From NCBI RefSeq assembly GCF_028609885.1, contig NZ_CP063195.1, positions 744,001-808,000 on the forward strand: DNA of 64,000 nucleotides, in the 5' to 3' direction. The translations under genes and the position numbers were made by a program. Each line of letters opens with the position of its first letter. Within the stretch, counting starts at the first letter, position 1. This document shows positions 1-64,000 of the stretch, piece after piece. The notes below the pieces were generated by a model. It was given only the letters and a program-made list of their open reading frames with translations. It did no database searches and was not told where the DNA came from. The DNA is from Corynebacterium jeikeium (GTDB lineage: Bacteria; Actinomycetota; Actinomycetes; Mycobacteriales; Mycobacteriaceae).

Positions 1-136
1 CGCGCACGGCCTTTTCCATCACGCGGTTGACCGGGGTGACCAAGTGCAGCGTCTGCAACGCGCCGCTGATGATGCCGTGGATGCGCTCCGGCGGCAGCAG
101 GAACATGAGCTTGAGTGCGCGGTCGTAGAGCGTCAT
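1..136 (-). CDS. pyrD: Dihydroorotate dehydrogenase (quinone), N-terminal part only
   Basis: The minus strand opens with MTLYDRALKLMFLLPPERIH, the N-terminal membrane-association helix typical of class 2 dihydroorotate dehydrogenases, which oxidise dihydroorotate to orotate in pyrimidine synthesis and pass electrons to quinone. Only about 45 residues are inside the window, so no catalytic residues can be checked. An AGGAG ribosome-binding site sits a few bases before the ATG and overlaps the stop codon of the upstream lipoprotein gene, so the two are probably cotranscribed. Identification rests on the N-terminal signature alone. Confidence 0.75.
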   Translation of the reverse strand, partial: MTLYDRALKLMFLLPPERIHGIISGALQTLHLVTPVNRVMEKAVR

Positions 137-146
137 GGGTTTTCTC

Positions 147-1199
147 CTAGTTGCTCTCGGTTTGGTCGGCGGGGGAGACGATCTGGATGCCGTCGCCGGA
201 TGCGGAGGCGGCGACCACGGTGCCGTCGTCAAGCGTAATGATGCTCTGGGCATCTGCGACGGTGGCGAAATGCTTGCGCTTCACCGGAATGCCCTGGGAG
301 ATGTCGTAGCCGGTGGCGGTGTTGCTGGCCAGCGAGCTGACCCAGGCGAGGCGCTGCGCGGGGTCCCACGCGGCATCCCAGGGTCCTTCCGGCACGGGCG
401 CGGACTGCTGGAGGCGGATGATGTCGTCGGTGGTGTAGACGTGGAGCTGACTACCGGTGGAATCCGCGGCCAGCACCAGGCCGTGCTCGCCGCCGCGCAC
501 CTTGCCCACGCCCAGGCCGACGCGCAGGGTGCCGCCTTGGCGCGCGCCGTTCCAGTCGATGTCCTGGATGGTGGTGTCGAAGCGGTTGGTGCGCACCACC
601 GAGTCGCGCTGGCCGTCCACCTGCACCGCCTGCAACTGGTCGGTTTCGCGTGCGACGTCGATGGTGTCTTTGAGCTCGCCGCCGTCGAAGACCCAGATCT
701 TGCGCTCCGAGTCGCTGCCTGCGAGCACCTCGCCTGTCGACGCCACCGTGGCCGCCGTGACCGGCTTATCCGTGGCGATAGTCTCCTCCCGGTCTCCGAA
801 GAGCTTGATCTCGCCTGCGCAGGCGAGCGCGAAGGTGCCGGCGTTGGCGGAAGCCTCGCCGCAGGATTGGTCCAGCTCGTGGCGGGCGGCCTTGCCCTGC
901 TGAATCTCCTCGAGGGTGCCGATAGTCAGCGCGCTTGAAGTGCGAACGCCGATGCGGCCGTTCGTTTCGTCCACATCGCTCACCGGCTCGAAGTCGACCA
1001 GGTCGCCCGCCGGGTCCGACGACTGCGGGGACTGCACCGGCTCAGCGCTGCCCATGTTCGCAGCTGCCTCTCCGCCGGCTTCCTCGATCTTGGCAGAGGG
1101 AGACGCGCCGCAGGCGCTCAACGCCAGGGCAGCCGCGACTGCACCGGAAACTGCGACAAAGCGGAGGCGGGAACTGGGGGCAAACAAACGAGCATTCAC
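147..1199 (-). CDS. Secreted lipoprotein, probable beta-propeller
   Basis: A roughly 350-residue protein with a basic N-terminus, a hydrophobic segment and a lipobox ending LALSAC, so it should be exported, lipidated on Cys and anchored to the outer face of the membrane. The body has recurring short strand-like segments (for example VWVFDGG, LHVYTTDD, LAWVSS) that suggest a YncE/WD40-like propeller; this is inference. The GTG at 1199 is preferred over an upstream TTG at 1217 because a -10-like TAGGCT lies 8 bases before it, as at other leaderless starts in this window. It runs into pyrD with 10 bases between stop and start. Its function is not known to me. Confidence 0.75.
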   Translation of the reverse strand: MNARLFAPSSRLRFVAVSGAVAAALALSACGASPSAKIEEAGGEAAANMGSAEPVQSPQSSDPAGDLVDFEPVSDVDETNGRIGVRTSSALTIGTLEEIQQGKAARHELDQSCGEASANAGTFALACAGEIKLFGDREETIATDKPVTAATVASTGEVLAGSDSERKIWVFDGGELKDTIDVARETDQLQAVQVDGQRDSVVRTNRFDTTIQDIDWNGARQGGTLRVGLGVGKVRGGEHGLVLAADSTGSQLHVYTTDDIIRLQQSAPVPEGPWDAAWDPAQRLAWVSSLASNTATGYDISQGIPVKRKHFATVADAQSIITLDDGTVVAASASGDGIQIVSPADQTESN

Positions 1200-1269
1200 A
1201 AGGTTAAAGCCTAGCAACGCGCCCGTCGCGTACCGCGATGGCTAAGCGGGCGGGGTAGTGTCTTTCGCC

Positions 1270-2115
1270 ATGACTGATCCCGCCACCACAATGTCCTGGG
1301 TCCAGGTGATCGTCCTGTCTGTTGTCCAGGGCCTCACCGAGTTTCTGCCAGTGTCTTCCTCGGGCCACCTGCGCATCGTCTCCCAACTGTTTTGGGGCGA
1401 AGACGCCGGCGCCAGCTTCACCGCCGTGATCCAGCTGGGAACGGAGCTTGCCGTGCTGGTCTTCTTTGCCAAAGACATCTGGCGCATTCTCACCGCCTGG
1501 TTCGCCGGCCTCGCGGACAAATCCAAGCGGAACTTCGACTACCGCATGGGCTGGATGGTCATCGCCGGCACCATCCCGGTCGGTCTTGCAGGCGTGCTGC
1601 TCAAGGACTTAATCCGCGAGAACTTCCGCAACCTCTGGATCACCGCCACCGTGCTAATCCTGTTCTCGCTGGTGTTCATCCTGGCCGAGCGCCGCGGCAA
1701 GAAGACCCGCGGCTTCGAGGAACTGACCATGAAGGACGCGGTTCTGATGGGCCTGTGGCAGTGCCTGGCGCTCATCCCCGGTGTGTCGCGCTCCGGCGGC
1801 ACCATTTCCGGCGGTCTGTTCCTCAACCTCGACCGCGAGGTTGCCACCCGTTTCTCCTTCCTGCTAGCCATTCCGGCAGTGCTGGCCTCCGGGCTGTTCT
1901 CCCTGCCTGATGCTTTCGACCCCCAGGCGGGCCAGGCGGCGAGCGGTTTGCAGCTGCTCGTCGGCTCCGGCATCGGCTTTGTGGTCGGCTACATCTCCAT
2001 TGCGTGGCTGCTGAAGTTCGTGTCCAACCACTCGTTCGCGTGGTTCGCCGCCTACCGCATTCCGCTGGGCCTTTTGGTCATGGCGCTGCTCGGCACTGGC
2101 GTGATGGCCGCCTAG
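1270..2115 (+). CDS. uppP: Undecaprenyl-diphosphatase
   Basis: UppP (BacA) removes a phosphate from undecaprenyl diphosphate in the membrane so that the lipid carrier can be reused in peptidoglycan synthesis; extra dosage is linked to bacitracin resistance. The sequence shows the family's first active-site region ([14 protein letters not shown]) near residue 20 and the second (PGVSRSGGT) near residue 170, with several hydrophobic helices and a length of 281 residues, normal for the family. The ATG at 1270 is chosen because TAGTGT, a good -10 box, ends 8 bases before it and no Shine-Dalgarno is visible, so the mRNA is probably leaderless. Confidence 0.95.
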
Positions 2116-2131
2116 TTGTAGGGTTGTCCGC

Positions 2132-3346
2132 ATGCATGCATGGCCCGACCCGTCCGTACCCGTAGTCGCCGGCACCCCGGTGCCGCTGAAGCTCTTCGAC
2201 ACCGCCGATCAGCGCGTCAAAGAAGTAGACACCACCCCGGATGCGAACGGGGAGGTGGGGATGTACGTCTGCGGCATTACCCCGTACGACTCCACCCACC
2301 TCGGCCACGCCGCGACCTACCTCACCTTCGACCTGGCGCAGCGCCAGCTGCTCGCCAACGGCCACAAGGTCCACTACGCGCAGAACATCACCGACGTGGA
2401 CGACCCGCTGTTCGAGCGCGCCGAGCGCGACGGCGTGGACTGGCGCGAACTCGGCACCAGCCAGATCAACCTGTTCCGCAGCGACATGGAGATCCTGTCC
2501 GTGATCCCGCCGCGCGACTACATCGGCGCGATGGAGTCAGTCGACGAGGTGATCGCGATGGTGCAGCAGCTTCTCGACGCCGGCGCCGCCTACGAGCTCG
2601 ACCAGGGCGACATTTACGCCTCCATCGACGCCACCGAGCAGTTCGGCTACGAGTCCAACCTGGACCGCGCCACCATGGAGGAGTACTTCGCGGAACGTGG
2701 CGGCGACCCGGATCGAGAGGGCAAGCGCGATCCGCTGGACGCGCTGATCTGGCGCGGCCACCGCGAGGGCGAGCCCGCCTGGGACTCACCGTTCGGCCCG
2801 GGCCGTCCGGGCTGGCACGTCGAGTGCTCCGCGATTGCCACCAACCGCCTGGGCAGCCACTTCGCCATCCAGGGCGGCGGGTCTGACCTGGCGTTTCCGC
2901 ACCACGAGTTCTCCGCGGCCCACGCTGAGGCCGCGCTAAAGGTCGAGCGCATGGCCGGGCACTACGTCCACGCCGGCATGATCGCCCTCGACGGTGTGAA
3001 GATGTCCAAGTCCCTGGGCAACCTCGTGTTCGTGCACAAGCTCTCGGAGGCAGGCCACGACCCGTCGGCGATCCGCCTGGCTGTTTTTGCGGGCCACTAC
3101 CGCGAGGACCGGGACTTCTCCGACGCGATCCTGGCCGAGGCCGAGGAGCGCCTTACGCGTTGGCGCGAGCAGCTCGCCGGCGAGGTTTCTGAGGCGGAGG
3201 CGACGGAAGTCGTCGATAAGCTTCGCGCGATTCTTGCGGACGATCTGAACACCCCGGAGGCACTTTCGCTTCTCGACGGCGCAGCCGGCGACTGCAACCA
3301 GATCATCGCCACCGCCCTCGACGGGCTGCTCGGGGTGCGCATTTAG
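2132..3346 (+). CDS. mshC: Cysteine:1D-myo-inosityl 2-amino-2-deoxy-glucopyranoside ligase (mycothiol synthesis)
   Basis: MshC is a cysteinyl-tRNA synthetase homologue that joins cysteine to GlcN-inositol using ATP, the third step of mycothiol synthesis. The 404-residue protein has the HIGH-like signature (STHLGHA) near residue 55, cysteines and histidines of the zinc site (CGITPYDS near 48, WHVECS near 233, [11 protein letters not shown] near 260) and the KMSKS loop (VKMSKSLGN near 290). It is shorter than CysS because the anticodon domain is missing, which separates it from the synthetase. TAGGGT ends 7 bases before the ATG, again suggesting a leaderless message. A mycothiol-dependent dehydrogenase is encoded at 29.2 kb. 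Confidence 0.95.
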
Positions 3347-3369
3347 CGCGCCTCACGCACAATGGGCCC

Positions 3370-3768
3370 ATGAGCGCAGCTGCGGACAACTCGATTCGGG
3401 CCCAGTTTCAGCCCGAGGTAGACGAATTCATCGACGACCTGAACACCTTCGCCACCGGTTCCTACCTGCAGGACGAGGACAAGGACCTGTGGGAAGAGCC
3501 TTTCGACCCGGCGGTGCTGCCGGATTTGAAGAAGCGGCTTGAGATGTTCCTTGACGCCCTCGATCTGCTTGGCGACGACCCTGAGGGCGACGCGCTGGTG
3601 AAGGTCGTGGCGCCGTTCTACGAGAACCTCGAGGAGTTCAACGAAAAGCACGCCAACGCGGTGCTTGAACCGGAGGAGAAGGCCGACATCGAGACCTTGG
3701 TGTTCCGTGCGGCGGCCGCCACCGGCGCCACGGACGAGGCTCTCAACGAGCTTCCGGAACTTGAGTAG
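3370..3768 (+). CDS. Conserved acidic protein, unknown function
   Basis: A 132-residue, strongly acidic protein without signal peptide or membrane segment, predicted to be mainly helical and cytoplasmic. I recognise no domain. It starts 24 bases after mshC and its final codons overlap the TTG start of the following HAD hydrolase, so the two are translationally coupled and the reading frame is very likely real. A -10-like CACAAT lies 6 bases before the ATG. Confidence 0.7.
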   Translation: MSAAADNSIRAQFQPEVDEFIDDLNTFATGSYLQDEDKDLWEEPFDPAVLPDLKKRLEMFLDALDLLGDDPEGDALVKVVAPFYENLEEFNEKHANAVLEPEEKADIETLVFRAAAATGATDEALNELPELE

Positions 3769-3997
3769 GCCGAAGGCCGTCCTCTGGGACATGGACGGCA
3801 CCCTCATCGACACCGAACCGCTGTGGGGTAAGGCCACCTTCGAGCTCGGCGAGCTGCTAGGCCGCCCGCTCACCCCGGAGGTGCGCGCTAGAACCATCGG
3901 CGGCAGCTTCCCCAACACCTTGAGCGTGGTGGCCGAGTGGGCGGGCTACGAGCTTAAAGACGGCGACCTGGAGCGTTACCGCACCTGGATGTTCGAC
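3761..3997 (+). pseudogene. HAD-family hydrolase, 5' third only, cut by IS1249-like element
   Basis: Starting at TTG 3761, which overlaps the previous stop codon, the frame encodes VLWDMDGTLIDTEPLW, the DxDGT motif I of haloacid dehalogenase-type phosphatases, followed by a cap-domain start. About 79 residues are present before the reading frame runs into the inverted repeat of the insertion element at 3998. The rest of the gene (motifs II-IV) is not found on the other side of the two elements; instead the glyS promoter region follows. The gene is therefore truncated and presumably dead, and its 3' part was lost or moved in a rearrangement. Confidence 0.85.
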
Positions 3998-5382
3998 GGG
4001 TTAAGGGTCAAAATGTGTGTCTGGCTCGGCGTGTCGCGGGGGTTAGATTTGGCCTTTTTGAATGCCGATTGAGTGGGTGTAGTCGGTGTCGATAGCGTTG
4101 TCGTAGAGGGCTGGGCGTCCTGTTTCGTGGTCGGCTTGGTTCTCGGTTTGGGTCAGGGTGGATACTTTGGCGAGTTGGCCCTGGCCCCAGTCGGACTGCC
4201 TGGCGATTCGTACTGGATCGTCAGGCAGTTCCGTTTTTAAGTAGAGCCACCAATCCAGCATGCGGCGTTGTCGTTCGCCTGATCTGCCGCGGTGGGTTCT
4301 GGCGAGCAGTTTGAGCTGGGCGTTGATGCCGCCTTCTAAGCTGTTGGTGGTGGATTTGATCCGCTCGGGCGCAAGGACTCCTGCTGGCGGGTTGAGGTAG
4401 ACAAACAGCATCTCGGACCGCCAAAGATGGTTGAGGCTGTTGTAGGCCTTGCGCACGTTGTGGTGGGTCCACACGCGGGTCCATGCACCTGTTTTGGGGT
4501 CTTTGATCATGGTTTTCTCGTTCATCCATTCCCGGTAGATCGTTGAAAACTCGTGCAGTTGCACACCCCACGCGGCGGCTTCATCCAGTGTGGTGATCCG
4601 GGTCAGTTTCAGCGCAAGTCGGTAGATGGTGCGCCCGGCATCGGTGCGTGGGTTGGTGGTGGTGTAGCGGCGGACCACGCGTTGGGCGTGGACGAGGCAG
4701 CGTTGAATTTTCGTAGTCGGCCAGCACTTTTTGATTGCGCTGTATGCGCCTTGGCCGCCGTCGATGACGGCGATGAGTGGGGCTTCGATGCGTTCAAGCA
4801 GCAGTTGGTAGTCGCGGGTGGTTTCGTGTTTGCACCAGTGCCAGGCGATCACGTGGTCGATGGTCGCCGCGACGATCAGGCAGCCACCGGCGGTGTAGGT
4901 GCCATCGAGAAATACCTGGTCGTAGATCCGCTTGTGGTGGCCGGCGGTGGGGTCAGGCACATCAACGAGCCAGCACCACTTGAAGCGCCGCTTCATGGTG
5001 GCGCGGCTAACACCGTTTCGTTTGGCTAGGTCGTCGAGTGATATTGCGGTGGTGCAATGCTCGATGAACTGGGTGAACACTGCCGCGTTGGTGATGTCGT
5101 TTCGACGTTTGACGCTGGAGGCGCCGCATTGTTTGCAGCGCCATCTGGTGGTGCCTTTGCTGGTGGTGCCGTTGCGTTTCATTTCACCGCCGCAGTGGCA
5201 GCGTGGTTGGTTCTTCGACATTGCGACACCACACCACGCCGCGCATAGCACATCACGGCTGCCACACCGAGGATTTCCCGTCGGGGGCTAGATATATGCT
5301 TCCGGAGCATATACTTTCCGGAAACCTACAGGTCAATCCGTGAAAATCCGCGATTCCGGACACACTTTTTGACCCTTAACCC
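3998..5382 (-). mobile_element. IS1249-like insertion sequence (IS256-related), complete
   Basis: The element is 1385 bases and is bounded by 24-base inverted repeats that start GGGTTAAGGGTCAAAA and end GTGTGTC, with one mismatch between the two ends (3998-4021 and 5359-5382). It holds one transposase gene on the minus strand. No target-site duplication is seen: the left flank is the HAD gene and the right flank is the clipped end of a second, related element. The missing duplication fits a recombination or deletion after insertion. Confidence 0.9.
4043..5221 (-). CDS. Transposase, IS1249 group
   Basis: A 392-residue transposase. The N-terminus has a zinc-ribbon (RCHCGGEMKRNG ... RWRCKQCG) followed by a helix-turn-helix region around residues 45-75 and a DDE-type catalytic core with DGTYTAGGCL, IAVIDGGQGAYSAI and a final TTNSLEGGINAQLKLLARTHRG block, the order seen in IS1249-type transposases of corynebacteria. 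The start at MSKNQPRC is chosen over an upstream ATG 10 codons earlier because it lies directly before the zinc ribbon. The frame is intact, so the element may be active. Confidence 0.9.
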   Translation of the reverse strand: MSKNQPRCHCGGEMKRNGTTSKGTTRWRCKQCGASSVKRRNDITNAAVFTQFIEHCTTAISLDDLAKRNGVSRATMKRRFKWCWLVDVPDPTAGHHKRIYDQVFLDGTYTAGGCLIVAATIDHVIAWHWCKHETTRDYQLLLERIEAPLIAVIDGGQGAYSAIKKCWPTTKIQRCLVHAQRVVRRYTTTNPRTDAGRTIYRLALKLTRITTLDEAAAWGVQLHEFSTIYREWMNEKTMIKDPKTGAWTRVWTHHNVRKAYNSLNHLWRSEMLFVYLNPPAGVLAPERIKSTTNSLEGGINAQLKLLARTHRGRSGERQRRMLDWWLYLKTELPDDPVRIARQSDWGQGQLAKVSTLTQTENQADHETGRPALYDNAIDTDYTHSIGIQKGQI

Positions 5383-6751
5383 AGAAAAGTGTGTCTTTTC
5401 CGGGCGTGTTGCGGTTATTTGATCCAGCCTTTTTGGATGCCGAGGTTGTGTTGGTAGCTGGTGTCGATGGCGGTGTCGTATTCTGCTGGTGCACCGATGT
5501 CATTGGTAGTGGCTGTGGTGTTGTGGGTGATCAGGTCTGTTGCTGTGGAAAGTGCGTCTTGACCCCATCGTTGGTCCCTGGCGATCTTGACCGGATCGTC
5601 AGGGACTTCTGTATGTAGATACAGCCACCAATCCATCACTGTGCGTTGATGCGGTAGTGATAGTCCGCGGTGTCTGCGGGCTAGTTCTTTTATGGGGGCG
5701 TTGATGCCACCTTCGAGGCTGTTTGTTGTTGCTGCAAGGTTGTCGGGGTCGATGGTTGTTGGTGGGGGTTGCAGGTAGGTAAACAGCAGGTCTCTGCGGT
5801 GCAGAGATAGCAATGATTGATAGGCCGCTCGGACGCGTTGGTGGGTGTAGACCTTGGTGTAGGCGCCGGTAGCAGGGTCTTTGATGGTGGTTTTCTCGTT
5901 CATCCATTCCCGGTAGGTGTGGTCGAATTCGTGCAGGTGGGCGACCCATGTGGATGCTTGGTCAAGGTCGGTGATGCGAGTGAGTTTCAGGGCTAGGCGG
6001 TAGAGGGTTTTGCCGGCATCGGTGCGGGGGTTGCTGGTGGTGTGGCGGCGGACTGTTCGTTGGGCGTGGACGAGGCAGCGTTGGATGCGTGTTGTTGGCC
6101 AGCAGTGGTGGATGGCTGATTGGGCACCTTGTCCGCCGTCTGTGACTGCGATTAGTGGTGCGGCAATGGGGCGTAGGAGTTCGGTGTAGGCGGCGGTGGT
6201 TTCGTGTCTGGCCCAGGTCCAGTTGATGACGTGGGTTTTACTGGCTGCGATCAGGAGGCATCCGGACTTTAGATAGGTCGCGTCGAGGAAGATTTGGTCA
6301 TGGATGCGGAATGAGTCGATGGTGGGTGTGGGGATGATCCACCAGCACCATCGGAATCGGTGGTGCATGGTTTGCCTGGTTACGCCATGGTGTGCGGCGA
6401 AGGTGGTTAGAGATTGGGTGCCGGTGGCCCATTGGATGAACAAAGCCATGGTGGCGGTATTTTTGTTGTGGGTTTGGGTGTTGCGGGTAAAGGAGTGTCC
6501 GCAGTGGGTGCAGCGCCAACGGGTGGTTGATTTGCTGGTGGTGCCGTTTTTCTTTGTGTTGTTGCCGCATAGTGGGCAGCTGGGGCGGTTGGTGGTCATC
6601 CTTTAATCCAACCGGTGTGCGGTTAGCACAAATGTGGCCGGAGGTGCGGGATGGTGTGGGTAATAGCTTTCGGGGAGCTATTCTTTGGTGATTTGTGGTG
6701 TGTGGTCTGGGGTTATGGTGGCATGCGGACACACTTTTCTTTACTTAACCC
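5383..6751 (-). mobile_element. Second IS1249-like element, left end clipped by about 11 bases
   Basis: The right inverted repeat at 6728-6751 reads, outward, GGGTTAAG then TAAAGAAAAGTGTGTC. The left end at 5383-5395 keeps only AGAAAAGTGTGTC and is directly abutted by the terminus of the upstream element. The two elements are clearly different copies (their transposases differ throughout). Loss of the outer 11 bases of one end should block transposition of this copy. Confidence 0.85.
5415..6599 (-). CDS. Transposase, IS1249 group (second, divergent copy)
   Basis: A 394-residue transposase in the same family as the one at 4.0-5.2 kb: N-terminal zinc ribbon (CPLCGNNTKKNG ... RWRCTHCG), FLDATYLKSGCL, IAVTDGGQGAQSAI and TTNSLEGGINAPIKELARRHRG. 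The two proteins share the catalytic blocks and the WMNEKT(M/T)IKDP segment but differ across most other positions, so this is a separate lineage and not a recent duplication. The frame is intact, but one end of the element is clipped. Confidence 0.9.
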   Translation of the reverse strand: MTTNRPSCPLCGNNTKKNGTTSKSTTRWRCTHCGHSFTRNTQTHNKNTATMALFIQWATGTQSLTTFAAHHGVTRQTMHHRFRWCWWIIPTPTIDSFRIHDQIFLDATYLKSGCLLIAASKTHVINWTWARHETTAAYTELLRPIAAPLIAVTDGGQGAQSAIHHCWPTTRIQRCLVHAQRTVRRHTTSNPRTDAGKTLYRLALKLTRITDLDQASTWVAHLHEFDHTYREWMNEKTTIKDPATGAYTKVYTHQRVRAAYQSLLSLHRRDLLFTYLQPPPTTIDPDNLAATTNSLEGGINAPIKELARRHRGLSLPHQRTVMDWWLYLHTEVPDDPVKIARDQRWGQDALSTATDLITHNTTATTNDIGAPAEYDTAIDTSYQHNLGIQKGWIK

Positions 6752-6820
6752 TTTTATGACGCCCCTTTGGCCAGTTGCCGCGGCGACTGCAGCGAAACGC
6801 CAGGCGCCCCACCCCGACCG

Positions 6821-6848
6821 TTGGCTTTCACCTTGAACGGGTTAGAAT
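6821..6848 (+). promoter_or_regulatory. Probable glyS promoter
   Basis: TTGGCT (6821-6826) and TAGAAT (6843-6848) are separated by 16 bases and lie about 75 bases before the glyS start. Bases 6752-6820 between the second insertion element and this promoter hold nothing I recognise. Confidence 0.5.
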
Positions 6849-6921
6849 GTTGGGCACAATAGCTGGAAAGCGAAACCTGCATTTCCTGCACGAACACCTC
6901 GACCAAGGAGACACGCCAACC

Positions 6922-8301
6922 ATGGCAAGCACCATTGATTCCGTCGTCAACCTAGCCAAGCGCAGGGGGCTGGTGTATCCCTGCGGCGAGATCTACGGTG
7001 GCACCCGCTCTGCCTGGGATTACGGCCCGCTGGGTGTGGAGTTGAAGGAGAACATCAAGCGCCAGTGGTGGCGCCACATGGTTACTTCCCGCCGCGATGT
7101 TGTGGGCCTGGATTCTTCCGTGATTCTGCCGAAGCGCGTGTGGGAGGTCTCCGGCCACGTTGAGGTGTTCACTGACCCGCTGGTTGAGTCCCTGCACACC
7201 CACAAGCGTTACCGCGCGGACCACCTGCTGGAGGCTTATGAGGAGAAGCACGGCCACCCGCCGGCAAATGGTCTGGCCGACATCAACGATCCGGAGACCG
7301 GCCAGCCCGGCGCTTGGACCGAGCCGAAGGCTTTCTCTGGTCTGCTGAAGACCTTCCTGGGGCCCGTTGACGATAAGGAAGGCCTGCACTACCTGCGCCC
7401 GGAGACTGCGCAGGGTATCTTCACGAACTTCAAGAACGTGATGACCACCTCCCGTCAGAAGCCGCCGTTCGGTATCGCGCAGGTTGGTAAGTCTTTCCGT
7501 AACGAGATCACCCCGGGCAACTTCATCTTCCGCACCCGCGAGTTCGAGCAGATGGAGATGGAGTTCTTCGTCAAGCCGGGCGAGGACGAAGAGTGGCACC
7601 AGTACTGGATCGATGACCGCCACCAGTGGTACATCGACCTGGGTATCAAGCCCGAGAACCTGCGTCTTTACGAACACCCGAAGGAGAAGCTGTCCCACTA
7701 CTCCAAGCGCACCGTGGATGTGGAGTACGCCTTCCACTTCAACGGCTCCAAGTGGGGCGAGCTCGAGGGCGTAGCCAACCGCACCGATTACGACCTGCGC
7801 GTCCACTCCGAGGGCTCGGGCGAGGACTTGAGCTTCTACGACCAGACCACGGAGGAGCGTTGGATCCCTTACACCATCGAGCCCGCCGCCGGCCTTGGCC
7901 GTGCGATGATGGCCTTCCTTGTTGACGCCTACACGGAAGAAGAAGTACCGAATGCGAAGGGTGGCACGGATACCCGCACGGTGCTGAAGCTGGACCGTCG
8001 TCTAGCTCCCGTCAAGATCGCCGTTCTGCCTCTGTCCAAGAAGGAAACGCTGACTCCGACCGCGGAGAAGATCGCCGGCCAGCTGCGTGGCTTCTGGAAC
8101 GTGGATTACGACACCTCCGGCGCTATCGGTCGCCGCTACCGTCGCCAGGACGAAATCGGCACGCCATTCTGCGTGACCGTCGACTTCGACACTCTCGAGG
8201 ACAATGCCGTGACCGTCCGCGAGCGCGACACCATGGAGCAGGAGCGCATCAAGATCGAGGATCTGCAGAGCTACTTCGCTGAACGACTGGCGGGCTGCTA
8301 A
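6922..8301 (+). CDS. glyS: Glycyl-tRNA synthetase
   Basis: Class II aminoacyl-tRNA synthetase of the dimeric (alpha2) type that charges tRNA-Gly. The 459-residue product shows the N-terminal [21 protein letters not shown] block, the motif 2 region [25 protein letters not shown] split across residues 190-215, [14 protein letters not shown] (motif 3) near 320 and a C-terminal anticodon-binding domain ([11 protein letters not shown] onward). ATG 6922 is preceded by AAGGAG at the right distance; an in-frame extension upstream to 6775 crosses the promoter and is rejected. A small membrane-anchored protein gene follows after 2 bases. Confidence 0.95.
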
Positions 8302-8303
8302 GC

Positions 8304-8921
8304 ATGTCGGCTGACATTCGCTGGGGCCTGCCGAGTGACGGGCACACGTTCCCCATCTACGAAGGCCCCAGCAATGACCTCGTGAAGGTGGCGGAGTTCG
8401 CCGACGAGCGCGGCGTCACCAACATCCGCTTCGGTGGTGACACGTGGCAGTTGCACAACCCCGACGACGGTGACGCTTCCGGCAGCGCTGTGGACAGTTC
8501 TGCAGGCGCTGAGTCGCGAGGCGGTGGCGTCACAAAGAATGGCTGCACCGCTTCGGCGACGACCCAGACGGGCACCTGGACGGTGACCGGCAACGGCAAG
8601 AGCTTCGGAAAGTCGGATCGCTACGAGGTGCAGGCCGACCGGCACCACGTGACGATCATTGCGGAGACGAAGAAGAACTTCGTGCTGGATATCGACGGCG
8701 AGAAGGTAGGGCAGTTCACCAGCGAGAACCGTGGCTTGCGGAACCTGCACGTGGAGTTCGAAGGGGCGGGCGAGAAGCTGCCGATCGATGTGCGTGTGTT
8801 TATTTCCTGGGCGGCGCGACTGTGCATGGAGACGCGGATGATCAGTTCTTCGTGGGCGATCACTATTGCGCTGTTGCTGTGCATTCCGATCGTGGTGCTC
8901 TACTGGATTGGGTTTATCTAG
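8304..8921 (+). CDS. Unknown protein with C-terminal membrane anchor
   Basis: A 205-residue protein that starts 2 bases after the glyS stop and is probably cotranscribed. Residues 1-175 are soluble, with strand-rich segments (GTWTVTG, HHVTIIAE, NFVLDIDGEKVGQF), and the last about 25 residues form one hydrophobic helix (AITIALLLCIPIVVLYW), so it looks tail-anchored with the domain in the cytoplasm. I recognise no family with certainty; a tubby/LURP-one-like beta barrel is a weak possibility. Confidence 0.6.
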   Translation: MSADIRWGLPSDGHTFPIYEGPSNDLVKVAEFADERGVTNIRFGGDTWQLHNPDDGDASGSAVDSSAGAESRGGGVTKNGCTASATTQTGTWTVTGNGKSFGKSDRYEVQADRHHVTIIAETKKNFVLDIDGEKVGQFTSENRGLRNLHVEFEGAGEKLPIDVRVFISWAARLCMETRMISSSWAITIALLLCIPIVVLYWIGFI

Positions 8922-9049
8922 AAACCTGATTGGGTTTGGTTTTTTCGGGGGGGTGTTCCTATATAGGTTGTCAACCTAGCGGGTGGAGAAATTGGGGGCG
9001 GATTCTCTCTGCGGGGTTGTTTGGTCGTGTTGTTTTCGGGCATGGCTGC

Positions 9050-9079
9050 TAGCCGACTGGGATTTTACCCGGTCGGCTA
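9050..9079. terminator. Hairpin between the tail-anchored protein gene and the IS110 transposase
   Basis: TAGCCGACTGGG and CCCGGTCGGCTA form a 12-base stem with one G-T type mismatch and a 6-base AT loop, followed on the plus strand by TCTTTACTCTT. It lies between converging genes and could end transcription from either side; it may also belong to the end of the insertion element. Confidence 0.55.
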
Positions 9080-9095
9080 TCTTTACTCTTAGTGT

Positions 9096-10304
9096 CTAGG
9101 CTGCTAGGTCTTCCTGTGATGGTGCGGGATCGTGGTAGTGCTTGTGGTTGCGCATCATGGCGTAGAGGACGTTGAGTCGTCTGCGGGCTAGTGCTACTAC
9201 TGCGGCGTTGTGTCTTTTGCCTTCACGGCGCTTTCGTTCATAGAATTGCCGGGAACGCTCGTGGAATCTGATGGATGCAAAAGATGATTGCCATAGGGCG
9301 TTCTTTAATTTTTTATTGCCGGCTCGGTTCAGTGAGTTCGACATGATCGAGGTCCCGGACTGGTTTGTCCGAGGTGATAAGCCAGCGTAAGAGGCTAGGT
9401 GCCCAGCTGTCGGGAAGTCGGTCATGTCGCCCGCGGTCATGAGAATTTGTGCTGCCGTCTTTGGTCCGATTCCTGGCATGGATAGCAGGATTTGAGTGTG
9501 GGGGATGTCGTTGATGAGCTCGATGACTTCCTGCTCGATTTGTGTGCGGTGCTCGAGCTTTAAAAGCGCGTCCTTCGCCGACATTGCTACGCCCATTTCG
9601 GCATAGTGTGCACCAGCAATGGCAACTGTTTGCTCAGAGATGGCAGCGAAAATGGCATCGAGGACAGGTTCAGGATTGCGTGCCTTATAGCGTCGAGCGA
9701 AGGCAGTTGCCTTGGCCTTTCCGAGGCGTTTTATCTTGGTCGGTCCGCCGTAGCGTGCAAGTAGGTGCAGAACCCACTTGCGGTGAATTATCTGACCGCG
9801 AAGGGCCTGTTCGAATTGCGGGTAGCAGCCTACTAGTGCACTTCGAATCTGATTGATGAGCCTGGTGTAGGAGCGCGCTAAATCTTCGTCGATACCGTTG
9901 AGGACCTTCAACTGGAGGAAGGCTTCTTCGACGCGGTCGACGCTGCGGAGGGATTCCGGAAGGTTCTTTGCAGCGTGGGCGATGATATAGGCGTCCCGGA
10001 TATCAGTTTTGGCATTGCCAGCGTGGATGCGCGAGAGTTGACGCATAGCCAAACCGGGAAGGTAGCGCACGTCGATCCCGAGTTCTTGAGCAACCGCGAC
10101 AGTTAGTCGACCAATGTTATTGGGCTGGTCCACGACGACAAGGACCTTGTGGTCGTGTGCGCTGAACGCTGAAAACAGTGCGCGCAGGGATTTTTCGTTT
10201 TGGTTGATGCGCTTAGATAGCACCTGGGTGCCGTCGATATCTAAGACGCAAGCGTGGTGAAAGTATTTACCGACGTCCATGCCGATGACATAGTCGTAGG
10301 TCAT
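9096..10304 (-). CDS. IS110-family transposase (DEDD recombinase)
   Basis: A 402-residue protein with the two-part structure of IS110 recombinases: an N-terminal RuvC-like DEDD domain (YVIGMDVGKYFHHACVLD near residue 5, VVVDQPNNIGRL near 57, NAKTDIRDAYIIAHAA near 97) and a C-terminal Tnp20-type domain with the serine region (LLSMPGIGPKTAAQIL near 275; FASYAGLSP-like block ASYAGLSPRTNQSGTS near 305). The frame is complete. In this family the element is guided by a bridge RNA made from non-coding sequence next to the gene; a candidate is listed separately. Confidence 0.9.
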   Translation of the reverse strand: MTYDYVIGMDVGKYFHHACVLDIDGTQVLSKRINQNEKSLRALFSAFSAHDHKVLVVVDQPNNIGRLTVAVAQELGIDVRYLPGLAMRQLSRIHAGNAKTDIRDAYIIAHAAKNLPESLRSVDRVEEAFLQLKVLNGIDEDLARSYTRLINQIRSALVGCYPQFEQALRGQIIHRKWVLHLLARYGGPTKIKRLGKAKATAFARRYKARNPEPVLDAIFAAISEQTVAIAGAHYAEMGVAMSAKDALLKLEHRTQIEQEVIELINDIPHTQILLSMPGIGPKTAAQILMTAGDMTDFPTAGHLASYAGLSPRTNQSGTSIMSNSLNRAGNKKLKNALWQSSFASIRFHERSRQFYERKRREGKRHNAAVVALARRRLNVLYAMMRNHKHYHDPAPSQEDLAA

Positions 10305-10389
10305 GCCAGACCTCCTAGCGAATTGAATGAGTATGGGACTTATTTCATCGCTGGTGGTCGGACATACTTCACGCTGGCATCCACATTAC

Positions 10390-10585
10390 TTTGAGACCTC
10401 GCACATTCTGTGCGGGTCAGGTTCCTATTAGCAGTCTGGAGTATGCCACTGCCTTCGGCGGCATCACCCCCCGGATCATTTTCAGACAGGGACGAAAACA
10501 AGCCATACCGAAGCCAGCGACTAGTTCCACTGCCCCAAGGCAGAAGGAACGCAGACAAACATAACCTGCCCCAGCATGGGGCTAG
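10390..10585 (-). ncRNA. Candidate bridge RNA region of the IS110 element
   Basis: The region 5' of the recombinase gene holds four compact hairpins: CGCACA-TTC-TGTGCG near 10398, TGCCactGCC-TTC-GGCGGCA near 10446, CTGCCCCAAGGCAG inside TTCC...GGAA at 10527-10551, and GCCCCAGCATGGGGC near 10568. No reading frame fits. IS110 elements are known to encode a structured bridge RNA in a flank of this kind with separate target- and donor-binding loops. The strand and ends are inferred from the family, not seen. Confidence 0.4.
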
Positions 10586-10693
10586 GAGTACGAATCCTGA
10601 GTTCCTTCAAGCGGAACTGCCAACAACGTAATGGGATTGGGGTATCTCAAAGCTGCATGTCGAGGGTTAATCCAACCTACGTAGGTAGCAAGA

Positions 10694-10722
10694 GTTCAAC
10701 CTTCGTTAACTTTCTGTTCAAC
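10694..10722 (+). promoter_or_regulatory. Pho-box-like triple direct repeat upstream of the phosphate permease
   Basis: GTTCAAC (10694), GTTAACT (10705) and GTTCAAC (10716) recur with an exact 11-base spacing. PhoB/PhoP-type regulators of phosphate starvation bind direct repeats of 11-base units resembling GTTCACC. The site lies about 75 bases before the start of the phosphate permease gene. A 12-base perfect palindrome ACCTACGTAGGT lies just upstream at 10675-10686. Confidence 0.5.
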
Positions 10723-10794
10723 ATTAAAACTCGTTCTTTTTACCTCCATCGGACAAGGTGGCTCTGTCTGACATCTTGACGCTTTGGAGGAATC

Positions 10795-12420
10795 TTGTCG
10801 ACGACAACCGAAACGGCCGCGCCATCGTCGGCCGCGGGCATCACCCCTGTGCCCGAAAATGAGAATAATACGTGGTGGCACCTGTTTTTCGGCGGTCTTA
10901 TGGCCGTCACCTTGGTGACATTCAGTCTGTGGGCTCACGACTACGTTGGTGAAAACGCCAGCTTGATTGTTCTGCTGACCACCATCATTTTCGCCGTGTT
11001 CATGGCGTTCAACATCGGTGGTAACGACGTTGCGAACTCCTTCGGTACCTCCGTGGGCGCCGGCACGCTGAGTCTGAAGCAGGCTCTGGTTGTAGCCGCT
11101 ATCTTCGAGGTTTCCGGTGCCGTGCTGGCTGGTGGCGAGGTTACGGATACGGTCCGTTCCGGCATCGTTGACCTGGGTGCTATCGACAACCTCGAGCCGA
11201 TGAACTTTGCCTACATCATGATGGCCTCCCTGCTGGGTGCGGCCGTGTGGCTGCTGGTGGCGACCCGCATGGGCTGGCCGGTGTCCACCACGCACTCCAT
11301 CGTGGGCGGCATCGTTGGTGCGGCTTTGACCGTCGGCTTCATCACCGGCACTGGCGGCTGGTCCATGGTCCAGTGGGGCGAGGTTGGCAAGATCGCCATT
11401 TCTTGGGTTCTGTCTCCGGCACTGGGCGGCATCGTTGCATACCTTCTTTATGGCGCGATTAAGCGTGGCATCTTGGTCTACAACGAGCTGGCGGACCAGC
11501 GCCTCGATGAGATCAAGAAGGAAAAGAAGGAGCTGAACATTCAGCACAAGATCGCCTTCGGTCAGCTCAGCGAGGAAGAGCAGCTGGCTCTGACCGATGC
11601 GATGATTCGTGACTCGACAACGATGCGCGAGCACGACTTCACTGAGGAGGACCTGGAGTCCGATTACTACAAGAAGCTGCACCGCATCAATAAGTCCATT
11701 GAGGACGTTGAGGCGCACCACGCTCTGGATACCTGGGTGCCGATGCTGGCCGCAGTTGGTTCCATCATCATCTCCGCGATGCTGCTGTTCAAGGGTCTGA
11801 AGAACATGAACCTGGAGCTGTCCAGCCTGGGCAACTTCCTGATCATGGGCATGGTGGCAGCCGTTGTTTGGATGGCTGTTTACATCTTCTCCCGCACCCT
11901 GAAGAAGCAGGCGCTAAACCGCTCGACCTTCCTGCTGTTCAGCTGGATGCAGGTGTTCACCGCATCTGCATTCGCATTCAGCCACGGCTCCAACGACATC
12001 GCTAACGCGCTTGGACCGTTCGTTGCAGTGCTGGATGTGTTGAAGACGAACTCCATCTCTGAGGAGTCCGCTGTGGCTCTGCCGGTCATGGTTGCCATGG
12101 GTGTTGCCTTGATTGCTGGCCTGTGGTTCATTGGCCGCTTCGTTATCCGCACCGTTGGTTCCGGCCTGACCAAGATGCACCCGGCCTCTGGCTTTGCTGC
12201 AGAGCTGTCTGCAGCTGCCGTGGTTATGGGCGCATCCGTGCTGGGTCTGCCGGTTTCCTCCACCCACATTCTGATTGGTGCTGTTCTGGGCGTTGGCCTG
12301 GTTAATAAGGATGCCAATTGGGGTCTGATGAAGCCCATCGCCCTGGCTTGGGTTATCACTCTGCCGGCTGCTGCGATCATCTCCAGTGGTACCGTCGCGG
12401 TTCTTCGCGTGATCTTCTAA
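10795..12420 (+). CDS. Inorganic phosphate permease, PiT family
   Basis: A 541-residue membrane protein of the PHO4/PiT family, which imports phosphate (usually as metal phosphate with protons). Both inverted halves carry the signature: [19 protein letters not shown] near residue 65 and [15 protein letters not shown] near 395, each followed by a hydrophobic block and a PVS(S/T)TH motif ([23 protein letters not shown]). A large charged cytoplasmic loop lies between about residues 225 and 315. The TTG start at 10795 follows GGAGG by 4 bases. The upstream Pho-box-like repeat suggests phosphate control. Likely the pit/pitA equivalent, but the symbol is not assigned. Confidence 0.9.
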
Positions 12421-12514
12421 AGCTAACTGCTTGCCGCTGGCTTACCTCGGCTGGCTGGCTTGCTACTGCAGGCTCGGCCTGGCTGAGGTTGCTAGCCCGG
12501 CCAGCTGACCTAAG

Positions 12515-12546
12515 GCGCTCGCCCCCCTCTGGGCGGGCGCTTTTTT
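12515..12546 (+). terminator. Rho-independent terminator of the phosphate permease gene
   Basis: GCGCTCGCCC pairs with GGGCGGGCGC (one mismatch) and is followed directly by six T, about 95 bases after the stop codon. Confidence 0.85.
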
Positions 12547-12681
12547 ACTGCCCGGAGAATGCGGGGGCGCCAGAATGTGGGGGCCTGCTCGAGTCGATCC
12601 GAGGTTTGGGGCCTCTGTCTTGGCGGGTCTGAAAGGGGCGAGGTCTTCTGGCTTGGCGGGTCTGAAGGGCTGAGATAGGCG

Positions 12682-12809
12682 TAAATGTCGTTAAAGTGGG
12701 AATCTGCAAAATTGAATCCGGATTCCAATTTCTCAGCAACTCGCTGACCTGCAGGTTTGCATATGTGGAAATAGTTGCCAATAACGTATTCCCACTTTAG
12801 CGACATTTA
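12682..12809 (+). repeat. 130-base palindromic repeat, copy A
   Basis: A 22-base inverted repeat with one mismatch (12682-12703 and 12788-12809, outer part TAAATGTCG) encloses about 84 bases. The right half holds the core CTGACCTGCAGGTTTG followed by GGAAATAGTTGCCAATAACG that is shared with copies B and C near 61 kb. No open reading frame is supported. The rest of the intergenic region 12547-12934 has short GAATG-starting G-rich units and a duplicated CTTGGCGGGTCTGAA but no gene. Confidence 0.75.
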
Positions 12810-12934
12810 ACGGAATTCAGGGTGGGGCTAAGCCCAGTATCCCAGCCAGAAGTGGGAGGAGACTCGGCTGGAAGCTGGAGAAGTCGCAGCTAGCCGACCG
12901 GCCCCGCCCCAGCTGTTAGTTGAAGGAGACGCAG

Positions 12935-14920
12935 CTAGAAGCTGGAGGAGCCGCTGCCGCCGAAGTCTCCACCGCCACCGAAGCCACCACCAAAGCCACC
13001 GCCACCAAAGCCGCCGCCGAAACCACCGTTGCCGCTCAGCAGCGAGCCCAGCACCATGCCCGTCACAAAGTTGCCGCCGCCACTACCGCCGAACCCGCCG
13101 TAGCCGCTGTTGCGACGGTTGAAGTCGTCGATATCCTTACGCGCCTGCGCGCTGGCCTGCTGCGCCAGCTGGCTAGCCCGCTGGGCTGCCCGCAGCGCCC
13201 GCTTCGGATCCTCCGTCCGCAGCTGCTCAGCTTCATCCAGAGCAGTCCGCGCGGCCTGAGCCGCCGTGCGCGTATCCACGCCGATGATCCGCCGACGGTT
13301 CTTAATCAGATCCTCCACAGCCTCCAACCGCTGTGAGGCATCCATGACCGTCCGATCCACCATGTTCACAGTCCGGGCAAAGTCGCTGGCCTTGCCGCGC
13401 GCCTCGTCGAGCTGAATGTCCAGTACACCGTCGGCTTCCAGCAGTTGGGAGTAACTGCCTAGCGGATCCGAAGAACCTTCAGCCCGCGCCTTCTCCAGCG
13501 CCTCGCGGGCCTGCTCTACGGCCTCGTACAAGCCCTTCCGGTCCAAGTCAGCGCCGGACCTATCCAACTGCCCGGCCTCCGCAATTTCCTCTTCCACCTC
13601 GGTGATCAGCGCGGGCAGGTTGGACTGCGCCGACCGCAAGTGCTCCTCCGCACGCTCCACGGCCAGCAGCTGCGAATCCGCCTGCTGCAGTGCCATGCGC
13701 GCGGCACCAAGTGCGTCGATCAGCCCGCCTTGCTGCCCGGCTGGCTTGTCCAGCAGTCCGCGTGCAGAGTCCAGCGCCTTTTCGGCCTCCGCCAGCTCGT
13801 CCTCGGCAACATCCGGGTTTTGGCGTACAGACTCCAGCAGCGCCGGGTCCACGCGAGTTTCGGCATCGCTGAGAATCTCCCGCGCATTCGGAATGCGGTT
13901 GTGCAGACTGATGCTGGTCTGGCGGAGCTTCTCCACCAGCTGGGGCGCATCCATCAGCTTCTGCCGTAGCTCGGCAAAGCGCGCGGCCTGCCCGTCCAGG
14001 TTGTCGTCTGCCTGCCCACAGGTAGACACGATTTCGATCAGCAGGTCGCGCTGTTCTGGCTCGGTGGTCACCAGCCCGGAGCGTAGCCGCTCGTTCATGC
14101 TGTAGGCCTTGTTCAGAGTCGTGCGGCTGTGCTGCAACGCCTTGGCTAGGTCGCGGGTGCGCTCCTCGCCGAACTCTCCGCGCGCGACGGCTAGCTCTTC
14201 ATCGCCCTTGCGGATGGATTCGTCGGTACTGTGCAGTTCCTCATCCGCCAGCTCGCGCAGCACCTCAGTGGGCTGCTTGTACAGGTCGTCGATGTTGCCC
14301 GGGTCGATCTCGCGAGCGGTTTCTAGTTGCTGCGCGTGCGTCTTCTTCCTATTGCGGCGGGACCACGCAAAGGCACCGGCACCCGCGCCGACCACACCGA
14401 CGGCTCCGGCGCCCATCCATACCTTTGATGCCGTGGAGGTCTTGCCCGCCAGCTTGTCCGCCGCGGCCTGCGCGCCCCCGGCCCAATCGTCGTCGGCGAA
14501 GTGCTCCCGTGCCGCGTCCTGCAGCTTCTCTGCCTCGCTAGTCTTTACCTTCGGCCCGGCGGCGTAGCCGATCTGCCGCGTTTCGGTGGCCACTGCCAGC
14601 ACAATTACGTTATCGGTGCCGTCCTGTTCCCGCAGCTGCTCGGCCATCGTATTGATGCTGTCTGCCGCAGTCGGGACGAAGACGACGTAGAGCTTCTTGC
14701 CGGATTCTTTGGTTGCTTCTTTTAATGACGCCGAAATGTCCGCTTTTTCCTGTTCAGACAACACCCCGGACTCGTCAACGAGCTGGGACGTTAGCTGTAC
14801 CTCGCTGGTGGCAGTGGCGGCTGGGGCCGAGGGGGCGTCAATAAGAAAAGAGCCAAATCCGAGGACGGCGCCGGCAGCTAGGATTGCCAGGAAGCGAGTG
14901 GTGGAAAAAGTCGGTTTCAT
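12935..14920 (-). CDS. TPM-domain membrane protein with glycine-rich tail
   Basis: A 661-residue protein with signal peptide (to about residue 35), an extracytoplasmic TPM domain (residues about 40-165, with LVDESGVLSEQEKADIS and GKKLYVVFVP), a membrane segment near 175-195 and a long charged coiled-coil region (about 215-590), ending in a glycine- and phenylalanine-rich tail (GGFGGGFGGGG). TPM proteins of actinobacteria are poorly understood; a role at the cell envelope is inferred. ATG 14920 follows AAGGTGG; three upstream codons are excluded. A partly duplicated copy of the gene's last about 30 bases lies just beyond its stop (12860-12895). Confidence 0.85.
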   Translation of the reverse strand: MKPTFSTTRFLAILAAGAVLGFGSFLIDAPSAPAATATSEVQLTSQLVDESGVLSEQEKADISASLKEATKESGKKLYVVFVPTAADSINTMAEQLREQDGTDNVIVLAVATETRQIGYAAGPKVKTSEAEKLQDAAREHFADDDWAGGAQAAADKLAGKTSTASKVWMGAGAVGVVGAGAGAFAWSRRNRKKTHAQQLETAREIDPGNIDDLYKQPTEVLRELADEELHSTDESIRKGDEELAVARGEFGEERTRDLAKALQHSRTTLNKAYSMNERLRSGLVTTEPEQRDLLIEIVSTCGQADDNLDGQAARFAELRQKLMDAPQLVEKLRQTSISLHNRIPNAREILSDAETRVDPALLESVRQNPDVAEDELAEAEKALDSARGLLDKPAGQQGGLIDALGAARMALQQADSQLLAVERAEEHLRSAQSNLPALITEVEEEIAEAGQLDRSGADLDRKGLYEAVEQAREALEKARAEGSSDPLGSYSQLLEADGVLDIQLDEARGKASDFARTVNMVDRTVMDASQRLEAVEDLIKNRRRIIGVDTRTAAQAARTALDEAEQLRTEDPKRALRAAQRASQLAQQASAQARKDIDDFNRRNSGYGGFGGSGGGNFVTGMVLGSLLSGNGGFGGGFGGGGFGGGFGGGGDFGGSGSSSF

Positions 14921-14970
14921 ACAGCCCACCTTAACGAAAAATACAGGGGAAACCGCGTATGGTTTTGCGC

Positions 14971-15600
14971 ATGGCTAAAGCACGGCATCCGGTGAAGCGC
15001 GTGGTGAAGTATGTCCTCATCACGCTGTTAACCATCCTCTTGGTGGCTGCGGGTGTGTTTGGCGTGACGGCTTTCCAGGTGTGGCACTTTGCACGGGCGG
15101 ACGACAGGCGCCCGGCCGACACGATCTTTGTGCTGGGGGCGGCGCAGTATGCAGGCAGCCCATCAAACTGGTTCGCATCTCGTCTGAATCACGCAGCGGA
15201 GCTGTACAAGCAAGGTGTGGCGCCGACGATCGTCACCGTGGGCGGAAAAGCAGAGGGCGACCAATACACCGAGGCGGCTGCGGGCAAGAAGTACCTGGTG
15301 GAGAACTTCGACATTCCAGATTCGGCGGTAGTGCCGGTGGAGGAAGGCGCGGATACGCTGAAATCCGCGGAGGCGTTCGCACAGGTGGCGAGCGAAAACG
15401 GTTGGCGGACTTCCGTGGTGGTGACGGATCCGGAGCACTCGCTGCGAGCTACCCGGATGGTGCGCGATCAGGGATTGGATGCGTGGGCGAGCCCCACCCG
15501 CCAGGGGCCTTCGGTGTTCACCCGAAAGTCGCAGGCCAACTCGATCCTGCACGAGACGTTGGGCATGCTGTATTACGAGGCAGTAGAGAAACGCCGGTAG
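14971..15600 (+). CDS. SanA/YdcF-like DUF218 envelope protein
   Basis: A 209-residue protein with a single N-terminal membrane helix (VLITLLTILLVAAGVFGVTAF) and a DUF218 domain: DTIFVLGAAQYAGSPSNWFASRL near 55, VTVGGKAEGDQYTEA near 90, STVVTDP-like VVVTDPEHSLRATRM near 155. E. coli SanA, of this family, affects vancomycin exclusion and envelope barrier function; the exact reaction is unknown. TATGGT ends 7 bases before ATG 14971 and no Shine-Dalgarno is present, so the message is likely leaderless. It precedes dgt by 31 bases. Confidence 0.8.
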   Translation: MAKARHPVKRVVKYVLITLLTILLVAAGVFGVTAFQVWHFARADDRRPADTIFVLGAAQYAGSPSNWFASRLNHAAELYKQGVAPTIVTVGGKAEGDQYTEAAAGKKYLVENFDIPDSAVVPVEEGADTLKSAEAFAQVASENGWRTSVVVTDPEHSLRATRMVRDQGLDAWASPTRQGPSVFTRKSQANSILHETLGMLYYEAVEKRR

Positions 15601-15631
15601 TTGAGCGCCGTTAGAGAAGTGAGAAGAGGAC

Positions 15632-16942
15632 ATGCGTTACCCCTATAGTGATCACGACGAGCAGCGGCGGCTGCCGGATCGGCCGAAGACCCTGGGGCTG
15701 CCCGGGGCTGTGGTGGACGGGCGCGATAGCTTCGACCGAGACCGGGCGCGCGTGCTGCACTCTGCGGCGCTGCGGCGGCTGGCGGATAAGACGCAGGTCG
15801 TGGGGCCGGGATCGGGGGATACACCGCGTACCCGCCTGACACACTCGTTGGAGGTCGCGCAGATCGCCCGTGGGATCGGCAAGACGTTGGGTGCGGACCC
15901 GGACCTGACGGAGCTGGCGGGGCTGAGCCACGACATTGGCCATCCGCCGTATGGCCACAACGGGGAGCGTGCGCTGGATGAGGCTGCCGCCGACTGCGGA
16001 GGCTTCGAGGGCAACGCGCAGACGCTGCGCATTCTTTCGCGTTTGGAACCGAAGGTGCTGGGGGACAGCGCCGTCGGTGCTGGCACTGATGCAGGCGCCG
16101 TGCCCGTCTCCTACGGCCTGAACCTCACCCGCGCCAGCCTGGATGCAGCCTGCAAATACCCGTGGGGGCCGGTCGACGAGCACGGCAACAAGCGCGCCAA
16201 GTACTCCGCCTACGCCGAGGACGTGGAGACTCTCAAGTGGATCCGCGAGGGCGCGCCCGAGGGGCGGAAGTGCCTGGAGGCGCAGATCATGGACTGGTCC
16301 GATGACGTCGCGTACTCGGTGCACGACGTGGAAGACGGCATTCTTTCCGGGCGCATCGACTTCGGCGTGCTGTGGGATCTGGTGGAGCTAGCCGCGCTGG
16401 CGGAGAAGGGCGCCCGCGTGTTCGGTGGCACCCCGGAGGAGCTGCTGGAGGCTGCCGACCGCCTGCGTGCCATGACGTTGGTTTCCCGCGCAGCTGATTT
16501 CGGCGGTTCGATGCAAGACCTCGCAGCACTGAAGGCGATGACCTCGGAGTTGGTTTCCCGCTTCGTCACCGCCGCCGTCACGGGCACCCGCCAGCAGTTC
16601 GGCGAGGAGGCACTTGGTCGCTACGCCGCCGATCTGGTGATCCCCGAGCCCGTGCAGGCGGAGGTTACGCTGCTGAAGTCCGTCGCGGTCCTGTACGTCA
16701 TGGACGAGGCCCAGCATCTGGCCAACCAGCAGCGCCAGCGCGAGCGCATCTTCCGCGTCACGGACTACTTGTGGCGCGGCGGCTCGGGCGCGCTGGACCC
16801 GATGTTTTCTTCGTGGTTTGACGCCGCCGCCTCCGACCGCGAAGCACGCCGCGTAGTCATCGACCAGGTGGCTTCGCTGACGGAATCCCGGTTGGAGCGG
16901 CTGGACAAGCGCGCCAGCGGAATCAGCGCCGCCTGGGCCTAA
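15632..16942 (+). CDS. dgt: dGTP triphosphohydrolase-like protein (HD domain)
   Basis: A 436-residue HD-superfamily phosphohydrolase of the dGTPase type, which cleaves dNTPs to deoxynucleoside and triphosphate. Visible are RDRARVLHSAALRRLADKTQV near residue 35, the HD metal site RTRLTHSLEVAQIARGI (His) near 67, GLSHDIGHPPYGHNGE near 97 and the later DWSDDVAYSVHDVEDG block near 215. In actinobacteria it sits beside dnaG and glyS, as here. The start is MRYPYSDHDEQRR with GAAGAGG upstream. Confidence 0.9.
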   Translation: MRYPYSDHDEQRRLPDRPKTLGLPGAVVDGRDSFDRDRARVLHSAALRRLADKTQVVGPGSGDTPRTRLTHSLEVAQIARGIGKTLGADPDLTELAGLSHDIGHPPYGHNGERALDEAAADCGGFEGNAQTLRILSRLEPKVLGDSAVGAGTDAGAVPVSYGLNLTRASLDAACKYPWGPVDEHGNKRAKYSAYAEDVETLKWIREGAPEGRKCLEAQIMDWSDDVAYSVHDVEDGILSGRIDFGVLWDLVELAALAEKGARVFGGTPEELLEAADRLRAMTLVSRAADFGGSMQDLAALKAMTSELVSRFVTAAVTGTRQQFGEEALGRYAADLVIPEPVQAEVTLLKSVAVLYVMDEAQHLANQQRQRERIFRVTDYLWRGGSGALDPMFSSWFDAAASDREARRVVIDQVASLTESRLERLDKRASGISAAWA

Positions 16943-16947
16943 GCGGC

Positions 16948-17424
16948 CTAGTCCTCCGCGTCGGGGATAGAGCAGAAGCTCTCGAAGTGGTCGGACGTGT
17001 AGTACCACACATCCGGGTCGGTTTCAGTGCCGCCACCGACGACGATGCGGCGCTCGCCCCGGTGGTTAAGCCCCGGGGTCTTCACGGTGTATTCGCGGTA
17101 GTAGTCGCCCTTCTCCTTCGGTAGTAGGCCTTCGTAGTTGCCGAAGTGCTTGCCGTCGGCATCTCCGTCGTCCGGCGGGGCTCCCTGCAGAATGTCGTCG
17201 ATCTGCTTCTTTGCTTCCGGCGGGAGGGTGTCAACGGCGCAGGTGTCGGCGTCATTGCTAGAAACACCAGAAGCTGTACCGCCGTTTCCGTCGGCTCCAT
17301 CGTCGCCTTGCAGGCCGAACCAACCGGCCGCGACGATCGCCGCGCCGACAACCGGCGTGGCGTACTTGGCCCACTTCTTGGGCACGAGGCTATTCGAAAG
17401 GCCCTGCGAACTTCCCTGAGACAT
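16948..17424 (-). CDS. Secreted guanyl-specific ribonuclease (barnase / RNase Sa type)
   Basis: A 158-residue protein: basic N-terminus, a hydrophobic segment (PVVGAAIVAAGWFGL) that acts as signal peptide or anchor, an acidic linker, then a microbial RNase domain. The domain shows LPPEAKKQIDDIL, FGNYEGLLPKEKGDYYREYTV with the catalytic Glu, RGERRIVVGGG with the catalytic Arg, and YYTSDHFESF with the catalytic His, matching the RNase Sa layout. It should cut RNA after guanosine outside the cell. I see no barstar-like inhibitor nearby. ATG 17424 is placed 7 bases after TAAACT (leaderless); a longer frame to 17595 is rejected because it runs inside the next gene. Confidence 0.85.
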   Translation of the reverse strand: MSQGSSQGLSNSLVPKKWAKYATPVVGAAIVAAGWFGLQGDDGADGNGGTASGVSSNDADTCAVDTLPPEAKKQIDDILQGAPPDDGDADGKHFGNYEGLLPKEKGDYYREYTVKTPGLNHRGERRIVVGGGTETDPDVWYYTSDHFESFCSIPDAED

Positions 17425-17434
17425 AGGGAAGAGT

Positions 17435-19216
17435 TTAGAGCACGCGCAGTGGCAGGCGGAGGGCGGCCGGGGCGTCGTCCGGAACGATTGGGTTGTTCGG
17501 CTGCACAGGGTTGATGCGGCGGTAGCCCTCGGACTGCGGCGGGCGCGGGTCGGCCTCGCCCTTGTTCGGCCACATGGCGGCGGCGCGCTCGGCATTCGCG
17601 GTGATGGACAGGGAGGGGTTCACGCCCGGGTTCGCGGTGATGGCGGAACCGTCGGTGATGAACAAGCTCGGGTAGCCCCAAGCGCGGTGGTAGGGGTCCA
17701 CCACGCCGTGCTCGGGCGAGGAGCCGATCACGCAACCGCCCAGGAAGTGCGCGGTCAGCGGGATGTTGAAGACCTCTGACCATACGCCGCCAGCAACACC
17801 CTTCGGCAGCATCTTCGCCAGGATGCGGGTGGCTGCGTTGCCCTCGGGGATCCAGGAGGGGTTTGGCTCGCCGGTGCCCTGTTCGGAGCTCAGCATGTTG
17901 AACGGGCCGATCTTGCGCAGGAACGTACGCAGGGAGTTATCGCGGGTCTGCATCACCAGGTTGATGACGGTACGCTGCGACCACTTGTTTAGGTTCACCA
18001 GGCGAGGGATCGCCTTGTATTGCAGGAAGATTTGCTTGATGAACTCCAGGAAACGGGGCTGTAGCTTATCGCCGTCGGTCATGAGGGTCTGCAGCAGGCC
18101 CATCGCGTTGGAGCCCTTGCCGTAGCGCACCGGCTCGATGTGCGTATCCGGGGCGGGGAAGTAGGAGGAGGTGATGGCCACGCCCTCGGAGAAATCCATG
18201 TCGGGGGAGTAGGTCGAACGGTTCGCACCCAGCAGCGCCTCGGAGTTCGTGCGGGTGAGGTGGCCCAGCTTGTCCGACAGCTTCGGCAGGTTGCCGTTGG
18301 CCTTCTGGCGGTGCAGCAGGTTCTGAGTGCCCCAGGTGCCCGCGGCGACGACGAGGTTATCTGCGGTGAAGGTGCTGGTCTGCGGGTTGCGCTTGGTGAT
18401 CGGCCCGGTCTGCTTGGCCTGCACCGTCCAGGTGGTGCCATCGAAGGTGATGTCGGTGACGGTGGTGCGGTCGTGGACTTTCGCCCCGCCCTTCTCGGCC
18501 AGGTATAGGTAGTTCTTCAGCAGGGTGTTTTTCGCACCGTGGCGGCAGCCGGTCATGCACTCGCCGCACTCGTGGCAAGCGGTGCGATCGGGGCCAACGC
18601 CACCGAAGTATGGATCCTTCACAGTCTCACACGGCTTACCTTCGAGCCCGACCTTTTCTCCAAAGAAGACTCCGACGGGCGCCATGCGGAATGTGTCGCC
18701 CACGCCCATCTCCTCGGCAACCTTCTTGGAGTACACGTCGGCGGGGGTCATGGTGGGGTTCTCCACCACGCCGAGCATCTTTTGGGCTTGCTGGTAGTAG
18801 GGGGTCAGCTCGTCTTCCCAGTCGGTGATGGTGTTCCACTGCTTGTCGTTGAAGTATGCCTCGCCCGGCTGATACAGCGTGTTCGCGTAGTTCAGCGAGC
18901 CGCCGCCCACGCCCGCGCCAGCGAGGATCATCACGTCCTTGAGCAGGTGGATGCGCTGGATGCCGTACAGGCCGATCTGCGGCATCCACAGGAAGTCCTT
19001 GAGGTGCCAGGAGTTCTTGGCAAACTCTTCATCCTTGAATCGGCGGCCGGCCTCGAGGATGCCGACCTTGTACCCCTTCTCCACCAGGCGCAGAGCGGTG
19101 GTGGAACCGCCGAAGCCGGAGCCGATGATCAGCACGTCGTAGTGGGTAGATGCGTTTCCGGTTGTCGACGAGGCAGCTTGCGGAGCAGCCTGCGCGTTGG
19201 CCTGCGAGTCAGTCAT
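17435..19216 (-). CDS. GMC-family FAD oxidoreductase (cholesterol-oxidase-like)
   Basis: A 593-residue flavoprotein. The N-terminal FAD-binding Rossmann motif is DVLIIGSGFGGSTTALRLVE with the acidic end of strand 2 at ILEAGRRF; GAGVGGGSLNYAN follows near 110; a cysteine-rich insert CHECGECMTGCRHGAKNT lies near 215; the C-terminal GMC block includes HFLGGCVIG and YPSLFITDGSAITANPGVNPSLSITANAERAA. This pattern resembles the large ChoD-like GMC proteins of mycobacteria. The cysteine-rich insert recalls an iron-sulfur or metal site. The true substrate cannot be told from sequence; sterol oxidation is only suggested. It is followed after about 10 bases by the RNase gene. Confidence 0.85.
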   Translation of the reverse strand: MTDSQANAQAAPQAASSTTGNASTHYDVLIIGSGFGGSTTALRLVEKGYKVGILEAGRRFKDEEFAKNSWHLKDFLWMPQIGLYGIQRIHLLKDVMILAGAGVGGGSLNYANTLYQPGEAYFNDKQWNTITDWEDELTPYYQQAQKMLGVVENPTMTPADVYSKKVAEEMGVGDTFRMAPVGVFFGEKVGLEGKPCETVKDPYFGGVGPDRTACHECGECMTGCRHGAKNTLLKNYLYLAEKGGAKVHDRTTVTDITFDGTTWTVQAKQTGPITKRNPQTSTFTADNLVVAAGTWGTQNLLHRQKANGNLPKLSDKLGHLTRTNSEALLGANRSTYSPDMDFSEGVAITSSYFPAPDTHIEPVRYGKGSNAMGLLQTLMTDGDKLQPRFLEFIKQIFLQYKAIPRLVNLNKWSQRTVINLVMQTRDNSLRTFLRKIGPFNMLSSEQGTGEPNPSWIPEGNAATRILAKMLPKGVAGGVWSEVFNIPLTAHFLGGCVIGSSPEHGVVDPYHRAWGYPSLFITDGSAITANPGVNPSLSITANAERAAAMWPNKGEADPRPPQSEGYRRINPVQPNNPIVPDDAPAALRLPLRVL

Positions 19217-19376
19217 GGGAGTGGTCCTTCGTGTTAGTGCAGTGTGACGTAGATCCTATTTTGAACACGTTAGTGCTCGGCTCTGCCGCGGTGTGTTGTT
19301 TGTAGAAAATAGGTTGTGGCGCATCGCCGCTCTAGGACTAAAAGGGGTCGCTGCGGGGTTGTACTAGCATGTGGCT

Positions 19377-21365
19377 ATGGCTAAGGGCAGGATTCCGGAG
19401 CGGGACATCGAAGCAATTCGAGAGCAGACCCCCATCGAAGAAGTAGTGGGGGAGTATGTGCAGCTCAAACCGGGTGGCGTCGATTCCATGAAGGGTCTTA
19501 GCCCCTTTAAGGACGAAAAGACTCCCTCGTTCCACGTCCGCCCGAACCACGGTTATTTCCACTGTTTTTCCACGGACCAGGGCGGTGACGTTTTCAAGTT
19601 CCTCATGCTGATGGAACACATGTCCTTCCCTGAGGCCGTGGAGGCGTGCGCCGAACGCATCGGCTACCGCATCAACTACGAGGGCGGCCGGCCTGGCAAT
19701 CGGGAGGAGCCCGGCACGCGGCGCAGGTTGGTCGCCGCGAACAAGGCGGCCTTTGAGTTCTACCGTAAGGAATTTCTTGGTGACGCCGAAGGCGCGGACG
19801 TTGCTCGCAACTTCCTGATCGAGCGCGGTTTCACCATGGAACACGCCGAACAGTTCGGCTGCGGGTATGCACCGGCCGGATGGGATCGGTTGACCAAGCA
19901 CTTGCAGCAGAAGGGCTTTACGTTCAAGGAGATCGAAGCGGCGGGTCTGGGCCGTATGGGGAAGCGCGGTCCGATCGACCGGTTCCACCGCCGCCTTTTG
20001 TGGCCGATCCGTTCCGTCAGTGGGGACGTGATCGGCTTCGGCGCCCGCAAGCTCTTCGACGACGACAAGCTGGGCAAGTACCTGAATACGCCGGAGACAA
20101 TGCTGTACAAGAAGTCGAAGGTGCTGTTCGGCATTGACCAGGCGAAGCGGAACATCGTGGCCAAGCACCAGGCTGTGGTGGTGGAGGGCTACACGGATGT
20201 GATGGCCATGCACGCCGCCGGAGTGGATACCGCGGTGGCCGCGTGTGGCACGGCCTTCGGTGCGGAGCACCTGTCTGCGCTGCGGAGGTTCATGCTGGAC
20301 GACCAGTTCTTCCGTGGAGAGATCATCTACACCTTCGACGGTGACGAGGCCGGGCAGAAGGCGGCCATGCGTGCCTTCGAGGGCGACCAGCAGTTCTCTG
20401 GACGCAGTTATGTGACGGTCGCGCCGGGCGGGCAGGACCCGTGCGATGTGCGCATCAAGCGCGGCGATGCGGCCGTGCGCGAGCTGGTGGCCTCCCGCAT
20501 TCCGATGTTCGAGTTCGTGATCCGCACTCTCATCGCGGACTACGATACGGCCAGCATCGACGGGCGCGTGCACGCCCTGCGGCGCATCGTGCCAGTGCTG
20601 GCGGGGATTAAGGACGACGCGTTGCGGGACGAGTACGCCCGCCAGGCCGCAGGCTGGGTCGGCTGGGATAACCCGAACGACGTGCTGGATCAGGTGCGCA
20701 AGGAGGCGCGGAAGTCCGGCGGGCAGCGGCCGAAGCTGGAGTTGAAGACCGGCGTCGGTCCTGCTGGCGCTGGCGGCGCTGGGGCCGGTGCGGGCTCGGC
20801 TGGCGCGGGTAGCGCAGGCACAGGAAGTGGGGGCGGCCCCAACCTGCATGTGGTCAAGGGCATGGAGCGCCCGAACCCGAACGACGACTACCTGGAAGGC
20901 CCCCGCGAGGTCATGAAGCTGGCTTTGCAGGAACCACAGCTGGCTTCCACCATCTTCGACCTCATGCCCCCGGAGAGCTTCGTGCACCCGACATACGTGG
21001 CGATGGCTGAGGCTGTGGCGTCATTAGGTGGGGCGGCGAACAGCAACGGTGGGGCCGGATGGATCGAAAGAATCGCGGCACAGATGAAGGACCCGATGGG
21101 GGCGGCGGTGGTCTCCGAGCTGGCGGTGGAGGACCTGCATTGCCTGCCGGAGAGGCTGCCGTACTATGCGGATGCGATTATGGCGCGGATGCAGGAACGT
21201 TGGGTGGGCAGCGAGATTGCGGACATGAAGTCCCGGATGCAGCGTATGCGCCCCGACCTGCAGAAAGAGGAGTATAACGCGCTGTTTGCGGATGTGATTG
21301 CGTTGGAGAAGTACCGCCGCTCGCTGCACGAGCGGGCCTCGGACTTCGGCGACTTTACGCGCTAG
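19377..21365 (+). CDS. dnaG: DNA primase
   Basis: Primase that makes RNA primers for replication, 662 residues. The N-terminal domain aligns with the CHC2 zinc finger (KDEKTPSFHVRPNHGYFHCF near residue 40) but the usual CPFH and CFGCG ligands read SPFK and CFSTD, so three of four ligands are gone. The RNA polymerase core follows with the Toprim motifs VVVEGYTDVMAMHAAG near 270 and YTFDGDEAGQKAAM near 320. A low-complexity Gly/Ala linker near 460-490 precedes the helicase-binding domain. ATG 19377 sits 6 bases after TAGCAT; GTG 19371 is an alternative. Confidence 0.95.
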   Translation: MAKGRIPERDIEAIREQTPIEEVVGEYVQLKPGGVDSMKGLSPFKDEKTPSFHVRPNHGYFHCFSTDQGGDVFKFLMLMEHMSFPEAVEACAERIGYRINYEGGRPGNREEPGTRRRLVAANKAAFEFYRKEFLGDAEGADVARNFLIERGFTMEHAEQFGCGYAPAGWDRLTKHLQQKGFTFKEIEAAGLGRMGKRGPIDRFHRRLLWPIRSVSGDVIGFGARKLFDDDKLGKYLNTPETMLYKKSKVLFGIDQAKRNIVAKHQAVVVEGYTDVMAMHAAGVDTAVAACGTAFGAEHLSALRRFMLDDQFFRGEIIYTFDGDEAGQKAAMRAFEGDQQFSGRSYVTVAPGGQDPCDVRIKRGDAAVRELVASRIPMFEFVIRTLIADYDTASIDGRVHALRRIVPVLAGIKDDALRDEYARQAAGWVGWDNPNDVLDQVRKEARKSGGQRPKLELKTGVGPAGAGGAGAGAGSAGAGSAGTGSGGGPNLHVVKGMERPNPNDDYLEGPREVMKLALQEPQLASTIFDLMPPESFVHPTYVAMAEAVASLGGAANSNGGAGWIERIAAQMKDPMGAAVVSELAVEDLHCLPERLPYYADAIMARMQERWVGSEIADMKSRMQRMRPDLQKEEYNALFADVIALEKYRRSLHERASDFGDFTR

Positions 21366-21374
21366 GAAAACCGT

Positions 21375-21617
21375 TTGGAGAACTACGCGCTAACGCTTCT
21401 TCTTAATTCAAACCCTGTAGCGCCACTCGATCGCGGTTCCATCGGTCAGCATAAGTGGCCGAAGTTCGTCATCGTCCCCGACTTCGAATACCTCCGACTA
21501 ACCAAGTTGGGCGAGGACTCCTGGGCACAAACGTTCACCGTTGACGAGCTACCCGACCGTATTGATCAACTGATCTTCCTCGCTGGACAAGAAACCATCA
21601 CCACAGACGAAGAGTAA
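21375..21617 (+). CDS. Small hypothetical protein after dnaG
   Basis: An 80-residue frame beginning with TTG 10 bases after dnaG and ending DELPDRIDQLIFLAGQETIT. It is soluble and acidic at the C-terminus. I recognise no family. Codon-position GC is lower than in dnaG but the frame is clean and the spacing suggests cotranscription. It could be a degraded gene. Confidence 0.45.
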   Translation: MENYALTLLLNSNPVAPLDRGSIGQHKWPKFVIVPDFEYLRLTKLGEDSWAQTFTVDELPDRIDQLIFLAGQETITTDEE

Positions 21618-21734
21618 ACCTCCCCTCCACACATCCAGGATGATTTCATCCCCCAGTCACCAATTTTCCTTTCAAAGGAAACCTCTGGTGCTACTGTCAG
21701 ATCTAACCACTCACCGCAGCGAAAGATGACCACC

Positions 21735-21904
21735 ATGGCTCGACCATCGCGCACCATCTCAGCCCTCCTTTTCCCGCCATCCTCAGCATCGGTTTCGCCC
21801 CGGTTGCGCAGACCCAACCTGCTCAGGCACCAACAGTCACTAATGCTCCTACCGATAACAACGCCGATCAAGTTGCGCCCGGACACAGGTTCTCCAATGA
21901 ATAA
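21735..21904 (+). pseudogene. Broken start of a secreted-protein gene (signal peptide frameshifted)
   Basis: From ATG 21735 the frame reads MARPSRTISALLF, then the reading that makes biological sense continues one frame over as PAILSIGFAPVAQTQPAQAP, together forming a convincing Sec signal peptide with a polar mature start. The shift lies in the run CTTTTCCC near 21770. The shifted frame ends at TAA 21902-21904, overlapping the ATG at 21897. This looks like an indel that inactivated a secreted protein. Confidence 0.5.
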
Positions 21905-22553
21905 ACATGGCATCGAGGCAACTATTTCACTAGCTCAGAAAATGGCCGCTACTAGGGGGTGGGATGAAGATAGTGAATACCTCCAGCCACGGGCCGTTCC
22001 CATCGCGGACGTAGTTGGAGACTTCATGAAGCCCTCAGAGGATTTCAGCGTGGAACTTAAAGGAACCATCTGGCTCGACACATACTCTGATTCGAAAGCA
22101 TTTACATTACTAGCTTCGCCCTTAACCAGCCTGTTTGAATACACCATTGAGGGGCGCGATCCCCGTTCAAACCTTGATCTACTCCCGACGCCTTGGTCAA
22201 ACCCTCACCACGGTTCTACGCAGGGTAACCGCACCTACGTTCCAAGAGGCGATATGCACACTCCGCCCTCGTTGGTGTTCTTCCAAAGACTTCCAATATG
22301 GGGGCAGATCAACAGCTCTTCACCAGAACGCCTAGTTCCCACCGAGGCGTGGTATCTACCAATTGGATTTACCATCGTTCGATGCACATCTCTCGATGGT
22401 TTCAGTGCAACGGACATGATTATTGACCACTGGGGCCGCTACCTTGTCTTTTATAGGCAAGTCGTCAACGAAGAAAAGGTAGTGGAAATGCGTGTCACCC
22501 AAGCGCAGCGTAAACAAGACCCGCGAAACAGTCCTTTAGTTCGCAACTATTAG
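21897..22553 (+). CDS. Hypothetical protein, probably the remainder of the broken secreted gene
   Basis: A 218-residue frame starting MNKHGIEATISLAQKMAATRG and ending RNSPLVRNY. It has no signal peptide of its own if read from this ATG; the broken signal peptide just upstream suggests the intact ancestor was one secreted protein of about 275 residues. I recognise no domain. The base composition is more AT-rich than dnaG, as in the rest of this island, which suggests acquired DNA. Confidence 0.45.
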   Translation: MNKHGIEATISLAQKMAATRGWDEDSEYLQPRAVPIADVVGDFMKPSEDFSVELKGTIWLDTYSDSKAFTLLASPLTSLFEYTIEGRDPRSNLDLLPTPWSNPHHGSTQGNRTYVPRGDMHTPPSLVFFQRLPIWGQINSSSPERLVPTEAWYLPIGFTIVRCTSLDGFSATDMIIDHWGRYLVFYRQVVNEEKVVEMRVTQAQRKQDPRNSPLVRNY

Positions 22554-22599
22554 TCGCTTAAATTCTTTCACCCGCAGGTAGTCCAAAGCACCTCTTTTC

Positions 22600-22861
22600 A
22601 AGTTTCGATTGTTTCGTGATCCGGCGCTTTGCGGCCGTCTCGTGTGGAGGCGCTGTCGCGGTACTACGCCCGCAATGTGTGGCGTGATACACCGAGGAGC
22701 TCACCGACTTCCTCGTAGGCGCGTTGCAGTGAGCAGGACTCCAAGCGGACCATTTCGATGATCTGATGGACCGCCTTCTCCTTAAACTCGACGGAATACT
22801 TTCTGGGCAAAGTGCCTCATCCTTCCTTACCTGAGGTAGGAACTAAACCCAGGATGATTCA
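22600..22861 (-). mobile_element. IS3-family remnant: one end and the start of orfA
   Basis: On the minus strand the terminal sequence TGAATCATCCTGGGTTTAG (ending at 22861) is followed by a frame related to the orfA of the intact element at 27287-28591 (RKYSVEFKEKAVHQIIEMVR, then SLQRAYEEVGELLGVS). An in-frame stop interrupts it (RA-stop-YRDSAS) and the similarity ends near 22600. The element is dead and the rest of it is absent. The remaining bases of 22554-22950 show no gene. Confidence 0.75.
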
Positions 22862-22950
22862 AACGTCCTTACGCACCCCAATAGCCCGGTTGCGGGCAAG
22901 GAATACTCGTTCTGTTGTTATAAAACTTATATCCTTGCCATATTGCGCGG

Positions 22951-24726
22951 TCAGCCTTCGGAGTTTGTCAACGCCCAACCGCGGGCTGCTTCACGGCGCT
23001 TCCAGAAGTGCTGATAAATACCAGGAACACCGTAAAGTTCGTCATGTGTCCCCACCTGGCTGACCTGACCATGGCTACCCAGTACCACGATTTGATTCGC
23101 AGATTGAATGGTATCAAGTTTGTGGGCAATTACAATGAAGGTAGAGTCTGCGCGCAGGGCTTCCATAGAAGCCAGAATGTTCGCTTCGTTTTCGGCATCA
23201 AGGGCTGAGGTAGCCTCGTCGAATATTACGATGGGGGCATTCTTTAGTAGTGCACGGGCTACCGATACCCGCTGGCGCTCGCCACCGGAAAGGAGCCGGC
23301 CGCCTTCGCCCACCGGGGATTGCCAACCGAGTCGTCGGGCAATCGGGGTTACACCAGCAAGATCGGCAGCATGATAAACTTCTTCGTCGGTAGCATCGGG
23401 GCGGCCAACGCGGATATTGGCGATTAGCGAATCATCGAACAGATAAATGTCTTGGAAAACCATGGATAATTTGGACATTAACTGTTCCGTGCCCAACTGG
23501 CGAATGTCAACCCCATCGACGAATACAGTACCGGAATTGACATCCCAGAAGCGGGAAATTAATCGGGCAATGGTGGTCTTACCGGAGCCAGACGGGCCAA
23601 CAATTGCAGTGACGGTTTGTGGTGGAACCTTAAAACTCACATCGTTTAGCACATTTTTCTTATCGTAGGCGAAGGTAACATTGCTAAGTTCCACACTGCC
23701 GGAGCCATCACCTGGGGTTGGTTCTGTCGGCTCTGGCAGGGACGGGGAATCGGTAATCGCCGATGTTTCGACAATGGCCACGCGCCCGACGTCCAGAGCT
23801 ACATAGGCATTGCCAACCTGCTCCAATGAACGGGTAAACCGCAAACTAATACCGATCACGGCAACGGTTTCTAGTGGTGACATTGCCCCATCGATAGCCA
23901 AACTGGCAACTATAGTAATGAACGAGACGATGAATGCCTGTACTACTAAGCCATTGAGTAGCAATGCGAATGTGGATTGCCATAGTTCGCGTACCCGTGC
24001 TTTGTGATCGTTTTCTAGTGCTTCGTGGAGTAAACTGAAGTTTTCAGAACGACCTGCCGCGCGAAGTGCCGGTTGGCGACTGGCAAATTCGACGACTCTA
24101 TTGGAGAGCGCTTTATTCGCTGGAAGTGCCCGATCGGTAGCTTTTTCACGAATCCAACCTGACAGCTGCATGATGGCTAGGGAGAAGGGGGCAATAACCA
24201 GAAAGATCAGGCCCAAGCGCGGATTCCAAATCCACGCACCGACCAGTAGCGTAATCAGTGCTGCACCATCACGGAAAATAGTGCCTTGTTGATGGGCGAT
24301 TACCTCACCGGCAGCCATGTAGCGTTCCGATACTAGGCGAGACAATCCACCTGTTTTCGACGGGCCGAACCATCCGAGGGGAAGGTTAGCGAGTTTATCG
24401 CCGATCACCTGGTGAGCAGTGCGTAGAAAGTCCAGCACTGTGTGATAGGAGAACATGGTGGAGAAAAACCGCAGTACAAAGGCTATAACTGCGATGGCTA
24501 GCAATGTCCACAGCCAGGGGGTAATAGGGGAGCCGGCAACAAGTGCTTTCGTTAGCGGTACTAGCACGAGGATCGCAAGGCCGTCGAGGAGGCCGATGAG
24601 CAAGGATAGGAATACAAACCATTTACTGAGGCGCTGCCCCTGTGGAGTTAGCAATTTGGCTAGGCCACGTAGAAGTAGTGGATCATGCAGACGCGAACGG
24701 GTTGACTTCGATGGTGCATTAGACAT
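22951..24726 (-). CDS. ABC exporter-fold half transporter (membrane plus ATPase), second gene of iron-box operon
   Basis: A 591-residue protein: about six membrane helices in residues 35-320, then an ATPase domain with Walker A GPSGSGKTT near 385, signature LLSGGERQRVSVARA near 490 and Walker B VIFDEATSALD just after. It overlaps the upstream partner by 8 bases, so the two are coupled and probably form a heterodimer. Pairs of this build under DtxR/IdeR control include the siderophore importers IrtA/IrtB of mycobacteria and YbtP/YbtQ of Yersinia, so iron-siderophore uptake is the favoured role; export cannot be excluded. No siderophore synthesis genes are nearby. Confidence 0.8.
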   Translation of the reverse strand: MSNAPSKSTRSRLHDPLLLRGLAKLLTPQGQRLSKWFVFLSLLIGLLDGLAILVLVPLTKALVAGSPITPWLWTLLAIAVIAFVLRFFSTMFSYHTVLDFLRTAHQVIGDKLANLPLGWFGPSKTGGLSRLVSERYMAAGEVIAHQQGTIFRDGAALITLLVGAWIWNPRLGLIFLVIAPFSLAIMQLSGWIREKATDRALPANKALSNRVVEFASRQPALRAAGRSENFSLLHEALENDHKARVRELWQSTFALLLNGLVVQAFIVSFITIVASLAIDGAMSPLETVAVIGISLRFTRSLEQVGNAYVALDVGRVAIVETSAITDSPSLPEPTEPTPGDGSGSVELSNVTFAYDKKNVLNDVSFKVPPQTVTAIVGPSGSGKTTIARLISRFWDVNSGTVFVDGVDIRQLGTEQLMSKLSMVFQDIYLFDDSLIANIRVGRPDATDEEVYHAADLAGVTPIARRLGWQSPVGEGGRLLSGGERQRVSVARALLKNAPIVIFDEATSALDAENEANILASMEALRADSTFIVIAHKLDTIQSANQIVVLGSHGQVSQVGTHDELYGVPGIYQHFWKRREAARGWALTNSEG

Positions 24727-26434
24727 TGGTAGCCTCCTTGACAGGATCAAGCTCGATTACTTGGTCGGCACCCTTAACGGACTCTGGTTTGTGTGCGATG
24801 ACCAGCACAGTCTTATCTGCTACAAGTTTGGTTAGCGCCGCTTGAATTTCCGCCTCACAATCGGGATCTGTAGCCGCGGTGGCCTCATCGAGAATCAGGA
24901 TGACTGGGTCGGCCACAATCGCCCGGGCAATAGAAATGCGTTGTTGTTGACCACCTGATAAGAAAGTTTCGTCGCTGACAATGGTGTCCAGCCCAGCTGG
25001 TAACGCGCGAATATCTTCGGCGATGTGTGCGGCCTCTGCGGCTTGCCAAATTAGTTCATCGGAGGCATCGGGCTTAGATAAGCGAATATTATCGCGAATG
25101 CTGGTGCGCAGTAGATATGGATCCTGCAGTACGAAGGCAACAGTGCGGTAGAGACTGGCAAAGGTTAACTCGCGAATATCGATACCGTCGATGGTGACCT
25201 GGCCGGAATCCGGATCCTGGAACCGCGCCAGCATTGTGGCTGCGGTGGATTTACCAGAACCAGAAGGCCCGATGAGTGCGGTCACGGTGCCGGGTTCCAG
25301 TGTTGCGTTGAAGTTATGCAGAACCGGGTGGGTGGAATCATAAGCAAAGCTCACATCGTGGAACGCCACCTTCAAGTCGCGCTTGTCGGTGACTAACTCA
25401 GTAGTTCCCTCTTTTACTAGGGGAATGTTCATGACATCATCTAGACGCCGTGCAGCATTACCGGCTAGCTGATAAGCCCACATCATCATACCAACGGTTT
25501 GAATAGTCCCTGGAATAATCAATGCGATGAGGGTTGTGGCAATGACCTCTGCCACAGTTACTTTGCCAGCATTGATGAGTAATACACCACCGCCGACATT
25601 AATGATGAGGATGACCGGTACGGCAATGACGGATTCAGAAATAGCACTGAAACGCAGCAATGGTTTTACCCACTCGTAGTAAAAATCAGCGAATCGGAAT
25701 GCTGCATCCCGGTAGCGAGCATGAGCTTTACCAACGGTTCCGAAAGCCTTCACTACAGAAATTCCTTCAGTGAATTCCACGGCAGTGGCAGAAACCTTAG
25801 CGAGGAGGTCATCCATTTCGGCGGTTTTGGTTCCCATATCCTTCATGGAATAGGCCTGTATAGCTAGGTAAATGGGTACTGTGGTGATTGAAAGTAAACC
25901 CAGTCGCCAATCGAGAATGAAGGCATACACTAATAGTGATAGGGGAGTCACAATCGCAGCGATCCGTTCGACAGGTGCGTGAGCGGTGAGAGTGTGCAAG
26001 GTTAATGTGTCATCCTCAACGGCTTTGCGAACCTTACCGGAAGTGGTCTGGCTAAACCATGCCAACGGTGCTTGAGAGATACGATCTACGATCTTGCGCC
26101 GGTTAATGCCAACCAGTTTTGCATCTGCTAAGTGGGTGGTGAGAAGCGCTAAAAAGTATAGGAACAACTGCCCCAAAAAAGCAGTAATAAGCCACTGTGC
26201 GATTTTTCTGACATGGACCACATCTCCATCAAACAGTGCATTGCCCATTGCTACTAGTGCAACATAAGGCGCCACGGCGAGTACTGAGGACAGTAATGCG
26301 AGGAATTGTGCACCATAAATTATTGGTTGCACGGGGGAGAGGAGTTTCTTCAGGGCGACTTGGCCAGCTTTATACCTATCGCGGGCAGCATCAGCCAAGG
26401 AAGAATTCTGTTTTTCTTCTTTTACATTGTCCAT
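24719..26434 (-). CDS. ABC exporter-fold half transporter, first gene of iron-box operon
   Basis: A 571-residue protein with a six-helix membrane domain (about residues 35-310) and a C-terminal ATPase: Walker [10 protein letters not shown] near 380, signature [16 protein letters not shown] near 480 and Walker B VILILDEATAATDP. The N-terminal siderophore-interacting domain that IrtA carries is absent, so the resemblance is to YbtP/IrtB-like halves. A DtxR-type operator lies 74-95 bases before the start. Insertion-sequence debris lies directly upstream of that operator and behind the partner gene, marking the pair as part of an accessory island. Confidence 0.8.
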   Translation of the reverse strand: MDNVKEEKQNSSLADAARDRYKAGQVALKKLLSPVQPIIYGAQFLALLSSVLAVAPYVALVAMGNALFDGDVVHVRKIAQWLITAFLGQLFLYFLALLTTHLADAKLVGINRRKIVDRISQAPLAWFSQTTSGKVRKAVEDDTLTLHTLTAHAPVERIAAIVTPLSLLVYAFILDWRLGLLSITTVPIYLAIQAYSMKDMGTKTAEMDDLLAKVSATAVEFTEGISVVKAFGTVGKAHARYRDAAFRFADFYYEWVKPLLRFSAISESVIAVPVILIINVGGGVLLINAGKVTVAEVIATTLIALIIPGTIQTVGMMMWAYQLAGNAARRLDDVMNIPLVKEGTTELVTDKRDLKVAFHDVSFAYDSTHPVLHNFNATLEPGTVTALIGPSGSGKSTAATMLARFQDPDSGQVTIDGIDIRELTFASLYRTVAFVLQDPYLLRTSIRDNIRLSKPDASDELIWQAAEAAHIAEDIRALPAGLDTIVSDETFLSGGQQQRISIARAIVADPVILILDEATAATDPDCEAEIQAALTKLVADKTVLVIAHKPESVKGADQVIELDPVKEATNV

Positions 26435-26507
26435 GTCAGATATTGCTTTCTATTGTTTCGTTGTCATCATTCATGTCAATGATTCGGGTTGCAGATTCGC
26501 TAGTGTA

Positions 26508-26529
26508 CTAAAGGTAGCCTAACCTTATC
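26508..26529 (-). promoter_or_regulatory. DtxR/IdeR-type iron box
   Basis: On the minus strand the site reads TAAGGTTAGGCTACCTTTA, matching about 14 of 19 positions of the DtxR consensus (TTAGGTTAGSCTAACCTAA) including the central GGTTAGGCTA. It precedes the two ABC half-transporter genes and predicts derepression under iron starvation. Confidence 0.75.
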
Positions 26530-26550
26530 TTTCTCTTGTTTTGTGTGCAA

Positions 26551-27286
26551 GGGCCTGACCCCCGATGCGTCTACTATCCGGAGGTCAGGCCCGAAGTCAG
26601 CGACCCACCACTGATCAGGTCGCTGAGCCTGGGACCAGGCCCGTTGAATACGATCCGGGAAACGCTGCGCGGTGGGATCAGCAATGGTGGTACGCGTGGT
26701 CTTACGTCGGAGCACCCCCGCGATTCCAAGGATCTTCATAAGGTGCTGCACCTGGTCACGGCCGATGTTCCAACCAGCCCGGTGGGCGGCTTTCCATAGT
26801 TTGCGTCGCCCGTAGACCCGCCGATTAGCCACCCATAGCTCAAACAGCCGGTGCGCGGCATACGCCTCGTCTAGCTCAGCGGCGGTGGGACCGAAACCAC
26901 GGGACTGGAAGCGGTAAAACGTTGCAGGTGAAATGGTGTATTCATGCTCGTTGAGCACGCGGCATGCCCGCTCGATGGAATACAGGTGCCGGTGAGTGCG
27001 GAGGAAATCTACAATCACTTCAGTTTGCGGTCGAGCTCCGCCTGAGCGAAAAAAGCTGAGGCCAGTTTCAAAATTTCATTGGCTTCTTTAAGCCTGGCGT
27101 TTTCTTTGCGCAGGGTGATAAGTTCCGCGTCTTTTTCTGCAGCGGATTGCTCAACGGCCACGACTGTCTTCTTCTCTTCCACACGTACCCAGTTGCGGAT
27201 AGTGGATGTTTTGATACCGATGACCGCTTCGACGGCGCGAAGCGCGGCTGCCTTGGATTCGGCACCGTCAGCAAGCTCCTCGAAAT
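26551..27286 (-). mobile_element. IS3-family remnant with truncated orfA and orfB
   Basis: On the minus strand, the C-terminal part of an orfA (27286 to 27021; ...LRKENARLKEANEILKLASAFFAQ) runs into an orfB. The left end at 26551 carries the terminus GGGCCTGACCCCCG, close to the ends of the element that splits cas3. The orfA start was removed by insertion of the intact IS3 element at 27287, and most of orfB is deleted. Confidence 0.8.
26560..27018 (-). pseudogene. IS3 orfB transposase, N-terminal half only
   Basis: Residues 1-136 match an IS3 OrfB: HTH_21-like segment (YSIERACRVLNEHEYTISPATFYR), VYGRRKLWKAAHRAGWNIGRDQV and QWWVADF, where the first catalytic Asp lies. Immediately afterwards the frame reads through terminal inverted-repeat sequence, so the other two catalytic residues are missing and the protein is inactive. 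Confidence 0.8.
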
Positions 27287-27335
27287 TGAAGCGTCCTGGG
27301 TTTAGTTCCTACCTCAGCTTAGGAAGGATTGAACT

Positions 27336-27656
27336 ATGCCTAGAAAGTATTCCGTTGAGTTTAAGGAGAAGGCGGTCCATCAGATCATCGAAATGGTTCG
27401 CCTGGAGTCCTGCTCACTGCAACGTGCCTACACGGAAGTCGGTGAGCTGCTTGGAGTATCTCACCACACGTTGCGGGCTTGGTACCGTGACAGCGCTTCA
27501 GTACGTGATGACTCTGACGCGTCAGGCGGCGAGACAATGGAAGAAGAGCTCGAGCGTCTGCGCCGAGAAAGCCGCGAACTAAAAAGAGCAAACGGGATTC
27601 TTAAGACTGCTTCGGCTTTTTTCGCAGCGGAACTCGACCGACCCACGACCAAATGA
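27336..27656 (+). CDS. IS3-family OrfA (DNA-binding subunit)
   Basis: A 106-residue protein with a helix-turn-helix of the HTH_Tnp_1 type (MPRKYSVEFKEKAVHQIIEM ... GELLGVSHHTLRAWYRD) and a C-terminal leucine-zipper-like helix (EELERLRRESRELKRANGIL) ending in TASAFFAAELDRP. Its last bases overlap the start of orfB by 4, the arrangement used by IS3 elements to make an OrfAB fusion by frameshifting. Confidence 0.9.
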   Translation: MPRKYSVEFKEKAVHQIIEMVRLESCSLQRAYTEVGELLGVSHHTLRAWYRDSASVRDDSDASGGETMEEELERLRRESRELKRANGILKTASAFFAAELDRPTTK

Positions 27657-28561
27657 TCTCCTACATCGACACATATAAGGATCAGTTTGGGGTCGAGGCC
27701 ATCTGCCGAGTCCTTAAACAAGCAGATCGTGGATTCATCACCTCACGCGGCTACCGCAAAGCCACCACACGTGTTCCCAGCGCAAGGGCCTTAAGCGACA
27801 GCCTTCTCATCCCAGAGATACAACGTGTGCATGCGCAGAATTTCTCGGTCTACGGCATCCGCAAAATGTGGCACGCGATGAACCGTGAAGGCCTTCATAT
27901 CGGCCGCGACAAAACCGCTCGATTAATGAAACTAGCAGGTGTTTGCGGCCGCAGACGTGGACGAACCCCCGTGACAACGACTAGCCCGAAGGCACCGGAT
28001 TATCGCCCAGACCTAGTACAGCGAAACTTCCGTGCACAAGCACCAGGAAGGCTGTGGGTTGCCGACATTACTTACGTTCGCACCCTGTCAGGATTCGCCT
28101 ACACCGCGTTTGTCGTGGATGTCTACAGCCGAAAGATTGTTGGTGTTGCTACACGCTCGACGATGCGTACCGATGCGCTGCCCATGGAGGCTTTGGAGCA
28201 TGCGTTAACGACTGCAGGGCGAATCCATGGAAACCAACTGATTCACCATAGCGATCGGGGCAGCCAGTACGTGTCACTGAAGTATTCCACCGCTCTCGCG
28301 GAATCCGGAATCCGGCCGAGTGTCGGAACAGTCGGAGATTCTTATGACAATGCTCTAGCTGAGACCGTCAACGGTCTCTACAAGGCGGAACTGATTCATG
28401 CCCAAGGCCCGTGGACATCGGTCGGAGAAGTCGAACTGGCCACCTTGCGGTGGGTGCATTGGTGGAACACTAAGCGGCTTCACGAAGCTTTGGACTACGC
28501 CACCCCACAGGAAGTAGAAACCGAGTACTATCTCACCCAGCCCATCAACACAGGGGCATAA
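27653..28561 (+). CDS. IS3-family OrfB transposase (DDE integrase)
   Basis: A 302-residue rve-type integrase core with all catalytic positions: VADITYV (Asp), HSDRGSQY (Asp) and ETVNGLYKAEL (Glu, 35 residues later). The HTH_21-like N-terminal segment VYGIRKMWHAMNREGLHIGRD is present. The frame is complete and the element has both ends, so it may be mobile. Confidence 0.92.
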   Translation: MISYIDTYKDQFGVEAICRVLKQADRGFITSRGYRKATTRVPSARALSDSLLIPEIQRVHAQNFSVYGIRKMWHAMNREGLHIGRDKTARLMKLAGVCGRRRGRTPVTTTSPKAPDYRPDLVQRNFRAQAPGRLWVADITYVRTLSGFAYTAFVVDVYSRKIVGVATRSTMRTDALPMEALEHALTTAGRIHGNQLIHHSDRGSQYVSLKYSTALAESGIRPSVGTVGDSYDNALAETVNGLYKAELIHAQGPWTSVGEVELATLRWVHWWNTKRLHEALDYATPQEVETEYYLTQPINTGA

Positions 28562-28662
28562 AAGAAGCGGAACTAATCCCAGGACGCTTCAGTTCGCCGC
28601 ACACAGCGATAGTTCCTACTTTCTCGTAATTGCGTAGGAGGTATCGTACCCACAAGCCGTGT

Positions 28663-28977
28663 TCATTTAAAGGGGTTCTTTGGCGCCCTCTTGGGCGATT
28701 CAATGCGGTCATTTGGGTGCGCATCATCCGCCTCGACGATGGTGTGGCCCTCGCCTAGGGAATCGCGGGTGGAGCGGTTCAGGTCGCGCACCTCGTGCAT
28801 GCGCGGCTCCGGATCCAGGCGGTTGGCCAGAGCCTTACGGCCGGAACGCACAACGGCCTTGGTGATGTCCGAGTTCACTGCGGACTGGTAGCCGCGGCGG
28901 ATCTGCTCATAGCGGCGGCGGCCGGCCTTCGTGCCCATCAGGTAACCCGCGGCGGCTCCGACGACGAGCTGAATCAT
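28663..28977 (-). CDS. Small YtxH-like conserved protein
   Basis: A 104-residue protein beginning MIQLVVGAAAGYLMGTKAGR, a short glycine-containing hydrophobic helix followed by arginines (RRRYEQIRRGYQ) and a long charged tail, as in YtxH-type and actinobacterial conserved hypothetical proteins. It is probably peripheral or single-pass at the membrane. AAGGAG lies 7 bases before the ATG. The function is unknown. Confidence 0.7.
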   Translation of the reverse strand: MIQLVVGAAAGYLMGTKAGRRRYEQIRRGYQSAVNSDITKAVVRSGRKALANRLDPEPRMHEVRDLNRSTRDSLGEGHTIVEADDAHPNDRIESPKRAPKNPFK

Positions 28978-29064
28978 GGTGGCTCCTTGGTTTCTTGCCT
29001 TGGTTGCTGCATTAATGCCGTTAGTGCCCCAATCCTACGCGAAGCTCCCGACGGCGCCGAACGG

Positions 29065-29121
29065 GGTGCTGGGCCCGACACCGCCCAGCGCTGCCTGGTG
29101 CTGGGCCCGACGCCGCCCAGC
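29065..29121. repeat. Two 25-base direct repeats before mscR
   Basis: GGTGCTGGGCCCGAC(A/G)CCGC plus CCAGC occurs at 29065-29089 and 29097-29121, one mismatch, period 32. It lies about 45 bases before the mscR promoter. Each unit can fold on itself (GCTGGGC with GCCCAGC). Confidence 0.7.
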
Positions 29122-29166
29122 TCTGGCCGGCTGCCGCTTTTCTGAACCGCCCGTACAGTGGGTGAC

Positions 29167-30267
29167 ATGACTACCACTGTGAAAGCTGTAATTTCCCGCG
29201 CAAAGAACGACCCCGTCGAGCTGACCGACATCGTGATCCCCGATCCGGGCGAAAATGATGTGATCGTCCGCATCCAAGCTTGCGGCGTATGCCACACCGA
29301 CCTGGCCTACCGCGATGGCGGCATTACGGACGACTACCCGTTCCTGCTGGGCCACGAGGCCGCTGGTGTGGTCGAGCAGGTAGGCGACCGCGTGACGCAC
29401 GTGGAGGTCGGCGACTATGTGGTGCTGAACTGGCGCGCCGTGTGTGGCCAGTGCCGCGCCTGCAAGAAGGGCGAGCCGAAGTACTGTTTCGATACTCACA
29501 ATGCGTCGAAGAAGATGACACTCGCCGACGGCACTGAGCTGGAGGCTGCTCTGGGCATCGGCGCCTTCGCTGAAAAGACGCTGGTCCACGAAGGACAGTG
29601 CACCAAGGTGAACTCCGAGGCCGACCCTGCGGTCGCGGGTCTGCTGGGATGTGGCGTCATGGCCGGTCTCGGCGCCGCAGTGAACACCGGTGAGGTCAAG
29701 CGCGGCGAATCCATCGCCGTCATCGGTGTAGGTGGCGTGGGCATGGCCGCGATTGCCGGTGCGGCTGTTGCGGGTGCGACGAAGATCATTGCTATCGATA
29801 TTTCTGACGCCAAGCTCGCCCGCGCCAAGGAAGAGTTCGGCGCTACCCACACGATCAACAGCTCGGGGCTTTCGGACGATGAGCTGGTGGAGAAGGTCCA
29901 GGAGATCAACGGTGGATTCGGCGTGGACGTAGCGGTGGACGCCGTGGGTCTGCCGCAGACGTACAAGCAGGCCTTCTACGTGCGCGACCTGGCTGGCCGC
30001 GTGGTGCTGGTGGGTGTGCCGACTCCGGACATGACCCTGGAGCTGCCATTCCTGGATGTGTTTAGCCACGGTGGTGCGCTGAAGTCGTCCTGGTACGGCG
30101 ATTGCCTGCCGGAGCGCGACTTCCCGATGTACGTGGACTTGTACCAGGAGGGCCGCTTCCCGCTGGATCGCTTCGTGGACGATCGCATCAGCATCGATGG
30201 CGTGGAAGATGCCTTCGAGAAGATGAAGCAGGGCAAGGTTCTGCGCTCCGTGGTGGAGTTCAAGTAA
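29167..30267 (+). CDS. mscR: S-(hydroxymethyl)mycothiol dehydrogenase / S-nitrosomycothiol reductase
   Basis: A 366-residue zinc-dependent class III-like alcohol dehydrogenase that oxidises the formaldehyde adduct of mycothiol and reduces S-nitrosomycothiol. Catalytic zinc ligands appear in ACGVCHTD near residue 38 and GHEAAG near 62; the structural zinc loop [15 protein letters not shown] lies near 92-106; the NAD-binding motif [18 protein letters not shown] near 190 is followed by the acidic IDISD. Partner of the mycothiol pathway gene mshC in this window. The start ATG 29167 lies 7 bases after TACAGT (leaderless). The metallo-beta-lactamase gene 42 bases downstream is its usual neighbour in actinobacteria. 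Confidence 0.9.
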
Positions 30268-30309
30268 GCAAGCGCGAGAGATAGAAGCCCGAGAGATACA
30301 AGAGGAAGC

Positions 30310-30951
30310 ATGAGCGAGCAGAAGTTCGAAAACCCGCAGATCGAGCAGTTCGAGACCTCCGGCAAGTTCCGCCTGGATGGCGGCGAGTGGGACGTGGACA
30401 ACAACGTCTACCTGCTGGTTAACGGTGACAAGTGCATCGTGGTGGATCCGGCGCACGACGCGCAGGCGGTGATCGACCACGTGGGGGGCCGCACCGTGGA
30501 GGCGATCCTGCTGACCCACGCGCACAATGACCACTGCGAGCTGGCGCCGGAGCTTGCTGAGAAGTGGGGCGTAAAGGTCTACCTGCACGAGGACGACCGG
30601 ATGCTGTGGGAGGAATCCAACGGCGACGCGCCGTTTACCCCGATCGACGTGGAGGATCCGCTCTGGGCGGAGTGGAGTGTGCGCCTGTACCACACGCCGG
30701 GACACTCGCCGGGTTGCATCGTGGTGGAGGTTCCGGGGCAGCATGCGCTGCTGTCCGGCGACACGCTGTTCAACGGTGGGCCGGGTGCGACGGGGCGGAA
30801 GTACTCGAGCTTCCCGAGGATCATTGAGTCTCTGCAGTCCAAGGTGTTTATCCTGCCGCACGATTTGAAGGTGTACCCCGGCCACGGCGATACCACCACG
30901 GTGGGCGCTGAGGCTGCGCGTATCGAGGAGTACATCGAACGTGGATACTGA
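30310..30951 (+). CDS. Metallo-beta-lactamase-fold hydrolase linked to mscR
   Basis: A 213-residue hydrolase with the metal motif THAHNDHC near residue 77, HTPGHSPGC near 130, SGDTLFNGG near 150 and PGHGDTTTVGAE near 197, the glyoxalase II-type ligand order. Placed directly after mscR it is thought to act on mycothiol thioesters (for example S-formylmycothiol), which is inference from context and family. The start follows GAGGAAGC. Its stop codon overlaps the copper operator of the next operon. Confidence 0.85.
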   Translation: MSEQKFENPQIEQFETSGKFRLDGGEWDVDNNVYLLVNGDKCIVVDPAHDAQAVIDHVGGRTVEAILLTHAHNDHCELAPELAEKWGVKVYLHEDDRMLWEESNGDAPFTPIDVEDPLWAEWSVRLYHTPGHSPGCIVVEVPGQHALLSGDTLFNGGPGATGRKYSSFPRIIESLQSKVFILPHDLKVYPGHGDTTTVGAEAARIEEYIERGY

Positions 30952-30970
30952 TACCCCCTAAGGGTATACT
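30951..30970 (+). promoter_or_regulatory. CsoR-type copper operator overlapping the copA promoter
   Basis: ATACCCCCTAAGGGTAT (30951-30967) is a near-palindrome of the TACCC...GGGTA type bound by CsoR. The -10 box TATACT (30965-30970) overlaps its right arm and lies 6 bases before the copA ATG, so repressor binding would block the promoter and the message is probably leaderless. Confidence 0.75.
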
Positions 30971-30976
30971 GGGGGC

Positions 30977-33121
30977 ATGGCTGTAATAGATCTTGATATC
31001 ACGGGCATGACCTGCGCCTCCTGCGCTAACCGCATCGAAAAGAAGCTGAACAAGCAGGAGGGCGTGACCGCCACCGTCAACTACGCCACGGAAAAGGCGC
31101 ACATCGAAACGGAGGAGGGGGCGGCTTCCGACGCGGACTCCTACATCGCCATCGTGGAGAAGCTCGGCTACGGCGGCAGCGTGCCTAAGCCGGAGAAGCC
31201 CGCCGGCGACGACCCCGCCGCCAAGGAGCTGCGCGGCCTGAAGCGCCGCCTAGTGGTCGCCGTCGTGCTGGCCACCCCGGTGATCCTGCTGGCGATGATC
31301 CCGCCGCTGCAGTTCGACTACTGGCAATGGGCCAGCTTTGCCCTGGCGACCCCGGTGATTCTGTGGGCGGGGTGGCCTTTCCACAAGGCCACGTGGGTGA
31401 ACCTGAAGCACGGTGCGGCGACGATGGATACCCTCATCACCGTCGGCACCTCGGCGGCCTATCTGTGGTCGTTGTATGCGCTGTTCTTCGGCCATGCGGG
31501 TGAGCCGGGCATGCGCCACGGCTGGTCCATCCTGAACCATGCGGGCGACCCGATGGGGGACATCTACTTCGAGGTCGCCGCGGGCGTGGTGACCTTCGTG
31601 CTGGCGGGTCGGTACTTCGAGAAGCGCTCCAAGCAGCGCGCGGGGGATGCCATCCGTGCGCTAACGGACATGGGCGCCAAGCAGGTCACCGTGCTGCGGG
31701 AAGGCACGGACGGCGCTGGTGCAGGTGTGCAGGAGCAGCTGATTCCCATCGAGCAGCTGCAGATCGGCGACCGCTTCCTGGCCCGCCCTGGCGAGAAGAT
31801 CGCCACGGATGGCCGCATCCTGGACGGCACGTCCGCCATCGATCAGTCCATGCTCACCGGCGAGTCCGTGCCCGTCGATGTTGGCCCCGGCGACGAGGTC
31901 GCGGGTGCCACCATCAACACCTCCGGCCGCCTGGTTGTGGAGGCCACCCACGTGGGCGAGCAGACGAAGCTCGCGCAGATGGCGAAGCTGATCGACGAAG
32001 CCCAGTCCGGCAAGGCCGACGTGCAGCGCCTGGCCGATAAGGTCTCCGGCATTTTCGTTCCGGTCGTCATCGCGATCGCGCTGATTACGCTGCTGTTCGC
32101 GGGCTTTAGCAATGCGGTCGCGGTGCTGATTATCGCGTGCCCCTGCGCCCTTGGTTTAGCGACGCCCACAGCCCTGCTGGTTGGCACGGGTCGCGGGGCC
32201 GAACAGGGCATTCTGATTCGCGGACCCGAGGTTTTGGAGGGCGCGCACGCCATCACCACCGTTGTGATGGATAAGACCGGCACGGTAACCACGGGTACCA
32301 TGCGGGTAGTCGACGTGCAGCCGACAGGCGGCACCCGCGAGGAGGTGCTGCGCGCCGCTGCGGCGGTAGAGGCGTACTCGGAGCATCCCATCGGCCGAGC
32401 CATTGCAGAGGCCGGCCGGGAGGAGATCGGCGGCCTGCCGGAGGTCTCCGGATTTAGGAACCTTCCTGGACACGGCGTGGAGGGAACCGTCGAGGGCCAG
32501 GTGATTCGGATTGGCCGTGGGGACGAGGGGGCGTCCACAAATAAGGCAACCACAGTCAATGTGAGCGCGGATGGGCGGGCGATCGGCACCATCAGCGTGG
32601 CCGATACGGTGCGCCCCACCAGTGCCGAAGCGGTGCGGAAGATGCATGAGATGGGGCTGAAGACTGTGCTTCTGACCGGCGATAATCAGCAAGTGGCGGA
32701 CGCCGTGGCGCGCGAGGTTGGCATCGACGAGGTGATTGCCGGGGTGATGCCGGAGGACAAGGTGGCGCACATCCGCTCGCTGGAGAACGTGGCGATGGTC
32801 GGCGACGGCGTGAACGACGCGGCGGCGCTGGCGAGCGCGGACCTGGGCATCGCGATGGGTTCCGGCACGGACGCGGCGATTGAGGCGGCGGACATTACCG
32901 TGATGCGCGACGATCTGCTGGCCGTGGCGGATGCGCTGCGGCTGGCGCGCAAGACGCTGCGGACGATCAAGATGAACCTGTTCTGGGCGTTTGCCTACAA
33001 CGTGGCGGCGATCCCGCTGGCCGCATTCGGGCTGCTGAACCCGATGCTGGCCGGTGCGGCGATGGCGCTGTCCAGCGTGTTTGTGGTGAGCAACAGCCTG
33101 CGGTTGAAAGGATTCAAATAA
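30977..33121 (+). CDS. copA: Copper-exporting P-type ATPase
   Basis: A 714-residue P1B-type ATPase. It has one N-terminal heavy-metal domain ([14 protein letters not shown] near residue 11), the TGESVPVD actuator motif near 295, the metal-binding [16 protein letters not shown] (CPC) helix near 383, the phosphorylated DKTGTVTTG near 430, the [12 protein letters not shown] (HP) motif near 470 and [20 protein letters not shown] near 615. The CPC motif plus the following CsoR gene point to Cu(I) export. It overlaps csoR by one base (TAATG). Expected to be induced by copper through the operator upstream. Confidence 0.93.
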
Positions 33122-33399
33122 TGCACGGGTACTTGAGTGATAAGGAGCGCTACCTGGCGCGGCTGAAGCGGATCGAGGGGCAGGTGCGCGGGCTGCAGCG
33201 GATGGTGGATGAGGAGCAGTATTGCATCGACATTCTCACGCAGGTCACTGCGCTGCAGTCTGCGCTGAAGGGCGTGGCGCTGGGGTTGTTGGACGACCAT
33301 ATGAACCACTGCGTGCGGCACGCCGCGGAGGCCGGGGGAGAGGAAGCCGAGGAAAAGCTGGCGGAGGTATCCCAGGCCGTGAAACGGCTGGTTCGGTAG
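33121..33399 (+). CDS. csoR: Copper-sensing transcriptional repressor CsoR
   Basis: A 92-residue CsoR/FrmR-family protein (KERYLARLKRIEGQVRGLQRMV) that binds DNA as a helical tetramer and releases it on Cu(I). The ligand set Cys (EQYCIDIL near 36), His and Cys (DDHMNHCVRH near 60-65) is present, which fits copper rather than formaldehyde or nickel sensing. Being translationally coupled to copA, it likely regulates its own operon. Confidence 0.92.
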   Translation: MHGYLSDKERYLARLKRIEGQVRGLQRMVDEEQYCIDILTQVTALQSALKGVALGLLDDHMNHCVRHAAEAGGEEAEEKLAEVSQAVKRLVR

Positions 33400-33430
33400 G
33401 TTGCTGGGGTGCGGGGGCGCAGGGGCTGCG

Positions 33431-34081
33431 CTACAGGTGGTCGATGGCGTACTGGGCCTGGTCGTCGGTGAAGCCGGAGTTAGTCTTTAGCATCTCGAGC
33501 AGCTCTTCCTCGGGTAGGGGAGAGCCTGTTTCGTTGAGCTTGCGCGCGCAGTTGAGAGCCTGCTGATTCCAGTCGGGATCGAGCTTTTCGATGGCCGTGG
33601 TGATTTGATCGTCGGAGTAGCCCTGGAGCTGCAGGTTCTCGCGCAGGCCCTTTTCGGAGAGGTTGAATTTGAGGGCGGTCATGGCGGCATCGTTGGCTTG
33701 CCGCTGGGTTCTGGGAGCGTCGGTTGGCTGGGCGATGGCCGTGCTCTCAGTGGATTCCATGGCGGTGCTGCCGGTGGCCTCGCTTTCGGACGTGGGGTAT
33801 TGGTTGAGCTCGCTTTGTGGGGCATTGGATGCCTTGACAGGCGCGTTGGCCGGCTCCGTGGCCGGTGCCGTGGTCGAAGTGCTGTCTGGACGCTGGTGCG
33901 CGGAGGCTGCAGCGGGTTGCGTATTGATGCTGTGGCTGTGCTCTTTGCTGTTGGCTACGTGCCAGATCGCAGCGACGAGGATGCCGACCAGGACGATGGC
34001 GCCGATGAAGATCAGTGCGAGGCGGCCGTTGATGGGGTCTTGGAGGGATTCTTTCTGGGGAGTGTTGTCGGGGGAGGGCAT
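33431..34081 (-). CDS. Membrane-anchored Ltp-like surface protein
   Basis: A 216-residue protein with one membrane helix (LALIFIGAIVLVGILVAAIW, residues about 21-40), a Ser/Thr/Pro/Ala-rich linker and two helical Ltp-type repeats at the C-terminus: MTALKFNLSEKGLRENLQLQ followed by GYSDDQITTAIEKL, and ALNCARKLNETGSPLPEEEL followed by GFTDDQAQYAIDHL. Ltp (PF07553) was described as a phage superinfection-exclusion lipoprotein, but the domain is common on actinobacterial surfaces with unknown roles. Here it has no lipobox Cys. The start ATG is at 34081; nothing is recognised in the 150 bases upstream. Confidence 0.7.
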   Translation of the reverse strand: MPSPDNTPQKESLQDPINGRLALIFIGAIVLVGILVAAIWHVANSKEHSHSINTQPAAASAHQRPDSTSTTAPATEPANAPVKASNAPQSELNQYPTSESEATGSTAMESTESTAIAQPTDAPRTQRQANDAAMTALKFNLSEKGLRENLQLQGYSDDQITTAIEKLDPDWNQQALNCARKLNETGSPLPEEELLEMLKTNSGFTDDQAQYAIDHL

Positions 34082-34231
34082 CTAACTAAAGTCCTGGTAC
34101 TCGTTGCTGGGTGCGTGTTGGGTACTTGCGGGCGACGTGCGCGGCGCCTGTGTGGGAGGCGAAGGCACAAAGCCCGGTCGTAGTAGTAGATGCGGCAGGG
34201 AGGTGTTTTGTTTCCGCGGGGGTAGGTGAGT

Positions 34232-34570
34232 TTAGGAGTCCTCTATTCGGCGCCCGTTGGCAAAAACACTCGCCAATGTGACCAAATCAAATCCAGCAAT
34301 AATGCTTGCGCTGATTACGTATCCCAAAAAGGCTAAGTAGCCACAAAGGACTAGGACTGCGATTACTGCGGTGAGGAGAACGGGGTCGTTTCGGAGCTGC
34401 TCAGAGCTGATGCTCGTACCAATGCTGCGTTGAGTGAAGTCTTCGGCGCTGGAGGTGGCATTAGGCTTTGCATGCGGCGGTACGTCGCGGCGCCCTGTAG
34501 ATCGAGGATGCTGCCCACTCCCGTCAGGAACGCCCGGCGTTTGCTGGGGTTCGTGGTCGTCATGGTTCAT
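34232..34570 (-). CDS. Small membrane protein, unknown
   Basis: A 112-residue protein with a polar, proline-rich N-terminus (HDDHEPQQTPGVPDGSGQHP) and two close hydrophobic segments near residues 60-100 (LLTAVIAVLVLCGYLAFLGYVISASIIAG is the span, at about 62-90). ATG 34570 follows AAGGGTAAGGTA; an upstream in-frame start at 34645 is less likely. No family recognised. Confidence 0.55.
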   Translation of the reverse strand: MNHDDHEPQQTPGVPDGSGQHPRSTGRRDVPPHAKPNATSSAEDFTQRSIGTSISSEQLRNDPVLLTAVIAVLVLCGYLAFLGYVISASIIAGFDLVTLASVFANGRRIEDS

Positions 34571-34729
34571 TACCTTACCCTTCTGAGCTCGCTTGGTGAA
34601 TACTTGTGGTGGTTGAGAACAGGTGTGAGTGTAAGGCAACGACAAGACAAGTCAGCACATAATCGAGTATTAGTTCGATTACGTGGCGAAGTTTTGAAGG
34701 TTATAGCGCTTCCGCTCCAACGCGGCAAA

Positions 34730-34762
34730 CCCCGATCTTCTGCGTAGTGCAGCCGATCGGGG
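34730..34762 (-). terminator. Terminator after tRNA-Asn
   Basis: On the minus strand GCCCCGATC and GATCGGGG(T) form an 8-9-base stem just past the tRNA-Asn gene, followed by TTTG. Confidence 0.55.
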
Positions 34763-34773
34763 CTTGTAAGTTG

Positions 34774-34846
34774 CTCCCCCAACTGGGCTCGAACCAGTGA
34801 CCTTTCGATTAACAGTCGAATGCTCTGCCAACTGAGCTATAGGGGA
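34774..34846 (-). tRNA. tRNA-Asn (GTT)
   Basis: The minus strand folds into a full cloverleaf: acceptor TCCCCTA with TGGGGGA, D-arm with AGCTCAGTTGGCAGAGC, anticodon loop CTGTTAA (anticodon GTT) and T-arm ACTGG-TTCGAGC-CCAGT; discriminator G, CCA not encoded. A -10-like TATGAT lies upstream near 34900. Confidence 0.95.
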
Positions 34847-35080
34847 TTAAGTTGTGCGAGCTTGGGAGTTAATTCCCTTGCCCTGTGCAACGAGATCATA
34901 CTCTATATGCCAACGGTGCAAACAGACAAATCGGCTGTTCAGGGGCACATTTCTGAGGGGTAGTTAGGGGTGCGGTAGGGATTCGATGTATCGAAAGCGG
35001 GGTATATGAGTGCCCGCGCCGGGCGGTGTGGTTGAATCTTTTGTGAGCAAGCCGCTCAGTTGGAGTGGCTTGGCTTTGCT

Positions 35081-35154
35081 GGGGCTATAGCTCAGTCGGT
35101 TAGAGCCGCGGACTCATAATCCGCTGGTCGCGGGTTCGAGCCCCGCTAGCCCCA
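35081..35154 (+). tRNA. tRNA with CAT anticodon (Ile2 or elongator Met)
   Basis: Cloverleaf with acceptor GGGGCTA/TAGCCCC, anticodon loop CTCATAA (CAT) and T-loop TTCGAGC; discriminator A. The acceptor and D-arm (GGGGCTATAGCTCAG) resemble isoleucine tRNAs, which favours tRNA-Ile2 whose C34 is changed to lysidine, but elongator tRNA-Met cannot be excluded by eye. Confidence 0.9.
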
Positions 35155-35173
35155 CAAGATTACGGGAAAGGGC

Positions 35174-35428
35174 ATGCCGGAAGGGGTGCTATGTTCGCCG
35201 TCTGACTGGAATGCTTCCTGTCTGGCGCTTTTCCAGATGATGTCTAATGACGCCGTCACTCCAACAAATGTCGCCCTCAAAGCAGCTGGGAAGGTTCGGC
35301 GCGCCATGGTTCACATTCACGAGGGCGGCCACTTTGACCCGTACGTGGAGCCTCTGTTCTCGGAGATTATTGAGGAGCAGCTAGCTTTCCTGCGGAAAGA
35401 GGTTTCGGTGGGAGGCGCCCTAGCGTAG
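35174..35428 (+). pseudogene. C-terminal fragment of an alpha/beta hydrolase
   Basis: An 84-residue frame whose end (HIHEGGHFDPYVEPLFSEII) looks like the C-terminal catalytic-His region (GHFDPY) of an alpha/beta hydrolase. No nucleophile elbow or N-terminal part exists upstream, where the tRNA lies only 19 bases away. It is most simply read as the stump left by an integration or deletion next to the tRNA. It may still be translated. Confidence 0.45.
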
Positions 35429-35515
35429 GATTCTTAGAGATGAGGTAGCGGGTAGCCGAAGTTAGTTACAATCACGTTTTTAGCTACCGTGCGGTAAAGC
35501 GGAGAGGATCGTAAG

Positions 35516-35806
35516 ATGCGTGCGGATCCCTCGATGGATGTATTCGAAGAATTTCTTTCCCGTTATGGAGAGCAGTTCGTCACTGCAGGGATTGACCACG
35601 CCTTTACTCCCGCCTTAGGGGGAGAATTCGAATATGCACTCGAGAGTGCGGTCTACTACTCGGTCGAAGGTGGTGTGTTTATCGCGCCTGACATGTTGGA
35701 TAAGATCCTCGATCTCTTTTCACCTGGCAGTAACCCAGGCGAATGCTTACGGAGTTTCCTAAAGGAACATCGTCCTGATTATGTGAGAGTATCAGAAGAT
35801 CAGTAA
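35516..35806 (+). CDS. Hypothetical protein between tRNA and CRISPR array
   Basis: A 96-residue acidic protein (VFEEFLSRYGEQFVTAGIDH ... DMLDKILDLF) that is soluble and mostly helical. AGAGGATCG precedes the ATG. A hairpin with a T-rich tail follows about 30 bases after its stop, which supports a real gene. I recognise no family. Its lower GC content is unlike the housekeeping genes and fits acquired DNA. Confidence 0.5.
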   Translation: MRADPSMDVFEEFLSRYGEQFVTAGIDHAFTPALGGEFEYALESAVYYSVEGGVFIAPDMLDKILDLFSPGSNPGECLRSFLKEHRPDYVRVSEDQ

Positions 35807-35834
35807 CCACGATCTTTTCAATTTAGTTTCGTTT

Positions 35835-35876
35835 CTTTCTATTGAATTTCTTTGCTGTTAAGCATTGAATAGAAAG
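35835..35876 (+). terminator. Hairpin after the hypothetical gene, before the CRISPR trailer
   Basis: CTTTCTATT pairs with AATAGAAAG around a 24-base loop, followed by CTTTCTTCATTTT. It would stop plus-strand transcription before it reaches the array. Confidence 0.5.
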
Positions 35877-35963
35877 CTTTCTTCATTTTGGAGGTCGTCC
35901 CGCCTTTCAGGAGCGGTGAATGCTGGTGATCCGTGGAAATCGCGTCAAGATAGCACTCCCTGA

Positions 35964-38493
35964 GGCTAATCCCCGCTGGCGCGGGGAGCACCAGGAACAA
36001 GCCTTCTTCCACTGGGACCTGGACGGCTCATCCCCGCTGGCGCGGGGAGCACTGTGTGAACCTACATAACGGCAACCGGATCGACGGCTCATCCCCGCTG
36101 GCGCGGGGAGCACTCATGGCACTCTCTGACACTGAACAGCGCGAACGGCTCATCCCCGCTGGCGCGGGGAGCACGTCTTAAACACGTTCGCCGCCGCGCT
36201 CCCCTCCGGCTCATCCCCGCTGGCGCGGGGAGCACCTGACACTGGCCACCCCGCCGCACTCAAACACCGGCTCATCCCCGCTGGCGCGGGGAGCACGCGC
36301 GACGAGTCCAATCAAGTGCTGAGCGTTGCGGCTCATCCCCGCTGGCGCGGGGAGCACCCTAGGGAGGTGATGACATGGCAGATCGAAAGAGGCTCATCCC
36401 CGCTGGCGCGGGGAGCACTCCGCCGAAGAGCTGCCGCACTTCTCGATCGGCGGCTCATCCCCGCTGGCGCGGGGAGCACGACCGGAGCGCCGGGTTAATC
36501 ACACCGTACGCAGGCTCATCCCCGCTGGCGCGGGGAGCACAGAGCCTTACGCGCCTCCGCTAGCGCCTTCTCCTGGCTCATCCCCGCTGGCGCGGGGAGC
36601 ACCCAGAATTCCCAGAAGCCACAGCCTTCTGGTACGGCTCATCCCCGCTGGCGCGGGGAGCACACCGTGGCGGGTTTTTATCCCGGTTGCGTTCCAGGCT
36701 CATCCCCGCTGGCGCGGGGAGCACCCAGAATTCCCAGAAACCACAGCCTTCTGGTACGGCTCATCCCCGCTGGCGCGGGGAACACTTCTCGTCACCATCG
36801 CCAAGCGCGTCAGTAGTCGGCTCATCCCCGCTGGCGCGGGGAGCACATCTCGCGGCGTAGTCGGTCACCGGGCGTGCCCGGCTCATCCCCGCTGGCGCGG
36901 GGAGCACGTGTTTCGACGCGATATGGGGTTGCAGCACTCAGGCTCATCCCCGCTGGCGCGGGGAGCACATCTTGCCGATGGACTCCTTAAAGCTTTTAGC
37001 CGGCTCATCCCCGCTGGCGCGGGGAGCACCCAACTCCAAAACCTTCACCTTCACCGAAAAACGGCTCATCCCCGCTGGCGCGGGGAGCACACCTCATCCA
37101 AACCTCAATCGACCACGGATGCCGGCTCATCCCCGCTGGCGCGGGGAGCACTGGCTACCTACACGGCTGAACTACTACATCGGCGGCTCATCCCCGCTGG
37201 CGCGGGGAGCACCTGCCGAGGGTACTAGGGGCGTAGCGGTCGACCGGCTCATCCCCGCTGGCGCGGGGAGCACACTTTCAAGGGGTTGCGCGACGGGCTA
37301 GATACCGGCTCATCCCCGCTGGCGCGGGGAGCACCCCCGCACACCACCAGGGTCACCCTTATCGCCCGGCTCATCCCCGCTGGCGCGGGGAGCACGTCGA
37401 TGGCGTTTGCGGAGCAGGCGCGGAAGACGGCTCATCCCCGCTGGCGCGGGGAGCACGGCCACACAGCACCGGGGCCACCGTAACGCTGCGGCTCATCCCC
37501 GCTGGCGCGGGGAGCACATTAAGGAGATGGTGGAGAAGGGGTGGGCGGACGGCTCATCCCCGCTGGCGCGGGGAGCACCGGAACCCGTCGATGCCGGTTT
37601 GGATCGTTTGCGGCTCATCCCCGCTGGCGCGGGGAGCACATTAAAGAGATGGTGGAGAAGGGGTGGGTGGACGGCTCATCCCCGCTGGCGCGGGGAGCAC
37701 AGCTTCTTGCCTTCCTTGCGGGTGATCGCGTCCGGCTCATCCCCGCTGGCGCGGGGAGCACTCCTTCGGGATGCGGCGCAGTTCATCCCGCACTGGCTCA
37801 TCCCCGCTGGCGCGGGGAGCACCAACCTTCACCGCACCCCATAACCCCGGCCTCGGGCTCATCCCCGCTGGCGCGGGGAGCACGAGCAAGCCCGCGAGGA
37901 CAAGGCAGGCCGCTACGGCTCATCCCCGCTGGCGCGGGGAGCACTGCGTGAGGTTAAGCCGAAGGTCTTTAAGACCAGGCTCATCCCCGCTGGCGCGGGG
38001 AGCACCGCGCCCAGCGCAGGGGCGATAACCCTATACACGGCTCATCCCCGCTGGCGCGGGGAGCACCGACCGTCCGCCGTCACCACCCACCCCTTGCCCG
38101 GCTCATCCCCGCTGGCGCGGGGAGCACTGCACCTACATCACCTCTAAGGCCACGGTGGTCGGCTCATCCCCGCTGGCGCGGGGAGCACGCATTCTTAATG
38201 CCCTCCCATGCAGCCGTGGCCGGCTCATCCCCGCTGGCGCGGGGAGCACCTACAAGCTCGGTGGAGGAGAAGATTAGGGCGAGGCTCATCCCCGCTGGCG
38301 CGGGGAGCACCCCTTAACCTTGTCTGTGAGGCCGTCGATAGCCGGCTCATCCCCGCTGGCGCGGGGAGCACCCCAATATGTCAACGCGCGAGACAATACG
38401 CTCCGGCTCATCCCCGCTGGCGCGGGGAGCACCTCAAGCTCATCGGCGAGTTCGCGGTGGTCGCCGGCTCATCCCCGCTGGCGCGGGGAGCAC
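35964..38493 (-). CRISPR. Type I-E CRISPR array, 42 repeats and 41 spacers
   Basis: The 28-base core repeat contains the palindrome CCCCGCGCCAGCGGGG and recurs every 61 bases (33-base spacers; one at 36541 is 34). In transcript (minus) sense it reads GTG, GCTCCCCGCGCCAGCGGGGA, TGAGCC, and the next base is G after most repeats, giving an effective 29-base repeat and 32-base spacers as in E. coli I-E. The terminal repeat at 35964 is mutated (GGCTAAT for GGCTCAT) and one at 36758 has GAACAC, so the old end is at low coordinates and the leader end at 38493 beside cas2. Two spacer pairs are near-identical: 36603/36725 and 37518/37640. Confidence 0.98.
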
Positions 38494-38588
38494 ACTCTCT
38501 GAGCTGTGGTTCTTTGAGCCGTTGGGCCAATTCTACTTCAGCTTGTTTTCACCACCGCCTACCGGACTAGCGAACGATCACCGACGCT
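38494..38588 (-). promoter_or_regulatory. CRISPR leader
   Basis: The 95 bases between the cas2 stop codon and the first (newest) repeat. They contain AT-richer tracts (TTCTACTTCAGCTTGTTTTC on the plus strand). By position this is the leader that drives array transcription and is the site of spacer insertion. No specific integration-host motif is identified. Confidence 0.65.
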
Positions 38589-38912
38589 TTACCTCCTCCG
38601 CGCATTACTCCATCCGCGCCGCCTCGTCGAAGCTGCCCGGTTGTTGGGGCGCGTAATCAAGTTCACCCCATCGAAATCAGTTGGAACCCAGTTATGCCGG
38701 TGAGTCTTGAAATCAAAGCCCTGCTCGTTTGCTGCCTGGAACACCATGATCGCTCGGCCATCATTCACCAGGTCGCATGTTCGCTCCCACACCTGGTCGC
38801 GCACCCTGGCACTGGGGCGCCCTACGAACACACCTGGAGAAATCTCCAACAGCCACCTTGTGAGGTCACCGCGAAGACCCGCAGGACATGCAGATACAAC
38901 CAAGACCATCAT
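38589..38912 (-). CDS. cas2: CRISPR adaptation nuclease Cas2 (type I-E)
   Basis: A 107-residue Cas2e protein: MVLVVSACPAGLRGDLTRWL at the N-terminus with VFVGRPSARVRDQVWERTCD, then AIMVFQAANEQGFDFKTHRH. With Cas1 it captures and inserts spacers. The start ATG ATG overlaps the cas1 stop (ATGA), so it is coupled. The C-terminal extension after THRHNW (about 40 residues) is basic, as in other Cas2e proteins. Confidence 0.93.
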   Translation of the reverse strand: MMVLVVSACPAGLRGDLTRWLLEISPGVFVGRPSARVRDQVWERTCDLVNDGRAIMVFQAANEQGFDFKTHRHNWVPTDFDGVNLITRPNNRAASTRRRGWSNARRR

Positions 38913-39850
38913 CTGATTGGCCCATCGTCTGACCAATTGCGTTTGGAAGCCACGACCTCCAAGTCCGACCACAACACCAGCTCAGCATCAATATTTTGAG
39001 CCTCGGAGCTCATCTCCATTAGGAACATCAGATCCCGAATCATGGTCGGTATAAGGTTCTTCTTCACCACATAATCGCGGATCACCCTCCGAATGTTCAC
39101 ATCGGCGGTCAGCTCGTTCTCCGCAACTGCATCAAACGCCGCTGGAATCGAAATCTCGGCCTTGTACAGATCCGCAATGTCGTAAACAAAAGCCCGTTCC
39201 GTGCCTTGGTGAATTACGCCTAAAGAGGGAATGAACCCCAACGACGCGATGACCGCATGAGCCACCCCGTATAGGGCTGCATTCGCCGCCGTCAGGGTTC
39301 GGTTAATCGGGTCGCCACTGGAAAAACTCTGCGGATCATACATCCGCTTCTTCCATGGCACTCCCGTGCGCTCGGCCTCCGCTAGGTAGACCTTCTTCAT
39401 CCGGGATCCCTCGCGACCACGTAGCTGCGCCATTGTCGCACGTGAAATATCTTCGCCAGGGAAGCGCATGGCGTACATCTGTCTGGCACAGAAAAGCCTG
39501 CGGCGCTGGTTGCTTACTATTGACGCCTGCGCCTCCGCCGCTGCCGAAGAATTCGATAGCGAACGGCCGGATGCGTAGTAGCGCACGCCCTTTTCTCCAA
39601 CCCATACGACAGAAACCCCGGAGTCTCCCAGAAGAGCCATCGCCGCATATGTCACCTTCGTACCGGGGCCAAGCAGTAGGGCCGCAATACTTGCCGCAGG
39701 TACATGGGTGATGCCGCGTTCATCTGCGAAGGTAACTGCGTTGTTGTCACGATTGACCACGCATCGCTCGGCGTACAGAAAGGAAATCCGATCCTGCACG
39801 CGCGGAAGGATCGGACGATCCATGGGTGACTTTGAGGGGTGCGGCGCCAT
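38909..39850 (-). CDS. cas1: CRISPR integrase Cas1 (type I-E)
   Basis: A 313-residue Cas1e with the catalytic Glu in LRGREGSRMKKVYL near residue 143, the His in SLGVIHQGTERAFVYD near 212 and the Asp in YDIADLYK near 225. The N-terminal beta-domain begins DRISFLYAERCVVNRDNNAV. Starts 10 bases after cas6e. Complete and apparently functional. Confidence 0.95.
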   Translation of the reverse strand: MAPHPSKSPMDRPILPRVQDRISFLYAERCVVNRDNNAVTFADERGITHVPAASIAALLLGPGTKVTYAAMALLGDSGVSVVWVGEKGVRYYASGRSLSNSSAAAEAQASIVSNQRRRLFCARQMYAMRFPGEDISRATMAQLRGREGSRMKKVYLAEAERTGVPWKKRMYDPQSFSSGDPINRTLTAANAALYGVAHAVIASLGFIPSLGVIHQGTERAFVYDIADLYKAEISIPAAFDAVAENELTADVNIRRVIRDYVVKKNLIPTMIRDLMFLMEMSSEAQNIDAELVLWSDLEVVASKRNWSDDGPIR

Positions 39851-39860
39851 AGCTCAGGCC

Positions 39861-40535
39861 TTAGCTTGTCTTGCTCGGGGTGGGCTTAGCCAGAGTCAAC
39901 AGGCCACAACCATAGGCTTTACCCCGGCCAATTCCCTCGACGAGTGACTTCTTAAATGTTTCAACGTCGTCGATCTGCAAAGTGCCGCGGTATCGCACCG
40001 TGCCAATCACAACCTGGCGGCCTTTCGGATTCTTCGCCAGCTTCGAAAAGCGCAGTGTCTTCCGCTCCACGATCAGGGTCTCCAGTGGGGTGAATCCACA
40101 GCTTTTAGCCTTGGTGTTAAACCATTCCAACTGTGCAGCCTCGCCCACCAGCGCGGTAAGTTTGCCTCGAGTTCCCCGTGGAGAGCCGGGAGCCTTCTTG
40201 GCCGCCACAGGGTTTAGCACGACTTCGTAATGCCACTGTTGGCCATCCGCGAGGGCTTCCAGCAGGCGGTTGTAGCTTGCTTTCTGTGGATCGTGTTCGG
40301 AACCGGTTTGCTCGGCGATCTTGGTCGGATCGCAGCTATCTGGTCCGACGATGTACACAAAATGTTCGTCGGCTCCCCGAGTTTTGCCGTCGTGGCGCCA
40401 GAGAATTCGTTCTTTATCGCCGACTTCCTTGGGGAAGCAGCTCAGAACTGCCGCGTGCATCGCCTGCGGATTTCCCAGCAACTTTCGTGCTTGACGACTG
40501 CTGGGGTTGAGGTGAAGTCGAGTGAAGGTCGTCAT
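39861..40535 (-). CDS. cas6e: CRISPR RNA endoribonuclease Cas6e
   Basis: A 224-residue Cas6e/CasE protein that cuts the repeat hairpin and stays in Cascade. It starts MTTFTRLHLNPSSRQARKLL, has the likely catalytic His in QAMHAAVLSCF near residue 27, and ends with the G-loop GIGRGKAYGCGLLTLA. It overlaps cas5e by 4 bases (ATGA). Confidence 0.94.
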   Translation of the reverse strand: MTTFTRLHLNPSSRQARKLLGNPQAMHAAVLSCFPKEVGDKERILWRHDGKTRGADEHFVYIVGPDSCDPTKIAEQTGSEHDPQKASYNRLLEALADGQQWHYEVVLNPVAAKKAPGSPRGTRGKLTALVGEAAQLEWFNTKAKSCGFTPLETLIVERKTLRFSKLAKNPKGRQVVIGTVRYRGTLQIDDVETFKKSLVEGIGRGKAYGCGLLTLAKPTPSKTS

Positions 40536-41239
40536 GCCTGCATCACCGCCTCCATAAATGGGTCGTTGGTCGAACCGAGGTCATTCTCGACGGGCACCCC
40601 GGTCTTGTCTTGGACGACGTCTCGCCAGCCATACTCCCGGTGCTCTTGAGAGAAGGAGATTGGTACGTCGCGTCTGGCTATGCCGGTTTCACCCTGTGTG
40701 GCGTCACGAAAAATAGGCAGCGAGAGCTTCGGTGCCCGAGTTTTCCTGTGCGCGCGGGTAGCCTGCCAGTCGGTTGCGCGCAGTGCGTCGACGGCCGAGC
40801 CGCGGAACGTACCGAGGTAGAGGTTCGGGGGAGCGGGGCACGAACGGCGCCCAAGGAACAACGGGAAACGGGGGCGCTGGACGGCGCTGGCGAGTTCGTC
40901 GATGAAGGAATCATTGTCCGATTCGACGGCAGCGACGAACACAGCATCCTCAAGGTAGTACCGCGTGACCAGGTTCGCGTTGTCCTTTGGCCTTTTCTGC
41001 CACGGCTGGGCGGTCTGGTAATCCCGCAGTAGGGAACCAGGCTGATCTACGCGAACGGCGAACGTTAGAGCTGCAAGGTCTTGCAGGTCGTCAGTGCGCC
41101 GGCGCCCTTGTGCAGCGGCTAGAAGCCCCAGCACACCGGACTTGGTGGGCACCTGTTCGGTTGCGCGTTGCTTGAATCGGCTACTGACACCCCACGATTG
41201 CATGGGGCCAGAGAGCCTGAGTAGGAGGGTGGAAGGCAT
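40532..41239 (-). CDS. cas5e: Cascade subunit Cas5e
   Basis: A 235-residue Cas5e (CasD), which caps the 5' handle of crRNA in Cascade. The typical N-terminal LLLRLSGPMQSWGVSSRF, PTKSGVLGLLAAAQGR and the later FPLFLGRRSCPAPPNL are visible. The gene starts within the cas7e stop codon (TAATG). Confidence 0.94.
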   Translation of the reverse strand: MPSTLLLRLSGPMQSWGVSSRFKQRATEQVPTKSGVLGLLAAAQGRRRTDDLQDLAALTFAVRVDQPGSLLRDYQTAQPWQKRPKDNANLVTRYYLEDAVFVAAVESDNDSFIDELASAVQRPRFPLFLGRRSCPAPPNLYLGTFRGSAVDALRATDWQATRAHRKTRAPKLSLPIFRDATQGETGIARRDVPISFSQEHREYGWRDVVQDKTGVPVENDLGSTNDPFMEAVMQA

Positions 41240-42369
41240 TAGCGCTCCTGAGTGGCAGCTTCTGCGACAGCTTCGACGAGCTCGGGCAGAGTGGTCTTCT
41301 TGGCCAGATCGATCTCGATGAAAGCGTCGGCCAGGTCGCCCAAGGACATCACAAAGGCGGCCTGTGGGACGAAACCGTAGGTATTTTGGATCTGCTCGGC
41401 TTCGCGAGCCAGACGATCAGCAGCGGACTTGCGGCGGCCTTGGTTGTTCTCGGAGACTACCGGTTCCTCGAAGGCGTTGACTAGGGAGATGGAGCGGTCA
41501 TTTCGGACGGTGACGTACACGAGCTCCGGCACACTGTTGTGTGCGAAGGTGTTTTGTTTACCCGTGGGCAGCGACGTGATGAAGCTCTCTGTGAAAGCCT
41601 TGATGGCTTCAGCCAGTACGCTCTGGTCACCTAGGTTCTCCGCCAGCGAGTCAACGTCGAGAGTAGCGAATCGGTAGAGGGTGGAGGACATCATCTGTAC
41701 GGTGCCCATCATGGCTGCACCGACTTCTTCGTCGGCTTCCACCATGTCGTCGACAGCGGTGTAGAAGTCGAACTCCGGCTCGGATTCATGCACGCCAATA
41801 GCGTGTGCGACCTGGACGGATGCGTCGACGTTGAAGTCTGGAGCTTCTGCGACCATACGGCCGAACATGCTGATGTCCACGCCATGTTCTTGGTCGAACA
41901 GCACAGATACTTCCCTCTTGGGGAACTTATTTTCTTCGCGGTGGTCGATTGCGTACTGGGCCAGGTTACTCACCTGTCGGACGCTTAGGAAGAGCAAGTA
42001 CCCGAGTTCAGATTTTTGTTCTACTTCCTCACCTTCAGCCTTTGCGGTCTTCCTCTTGGTCAGCTTGAAGCCCGCAGCGGTGAAGACCTTCTCGGAAAGG
42101 GTGGTTGCTTCGGCCTCTTCGATGGAAGTATCCAGCTCTTGGATGCGGTCTGCGACCAGCTCGATTGCGCGACGGGTTCGGTATCCCACGAAGCCAGTGG
42201 GGAACTTCTCGCCGAAATCCTTGCGGATGGCACGCTTCCAGGCTTGGGAGGAAACACGCTGGCGTGGTGCACCGCCGAAAATTGCAGTCTTCGGAGCGCC
42301 CGTATCGTCACGGTTAATCAGGCTCGGTGGAAGGGTTTGCAGGGCGTGGAAATCAATGGTGATGGACAT
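41239..42369 (-). CDS. cas7e: Cascade backbone subunit Cas7e
   Basis: A 376-residue Cas7e (CasC/Cse4) that forms the crRNA-binding filament. It begins MSITIDFHALQTLPPSLINRD and has the family blocks GGAPRQRVSSQAWKRAIRKDF and LPTGKQNTFAHNSVPELVYV. ATG 42369 follows AAAGGAA; an upstream frame extension to 42486 lies inside cse2 and is rejected. Confidence 0.95.
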   Translation of the reverse strand: MSITIDFHALQTLPPSLINRDDTGAPKTAIFGGAPRQRVSSQAWKRAIRKDFGEKFPTGFVGYRTRRAIELVADRIQELDTSIEEAEATTLSEKVFTAAGFKLTKRKTAKAEGEEVEQKSELGYLLFLSVRQVSNLAQYAIDHREENKFPKREVSVLFDQEHGVDISMFGRMVAEAPDFNVDASVQVAHAIGVHESEPEFDFYTAVDDMVEADEEVGAAMMGTVQMMSSTLYRFATLDVDSLAENLGDQSVLAEAIKAFTESFITSLPTGKQNTFAHNSVPELVYVTVRNDRSISLVNAFEEPVVSENNQGRRKSAADRLAREAEQIQNTYGFVPQAAFVMSLGDLADAFIEIDLAKKTTLPELVEAVAEAATQER

Positions 42370-42397
42370 GGAGAGATTCCTTTCGAAATGAAGAGTT

Positions 42398-43033
42398 TTA
42401 GTTTTCTTGGGTAGTAGCGGAGCCGTCGATGTCGCGCGGGTAGCGTGCAAAGGCGAAGTCGCGTCCCCACCGCAGTAGCACGCCATTGCGAGTACGTGGG
42501 TTCGAGAGCTTGCGCAGATCTGCAGCGAACCAGCCGTAGTTAAAACGGAGGTCGTTGGATCGGAGCAGCGAAATGAGGGAGCGGGTCTGGATCAGTCGGG
42601 ACTGGGCGGTGCGAGCAAGCACCAGCGCGTCGAAGCGACCCTTGATAGATTTCGACTCGCTGGTCTGAGCTAGACGGCCACAGGCACTGGCAAACGAATG
42701 GGATTCATCGTGTACCTCGTGAGTCGCGCCCTGCATGTGGAGCGCGAAGAATGTAAGCGCGTGAAATGCTGCCTCCTCGGATGGGGAAGGGGTATCACCA
42801 CGTCCAACCTCCTTCTCGGACAGAAGTACAACTAGGGAAGAAAGAACGCTTTCAAAAACTAGGGGGTTTTTGTCTACGGGCTGGCCAGCCGACTTCCGAA
42901 GTTCAGCGAGCGTGCCGCGAGCCCTGGCCTGGTTGGGGTATCCAGTCCGGCCGAGATAGTCGGCCTGAAGCTGGCTACAGGTGGCAGCGACCGCTGAGCT
43001 CAGCCGTGGCCGGTCATCAGTTGTTTGGTCCAT
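42398..43033 (-). CDS. cse2: Cascade small subunit Cse2 (Cas11e)
   Basis: A 211-residue helical protein of the CasB/Cse2 family, two copies of which line the target strand in Cascade. FESVLSSLVVLL, AAFHALTFFALHMQGA and FDALVLARTAQSRLIQTRSL with INYGWFAADLRK-like (FNYGWFAADLRKL) fit the family. It lies 28 bases before cas7e. Confidence 0.9.
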   Translation of the reverse strand: MDQTTDDRPRLSSAVAATCSQLQADYLGRTGYPNQARARGTLAELRKSAGQPVDKNPLVFESVLSSLVVLLSEKEVGRGDTPSPSEEAAFHALTFFALHMQGATHEVHDESHSFASACGRLAQTSESKSIKGRFDALVLARTAQSRLIQTRSLISLLRSNDLRFNYGWFAADLRKLSNPRTRNGVLLRWGRDFAFARYPRDIDGSATTQEN

Positions 43034-43077
43034 GATTTTCCTATTCTTGGTGTATGTAGTGCTGAAAGTTGAAACGC

Positions 43078-44712
43078 TTAGCGCGGAACGGTACGCGGAA
43101 GAATTTCACGGAGCTTCCTCTGCAGCCAGTTCATGACTGTTCCAGCGGATACGAAGCGTTCATCATCGTTAGATTCGATGATTCTGCCGACCAGTGCCTT
43201 GGGGCCGGCACCAACGAGAAGCACGTCTGCGTGTTCTAGGACAGCGTTGCGTACCGTCATTTCCCAAGCTTTCAGCCGGGGCTCTAGGTCTGCGCCGTGC
43301 AGAGATTTCATCCATTCGCTGAACTTCGGCTCTAGCTCGGCTAGGAGGGTGTCCGTTGCAGCTGGCTGGAATTCGTAGTCCCCACCCGCCGCCTGAAAGA
43401 GCTGACCTGCAAAGCTGCCCAGCATTGTTCCAGCCTGGCTAGTCGCTGCTGCTAGGTTGAGAACTGCCTGACGTTGATTGAGCGCCGACTTTGGAAGAAT
43501 CTCGAGAGGCAACTCGATTTGAGTGCTGATGCTAATGCCTACGACTGCGCTATTTGGCCCGTACTCCATGGACGTCATGGAGACGTTCAAAGTCTCCGGC
43601 AGGTCAACCTCATTCTCCTTGAGATAAGCAAGCTGGTCGATCGTCTTAGGACGTTTAGGTGCTCGGTTTTTAGCGTCGTAAACCGGGTCGGTTTCCAACG
43701 CGATCAACGGTTCCAAGCTGCGCCACATTGTCCGCTGAGAATCGAGAGGCTTGGGGTAGTAGACGTCCAAAGTCTTCGTGGACTTGTTCTTGCTGAAACG
43801 GTAGGGCGTCATCGGGTCGTCCTGGACATTCGCATTTGCATTGGGAATGCGGTCCCCGTTGGAGACAAGAACTTGAGTGATCAGTCCTCCATCCGGGAAG
43901 AGACGGATGCGCCTGGATTGCCAGGTCAGAATTTCAGCCGGCCCCTTGGGATAGATTCCATCCTTGTTTGCAGGATCCAGACGTTGAGCGGAGGTGTCTG
44001 GTTCGCGTTTCCACACGGGATGGTCATTCTTTGCTTGGAGAGCTCCACCAGTGGTGTTCAATGCCAGAGTTTCCTGGAGGTTTTCCCCAAGAATGATCGT
44101 TGCAGTGATAGCGCCGGTCCAACCGGTGCCGATTGGGTAACCCCTTCCGCCCTTGACGCGGGGGTCACCAACGGCACCAGACTTGATCCCAGAATAGTCG
44201 TAGGCCTGCACGTAGATCAGCCAGCGAGCGGCCTCTGCATAGGTGAGTGACAATGCGCCATCGCCAGCTCGGAGCGTGAAGTAGTCGTCTTCAAAATCAG
44301 GTACGATCCGGCGCACATCGGTAGTCGCGTTCTTGCTCGTATGCAGGTCGGCAACCTGCATGAAAGGTTGCTTTGGGTCGAGAAGATCAAAACGGTCAGC
44401 GTAGCGCTCCAGATAGTTCAGCACGGTATTGTCTGGTTCGTTCTCCGCAGCGGCTTCCAGCCTGTCGGGAATCCATTCAGCCATATCCAGTTCTGTACCT
44501 GGATCGCTAAGCAATTCCTGGCGATGTGCGCACCAGTAAACCGTTAGAAGCAGGCGATAGATGGCGACGTCCTGCAAAGGGCTGTCACCACGAATTGATG
44601 CGACTGAATGGGAACCGTCGAAGATCTCGCGCAGGCTGAGCTCTGCAGCGGAGCCATCGGTCAGCGTAGTGAGAATCCACGGCTGATCGAGGAGGCTAAA
44701 GCTCTCCGTCAC
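43078..44712 (-). CDS. cse1: Cascade large subunit Cse1 (Cas8e)
   Basis: A 544-residue Cas8e, which recognises the PAM and recruits Cas3. The N-terminus TESFSLLDQPWILTTLTDG with LSLREIFDGSHSVASIRGDSPLQ and QPFMQV is typical (E. coli CasA starts similarly), and GIKSGAVGDPRVKGGRGYPIG and the C-terminal four-helix region are present. The GTG at 44712 follows AAAGGAAG; the longer frame to 44772 lacks family support. The 126 bases before it separate it from the cas3 end and may hold its own promoter. Confidence 0.93.
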   Translation of the reverse strand: MTESFSLLDQPWILTTLTDGSAAELSLREIFDGSHSVASIRGDSPLQDVAIYRLLLTVYWCAHRQELLSDPGTELDMAEWIPDRLEAAAENEPDNTVLNYLERYADRFDLLDPKQPFMQVADLHTSKNATTDVRRIVPDFEDDYFTLRAGDGALSLTYAEAARWLIYVQAYDYSGIKSGAVGDPRVKGGRGYPIGTGWTGAITATIILGENLQETLALNTTGGALQAKNDHPVWKREPDTSAQRLDPANKDGIYPKGPAEILTWQSRRIRLFPDGGLITQVLVSNGDRIPNANANVQDDPMTPYRFSKNKSTKTLDVYYPKPLDSQRTMWRSLEPLIALETDPVYDAKNRAPKRPKTIDQLAYLKENEVDLPETLNVSMTSMEYGPNSAVVGISISTQIELPLEILPKSALNQRQAVLNLAAATSQAGTMLGSFAGQLFQAAGGDYEFQPAATDTLLAELEPKFSEWMKSLHGADLEPRLKAWEMTVRNAVLEHADVLLVGAGPKALVGRIIESNDDERFVSAGTVMNWLQRKLREILPRTVPR

Positions 44713-44838
44713 GATAGTTCTTCCTTTCGTGTGTAGTTCTGCTGTGTACTTTCGGTATGCCATTGCGGGCATTTCCCTTTCTAGGGAGGCCGAAACAGCT
44801 TTTCATTTGCCCCTAAAGCTACTTGTGAATCAAACATT

Positions 44839-46309
44839 TCATGCGCCATTCCGCGATCCAGGGAACCCCTCGGTTCGCAGGCCGAGGAGTTCTGAATAGT
44901 TAATCTTCACGTCCGCCAAGGTGGCCCCAAGGTTCTGGTCTAGGCGTAGCGCTACTTGTCCCCGGAGGAGGTAGTGGTCCTTCCATCCTTCTGGTGTTTG
45001 GTCTTCCAAAGCATCGACTGTGCGATCCCACACCTTGTCGGAGCGTGTGAACATCGTGGGTAGACGAACAGTGGAAGCAGCAAGCTGAAAGGCTGTATCG
45101 AAGTTAGGGATTGTCGTGTCTTCCACTACACACTCCGGTTGGTCGTTGTTCAGTCCGGGGAGAGGGCGATAGCCGTATTCATCATCGACGATCGGAATGA
45201 TCTCGATGCTGTTATCGGCATCGCGGACGGAGGCCGTGGCCTTGATCTCCTCCTCTGAGCGATCGTGAACGAGCATCTCAAAGAGTGAATCCAACCGTTT
45301 GCCCGTTTCATCGGGGCTTGGTATCCGGAAGACCTTCGATCGTGACTTATCGGAGTCGTCCTTACCTCGACTACTTGTTTTGGATTCCTCCCATCGAGCT
45401 GCCCACGCTTCCGGAAAGTTATGATCCGCGTCGAGGTCGTACGCTCTTTGAACTAGTTGCGGAACATCGGAGGGGCGTCGGAATCCCGTCTCCACCACCT
45501 CTGTAGAAAGCAGTTGGTAAGTCGTGAGCAGCAACGCATCGTCGTAGATGTATTCTGTGCCGGTATCCCATATGGGAACTGGGGTCGTTTCCTCGACACC
45601 GCGAATGTAAATGCGCGCATCACGCAGTTTCTCCGGTCTATCGCTGTCTGGCCTCTGGTGACGGTGCAAGCGCCCAGCCCGCTGAATAATCAGATCCATT
45701 GGTGCGATGTCGGTGATCAGTGCGTCAGCGTCGATATCAAGGCTCTGCTCCAGGGTCTGTGTACCGCATACGATGCGCAGGGGAGGGCGCCCTTGTTTTC
45801 TTTGTGACGCCGGCCCCAGCTCGTTGAGGAGGTCTTCCTCGTGACGAGCGCGATCGAGTCCGGTGAATGCGGAGTGGTGGAGGCGAACCTCATCGGGAAA
45901 TACCGAGTCCAGAGCCGTGAAAGCCTCTTGTGCACGCTTGATGGTGTTGCAAATGACAAGAACCACGCCGCCGTCGGAACAGAGCTCGGTGACGAGTCGC
46001 GTTAGTTCCTCAACGGAATCATCGATGATTTCTACTTTGGCGTGCATGTCGTCCGGACGTGGAGTGACGGCTTGTTCACTGACGCCTTCTTCAGTCACAA
46101 GAGTGAGAAGTGGATAACCTTCACCGGCTAGGGCGAGGTCATTCTTATGCATCTGGCCACCGTAGGCAGTAACGAGCTCCTTTTTGCGGCTGGTCGGCAA
46201 GGTGGCGGACAGGAGGATTACGGGAACGCCATATGCGGCGAGCCACCGCAAGGTTTCGGCGAGATATTCGTTGGTATAGGTCGAGTAGGCGTGAACCTCG
46301 TCGAAGATC
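44839..46309 (-). pseudogene. cas3: cas3, 3' part (helicase from the DEVH box to the end)
   Basis: Continues the Cas3 helicase after the insertion: IFDEVHAYSTYTNEYLAETL (motif II), ILLSATLP (motif III), VVLVICNTIKRAQEAF, the motif V-VI region RIVCGTQTLEQSLDIDADAL and IIQRAGRLHRHQRPD, and the C-terminal domain. It has no start of its own; any translation would begin inside the insertion element. Joining it to the 5' part minus one 3-base duplication gives an uninterrupted 950-codon frame, normal for Cas3e. Confidence 0.93.
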
Positions 46310-46381
46310 GGACCTGACCCCTGTTTGGTAGACACCTGATATCCAGCCCGGTTGGGTTGGGAAGAAAGGTAATCTACCACC

Positions 46382-46681
46382 ATGCCTAGGTATTCCGAAC
46401 AGTTCAAACGTGATGCTGTGGCCCTCTATGAAAACAATGAGGACCTTTCACTTCACGCGGCTTCAGCAGAGCTTGGAGTCAATCGTTCCTCGCTTTTCTC
46501 CTGGCTTCAGCAATACGGCACCGGCAAACGTGCCCGCACGAAGGCCATGCGCGACAACGCCAAGGAGACGACTGATTCCGAGCGAATCCGCCAGCTAGAA
46601 AAAGAGAACGCGAAGCTGCGCGAAGAACGCGATATTCTGCGCAAGGCCGCGAAATATTTTGCCGAAGAGACACGCTGGTGA
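46382..46681 (+). CDS. IS3-family OrfA in the cas3 insertion
   Basis: A 99-residue protein with an HTH_Tnp_1 domain (MPRYSEQFKRDAVALYENNE, then AASAELGVNRSSLFSWLQQY) and a C-terminal coiled coil (RIRQLEKENAKLREERDILR) ending KAAKYFAEETRW, the classic IS3 OrfA layout. It overlaps orfB by 4 bases. Confidence 0.92.
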   Translation: MPRYSEQFKRDAVALYENNEDLSLHAASAELGVNRSSLFSWLQQYGTGKRARTKAMRDNAKETTDSERIRQLEKENAKLREERDILRKAAKYFAEETRW

Positions 46682-47574
46682 TCCGCTTCCAGTTTGTCTA
46701 TGACCACCGAACCGAGTACTCGGTCAAGCGGATGTGCCATGTGTTAAAGCTCAATCGCTCCTCGTTTTATAAATGGGTCAACACCCACGAAAATCGCAGG
46801 TTAAAGATATGTTCCGATGCCCTTATTGGTGCAAGAATCAAGGCCATCTTTGATGATGAGAACGGGCTTTATGGTGCTAAACGCATCGCTGCAAGCCTCA
46901 ACGACGATACGGACTTCGGCCCGATCAACCATAAGAAGGTTGCGCGCATCATGAAATCCATGGGGCTAAAAGGCTTTAGCAAACGGCGTCGATGCATCAC
47001 CACCCGGCGCAAGCCTGGTCACCGTGTCATGCCAGATTTAGTAGGCCGTACATTCACCGCTGACGAGCCGAACCGTGTTTATGTAGGCGACATCACCTAC
47101 CTGCCGTGTAAGGGCGGTAAGAACATGTACCTGGCCACGGTCATTGACACCTATTCACGAAGACTTGCAGGTTATGCACTCGCAGACCACATGCGTGTCT
47201 CACTGGTCATCGAGGCTTTGTCCCATGCCAGCACAGTCCGCGGAAGCCTTGACGGGGCTATTTTCCATTCTGATCATGGAAGTGTGTACACCTCACAGGC
47301 GTTTAGGGACCACTGCGCCCAACTTGGTGTACGCCAATCCATGGGCGCGGTGGGAACTAGTGCCGATAATGCCCTGGCAGAATCATTTAACGCCACCTTA
47401 AAACGTGAAGTGCTACGTGATCGGAAAGTCTTTGATAATCCCATTATCTGCCGGCAGGAAGTCTTTCGATGGTGCATGCGCTACAACACCCGCAGACGGC
47501 ACTCCTGGTGCAACCTTCTAGCCCCCAATGACTTCGAAGCACTCACATCAGCTACACTGACCCAAGCAGCATAG
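46678..47574 (+). CDS. IS3-family OrfB transposase in the cas3 insertion
   Basis: A 298-residue DDE integrase starting at GTG 46678. Catalytic residues are in VYVGDITYLPC (Asp), FHSDHGSVYTSQAF (Asp) and NALAESFNATLKREVL (Glu). The N-terminal HTH_21 segment reads FQFVYDHRTEYSVKRMCHVL. The complete frame suggests the element is still able to move. Confidence 0.93.
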   Translation: MIRFQFVYDHRTEYSVKRMCHVLKLNRSSFYKWVNTHENRRLKICSDALIGARIKAIFDDENGLYGAKRIAASLNDDTDFGPINHKKVARIMKSMGLKGFSKRRRCITTRRKPGHRVMPDLVGRTFTADEPNRVYVGDITYLPCKGGKNMYLATVIDTYSRRLAGYALADHMRVSLVIEALSHASTVRGSLDGAIFHSDHGSVYTSQAFRDHCAQLGVRQSMGAVGTSADNALAESFNATLKREVLRDRKVFDNPIICRQEVFRWCMRYNTRRRHSWCNLLAPNDFEALTSATLTQAA

Positions 47575-47612
47575 CTAACCCCCGACGTGTCTACTTTCCG
47601 GGGGTCAGGCCC

Positions 47613-48997
47613 ATCACCACTTTCCCAGCCAGCGCCAGGTGGCGCAGCATGGAGTGTCGAATTTGAAGCGCCATCATGAGAACCTGGTCGATGGTTCCGA
47701 CCACGAAGTTAGACAGTAGGCCGTTCTTGCGGCCGGATAGCCAGTCGGTAGCGATGACAGTCCCGTGGTCAGCACAATCCTCGCCGATGTCGCTGTAGCG
47801 GAGCTTGCGGTAATCCTTATTGAGGCGGTTCTTGCTGTGAGCTAGGTAGAGAGACGACACGGCAGAATTTTCAGTGATGTTCTCCACCCAGCAAGAAAAG
47901 CGTTTGAAAAGGCCGTTTGCCGTTGCCATTGTGGGTGCCGCCAGAATCGCGCCGCTGGCGTGATTGTGCTGGGCGAAAAGTAGAGCCGCCTGGAGGGCTC
48001 CTTCAGTTTTTCCTTCTCCGGTTGGAGCCTCGATTATGAGTAGAGTCGGGCCGGGAGAATTAGAGTTCAGTAGTTCTGCAACTGCGAATTGCACGGGGCG
48101 TGGGGTGGCGCTTTCTGGCCAAGCAAAGCTCACGCGATAGTTCTCGGCAATCTGAGTGGGGTCTTCGCTGAAGTGTTTGAACTCGGTGTGGAGATCGAAC
48201 TTAGCTTTTGCCATTCCCAGCTTGATGCGATCGGCTTGGGAACCGCTAAAGCGAAGAGGGAAGAAATCCGTGTTGGAGGCCAGCCAGTCGCACATCACCG
48301 TGAATCCGGTGATGATTTGAATGGCTGTTGTTGGTGGCTTCCCTTCTAAAGCGTCAAGGGCAGGTTGGACGTGAGCGGTAGAGGCGAGAGTATCCAGGAT
48401 CTCATCGACGGCGCTTTGCCACTCGGGAGGGTAGCTATTGACGAAAGTGGTGACTGCCTTCCGGCCAGCCGCGGTGAGCCAACCATGGTGAGCTTCCACC
48501 GTTTGGGTGAGTGACAAAGCAACGGGAGCTTTGAGTCCATGTGTCTTTAGCCAGCGCTTCAGCAGTTCCCGAGAATAGAGCGGGTGGGCGAGGTTGGCGA
48601 CATCTTCATCGGGAGTAAGATCCGGGATAGGAATGCCAGCGTTTTCGAGTGGGTAGAGCAAAGGCGCGTTTGTTTCGGGGGAGCGAAGTTTACGTAAGAA
48701 CGGGCCGGATATCTTCCCCACATCATGGGCAGCTACGAGGAAAACGGCGAGTGAACGGATGTGTTCAGGGGAGAGCCGTGTGCTGCGGCTGAGGAAGTCC
48801 TTGGTCTGTGGGGAAAACCAGGTATCCCAAAGATGGGTTGCGACCGCGCCGGAATCGACCATGTGCTGAACGAGGGACATTGGTCCATGCTCGTCTCCCG
48901 ATTTAGCTAGGAATGCGCTGGCTGTGGGGGAGAAGCTGTCGACTAAGTCGTTCCAGGAATCTAAATCGAACAGTGGTGCGCTGTGGGGGTCTGTCAT
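47613..48997 (-). pseudogene. cas3: cas3, 5' part (HD nuclease and helicase motif I)
   Basis: Encodes the first 461 codons of Cas3e: the HD nuclease domain with FLVAAHDVGKISGPF near residue 93, VEAHHGWL near 168, and the helicase Walker A region LIIEAPTGEGKTEGALQAAL near 330, then MATANGLF and TDWLSGRKNGLLSNFVVGTIDQVL. It breaks in GKVV, just before the DEVH box, and continues a few codons into the insertion element (MGLTPGK). A truncated HD domain plus half helicase should not degrade DNA processively. The RBS region GAAAG lies about 10 bases before the ATG and is the sequence matched by the mini-array. Confidence 0.93.
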
Positions 48998-49033
48998 GTC
49001 CGTTGGCTTTCGTAGTGTTGTGTTCTACCAACA

Positions 49034-49062
49034 AAGTTAGCAAGGATGCCGTTACCTTGCAA
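49034..49062 (-). promoter_or_regulatory. Probable cas3 promoter
   Basis: On the minus strand TTGCAA (49057-49062) and TAACTT (49034-49039) are separated by 17 bases, placing the transcript start near 49027 and giving a 5' leader of about 30 bases. The 11-base match to the mini-array (49000-49010) falls inside this leader. Confidence 0.5.
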
Positions 49063-49144
49063 TGCCAAGTTCGGATTAAAATAAAGCGCGCCGTGAGCTG
49101 GGTGGAGTCTGCAGTTTTGTAGGGTGGGGAGCTAGTGATGCCCA

Positions 49145-49233
49145 TGTCTCCCAGCGCCAGCTGGGATGAGCCGTTGGCTTTGCACGGTTCAGAACATGGG
49201 ATCACATGCTCCCCGCGCCAGCGGGGATTTCTT
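49145..49233 (+). CRISPR. Degenerate one-spacer mini-array (CreR-like candidate)
   Basis: Two repeat-like units at 49145-49172 and 49206-49233, exactly 61 bases apart, enclose one 33-base spacer-like segment. The first unit has CCCAGCGCCAGCTGGG in place of the normal stem, a compensatory C-G to A-T change that keeps the hairpin, and keeps the TGAGCC handle. The second keeps CCCCGCGCCAGCGGGG but has a diverged 3' end. Orientation is opposite to the main array and divergent from cas3. A possible promoter box TAGGGT lies at 49120-49125. The 11 bases CCGTTGGCTTT at the first repeat-spacer junction recur at 49000-49010 over the cas3 ribosome-binding region. Confidence 0.8.
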
Positions 49234-49252
49234 AGATGTCAGTGCTCAGCGT

Positions 49253-49930
49253 CTACAGCCCCAGCCCCTCAATCCCGTGCACCGTTACCGTCTCGGATAG
49301 CGCAACGCGGCCCGGGGCGGTCTTGTACACCGGGCTGGATTCATCGGCACGGCCGAACGTCAGTGCAGTCACCAGCTTGTACTCCTCATCCACGCCCAGG
49401 AACTCGCGCACCGTCGGCGCCAGCAGGGAGATCATGCCCTGGGGCACCCCGTGGTAGCCGTGTGCAGTAAGGGAGAGCAGGAAGTTCTCCGCGTACGTCC
49501 CCTGGTCGAACGCCGCCCGAATACGGTCACCGATTGGCGGGATGAACATCAGCGCCGAGTACGGGGCGCCGAAGAATCGCAGGTTCTCGCGGACGAACTC
49601 GGTACGCGCCTCCTTATCCTCGCGGGCAATGCCCAGCAGCCCGTACATCTTCGCCGCCAGCTCCTTAGAACGCTGCGGGTGTACGCCCTCGCCGTAATCC
49701 ACAGTGAAGTCGGGGTTAAGTCCGTTGGTATCGAACTCCTCGATCAGTGCGGCACTCAAGTCCCTCAACTTTTGGCCACCGATCACGTGGACGTTCCACG
49801 GCTGCGTGTTGGAGTTCGAGGGCGCGGACTGGGCGTCCAGCAGAATCTCCTTGATGTCCTCTGCCGGGATCTCGTCCGGCAGGAACGCGCGAGGGGAGTG
49901 GCGGTTGCGTATAAAATCAGAAAAATTCAT
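49253..49930 (-). CDS. Nitroreductase-family FMN oxidoreductase
   Basis: A 225-residue nitroreductase-fold flavoprotein. The N-terminal FMN-binding RNRHSPRAFLPDEIPAEDIK and SAPSNSNTQPWNVHVI, the central NLRFFGAPYSALMF and LTAHGYHGVPQGMI and a C-terminal ALTFGRADESSPV match the family, which reduces nitro compounds, quinones or flavins with NAD(P)H. ATG 49930 lies 7 bases after TACGGT (leaderless); the longer frame to 50029 is rejected. Its 3' end faces the mini-array. Confidence 0.88.
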   Translation of the reverse strand: MNFSDFIRNRHSPRAFLPDEIPAEDIKEILLDAQSAPSNSNTQPWNVHVIGGQKLRDLSAALIEEFDTNGLNPDFTVDYGEGVHPQRSKELAAKMYGLLGIAREDKEARTEFVRENLRFFGAPYSALMFIPPIGDRIRAAFDQGTYAENFLLSLTAHGYHGVPQGMISLLAPTVREFLGVDEEYKLVTALTFGRADESSPVYKTAPGRVALSETVTVHGIEGLGL

Positions 49931-50134
49931 GCTCGCCACCGTACGCTCTTTTCTGTCCTCAACACCGGTCACCGATGCCTGCTTCAAGCGATCACGTGGA
50001 TGGTCAATTATCGCCTTTAACGAGTTCAACCTAAGGGCGTCAATAAGCCGTCAATAAGACAACAACAAGCAGCAGCAGTGAGTCATCTTGCTTTCATTTC
50101 ATAAAAGTGACCTCCGTTACTTATTATTTGGAAC

Positions 50135-50890
50135 ATGTCTGAACCCACTGTTTCCAAACCAATGATTGAACTCAAGGGAGTGAACAAGCACTTCGGCGAG
50201 TACCACGCTCTTCGGGACATCAACCTCGAAGTATCAGCAGGCCAGGTTGTCGTGATCCTTGGACCCTCCGGATCCGGCAAATCCACGCTGTGCCGCACCA
50301 TTAACCGCCTAGAGACCATCGACGATGGCGAAATCCGCATCGACGGTGAACTGCTGCCGGAAGAAGGCAAAGACCTGGCCAAGCTCCGCGCAGAGGTTGG
50401 CATGGTGTTCCAGCAGTTCAACCTGTTCAGCCACATGACCATTCGCGATAACGTCACGCTGGCACCCACCAAGGTCCGCAAGGTCAGCAAGGAAGAGGCA
50501 CGCAAGACCGCCGAGAAGCTGCTGGACCGCGTGGGCATCGCCGCCCAGGCCGACAAGTACCCGGCACAGCTATCCGGTGGCCAGCAACAGCGCGTAGCCA
50601 TCGCCCGCGCGCTGGCCATGGACCCGAAGGTGATGCTCTTCGACGAGCCGACCTCCGCCCTCGACCCCGAGATGATCAACGAGGTCCTGGATGTCATGAC
50701 CGACCTCGCCAAGGGCGGCATGACCATGGTGGTTGTCACCCACGAGATGAGCTTTGCTCGCCGCGTCGCGGATCGAATCCTGTTCATGGCCGATGGCGCC
50801 ATTGTTGAGGACGCCGACCCGGAGACCTTCTTCACGAACCCGCAATCCGATCGCGCCAAGGACTTCCTGGCGAAGATCGTGAACCACTAG
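50135..50890 (+). CDS. gluA: Glutamate-type ABC transporter ATPase
   Basis: A 251-residue ATPase of polar amino-acid importers: Walker [13 protein letters not shown] near residue 47, Q-loop [12 protein letters not shown], signature [15 protein letters not shown] near 147, Walker [15 protein letters not shown] and the switch [10 protein letters not shown]. The four-gene order ATPase, binding protein, two permeases is that of gluABCD of C. glutamicum. TATTAT ends 7 bases before ATG 50135, suggesting a leaderless operon message. Confidence 0.9.
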
Positions 50891-50909
50891 TTCGGGAAGC
50901 GAGTTACAC

Positions 50910-51806
50910 ATGTCTACCTTCAAAAGCGCACTCAAGCGCCTCACCGCTGCAGTGGTTGCCACCGCAAGTGTGGTGGCGCTGACCGCGTGCGGCTCTGGCG
51001 GTGCCCGCGACCTGCTGGCGGATATCGAATCCGGCCACGTCGTGATGGGCACCAAGTACGACCAACCGAACCTGGGCGAGCGCACCCCGGACAAGCAGTT
51101 CGCCGGCCTGGACACCGACGTATCCCGCTACGTGGTGGAATACATCGCGAAGAAGCACGGCTGGGCCACACCAGAAATCGAATGGCGCGAAACCCCCTCC
51201 GCGCAGCGCGAGACCCTCATCAACAACGGTGAGGTCAACATGATCACCGCCACGTACTCCATCAACAAAGGCCGCCTGAAGGCCGTGGACTTCGCAGGCC
51301 CGTACGTGGTCACCCACCAGGCGCTGCTGGTTCGCGAGGATTCCGGCATCAACGGCCTGAACGACATCGCGCCAGGCACCCGCCTGTGCTCCGTGTCCGG
51401 CTCCACCCCGGCACAGAAGGTGAAGGACGCGCTGCCAGAAGTGCAGCTGCAGGAGTTCGACACCTACGCCGCGTGCGCGGAAGGCCTGAAGCAAGGCGTG
51501 GTGGATGCAACCACCACCGACGCGACCATTTTGGCTGGCTTCGCGCAGCGCTACAAGGAGCGATTCGACGAAGACTACAGCGTCATTCAGCTAAAGAACG
51601 ACGACGGCAGCTTCTGGACCAACGAAAACTACGGCATTGGCCTGCCCAAGGGCGACGACAAAGCCAAAGCCGAGGTCAACGAAGCGCTGAACGAAATGCA
51701 CGATTCCGGCGAGTTCCAAAAGATCGTCGCCAAGAACCTGGGCGACAACGTGGATATCGGCGAAAAGCCAAAGATCGGCGACCTGTCGTTCGTCGACGAG
51801 AAGTAG
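50910..51806 (+). CDS. gluB: Glutamate-type ABC transporter binding lipoprotein
   Basis: A 298-residue periplasmic-binding-type lipoprotein (SBP_bac_3). The signal sequence ends in VVALTACGS with the lipid-accepting Cys near residue 27. The ligand domain includes GLDTDVSRYVVEYIAKKHG, SINKGRLKAVDFAGPYVVTHQ and LLVREDSGINGLNDI. It captures the amino acid outside the membrane; glutamate is inferred from operon similarity, not from a binding-site check. Confidence 0.9.
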   Translation: MSTFKSALKRLTAAVVATASVVALTACGSGGARDLLADIESGHVVMGTKYDQPNLGERTPDKQFAGLDTDVSRYVVEYIAKKHGWATPEIEWRETPSAQRETLINNGEVNMITATYSINKGRLKAVDFAGPYVVTHQALLVREDSGINGLNDIAPGTRLCSVSGSTPAQKVKDALPEVQLQEFDTYAACAEGLKQGVVDATTTDATILAGFAQRYKERFDEDYSVIQLKNDDGSFWTNENYGIGLPKGDDKAKAEVNEALNEMHDSGEFQKIVAKNLGDNVDIGEKPKIGDLSFVDEK

Positions 51807-51822
51807 AAAGGAGGAACGCACT

Positions 51823-52509
51823 ATGAACCCCGAACTATGGTCCGAGATGAAGCCCGAACTGCTCCCAGCATTTTGGGTGACCGTCAAGTTGACGTTCTTC
51901 TCCGCGGTCGGATCGCTGATCTTCGGCATTATCCTGACCGCCATGCGCGTGAGCCCCGTGGGCATCCTGCGTAACCTGTCCGCGTGGTACATCAACATTG
52001 TTCGTAACACCCCGCTGACGTTGATCATTCTGCTGGCCTCCATGGGCCTGTACTACAACCTGGGCTTGCTGCTGGCGGTGGAGAACGATTCCTTCATCGA
52101 AAAGCAGAACTTCCGCCTGGCAGTCCTGGCCTTCGTGGCCTATACATCCTGCTTCGTGGCGGAATCCCTGCGCTCCGGCATCAACACGGTGCCCTTCGGC
52201 CAGGCCGAGGCCGCCCGCTCCTTGGGGCTTAGCTTCGGCCAGAACTTCCGGCACGTGATCTTCCCGCAGGCCCTGCGCGGCGCGATCGTGCCGCTGGGTA
52301 ACACCCTGATCGCGCTGACGAAGAACACCACCATCGCCTCGGTGATCGGTGTGGCTGAGGCTTCCTTGCTGATGAAGACCCTGACGGAGGACTACGCCAG
52401 CGACATTCTGGTGATCTTCGGCGTAATCGCAATCGGATTTATCATTTTGACGCTGCCTACCGGATTGTTCTTCGGCTGGGCAGGTAAGCGATGGGCGGTG
52501 AAGCGCTAA
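51823..52509 (+). CDS. gluC: Glutamate-type ABC transporter permease 1
   Basis: A 228-residue permease of the HisM/GlnP type with about five membrane helices and the ATPase-contact loop [21 protein letters not shown] (given as residues about 128-148) that carries the EAA-type motif [17 protein letters not shown] precedes ATG 51823. It overlaps gluD by one base. Confidence 0.9.
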
Positions 52510-53447
52510 TGACTACACGTGCAACAGTTCTTTATGACGCCCCAGGCCCGAAGGGGCGCAGGCTCAACTCGATCCTCACGGCGATCACCGTCGTAGTGGT
52601 CGCTGTGATCCTCGTCCTGGTAGCGATGAAGCTCAACGAAAAGGGCCAGTTCGAATCTGCAAAGTGGTCCTTCTTCCTGGAGGGCAGCACATGGACGACC
52701 TACATCATCCCGGGCCTGATCTCCACGATCGGCGCGGCTGTGGTCTCCATCGTCTTGGCGATGGCCATCGGCGCGCTTCTCGGCGTGGGCCGACTGTCTC
52801 CCTCCGCACCCGTGCGCTGGATCTGCGGCATCATCGTGGAGTTCTTCCGCTCCATCCCGGTGCTGGTTCTGATGCTGTTCGCCTACGCGGTGTTTTCCCT
52901 GCTGCAGCTGGTGCCTTCCAGCTGGCTGGGCTTTTCCGCAGTGGTCTTCGGCCTGACGATGTACAACGGCTCCGTGATCGCAGAGACCCTGCGCTCCGGC
53001 ATCCAGTCGCTGCCGCGCGGCCAGCGTGAAGCAGCGATTGCACTGGGCCTGAGCCACCGCCAGTCCATCAATCTGATCCTGCTGCCGCAGGCCGTCGCCG
53101 CCATGCTGCCGGCGATCATCTCCCAGATGGTCATTGCCCTGAAGGATTCCGCTCTGGGTTACATGATCGGTTTCGTGGAAGTGGTTCGTTCTGGCCGTCA
53201 GCTGGGCGAGTACTACGGCGCGATGATCCCGGCCCTGCTGTTGATCGCAGTGATCATGATCGTGATCAACATGATCCTGGCGAAGTTGGCTGAGCGCATC
53301 GAGATCCAGCTGCGATCCGGCCGTGCCCGCCGCAACATCGTGGCCAAGGTTCCGCACCAGAGGGAGCAGGGAATCGACACCAAGGACAACGCCTACGTTG
53401 ACTGGCGCGCAGAGGGCCACGAGGACCTCCGCACCACCTTCGAGTAG
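52509..53447 (+). CDS. gluD: Glutamate-type ABC transporter permease 2
   Basis: A 312-residue permease: an N-terminal cytoplasmic tail, membrane helices from about residue 20 to 260, and the EAA-type loop [20 protein letters not shown] near 170. The charged C-terminal tail ([20 protein letters not shown] onward) is longer than in GluC, as in C. glutamicum GluD. The start overlaps the gluC stop (TAATG). Confidence 0.9.
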
Positions 53448-53499
53448 CCGCGTCGCGCCGGGCTGGCCCAGCGCTGCCAGGGCGGGGCAGGGGGGGGAG

Positions 53500-54345
53500 C
53501 TAGCCCAGCGCCTCCCATAGGCGCTGGTTGAAGCCATCCCAGCGCTGCTTGGCCCAGTCGCCGAAGTTCTCATCCGTGAGGACGACGGCGGCTTTTTTAT
53601 TGCCCCCACTCCGGTCGATCCACAGGAACGTCCCCGACTGGCCGAAGTGCCCCGCCACCGATTCAGGCATTCCCTCGCCCAACCAGTGCGGCGACTTCTC
53701 ACCGTGCAGCTCAAAGCCCAAGCCCCACGGGCAGGGCTTCTGCATTCCATAGCCCGGTACCACCCCGGACAGCTCCGGCCACTGGGGCTCCAGCGCATCG
53801 TTGAGGGTGGAGGGGGCGATGACTGTGGGCGTCAAAAATTCAGAACACAACACCGCAAGGGCATCGACCGAGGCAGAAAAACCATGCCCCGCGCTGCCCT
53901 CGACCTTCACCTCGATGCCCAGAGGCGCGCACACGCCCTCGGCCACGTAATCCGCGAAAGGCATGTCGGCCTCCGCGGCGATGAAGTCCGCCAGCACCTC
54001 GTAGCCCGCCGAAGAGTAGATCCGGCGGGTACCGCGCGGCTTCTCCGGAGTGCGGTCGCGGAAACTAATGCCACTGGTGTGGGCCAGCAGCTCGCGGACG
54101 GTCGGCAGGTCGTCGAACTCGGGCAGCAACTCGGCGGGGACCTGCTGGTCGAGCTCGAAGGCGCCCTCCTCGACGGCCAGCAGCGTGGCATAGGCGGTGA
54201 TCAGCTTGCTCACGCTGGCCAGGGGGAACTGCGCGGACGTGTCGCCGAAAGTTGCGGTTTCGCCACCCCACAGCGCCGCAGCGGCCACGTTGTCGACGGG
54301 CCAGTCCTGCAGCTCGGCGAGTACGTCCTCTACCTCGCTGCTCAC
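53500..54345 (-). CDS. Serine hydrolase of the beta-lactamase / DD-peptidase fold
   Basis: A 281-residue protein with the SxxK motif SVSK near residue 44, a YSS motif (RRIYSSAGYEVLADFI near 108) in place of YxN and HFGQSG near 233 as the third motif. This is the layout of class C beta-lactamase-like esterases and peptidases. There is no signal peptide, so it acts in the cytoplasm. The GTG start overlaps the stop of the acyl carrier protein gene (GTGA), tying the two functionally; an esterase acting on an acyl-carrier-linked product is one guess. Confidence 0.8.
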   Translation of the reverse strand: MSSEVEDVLAELQDWPVDNVAAAALWGGETATFGDTSAQFPLASVSKLITAYATLLAVEEGAFELDQQVPAELLPEFDDLPTVRELLAHTSGISFRDRTPEKPRGTRRIYSSAGYEVLADFIAAEADMPFADYVAEGVCAPLGIEVKVEGSAGHGFSASVDALAVLCSEFLTPTVIAPSTLNDALEPQWPELSGVVPGYGMQKPCPWGLGFELHGEKSPHWLGEGMPESVAGHFGQSGTFLWIDRSGGNKKAAVVLTDENFGDWAKQRWDGFNQRLWEALG

Positions 54346-54683
54346 TTATCCACCAGGCCAACCAGCTCGTCGATGGTCTTCACTCGGTTGATGTCCTCGT
54401 CCGGGACCTCCACGCCGAACTCTTCCTCCAGGCGCACGGCGATGTCCATTAGGGACAGCGAGTCGATGTTCAGGTCGTCGCCTAGGCGCTTGGAGCCCTC
54501 TAGCTCCTCGCGCTCGATGCCCGTCGCATCTTCCACGACATCCAGCACGATGCTGCGCTTGTCCTTCTCGTCTGCGCCCGCCGAGCCGTCCTTGCCAGCC
54601 TTGCTCGTACCGCTCTTGTCGGCGCCGTCCTTCTTCAGCTTCTTCGACAGCGCCGCAGCCAGCTGGTTGTTTTGTTCAGCCAT
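54342..54683 (-). CDS. Acyl carrier protein with charged N-terminal extension
   Basis: A 113-residue protein. The last about 75 residues are an acyl carrier domain with the phosphopantetheine serine in LNIDSLSLMDIAVRLEEEFG and the preceding LEGSKRLGDD. Residues 1-45 are a Lys/Gly/Asp-rich extension, unlike ordinary AcpP but similar to the AcpM-type proteins of mycolate producers, which have extensions at the other end. ATG 54683 follows GGAGAAGGAA. Coupled to the serine hydrolase downstream. Confidence 0.85.
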   Translation of the reverse strand: MAEQNNQLAAALSKKLKKDGADKSGTSKAGKDGSAGADEKDKRSIVLDVVEDATGIEREELEGSKRLGDDLNIDSLSLMDIAVRLEEEFGVEVPDEDINRVKTIDELVGLVDK

Positions 54684-54824
54684 GATCGTTCCTTCTCCTG
54701 CCACTCCATATTCGCCCGCACGCGGGGCGCTAAGCTAAAAGCCTTGCGGCTAAAGCTCCAGCGCACTCCCGCATCGCGCGGCCGTTTGTACACTCATCCT
54801 AACAATCTTGCGAAGGTCATTCCT

Positions 54825-55811
54825 ATGCGTCCCGTCACCGCCGTCCGCAACCTCGCCAGCATCGTGTTGCGCGACCCTCCCGCCGTACCGGGCTTGCCGC
54901 GCGCACGCTGGATCCATCGCCTGACCATGGACGACGGCACTAAGGTCGCCGTCTACGAGGTGCGTTCTTACTCTTTTTCTTTTGAGGACGCCCCCTCGTC
55001 CGCCCCTACAACCCTGATCCTCGTGCACGGCTTCAACCTGACGGCGGCCTCCTGGTTCTTCCAATTGGCTGCACTGCGTGAGCAGCCGAACTTGCGCATC
55101 CTGCTGCCGGATTTGCGCGGCCACGGCGCCAGCGAGGATGCTCCGGGGCTGGACATTGAACGCACCGCCATCGATCTGGCGGCGACCATCCGCGAGCTCG
55201 CGCCGACGGGCAGGCTGATCCTGGCGGGCCACTCGATGGGCGCTATGACCGTCCTTGGCGGTCTGCGATACCTGGATGAGGCCGACCTGCAGCGGGTTAG
55301 CGGCATCGCGCTGATCAACGGCGCGATCGATACCTTCGCCTCTGCGGGAGTGTCCCAGATTCTGCATTCTCACCTGGTGCGGGCGACCCGCTGGCTGGGC
55401 TCCAAGAGCCCCAGTCACCTGGAATGGACGAAGTCGCTGGTGGAGTGGGCCATCAAGCCAGTCATCGCGGCCTTCATCTACCACGGCTCGCTGGACGAAG
55501 GGGAATCCGATAACTTTGACGTCCTGACCTTCCACGCCAACGAGATCGCCGGGACGTCCATGCGCACGCTGCTGGGATACCTGGACGACCTGACCGAGCA
55601 CGACGAGCTTGCCGCCGCCGAGCTATTGGCGGACATTCCCGGCGAGATCCTGGTCGGCGCTATGGATGACGTCACCCCGCCCAGCCAGAGCAGACGCATC
55701 CATGAGCTCTGGCCCCGTGCCGATTTCCACGAGTACCCGGAATCCGGGCACATGCTGCCTGTCGAGCGCCCGGAGGACGTCACCCGGGCGCTGCTGAACC
55801 TGCTGGGCTAG
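54825..55811 (+). CDS. Alpha/beta hydrolase
   Basis: A 328-residue hydrolase with the oxyanion-hole motif [13 protein letters not shown] near residue 70, [12 protein letters not shown] near 95, the nucleophile elbow AGHSMGAM near 137, the Asp in [13 protein letters not shown] and the His in [12 protein letters not shown] near the C-terminus, so the triad is complete. The substrate is unknown; it lies divergent from the acyl carrier protein gene. The stop overlaps the aceE stop by 4 bases on the other strand. Confidence 0.85.
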
Positions 55812-58564
55812 TTGGTTGCAGTCGGGTCGTCGATCTGGAACCGCTTGGCGGCCTCCGCAGCCACGGAGCGCTCGATCTTGCCCTCGCGCGCCAGTCCCAG
55901 TAGCACGCCCACCACGATGGACTCCGCGTCCACGTTGAAGTACCGGCGCGCTGCCTGGCGAGTATCCGCAAAGCCAAAGCCATCGGCACCCAGCACCACG
56001 TACTCGCCCGGCACCCACTTGCGCACCTGCTCGGCCACAGTGGTGGCGTAGTCGCTCACCGCCACGAACGGACCCTCTGCAGCCTCGAGCTGCTGGGTGA
56101 TAAACGCCGTGCGGGGTTCCGCAGCCGGGTCGCGCAGCTGCTCCAGCTCCACGGCCTGGCCATCGCGGGCCAGCTCGTTCCAGCTGGTCACCGAGAACAC
56201 GTTTGCGTCTACGTCGAACTCCTTCAGCAGCTCCTTTGCCTTCAGAGCTGCCGTCATGGCCACGCCAGAGGCCAGAATATTGGCCTGCAACTCCGCTGAG
56301 CCCGAGGCGGCGTCATAAAGGTAAATACCCTTGTGCAGCCCCTCCACGTCGAGGTTCTCTGGCTCCGCCGGCTGGTGGATCGGCTCGTTGTATGCGGTGA
56401 GGTAGTAGATCACGTCCTCGCCGCGGCCATCGTTGCTGTTCTCGCCGTACATGCGCTCGATGCCACGGTGCACGATGTGGGCGATCTCGTAGCCGAACGC
56501 CGGATCGTAGGTCACCACTGCAGGGTTTGTGGACGCCAACACAGGGGAGTTGCCGTCCATATGCTGCAAGCCCTCGCCTGTCAGCGTGGTACGGCCCGCG
56601 GTGGCTCCGATCAGGAATCCGCGAGACATCTGGTCTGCCGCCGCCCAGATTTCGTCGCCGACGCGCTGGAAGCCGAACATCGAGTAGAAGATGTACAGCG
56701 GGATCATAACTTCGCCGTGGGTGGCGTAGCTGGTGCCAGCGGCGATGAAGGAAGCCATTGAGCCGGCCTCCGAGATGCCCTCGTGCAAAATGTGTCCGTC
56801 TGTGGCCTCGCGGTAGGAGAGCATCAGGTCGTGATCCACCGGCGTGTAGTTCTGGCCGTGCGGGTTGTAGATCTTCAGCGTCGGGAACCAGGAATCCATG
56901 CCGAAAGTACGCGCCTCATCCGGCACGATCGGCACGATGCGCTTCTTCAGCTCGTCGTCGCGCATAAGGTCCTTGAAGACGCGGACCAGCGCCATCGTGG
57001 TGGCGACCTCCTGCTTGCCGGAGCCCTTGCGGGCGAGCTTCGCGATGGAAAGATCGGGCATCTTCAGCGGCGTGAACTTCTCCCGGCGCTCCGGCAGGAA
57101 GCCGCCGAGTTCCTTGCGGCGGTTCAGCATGTACTGGATCTCTTCCGCGTCCTCGCCGGGGTGGAAGTACGGCGGCAGGTACGGGTCCTTCTCCAGCTCC
57201 TCGTCGGAGAACGGAATGTCCTGCTTGTCGCGCAGGATCTTCAGATCCTCCAGCGCGAGCTTCTTCATCTGGTGAGTTGCGTTGCGGCCCTCGAAGTTGT
57301 GGCCCAGTCCGTAGCCCTTAATGGTGTGCGCCAGGATGACGGTGGGCTGGTCCTTGGTCTCCATTGCACGCTTGTAGGCGGCGTAGATCTTGCGATAGTC
57401 GTGGCCGCCGCGGCGCAGGTGCCAGATCTCCTCGTCGGTCATGTCCTCGACCAGCTTGGCCGTGCGCGGATCCTTGTTGAAGAAGTACTCGCGGACGTAG
57501 GCGCCGTCGTTGGCCTTGAAGGTCTGGAAGTCTCCGTCTGGGGTGGTGTTCATAGCCTCGACCAGAGCACCCTCTTCGTCGCGGGCGAAGAGCTGATCCC
57601 ACTCGCGGCCCCAGACGACCTTGATGACGTTCCAACCGGCGCCGCGGAAGAAGCTCTCCAGCTCCTGGATGATCTTCGTGTTACCGCGCACTGGGCCGTC
57701 CAGTCGCTGCAGGTTGCAGTTGATGACGAAGGTCAGGTTATCCAGGTTGTTGATCGCGGCAGTTTGGATCAGGCCGCGGGATTCCGGCTCGTCCATCTCA
57801 CCATCGCCGAGGAATGCCCAGACGTGCTGCTGGGACGTGTCCTTGATGCCACGGTCGTGCAGGTAGCGGTTGAAGCGGGCCTGGTAGATGGCATCCATGG
57901 GGCCCAGACCCATGGAGACGGTCGGAAACTCCCAGAACTCCGGCATGCCATGCGGGTGCGGGTAGGAGGGCAGGCCGTTGCCAGGCTTAGAGGCCTCTTG
58001 GCGGAAGGCATCCAGGTCTTCCTCGCTTAGGCGGCCTTCCAAGAAAGCGCGGGCGTACATGCCGGGGGAGGCGTGGCCTTGGAAGAAGATCTGGTCGCCG
58101 CCGCCCGGGTGGTCCTTGCCCCGGAAGAAGTGGTTAAGGCCGACCTCGTAGAGCGGGGCCGCGGAGGCGTAGGTGGAGATGTGACCGCCCACCCCGATAC
58201 CCGGGCGCTGGGCGCGGTGAACCATGATGGCCGCGTTCCAACGGATCCAGCGGCGGTAGCGCTTCTCAATCTCCTCGTCACCCGGGAAGTCGGGTTCCTG
58301 GGTGGTGGGGATGGTGTTGACGTAGTCAGTGGAAAGCAGGGGAGGTAGGGGGACGCGCTTGGCGGTGGCGCGCTCCAGTAGGCGCAGCATCAGGTAGCGG
58401 CCGCGATCCGGGCCTGCGGATTCCAGCAGCCCGTCGAGGGAATCCATCCACTCCTGGGTTTCCTCCGGGTCGGAATCGGCCAGGTAAGAGGCCACTCCGT
58501 CTCGGATCAAAGCAAAATTGCTGGCATCGTATGCGCTGTTGTTTTCTTCTGCCGAAGTGGACAT
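55808..58564 (-). CDS. aceE: Pyruvate dehydrogenase E1 component, homodimeric
   Basis: A 918-residue thiamine-diphosphate enzyme that decarboxylates pyruvate and transfers acetyl to E2. The ThDP motif begins [12 protein letters not shown] near residue 250 and ends with a conserved NN region ([15 protein letters not shown]); [20 protein letters not shown] is the pyrimidine-binding part. The length and order match actinobacterial AceE, which works in a mixed pyruvate/oxoglutarate complex. AGGAGGAC lies before ATG 58564. The neighbouring divergent DUF3052 gene is a conserved arrangement in this group. Confidence 0.95.
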
Positions 58565-58812
58565 TGGTTCGTCCTCCTAAGATCCGCGGGTTGTGGGGCG
58601 CCCTTGTTTTTAGGCCCCTTGTGGCTTCCACAGTACGTCAAAGTCGCGTTAGAAAACCTCCGTTGGAAGCCCGACTATGTTAGGTTCAAAAATGAAGTTT
58701 TTTAACCACACCAGCTGCGATAACTGCAGGGACGTGTAGCGGTTGTGATACGGCCACTATGCGCTGGCGGTTAGCCGACGGGCTGGTTTTCTTAGAAAGG
58801 TACGAAATAACA

Positions 58813-59307
58813 GTGGCAATGGCCCCCGGTTCGGCTTCGAGCCCTGCAGGCTCCGCTGGCGGTGCACAAGGCAATGGCGCGAAGGATGCACAGCGCGCGC
58901 AGTCGCAGAATGGACACGGTTGGGCGGATCTGCTCAACATCGAATCCGACAGCTTGATCCAGGAGATCGGTTGGGACGAAGACTGCGATAACAGCATCAG
59001 CGAAGCCCTGGAAGACGCTATCGGCGATGCCCTGTTGGATATCGACACTGACGAAGTGGTTGATGTCGTACTCCTGTGGTGGCGTGACGAGGACGGCGAT
59101 CTGGTAGACGGTCTGGTCGATGCGACCCGCAGCCTGGGAGAGGACGGCCGCATCTGGCTGATGACCCCCGCGAAGCTGGATGCCGGACGTGTGGAGCCAG
59201 GCGTGATCGCCGAGTCCGCCCAGCTGGCAGGCCTGGTGCAGACCAAGTCGGAGCGCCTGCGCGACTGGCAGGGCGCCTGCCTGGTTTCCTCCGGCACCAA
59301 GCGCTAG
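58813..59307 (+). CDS. DUF3052 family protein
   Basis: A 164-residue protein with a Ser/Gly/Ala-rich start and the DUF3052 core (LLNIESDSLIQEIGWDEDCD, then VVDVVLLWWRDEDGDLVDGL and GRIWLMTPAK). The family is found in actinobacteria beside aceE; its function is not established to my knowledge. GTG 58813 is chosen because AGAAAGG lies 11 bases upstream and the conserved core starts soon after; ATG 58819 is an equal alternative. Confidence 0.8.
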   Translation: MAMAPGSASSPAGSAGGAQGNGAKDAQRAQSQNGHGWADLLNIESDSLIQEIGWDEDCDNSISEALEDAIGDALLDIDTDEVVDVVLLWWRDEDGDLVDGLVDATRSLGEDGRIWLMTPAKLDAGRVEPGVIAESAQLAGLVQTKSERLRDWQGACLVSSGTKR

Positions 59308-59462
59308 CCCTGTAGGTGCCGGGCAGCTCAGACATCGCGCTGAAAAAGGCGTGTGATGCTGTCTGTACCGGGCGCCACCTGCGGTTTCGTTATTTCGTGG
59401 GTGGGCGTGCTAGAGTCATTATCGCTTCAAACGAAGCACAGTTTCTTTCTTAGAAACAGCTC

Positions 59463-59539
59463 GCGCCTTTAGCTCAGCTGGAAGAGCAGCTGGTTTACAC
59501 CCAGCAGGTCGGCGGTTCGAACCCGTCAGGGCGCACCAA
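59463..59539 (+). tRNA. tRNA-Val (TAC)
   Basis: Cloverleaf with acceptor GCGCCTT/AGGGCGC, anticodon loop TTTACAC (TAC), T-loop TTCGAAC, discriminator A and encoded CCA. A -10-like TAGAGT lies at 59411-59416. A G/C-rich hairpin (GTGGCC...GGCCGC) with TATTTTCG follows near 59556-59583 and may be its terminator. Confidence 0.95.
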
Positions 59540-59637
59540 AATTTTTACCGCCTCGTGGCCCCTTCGGCCGCGGGGCTATTTTCGTTCTCGGCTCCGCCTA
59601 TTTGGCCGCCCCGCTGCTCGGGGCAATAATGGAGCAC

Positions 59638-60870
59638 ATGGCATCCTCGAAGCGCAGCGGCTGGCGAAACTTCCTCACACCCGGATGGGTCATCACCGCC
59701 ATCCTGGTCCTCGCCTTCACCTACGCCGCATTCAGCTTCCTAGCCCCCTGGCAGCTGGGGAAGAACAAGGATAAAAACGCCTTCAACCAGCGCCTCGAAC
59801 AATCCCTGCAAACCGATCCCGCACCAATCACCGATGTGATCCCGGGCGATGGGGGCTCAGTGGGCGTCGAAAAAGAATGGACCAGAGTCGCACTACAGGG
59901 CCAGTTCCTGCCGGACAAAGAGGTGCTGCTGCGCAACCGCCCGGTGGAATCGGCTCATTCTTATCAAGCATTGACGCCCTTTCGTCTCGACGGCGGACAG
60001 ACCGTTTTGGTGCATCGCGGGTGGGTTGCCGTGGAGGGGGATGGGGCCGCGCCTAAGTTGAAGCGGGCGCCGGGAGATCACGTGAAGGTGACCGGGTTTA
60101 TCCGCATGAGCGAGGCTGTGCCGGATGCGAAGCCGACGGAATCTCAGGGATACACGCAGGTCACGGGCATGTCGACGAAGCAGATTTCCGAGGTGACGGA
60201 CGAGGAGCTGGCGGCGGATTATGTGCAGCTGGATTCGGAGAGCGTCGACCGCCTGAACGGCATGGCCGGTGGCGATGCTGGCGATGGAGATGCTGAGGCA
60301 AATGCCGGTGCTGACGGTGGTGCCGACAGCGGAGATGATGGCGATGATGCTGGTGTCAGCGGTGGTACCGACAGTGGAGAAGACGGCGATGCGCCGGATC
60401 TGCAGGCGCTGCCGTTGCCGCACTTGGATGGTGGCACGAACTTGTCCTACGGAATTCAGTGGATTGCGTTCGGCATCCTGGCGCCGGTGGGCTTGGGTTG
60501 GTTTGTGTATGCGGAGATGCGCGAGCGTCGGCGTGAGCGCGAGGAGAGCGCCGAAGTCGCCCGCCTGAATGCCCAGATCACCGATGGTGCCGGTGGTGGA
60601 GATGCTGGTGTTGACGGCGCTGGTGCTGGGGATGCGGCTGGCAGTGGAGCCGGTGCGGGTGCTGGCGGTGCTGAGGGTGCTGGCGGCGCTGGCGGTGGGG
60701 CAGGCGACGTTGCTGCTAAACCCAAGCCGGCCGACTCTAAAAAGTCGGAGCCTAGTGGCGCCGAGAAGCCGAAGTCTCGGAAGCGTTCTGATCTCACCGA
60801 CCGCTATGGAGGCACCCGCTCCCGTTTCGAGGAGCGCCGCGCGGAAAAGCGCGGCCGGGAGCGCTTCTAG
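59638..60870 (+). CDS. SURF1-like cytochrome oxidase assembly protein with low-complexity insertions
   Basis: A 410-residue SURF1-family protein: first membrane helix VITAILVLAFTYAAFSFLAPWQLG, the conserved NRPVESAHSYQALTPFRLDG near residue 100, LVHRGWV near 123 and second helix IQWIAFGILAPVGLGWFVYAE near 280. It should help assemble the aa3 oxidase at the membrane. Odd features are an Asp/Gly/Ala-rich stretch (about residues 205-260) in the extracytoplasmic loop and a long Gly/Ala-rich, then basic tail after the second helix. The -10-like AATAAT lies 7 bases before ATG 59638. Confidence 0.85.
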   Translation: MASSKRSGWRNFLTPGWVITAILVLAFTYAAFSFLAPWQLGKNKDKNAFNQRLEQSLQTDPAPITDVIPGDGGSVGVEKEWTRVALQGQFLPDKEVLLRNRPVESAHSYQALTPFRLDGGQTVLVHRGWVAVEGDGAAPKLKRAPGDHVKVTGFIRMSEAVPDAKPTESQGYTQVTGMSTKQISEVTDEELAADYVQLDSESVDRLNGMAGGDAGDGDAEANAGADGGADSGDDGDDAGVSGGTDSGEDGDAPDLQALPLPHLDGGTNLSYGIQWIAFGILAPVGLGWFVYAEMRERRREREESAEVARLNAQITDGAGGGDAGVDGAGAGDAAGSGAGAGAGGAEGAGGAGGGAGDVAAKPKPADSKKSEPSGAEKPKSRKRSDLTDRYGGTRSRFEERRAEKRGRERF

Positions 60871-60897
60871 TCCCTACAGGTCGCCGGCCCGGGCCCA

Positions 60898-60982
60898 GGA
60901 ATGTTGGGTCGGCCCGCGGAATGTTTGTCTCCCGGACTGAGGAATGTCGTTAGATCGGGAATGTGCGAGGGCTGCCGTCCGC
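60898..60982. repeat. Short GAATGT-starting repeat units left of palindrome B
   Basis: Units beginning GAATGT occur near 60898, 60920 and 60942, and the 21 bases starting GAATGTCGTTAGATCGGGAA at 60942 recur as the left arm of copy B at 60983, 41 bases on. This looks like a partial duplication of a palindrome arm. No gene is seen in 60871-61452. Confidence 0.6.
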
Positions 60983-61110
60983 GAATGTCGTTAGATCGGG
61001 AATACGTCAACGCCGACGGAGCACCAAGATTTTTCAAAACTCTCTGACCTGCGGGTTTGTGTAGATGAAAATAGTTGGCATCAACGTTTTCTCGTTCTAG
61101 CGACATTTGC
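60981..61110 (+). repeat. 130-base palindromic repeat, copy B
   Basis: Inverted arms at 60981-61007 and 61084-61110 match at 22 of 27 positions, outer part AATGTCG. The core CTCTGACCTGCGGGTTTGTG and GAAAATAGTTGGCATCAACG matches copies A and C in position and length. The arm sequence differs from A inside the AATGTCG border but remains self-complementary. Confidence 0.7.
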
Positions 61111-61185
61111 CCATCTAACGTGGCTGAATATGCCCGCCCCGGAGACATTTGGCCACCTGGAGTGGTTGAGAATGCCCGACCCCGG
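61102..61185. repeat. Two 42-base tandem units right of palindrome B
   Basis: GACATTTG(C/G)CCA...GAATATGCCCGCCCCGGA at 61102-61143 is followed directly by a diverged second unit at 61144-61185 (GACATTTGGCCACCTGG ... GAGAATGCCCGACCCC). The unit starts with the right-arm border GACATTTG of the palindrome. Confidence 0.6.
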
Positions 61186-61209
61186 CGGCAATCGGTGGGG
61201 CGGGAAGGG

Positions 61210-61339
61210 CTAAATGTCGGAAAAGTTGCAGAACGGAAAATCAGCAATCGGTCGGCGCGCAAACAAAATGCTCTGACCTGCAGGTATGTGTTAGTGAAAA
61301 TTGCCTGCAATGACGTTGTGCAACTTTTCCGACATTTAG
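61210..61339 (+). repeat. 130-base palindromic repeat, copy C
   Basis: Perfect 21-base inverted arms (CTAAATGTCGGAAAAGTTGC plus A at 61210-61230; complement at 61319-61339). The core CTCTGACCTGCAGGTATGTG, TGAAAATTGCC, TGCAATGACG aligns with A and B. The arms differ from those of A and B except at the outer AATGTCG. Confidence 0.8.
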
Positions 61340-61452
61340 GTGCCAGCGGTGGCGTTTTGAGGTCTGCGCGGACGCTGTTCTGCAACTCTGCCGAGCAGTA
61401 AGCGGCGGAAAGGCCTCCGGCCCCAGCTATCCCGGCGCCCGCGTCCGCAGGA

Positions 61453-61989
61453 CTATCGCCCCAGCTGCTCCCGCACGTACTCCACGATCCCCGGCACGGC
61501 GGCCTCAATCTGCTGTCCGACCTCGGTAAAGTCCGAGCGGTGGCCGTAGTAAGGGTCGGCGACTTCGGCACCGGCGGGGGAGTTGGCGTCAAAGCTACGG
61601 AACAAGCGAATGCGCTCCGGGGCAACACCCGCGTTGCGCAACCCGCGCACATGCCCGTCGTCCATGGCCAGGAAAAGGTCGGCGCCCAAATGCTCAGGTC
61701 CGAGCTGTGCCGCGCGGTGCGCCGTGCCGTCGTAACCCATTGACGCCAACTCGTCCACCGCCCGACCATCAGCACCGTCGCCGATGTGCCAGCCGCCGAG
61801 TCCGCAGGAATTCAGGGTCACGGGCGCGTCGGCGGAAGCGGAGGATCCAGCGGCAGCGTCGGCGCCGTCAGCATCAGCGGCCGGGGAGTGGCTGGTGGCG
61901 ATGCCGGCTTCCTCGAGGCCGGCGCGCAGAATCACCTCGCCCATCGGGGAGCGGCAGATGTTGCCCGTGCATACGACAGTGATGTGCAT
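61453..61989 (-). CDS. Low-molecular-weight protein tyrosine phosphatase
   Basis: A 178-residue phosphatase starting MHITVVCTGNICRSPMGEVI, with the catalytic CxxxxxR(S/T) loop CTGNICRS and the general-acid Asp in EVADPYYGHRSDF near residue 148. An Ala/Asp/Gly-rich stretch (PAADADGADAAAGSSASADA, residues 36-55) is inserted between the first helix and the next strand, unlike typical members. ATG 61989 follows GAAAGGAAC; the longer frame to 62160 overlaps the next gene and is rejected. It lies 31 bases after the HAD phosphatase gene. Confidence 0.9.
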   Translation of the reverse strand: MHITVVCTGNICRSPMGEVILRAGLEEAGIATSHSPAADADGADAAAGSSASADAPVTLNSCGLGGWHIGDGADGRAVDELASMGYDGTAHRAAQLGPEHLGADLFLAMDDGHVRGLRNAGVAPERIRLFRSFDANSPAGAEVADPYYGHRSDFTEVGQQIEAAVPGIVEYVREQLGR

Positions 61990-62020
61990 TGAGTTCCTTT
62001 CAGTTCGTTGAGCAGCCCGG

Positions 62021-62737
62021 CTAGCCTTCGTTGGCCCAGCGCTGCACCAGCGCGTCCAGCTCCTCCAGTGTGTCCACGCTGTAGGCGGCCTTGGCGTGCT
62101 CTTCTGCGGAACCGTAGCCCCAGCCGACCAGCACCGTGGGGATGCCGGACTGCGCGGCACCCTCCACGTCGTGGATGCGGTCGCCGATCAGCAGCATCTT
62201 CGTCGGGTCGAGGGCCTGCAGGCCTTCCTCGGCGCTCATATGAGCCAGGAATTCCCGCACCTCGGGAGCCTCTTTTAGCTGCTCGAGCGCGTACTCAATC
62301 ACGGCAGCCTTTGACCGGCGGGTGCCATCCTCCTGTGCTGCGCCGAGTACCGCGAAGTACTTCAGCATGTCGTGTTCGCGCAGGATCCGCTCCGCCGACA
62401 CCTCGGACTTCGACGTCGCCGTGGACAGGATAATGCCCTCGCTGGACCACTTCTCCAGCAGCTCGCGCATGCCGGGGAACGGGGTGGCTTCCTTCCAGCG
62501 TCCGTTTTCCTGGTCCGAGAGGTACGTGTCGAAGACCTTCTGCAGCAGCTCGCCTTCCAGGCCAATGTCCCGCAGGGTTTCCAACATCGGCGGGCCAGGG
62601 ATTTCGCGCACACGCTCCTCGGGAGGCACCGGCACCCCGTGTGCCTCCAGGGCGTTTACAAAGCTGGCGCGGATGCCGGGGTAGCTATCCATCAGCGTTC
62701 CGTCTACGTCTACAAGCAGAATAGGTAAATCTCGCAC
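62021..62737 (-). CDS. HAD-family phosphatase, phosphoglycolate-phosphatase-like
   Basis: A 238-residue HAD hydrolase: motif I LLVDVDGTLMDS, cap domain, motif II ILSTATSKS near residue 105, the Lys in RRSKAAVIEY near 140 and motif IV MLLIGDRIHDVEGA near 182. This is the Gph/PGMB-like layout; the exact phosphate ester is not decided by sequence. The GTG start at 62737 lies at the first in-frame start before motif I, just after GGAGGA, which is too close to be an ideal Shine-Dalgarno, so a leaderless start after CACACT is possible. Confidence 0.85.
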   Translation of the reverse strand: MRDLPILLVDVDGTLMDSYPGIRASFVNALEAHGVPVPPEERVREIPGPPMLETLRDIGLEGELLQKVFDTYLSDQENGRWKEATPFPGMRELLEKWSSEGIILSTATSKSEVSAERILREHDMLKYFAVLGAAQEDGTRRSKAAVIEYALEQLKEAPEVREFLAHMSAEEGLQALDPTKMLLIGDRIHDVEGAAQSGIPTVLVGWGYGSAEEHAKAAYSVDTLEELDALVQRWANEG

Positions 62738-62811
62738 TCCTCCAGTGTGTCAGATCTGGCTAGGCTGGGTGGAGCATGCAAGCAGCACATAGCAGTACCC
62801 CAGGAGAATCC

Positions 62812-64000
62812 GTGCCCGAGCCAACTACCAACCCCGCCGCGAACCCAGCGAGCCCCGCATCCGCCGCGAACCAGGACGCGAACCAAACCACCGTCGCCGA
62901 CGTTGTCGCCGCCCTGGAGGCCGCCTACCCGCCCCACCTCGCGGAATCCTGGGATGCGGTCGGCCTGATTTGCGGCGACCCCGCCGAGCCCGCCGACAAG
63001 GTCGCCTTCGCCCTGGACTGCACCGATGCTGTCGTGGATGCCGCCATCGCCCAGGGCGCGCAGATGCTCGTGGTTCACCACCCGCTGCTGCTCCGTGGCG
63101 TCACCGGCGTGCCCGCCAACTCCCCGAAGGGCCGCATCGTCCACAAGCTGATCCGCAACGGCATCGCCCTATTCGCCGCGCACACAAACGCCGATTCCGC
63201 CCGCCCCGGCGTCAACGACCGCCTGGCCGAGCTCCTCGGCATCACCCCGGGCGCACCTCTGCGGCCGATTCCTTCCGGCACCGACAAGTGGGGCTTCACC
63301 GTTCCTGTTAATGACGCCCCCACGGTGAAATCTGCCATCTTCTCCGCAGGCGGTGGCGCGCAGGGCGACTATGAGCAGGCCTGCTTCGAGTTCTCCGTCA
63401 CCGGCCAGTTCCTGCCCACGGAGGGTGCGAATCCGCATCTCGGCGCTGTCGGGGAGGTAGAGACGGTCGAGGAGGTTCGCATCGAGTTCGTAGCCCCCGC
63501 CGCGAAGCGGGAAGCGATCCGCGCGGCTCTCATCAAGGCCCATCCTTATGAGGAGCCGGCCTACGACTGTGTGGAAACCTCCCTGCCCACGCCCGCCGAC
63601 CAGCAGCTGGGCATCGGCCGCGTCGGCGAGCTGGATACTCCAATGACCCTGCGGGAATTCACCACCCGCGTGGCCGAGCGCCTGCCCGCCACCGAATGGG
63701 GCGTGCGCGCAGCCGGAGACCCCGATGCCATGATCCGCACCGTCGCCGTCGCCAGCGGTGCCGGCGACAGCTTCCTCGGCCAGGTCGCAAAAATGGACGT
63801 GGACTGCTTCGTTACCTCCGACTTGCGCCACCACCCGGTGGATGAGCACCTGCGCATGGGCGGATGCCCGGTCATCGATACCGCCCACTGGGCCAGCGAG
63901 TTTCCGTGGTGTTTCCAGGCGGAAGGCGTCATTAAGAAGGCAACGAAGGCACAGACCACAGTGATCGACGTGCGCACCGACCCGTGGACCGTGCACGAAA
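62812..64000 (+). CDS. Nif3-like dinuclear metal protein, 3' end outside the window
   Basis: An open frame to the end of the window. After an Ala/Pro/Asn-rich start it shows the Nif3/YqfO family blocks: TVADVVAALEAAYPPHLAES, WDAVGLICGDP, the metal ligands MLVVHHPLLLRG, FAAHTNADSARPGVNDRLAE, a YqfO-type insert (AHPYEEPAYDCVE) and FVTSDLRHHPVDEHL with IDTAHWASEF. The family has uncertain function (reported GTP cyclohydrolase-like or metal-related). AGGAG at 62802 supports GTG 62812; ATG 62776, 10 bases after TAGGCT, is an alternative start. Confidence 0.88.
   Translation, partial: MPEPTTNPAANPASPASAANQDANQTTVADVVAALEAAYPPHLAESWDAVGLICGDPAEPADKVAFALDCTDAVVDAAIAQGAQMLVVHHPLLLRGVTGVPANSPKGRIVHKLIRNGIALFAAHTNADSARPGVNDRLAELLGITPGAPLRPIPSGTDKWGFTVPVNDAPTVKSAIFSAGGGAQGDYEQACFEFSVTGQFLPTEGANPHLGAVGEVETVEEVRIEFVAPAAKREAIRAALIKAHPYEEPAYDCVETSLPTPADQQLGIGRVGELDTPMTLREFTTRVAERLPATEWGVRAAGDPDAMIRTVAVASGAGDSFLGQVAKMDVDCFVTSDLRHHPVDEHLRMGGCPVIDTAHWASEFPWCFQAEGVIKKATKAQTTVIDVRTDPWTVHE

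Follow-up and report, generated by a model that had tools for sequence, protein, structure and literature searches.

The type I-E CRISPR-Cas locus of a Corynebacterium jeikeium strain harbours, upstream of cas3, a small unit consisting of two degenerate repeats and one guide, which raises the question of what a lone guide at this place might recognise and whether it could act on the cas genes next to it. All coordinates refer to the window, i.e. the whole 64-kb stretch of DNA that was analysed, in which cas3, cse1, cse2, cas7, cas5 and cas6e were identified on the minus strand by NCBIfam.

The cas locus and its mini-array

The locus and the mini-array comprise the following features:

35963..38494, minus strand: main CRISPR array, period 61
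38589..39850, minus strand: presumed cas2 (38589-38972) and cas1 (38909-39850), by ORFs and position only
39861..44772, minus strand: Cascade genes cse1, cse2, cas7, cas5 and cas6e, behind cas3 and on the same strand (NCBIfam)
44839..46407, minus strand: C-terminal part of cas3, a 522-aa ORF running into the IS3-family element (NCBIfam)
46310..47612, plus strand: IS3-family element within cas3, with ORFs at 46382-46681 and 46678-47574 and an inverted-repeat pair as its ends
47591..48997, minus strand: N-terminal part of cas3, 468 aa, HD domain and helicase start (NCBIfam)
49145..49172, plus strand: psiR1, degenerate first repeat, 23 of 28 bases as in the main repeat, with an intact ATGAGCC handle and G as the next base (49173)
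49174..49205, plus strand: guide (spacer), 32 nt, beginning TTGGCTTTGCACGG
49206..49233, plus strand: psiR2, degenerate second repeat, 22 of 28 bases as in the main repeat, with the hairpin retained and the handle lost; a T-rich, terminator-like tail follows

While cas3 is a single frame of around 960 aa in relatives, it is split by the IS3-family element in this strain, and interference may therefore be lost; the Cascade genes and the guide-target pair described below are intact. The nearest named relatives found for Cas3 were those of Corynebacterium sp. ACRQK (90 % identity), C. jeikeium Cj47444 (89 %) and Corynebacterium sp. ACRPH (81 %).

The mini-array contains one guide and lies upstream of, and divergent from, cas3. 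In agreement with the first-pass annotation of this DNA, its two repeat-like units start 61 nt apart on the plus strand (at 49145 and 49206), i.e. at the period of the main array. All 36 matches to the mini-array unit in the 2.52-Mb genome fell either in the main array or at the mini-array, which is the sole ectopic match genome-wide and thus, like the CreR RNAs discussed below, an ectopic mini-CRISPR adjoining cas genes. One terminator-like site was found (49210-49227), against 0.5 expected. Rfam returned at E<=1 a single chance-level match to an unrelated family, and no plasmids matching the intergenic region were found.

The predicted fold of the plus strand between 49130 and 49240 contains both repeat hairpins and reaches -57.1 kcal/mol (z -5.8), with none of 200 shuffles equally stable. 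In this fold a long helix can also form between the 5' flank of psiR1 (49135-49147) and the guide's 3' terminus (49194-49205). A compensatory change in the psiR1 stem had been taken as a sign of selection for the fold: the replacement of C-G by A-T at the fourth pair is indeed present, but that pair does not carry the argument, since, where psiR1 is retained in close relatives, two out of three have it broken (T.T in G126 and A.C in G133). Over the 37 distinct psiR1 sequences, stem positions were paired in 159 of 222 cells versus a shuffle mean of 145 (sd 3.6; 159 reached in 0 of 2000 shuffles), an excess that lends modest support to selection for the fold.

A probable target site upstream of cas3

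The 11 bases CCGTTGGCTTT at the junction of psiR1 and the guide (49171-49181) occur again in the cas3 leader, at 49000-49010, where the PAM place reads CCG, the same as the end of the repeat. Both observations of the first-pass annotation hold, while the leader is probably the wrong target. What had been overlooked is that the guide also matches AAC-TTGGCATTGCAAGG on the minus strand (49071-49055), 58-74 nt ahead of where cas3 begins, which probably represents the better target. The region contains the following features:

49000..49010, plus strand: second copy of CCGTTGGCTTT, the match in the cas3 leader, probably not the target
49033..49038, minus strand: candidate -10 of cas3, TAACTT, 18 nt from the candidate -35 (by eye only)
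49055..49068, minus strand: target seed, protospacer positions 1-14, mismatches only at 6 and 12 (guide comparison, genome search)
49057..49062, minus strand: candidate -35 of cas3, TTGCAA, inside the target site (by eye only)
49069..49071, minus strand: PAM AAC (guide comparison)

Of the first 14 guide bases, 12 match the target, the mismatches being positions 6 and 12, and the pattern AANTTGGCNTTGCANGG occurs at one site in the 2.52-Mb genome, i.e. upstream of cas3. A full 32-nt protospacer would span 49037-49068. As known from CreR, the guide thus shows limited complementarity to a cas promoter region behind a PAM, with the promoter identified by eye; by the same means, 35 nt were counted in the window from the candidate -10 to the cas3 ATG. 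The promoter scan found no sigma-70-like promoters, and across 30 loci there was no fixed distance between the target and a TAnnnT box.

It seems unlikely that the RNA acts on the cas3 leader via CCGTTGGCTTT, be it as an antisense RNA or with the leader as Cascade target, even though the 11 bases do match and none of the five close species shows any change in the leader. In the alignment of these species, G125 lacks the target site as well as psiR1 and guide and retains psiR2 and the leader, i.e. the leader is invariant also where there is no guide. Conversely, the guide of G126 is altered at position 6, and its leader did not follow. Leader and guide hence do not change together in the relatives, which is where their covariation had been expected to appear, nor are the RNA and its complementarity to the leader preserved jointly, as they would be for an antisense RNA. 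Furthermore, CCG occupies the PAM place and the match is restricted to this clade: among the 52 guides of the genus described below, a seed match of 7 bases no more than 100 nt from the start of the Cas3 match was limited to three members of the clade and four other loci, in which it is the AAN-PAM target itself.

Two further observations concern these relatives. In G125 (C. jeikeium Cj47444, locus L043) one deletion took the target site, psiR1 and the guide together. Around 30 nt of the cas3 leader (48998-49026) are invariant in the five species, while the sequence upstream varies.

Guide-target pairs across the genus

The search for Cas3 covered 201 of the genus's genomes (242 available) and gave a match in 86; eight of these (E 9e-21 or weaker) were left aside, and the 78 stronger-match cas3 loci were used. 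A mini-array was present at 52 of the 78 loci, while none was recognisable at the other 26. An automatic rule had yielded 43 mini-arrays, one of which (L025) was a main-array end and was removed, and ten were added by eye, including L096; L072 was counted. At these loci the psiR1 handle is mostly intact and the psiR2 hairpin was recognised in all but L093 and L096, while little is left of the psiR2 handle (35 distinct psiR2 show 30 % identity to ATGAGCC).

With the seed defined as positions 1-5 and 7-11 directly behind AA, 51 of the 52 mini-array loci have a guide match behind an AAN PAM in the region upstream of their own cas3, i.e. with 10/10 seed positions in 37 loci, 9/10 in 11 and 8/10 in three (G075, for instance, has a seed mismatch at position 5). 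The mini-array of L096 has no target in its own cas3 upstream region. All 51 matched targets fall in the cas3 upstream region, the sole region scanned; in L014, L015 and the six loci with minus-strand targets, the target lies near the cas3 start and not at a -35.

Several controls speak against chance. When own guides were compared with the Markov-shuffled own region, again with AA required, 10/10 was reached in 0 of 1040 cases, 9/10 in 0.2 % and 8/10 in 2.8 %. A repeat-blind search, requiring only CCN ahead of the guide and AAN ahead of the target, detected a pair in 38 of the 78 loci versus 21 of 1560 shuffled ones, one of the 38 (L082) being a tandem repeat. Random 32-mers reached 14 in 40 of 20000 cases; this control probably includes samples from the target region, and the other controls were therefore relied on. 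For the 37 distinct guides, own pairings total 355 versus 266 expected from other regions, a value reached in 0 of 10000 permutations, and the own region was strictly best for only 26 of them, with four of 1332 foreign pairings also giving 10/10. From one species to another, guide and target change in concert, and pairs of similar loci show matching changes in both at position 5 (G106 and G017), position 2 (G152 and G104) or positions 1, 5 and 9 (G034 and G068).

The target position was also chosen in an unbiased manner, i.e. as the best site by positions 1-13 equally weighted, with no mask and no PAM required. This picked the identical site in 50 of the 52 loci, with AAN ahead in 36 of the 37 distinct guides. 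The numbers of matches at positions 1 to 20 (out of 37) were 36, 37, 37, 36, 35, 12, 35, 36, 35, 34, 32, 12, 32, 24, 21, 15, 9, 9, 10 and 9. Positions 6 and 12 thus match in only 12 of 37 guides each, while their neighbours match in 32-35 (p=2e-8 for position 6 versus 5 and 7, p=4e-6 for position 12 versus 11 and 13), and the background match rate at positions 15-20 is 33 %. In E. coli, Cascade flips out every sixth guide base (PMC5904413). The drop at positions 6 and 12 would therefore be a Cascade signature, since plain RNA-RNA pairing should have no reason to spare these positions. Antisense pairing, offered by the first-pass annotation as the alternative, is disfavoured because matches reach background exactly there: the drop is predicted by CreR-type, Cascade-bound autorepression, and an antisense RNA on the cas3 leader leaves it unexplained.

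When 20 loci outside the genus were scanned with looser criteria, three had a guide-target pair upstream of cas3, versus 0 of 600 shuffles, i.e. L161, a Rothia sp. MAG (10/10 with AAG), and L136 and L137 (9/10 with AAT). The scan gave no pair in L158 (Trueperella) and L162 (Aeromicrobium), nor in L119 and L138, two loci of the genus outside the 78.

Mini-CRISPRs also occur in seven temperate-type C. xerosis phages (12 records), where they lie close to an HTH gene and the integrase and consist of three I-E-like repeats plus two guides; that of phage Bran (MK977714, L144) is located at 2430-2600. These guides had no target among the 78 cas3 upstream regions; in phage Bran, none of the five best-scoring sites for each guide was preceded by an AAN PAM, and in 242 genomes of the genus they gave only scattered matches (in three and four genomes) and no convincing target.

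Proposed feedback, guide length and known systems

Taken together, our data suggest that the guide of the mini-array very probably loads into the cell's own type I-E Cascade, binds the AAC site upstream of cas3 and represses the cas operon. The core idea of the first-pass annotation, a Cascade-loaded crRNA-like RNA repressing cas3, therefore finds strong support in the guide-target covariation across the genus, while its leader target is probably wrong. In this mechanism the plus strand would be transcribed from just upstream of psiR1, and Cas6e would cut psiR1 and psiR2, as the kept handle and hairpins suggest, to give the handle ATGAGCCG, the guide and a 3' hairpin. Cascade would then read the AAC PAM and pair at positions 1-5, 7-11 and 13-15, with positions 6 and 12 flipped out, a binding mode proposed from the match pattern. 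Pairing would stop after around 15 bases, presumably too short to recruit Cas3, so that RNA polymerase would be hindered and the DNA left uncut. Since the Cascade genes follow cas3 on the same strand, this would constitute negative feedback on both cas3 and the Cascade genes, and by analogy to what reviews report for CreR, it may be relieved when crRNAs from the array compete for Cascade; anti-CRISPRs likewise lift the repression in CreR systems. From transcription through Cas6e cutting and Cascade binding to repression, these steps are deduced from the DNA. In E. coli, short off-target Cascade binding left transcription unchanged (PMC5904413), which counts against this mechanism, as do the targets near the cas3 start, the negative promoter scan, the 26 loci in which no mini-array was recognised and the split cas3 of this strain.

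Could the mini-array instead be a toxin-antitoxin unit similar to CreTA, in which a small toxin gene or RNA, and not the cas operon, would be repressed by the guide? The anatomy is alike, i.e. two degenerate repeats, a promoter match of around 11 bp and an own PAM (as described in PMC9458426 and PMC10989794), but the 35 nt from the candidate -10 to the cas3 ATG, counted by eye, offer no room for a separate gene, and all 51 matched targets lie within the scanned cas3 upstream region, which makes this very improbable. The hallmark of CreTA, a targeted promoter that drives a toxin gene or RNA, was not encountered, the target being upstream of cas3. Least probable of all is a functionless relic of an old array with chance matches, which would suit the degeneration of both repeats and the loss of most of the unit in G125 and which the covariation seen at 51 of the 52 loci with a mini-array, together with the footprint at positions 6 and 12, already contradicts.

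Returning to the Cascade-bound guide, its PAM and length differ between loci. The third PAM base of the 51 matched loci is C in 39, T in eight, G in three and A in one. The base preceding the spacers of the window's array (40) is G in 31, T in six, A in two and C in one, whereas C is the commonest in 30 of 31 other loci with arrays; AAC therefore looks ordinary for the genus and not the usual acquisition PAM here. Two main-array spacers of the window match M. abscessus prophage genes (RecT-like and lysin A; L146, L147), with an AAG PAM at one phage protospacer, while the second does not fit.

Guide length was measurable in 50 of the 51 matched loci and falls into two classes, i.e. 19 nt (three loci) or 20 nt (30) and 31 nt (six) or 32 nt (11), with none between. 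Main-array spacers are 31-35 nt long and nearly always 32 (1122 spacers summed per locus, with overlap among own-array loci). One Cas7 step covers six bases, and the two classes differ by 12 nt, i.e. two such steps. The guide of the window belongs to the long class and would therefore rely on the loss of pairing after around position 15. In the type I-B system of Haloarcula, spacers of 24 bp gave repression with neither interference nor primed adaptation, and with spacers of 20 bp the repression was weaker (PMC10989794). The two classes thus suggest a natural use of shortened guides, i.e. repression without cutting, as designed in Haloarcula (PMC10989794). It is quite conceivable, if still somewhat doubtful, that the 19-20-nt guides (33 of 50) form a Cascade two Cas7 subunits shorter, which represses without licensing Cas3, while 31-32-nt guides rely on pairing lost after around base 15; guide length would then be under selection, type I-E systems of Corynebacterium would contain a built-in CRISPRi module, and their genomes, in which positions 6 and 12 may drift freely, would record how Cascade flips bases in living cells.

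Among the known systems, CreR is closest, its primary account reportedly being that of Liu et al. 2023 in Cell Host Microbe 31:1481. CreR and the mini-array share a crRNA-like RNA from a mini-CRISPR, partial complementarity to a cas promoter and a location adjoining the own cas genes; while CreR represses cas, expression of the RNA and repression are predicted here. Reviews present CreR as cas-regulating RNAs of type I-B, I-E and V-A systems (PMC13131331, PMC12948488, PMC12737573), the occurrence in type I-E being reported in PMC13131331. CreA of the haloarchaeal type I-B CreTA, as portrayed in PMC9458426 and PMC10989794, likewise shows the order psiR1-guide-psiR2, a more diverged psiR1, a seed of around 11 bp and repression by Cascade, but it represses a toxin RNA, whereas the site found here is upstream of cas3 and no toxin gene was seen. 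The scaRNA of Francisella is also a degenerate-repeat RNA with a short match by which a Cas effector represses transcription, although the effector is Cas9 and not Cascade and the target lies outside the cas locus (PMC9458426).

In the literature searched, the scope of which left out subscription journals, no report of CreR in Corynebacterium was found. The Corynebacterium mini-array would be a control of the CreR kind and therefore of a kind already known, while the guide-length classes and the footprint at positions 6 and 12 may be new. An odd intergenic unit thereby turns into a testable control circuit that is widespread in the genus, and since the natural guide-target pair of this operon differs from species to species, evolution provides a record from which the rules of type I-E Cascade for seed, PAM, flipped bases and guide length can be read.
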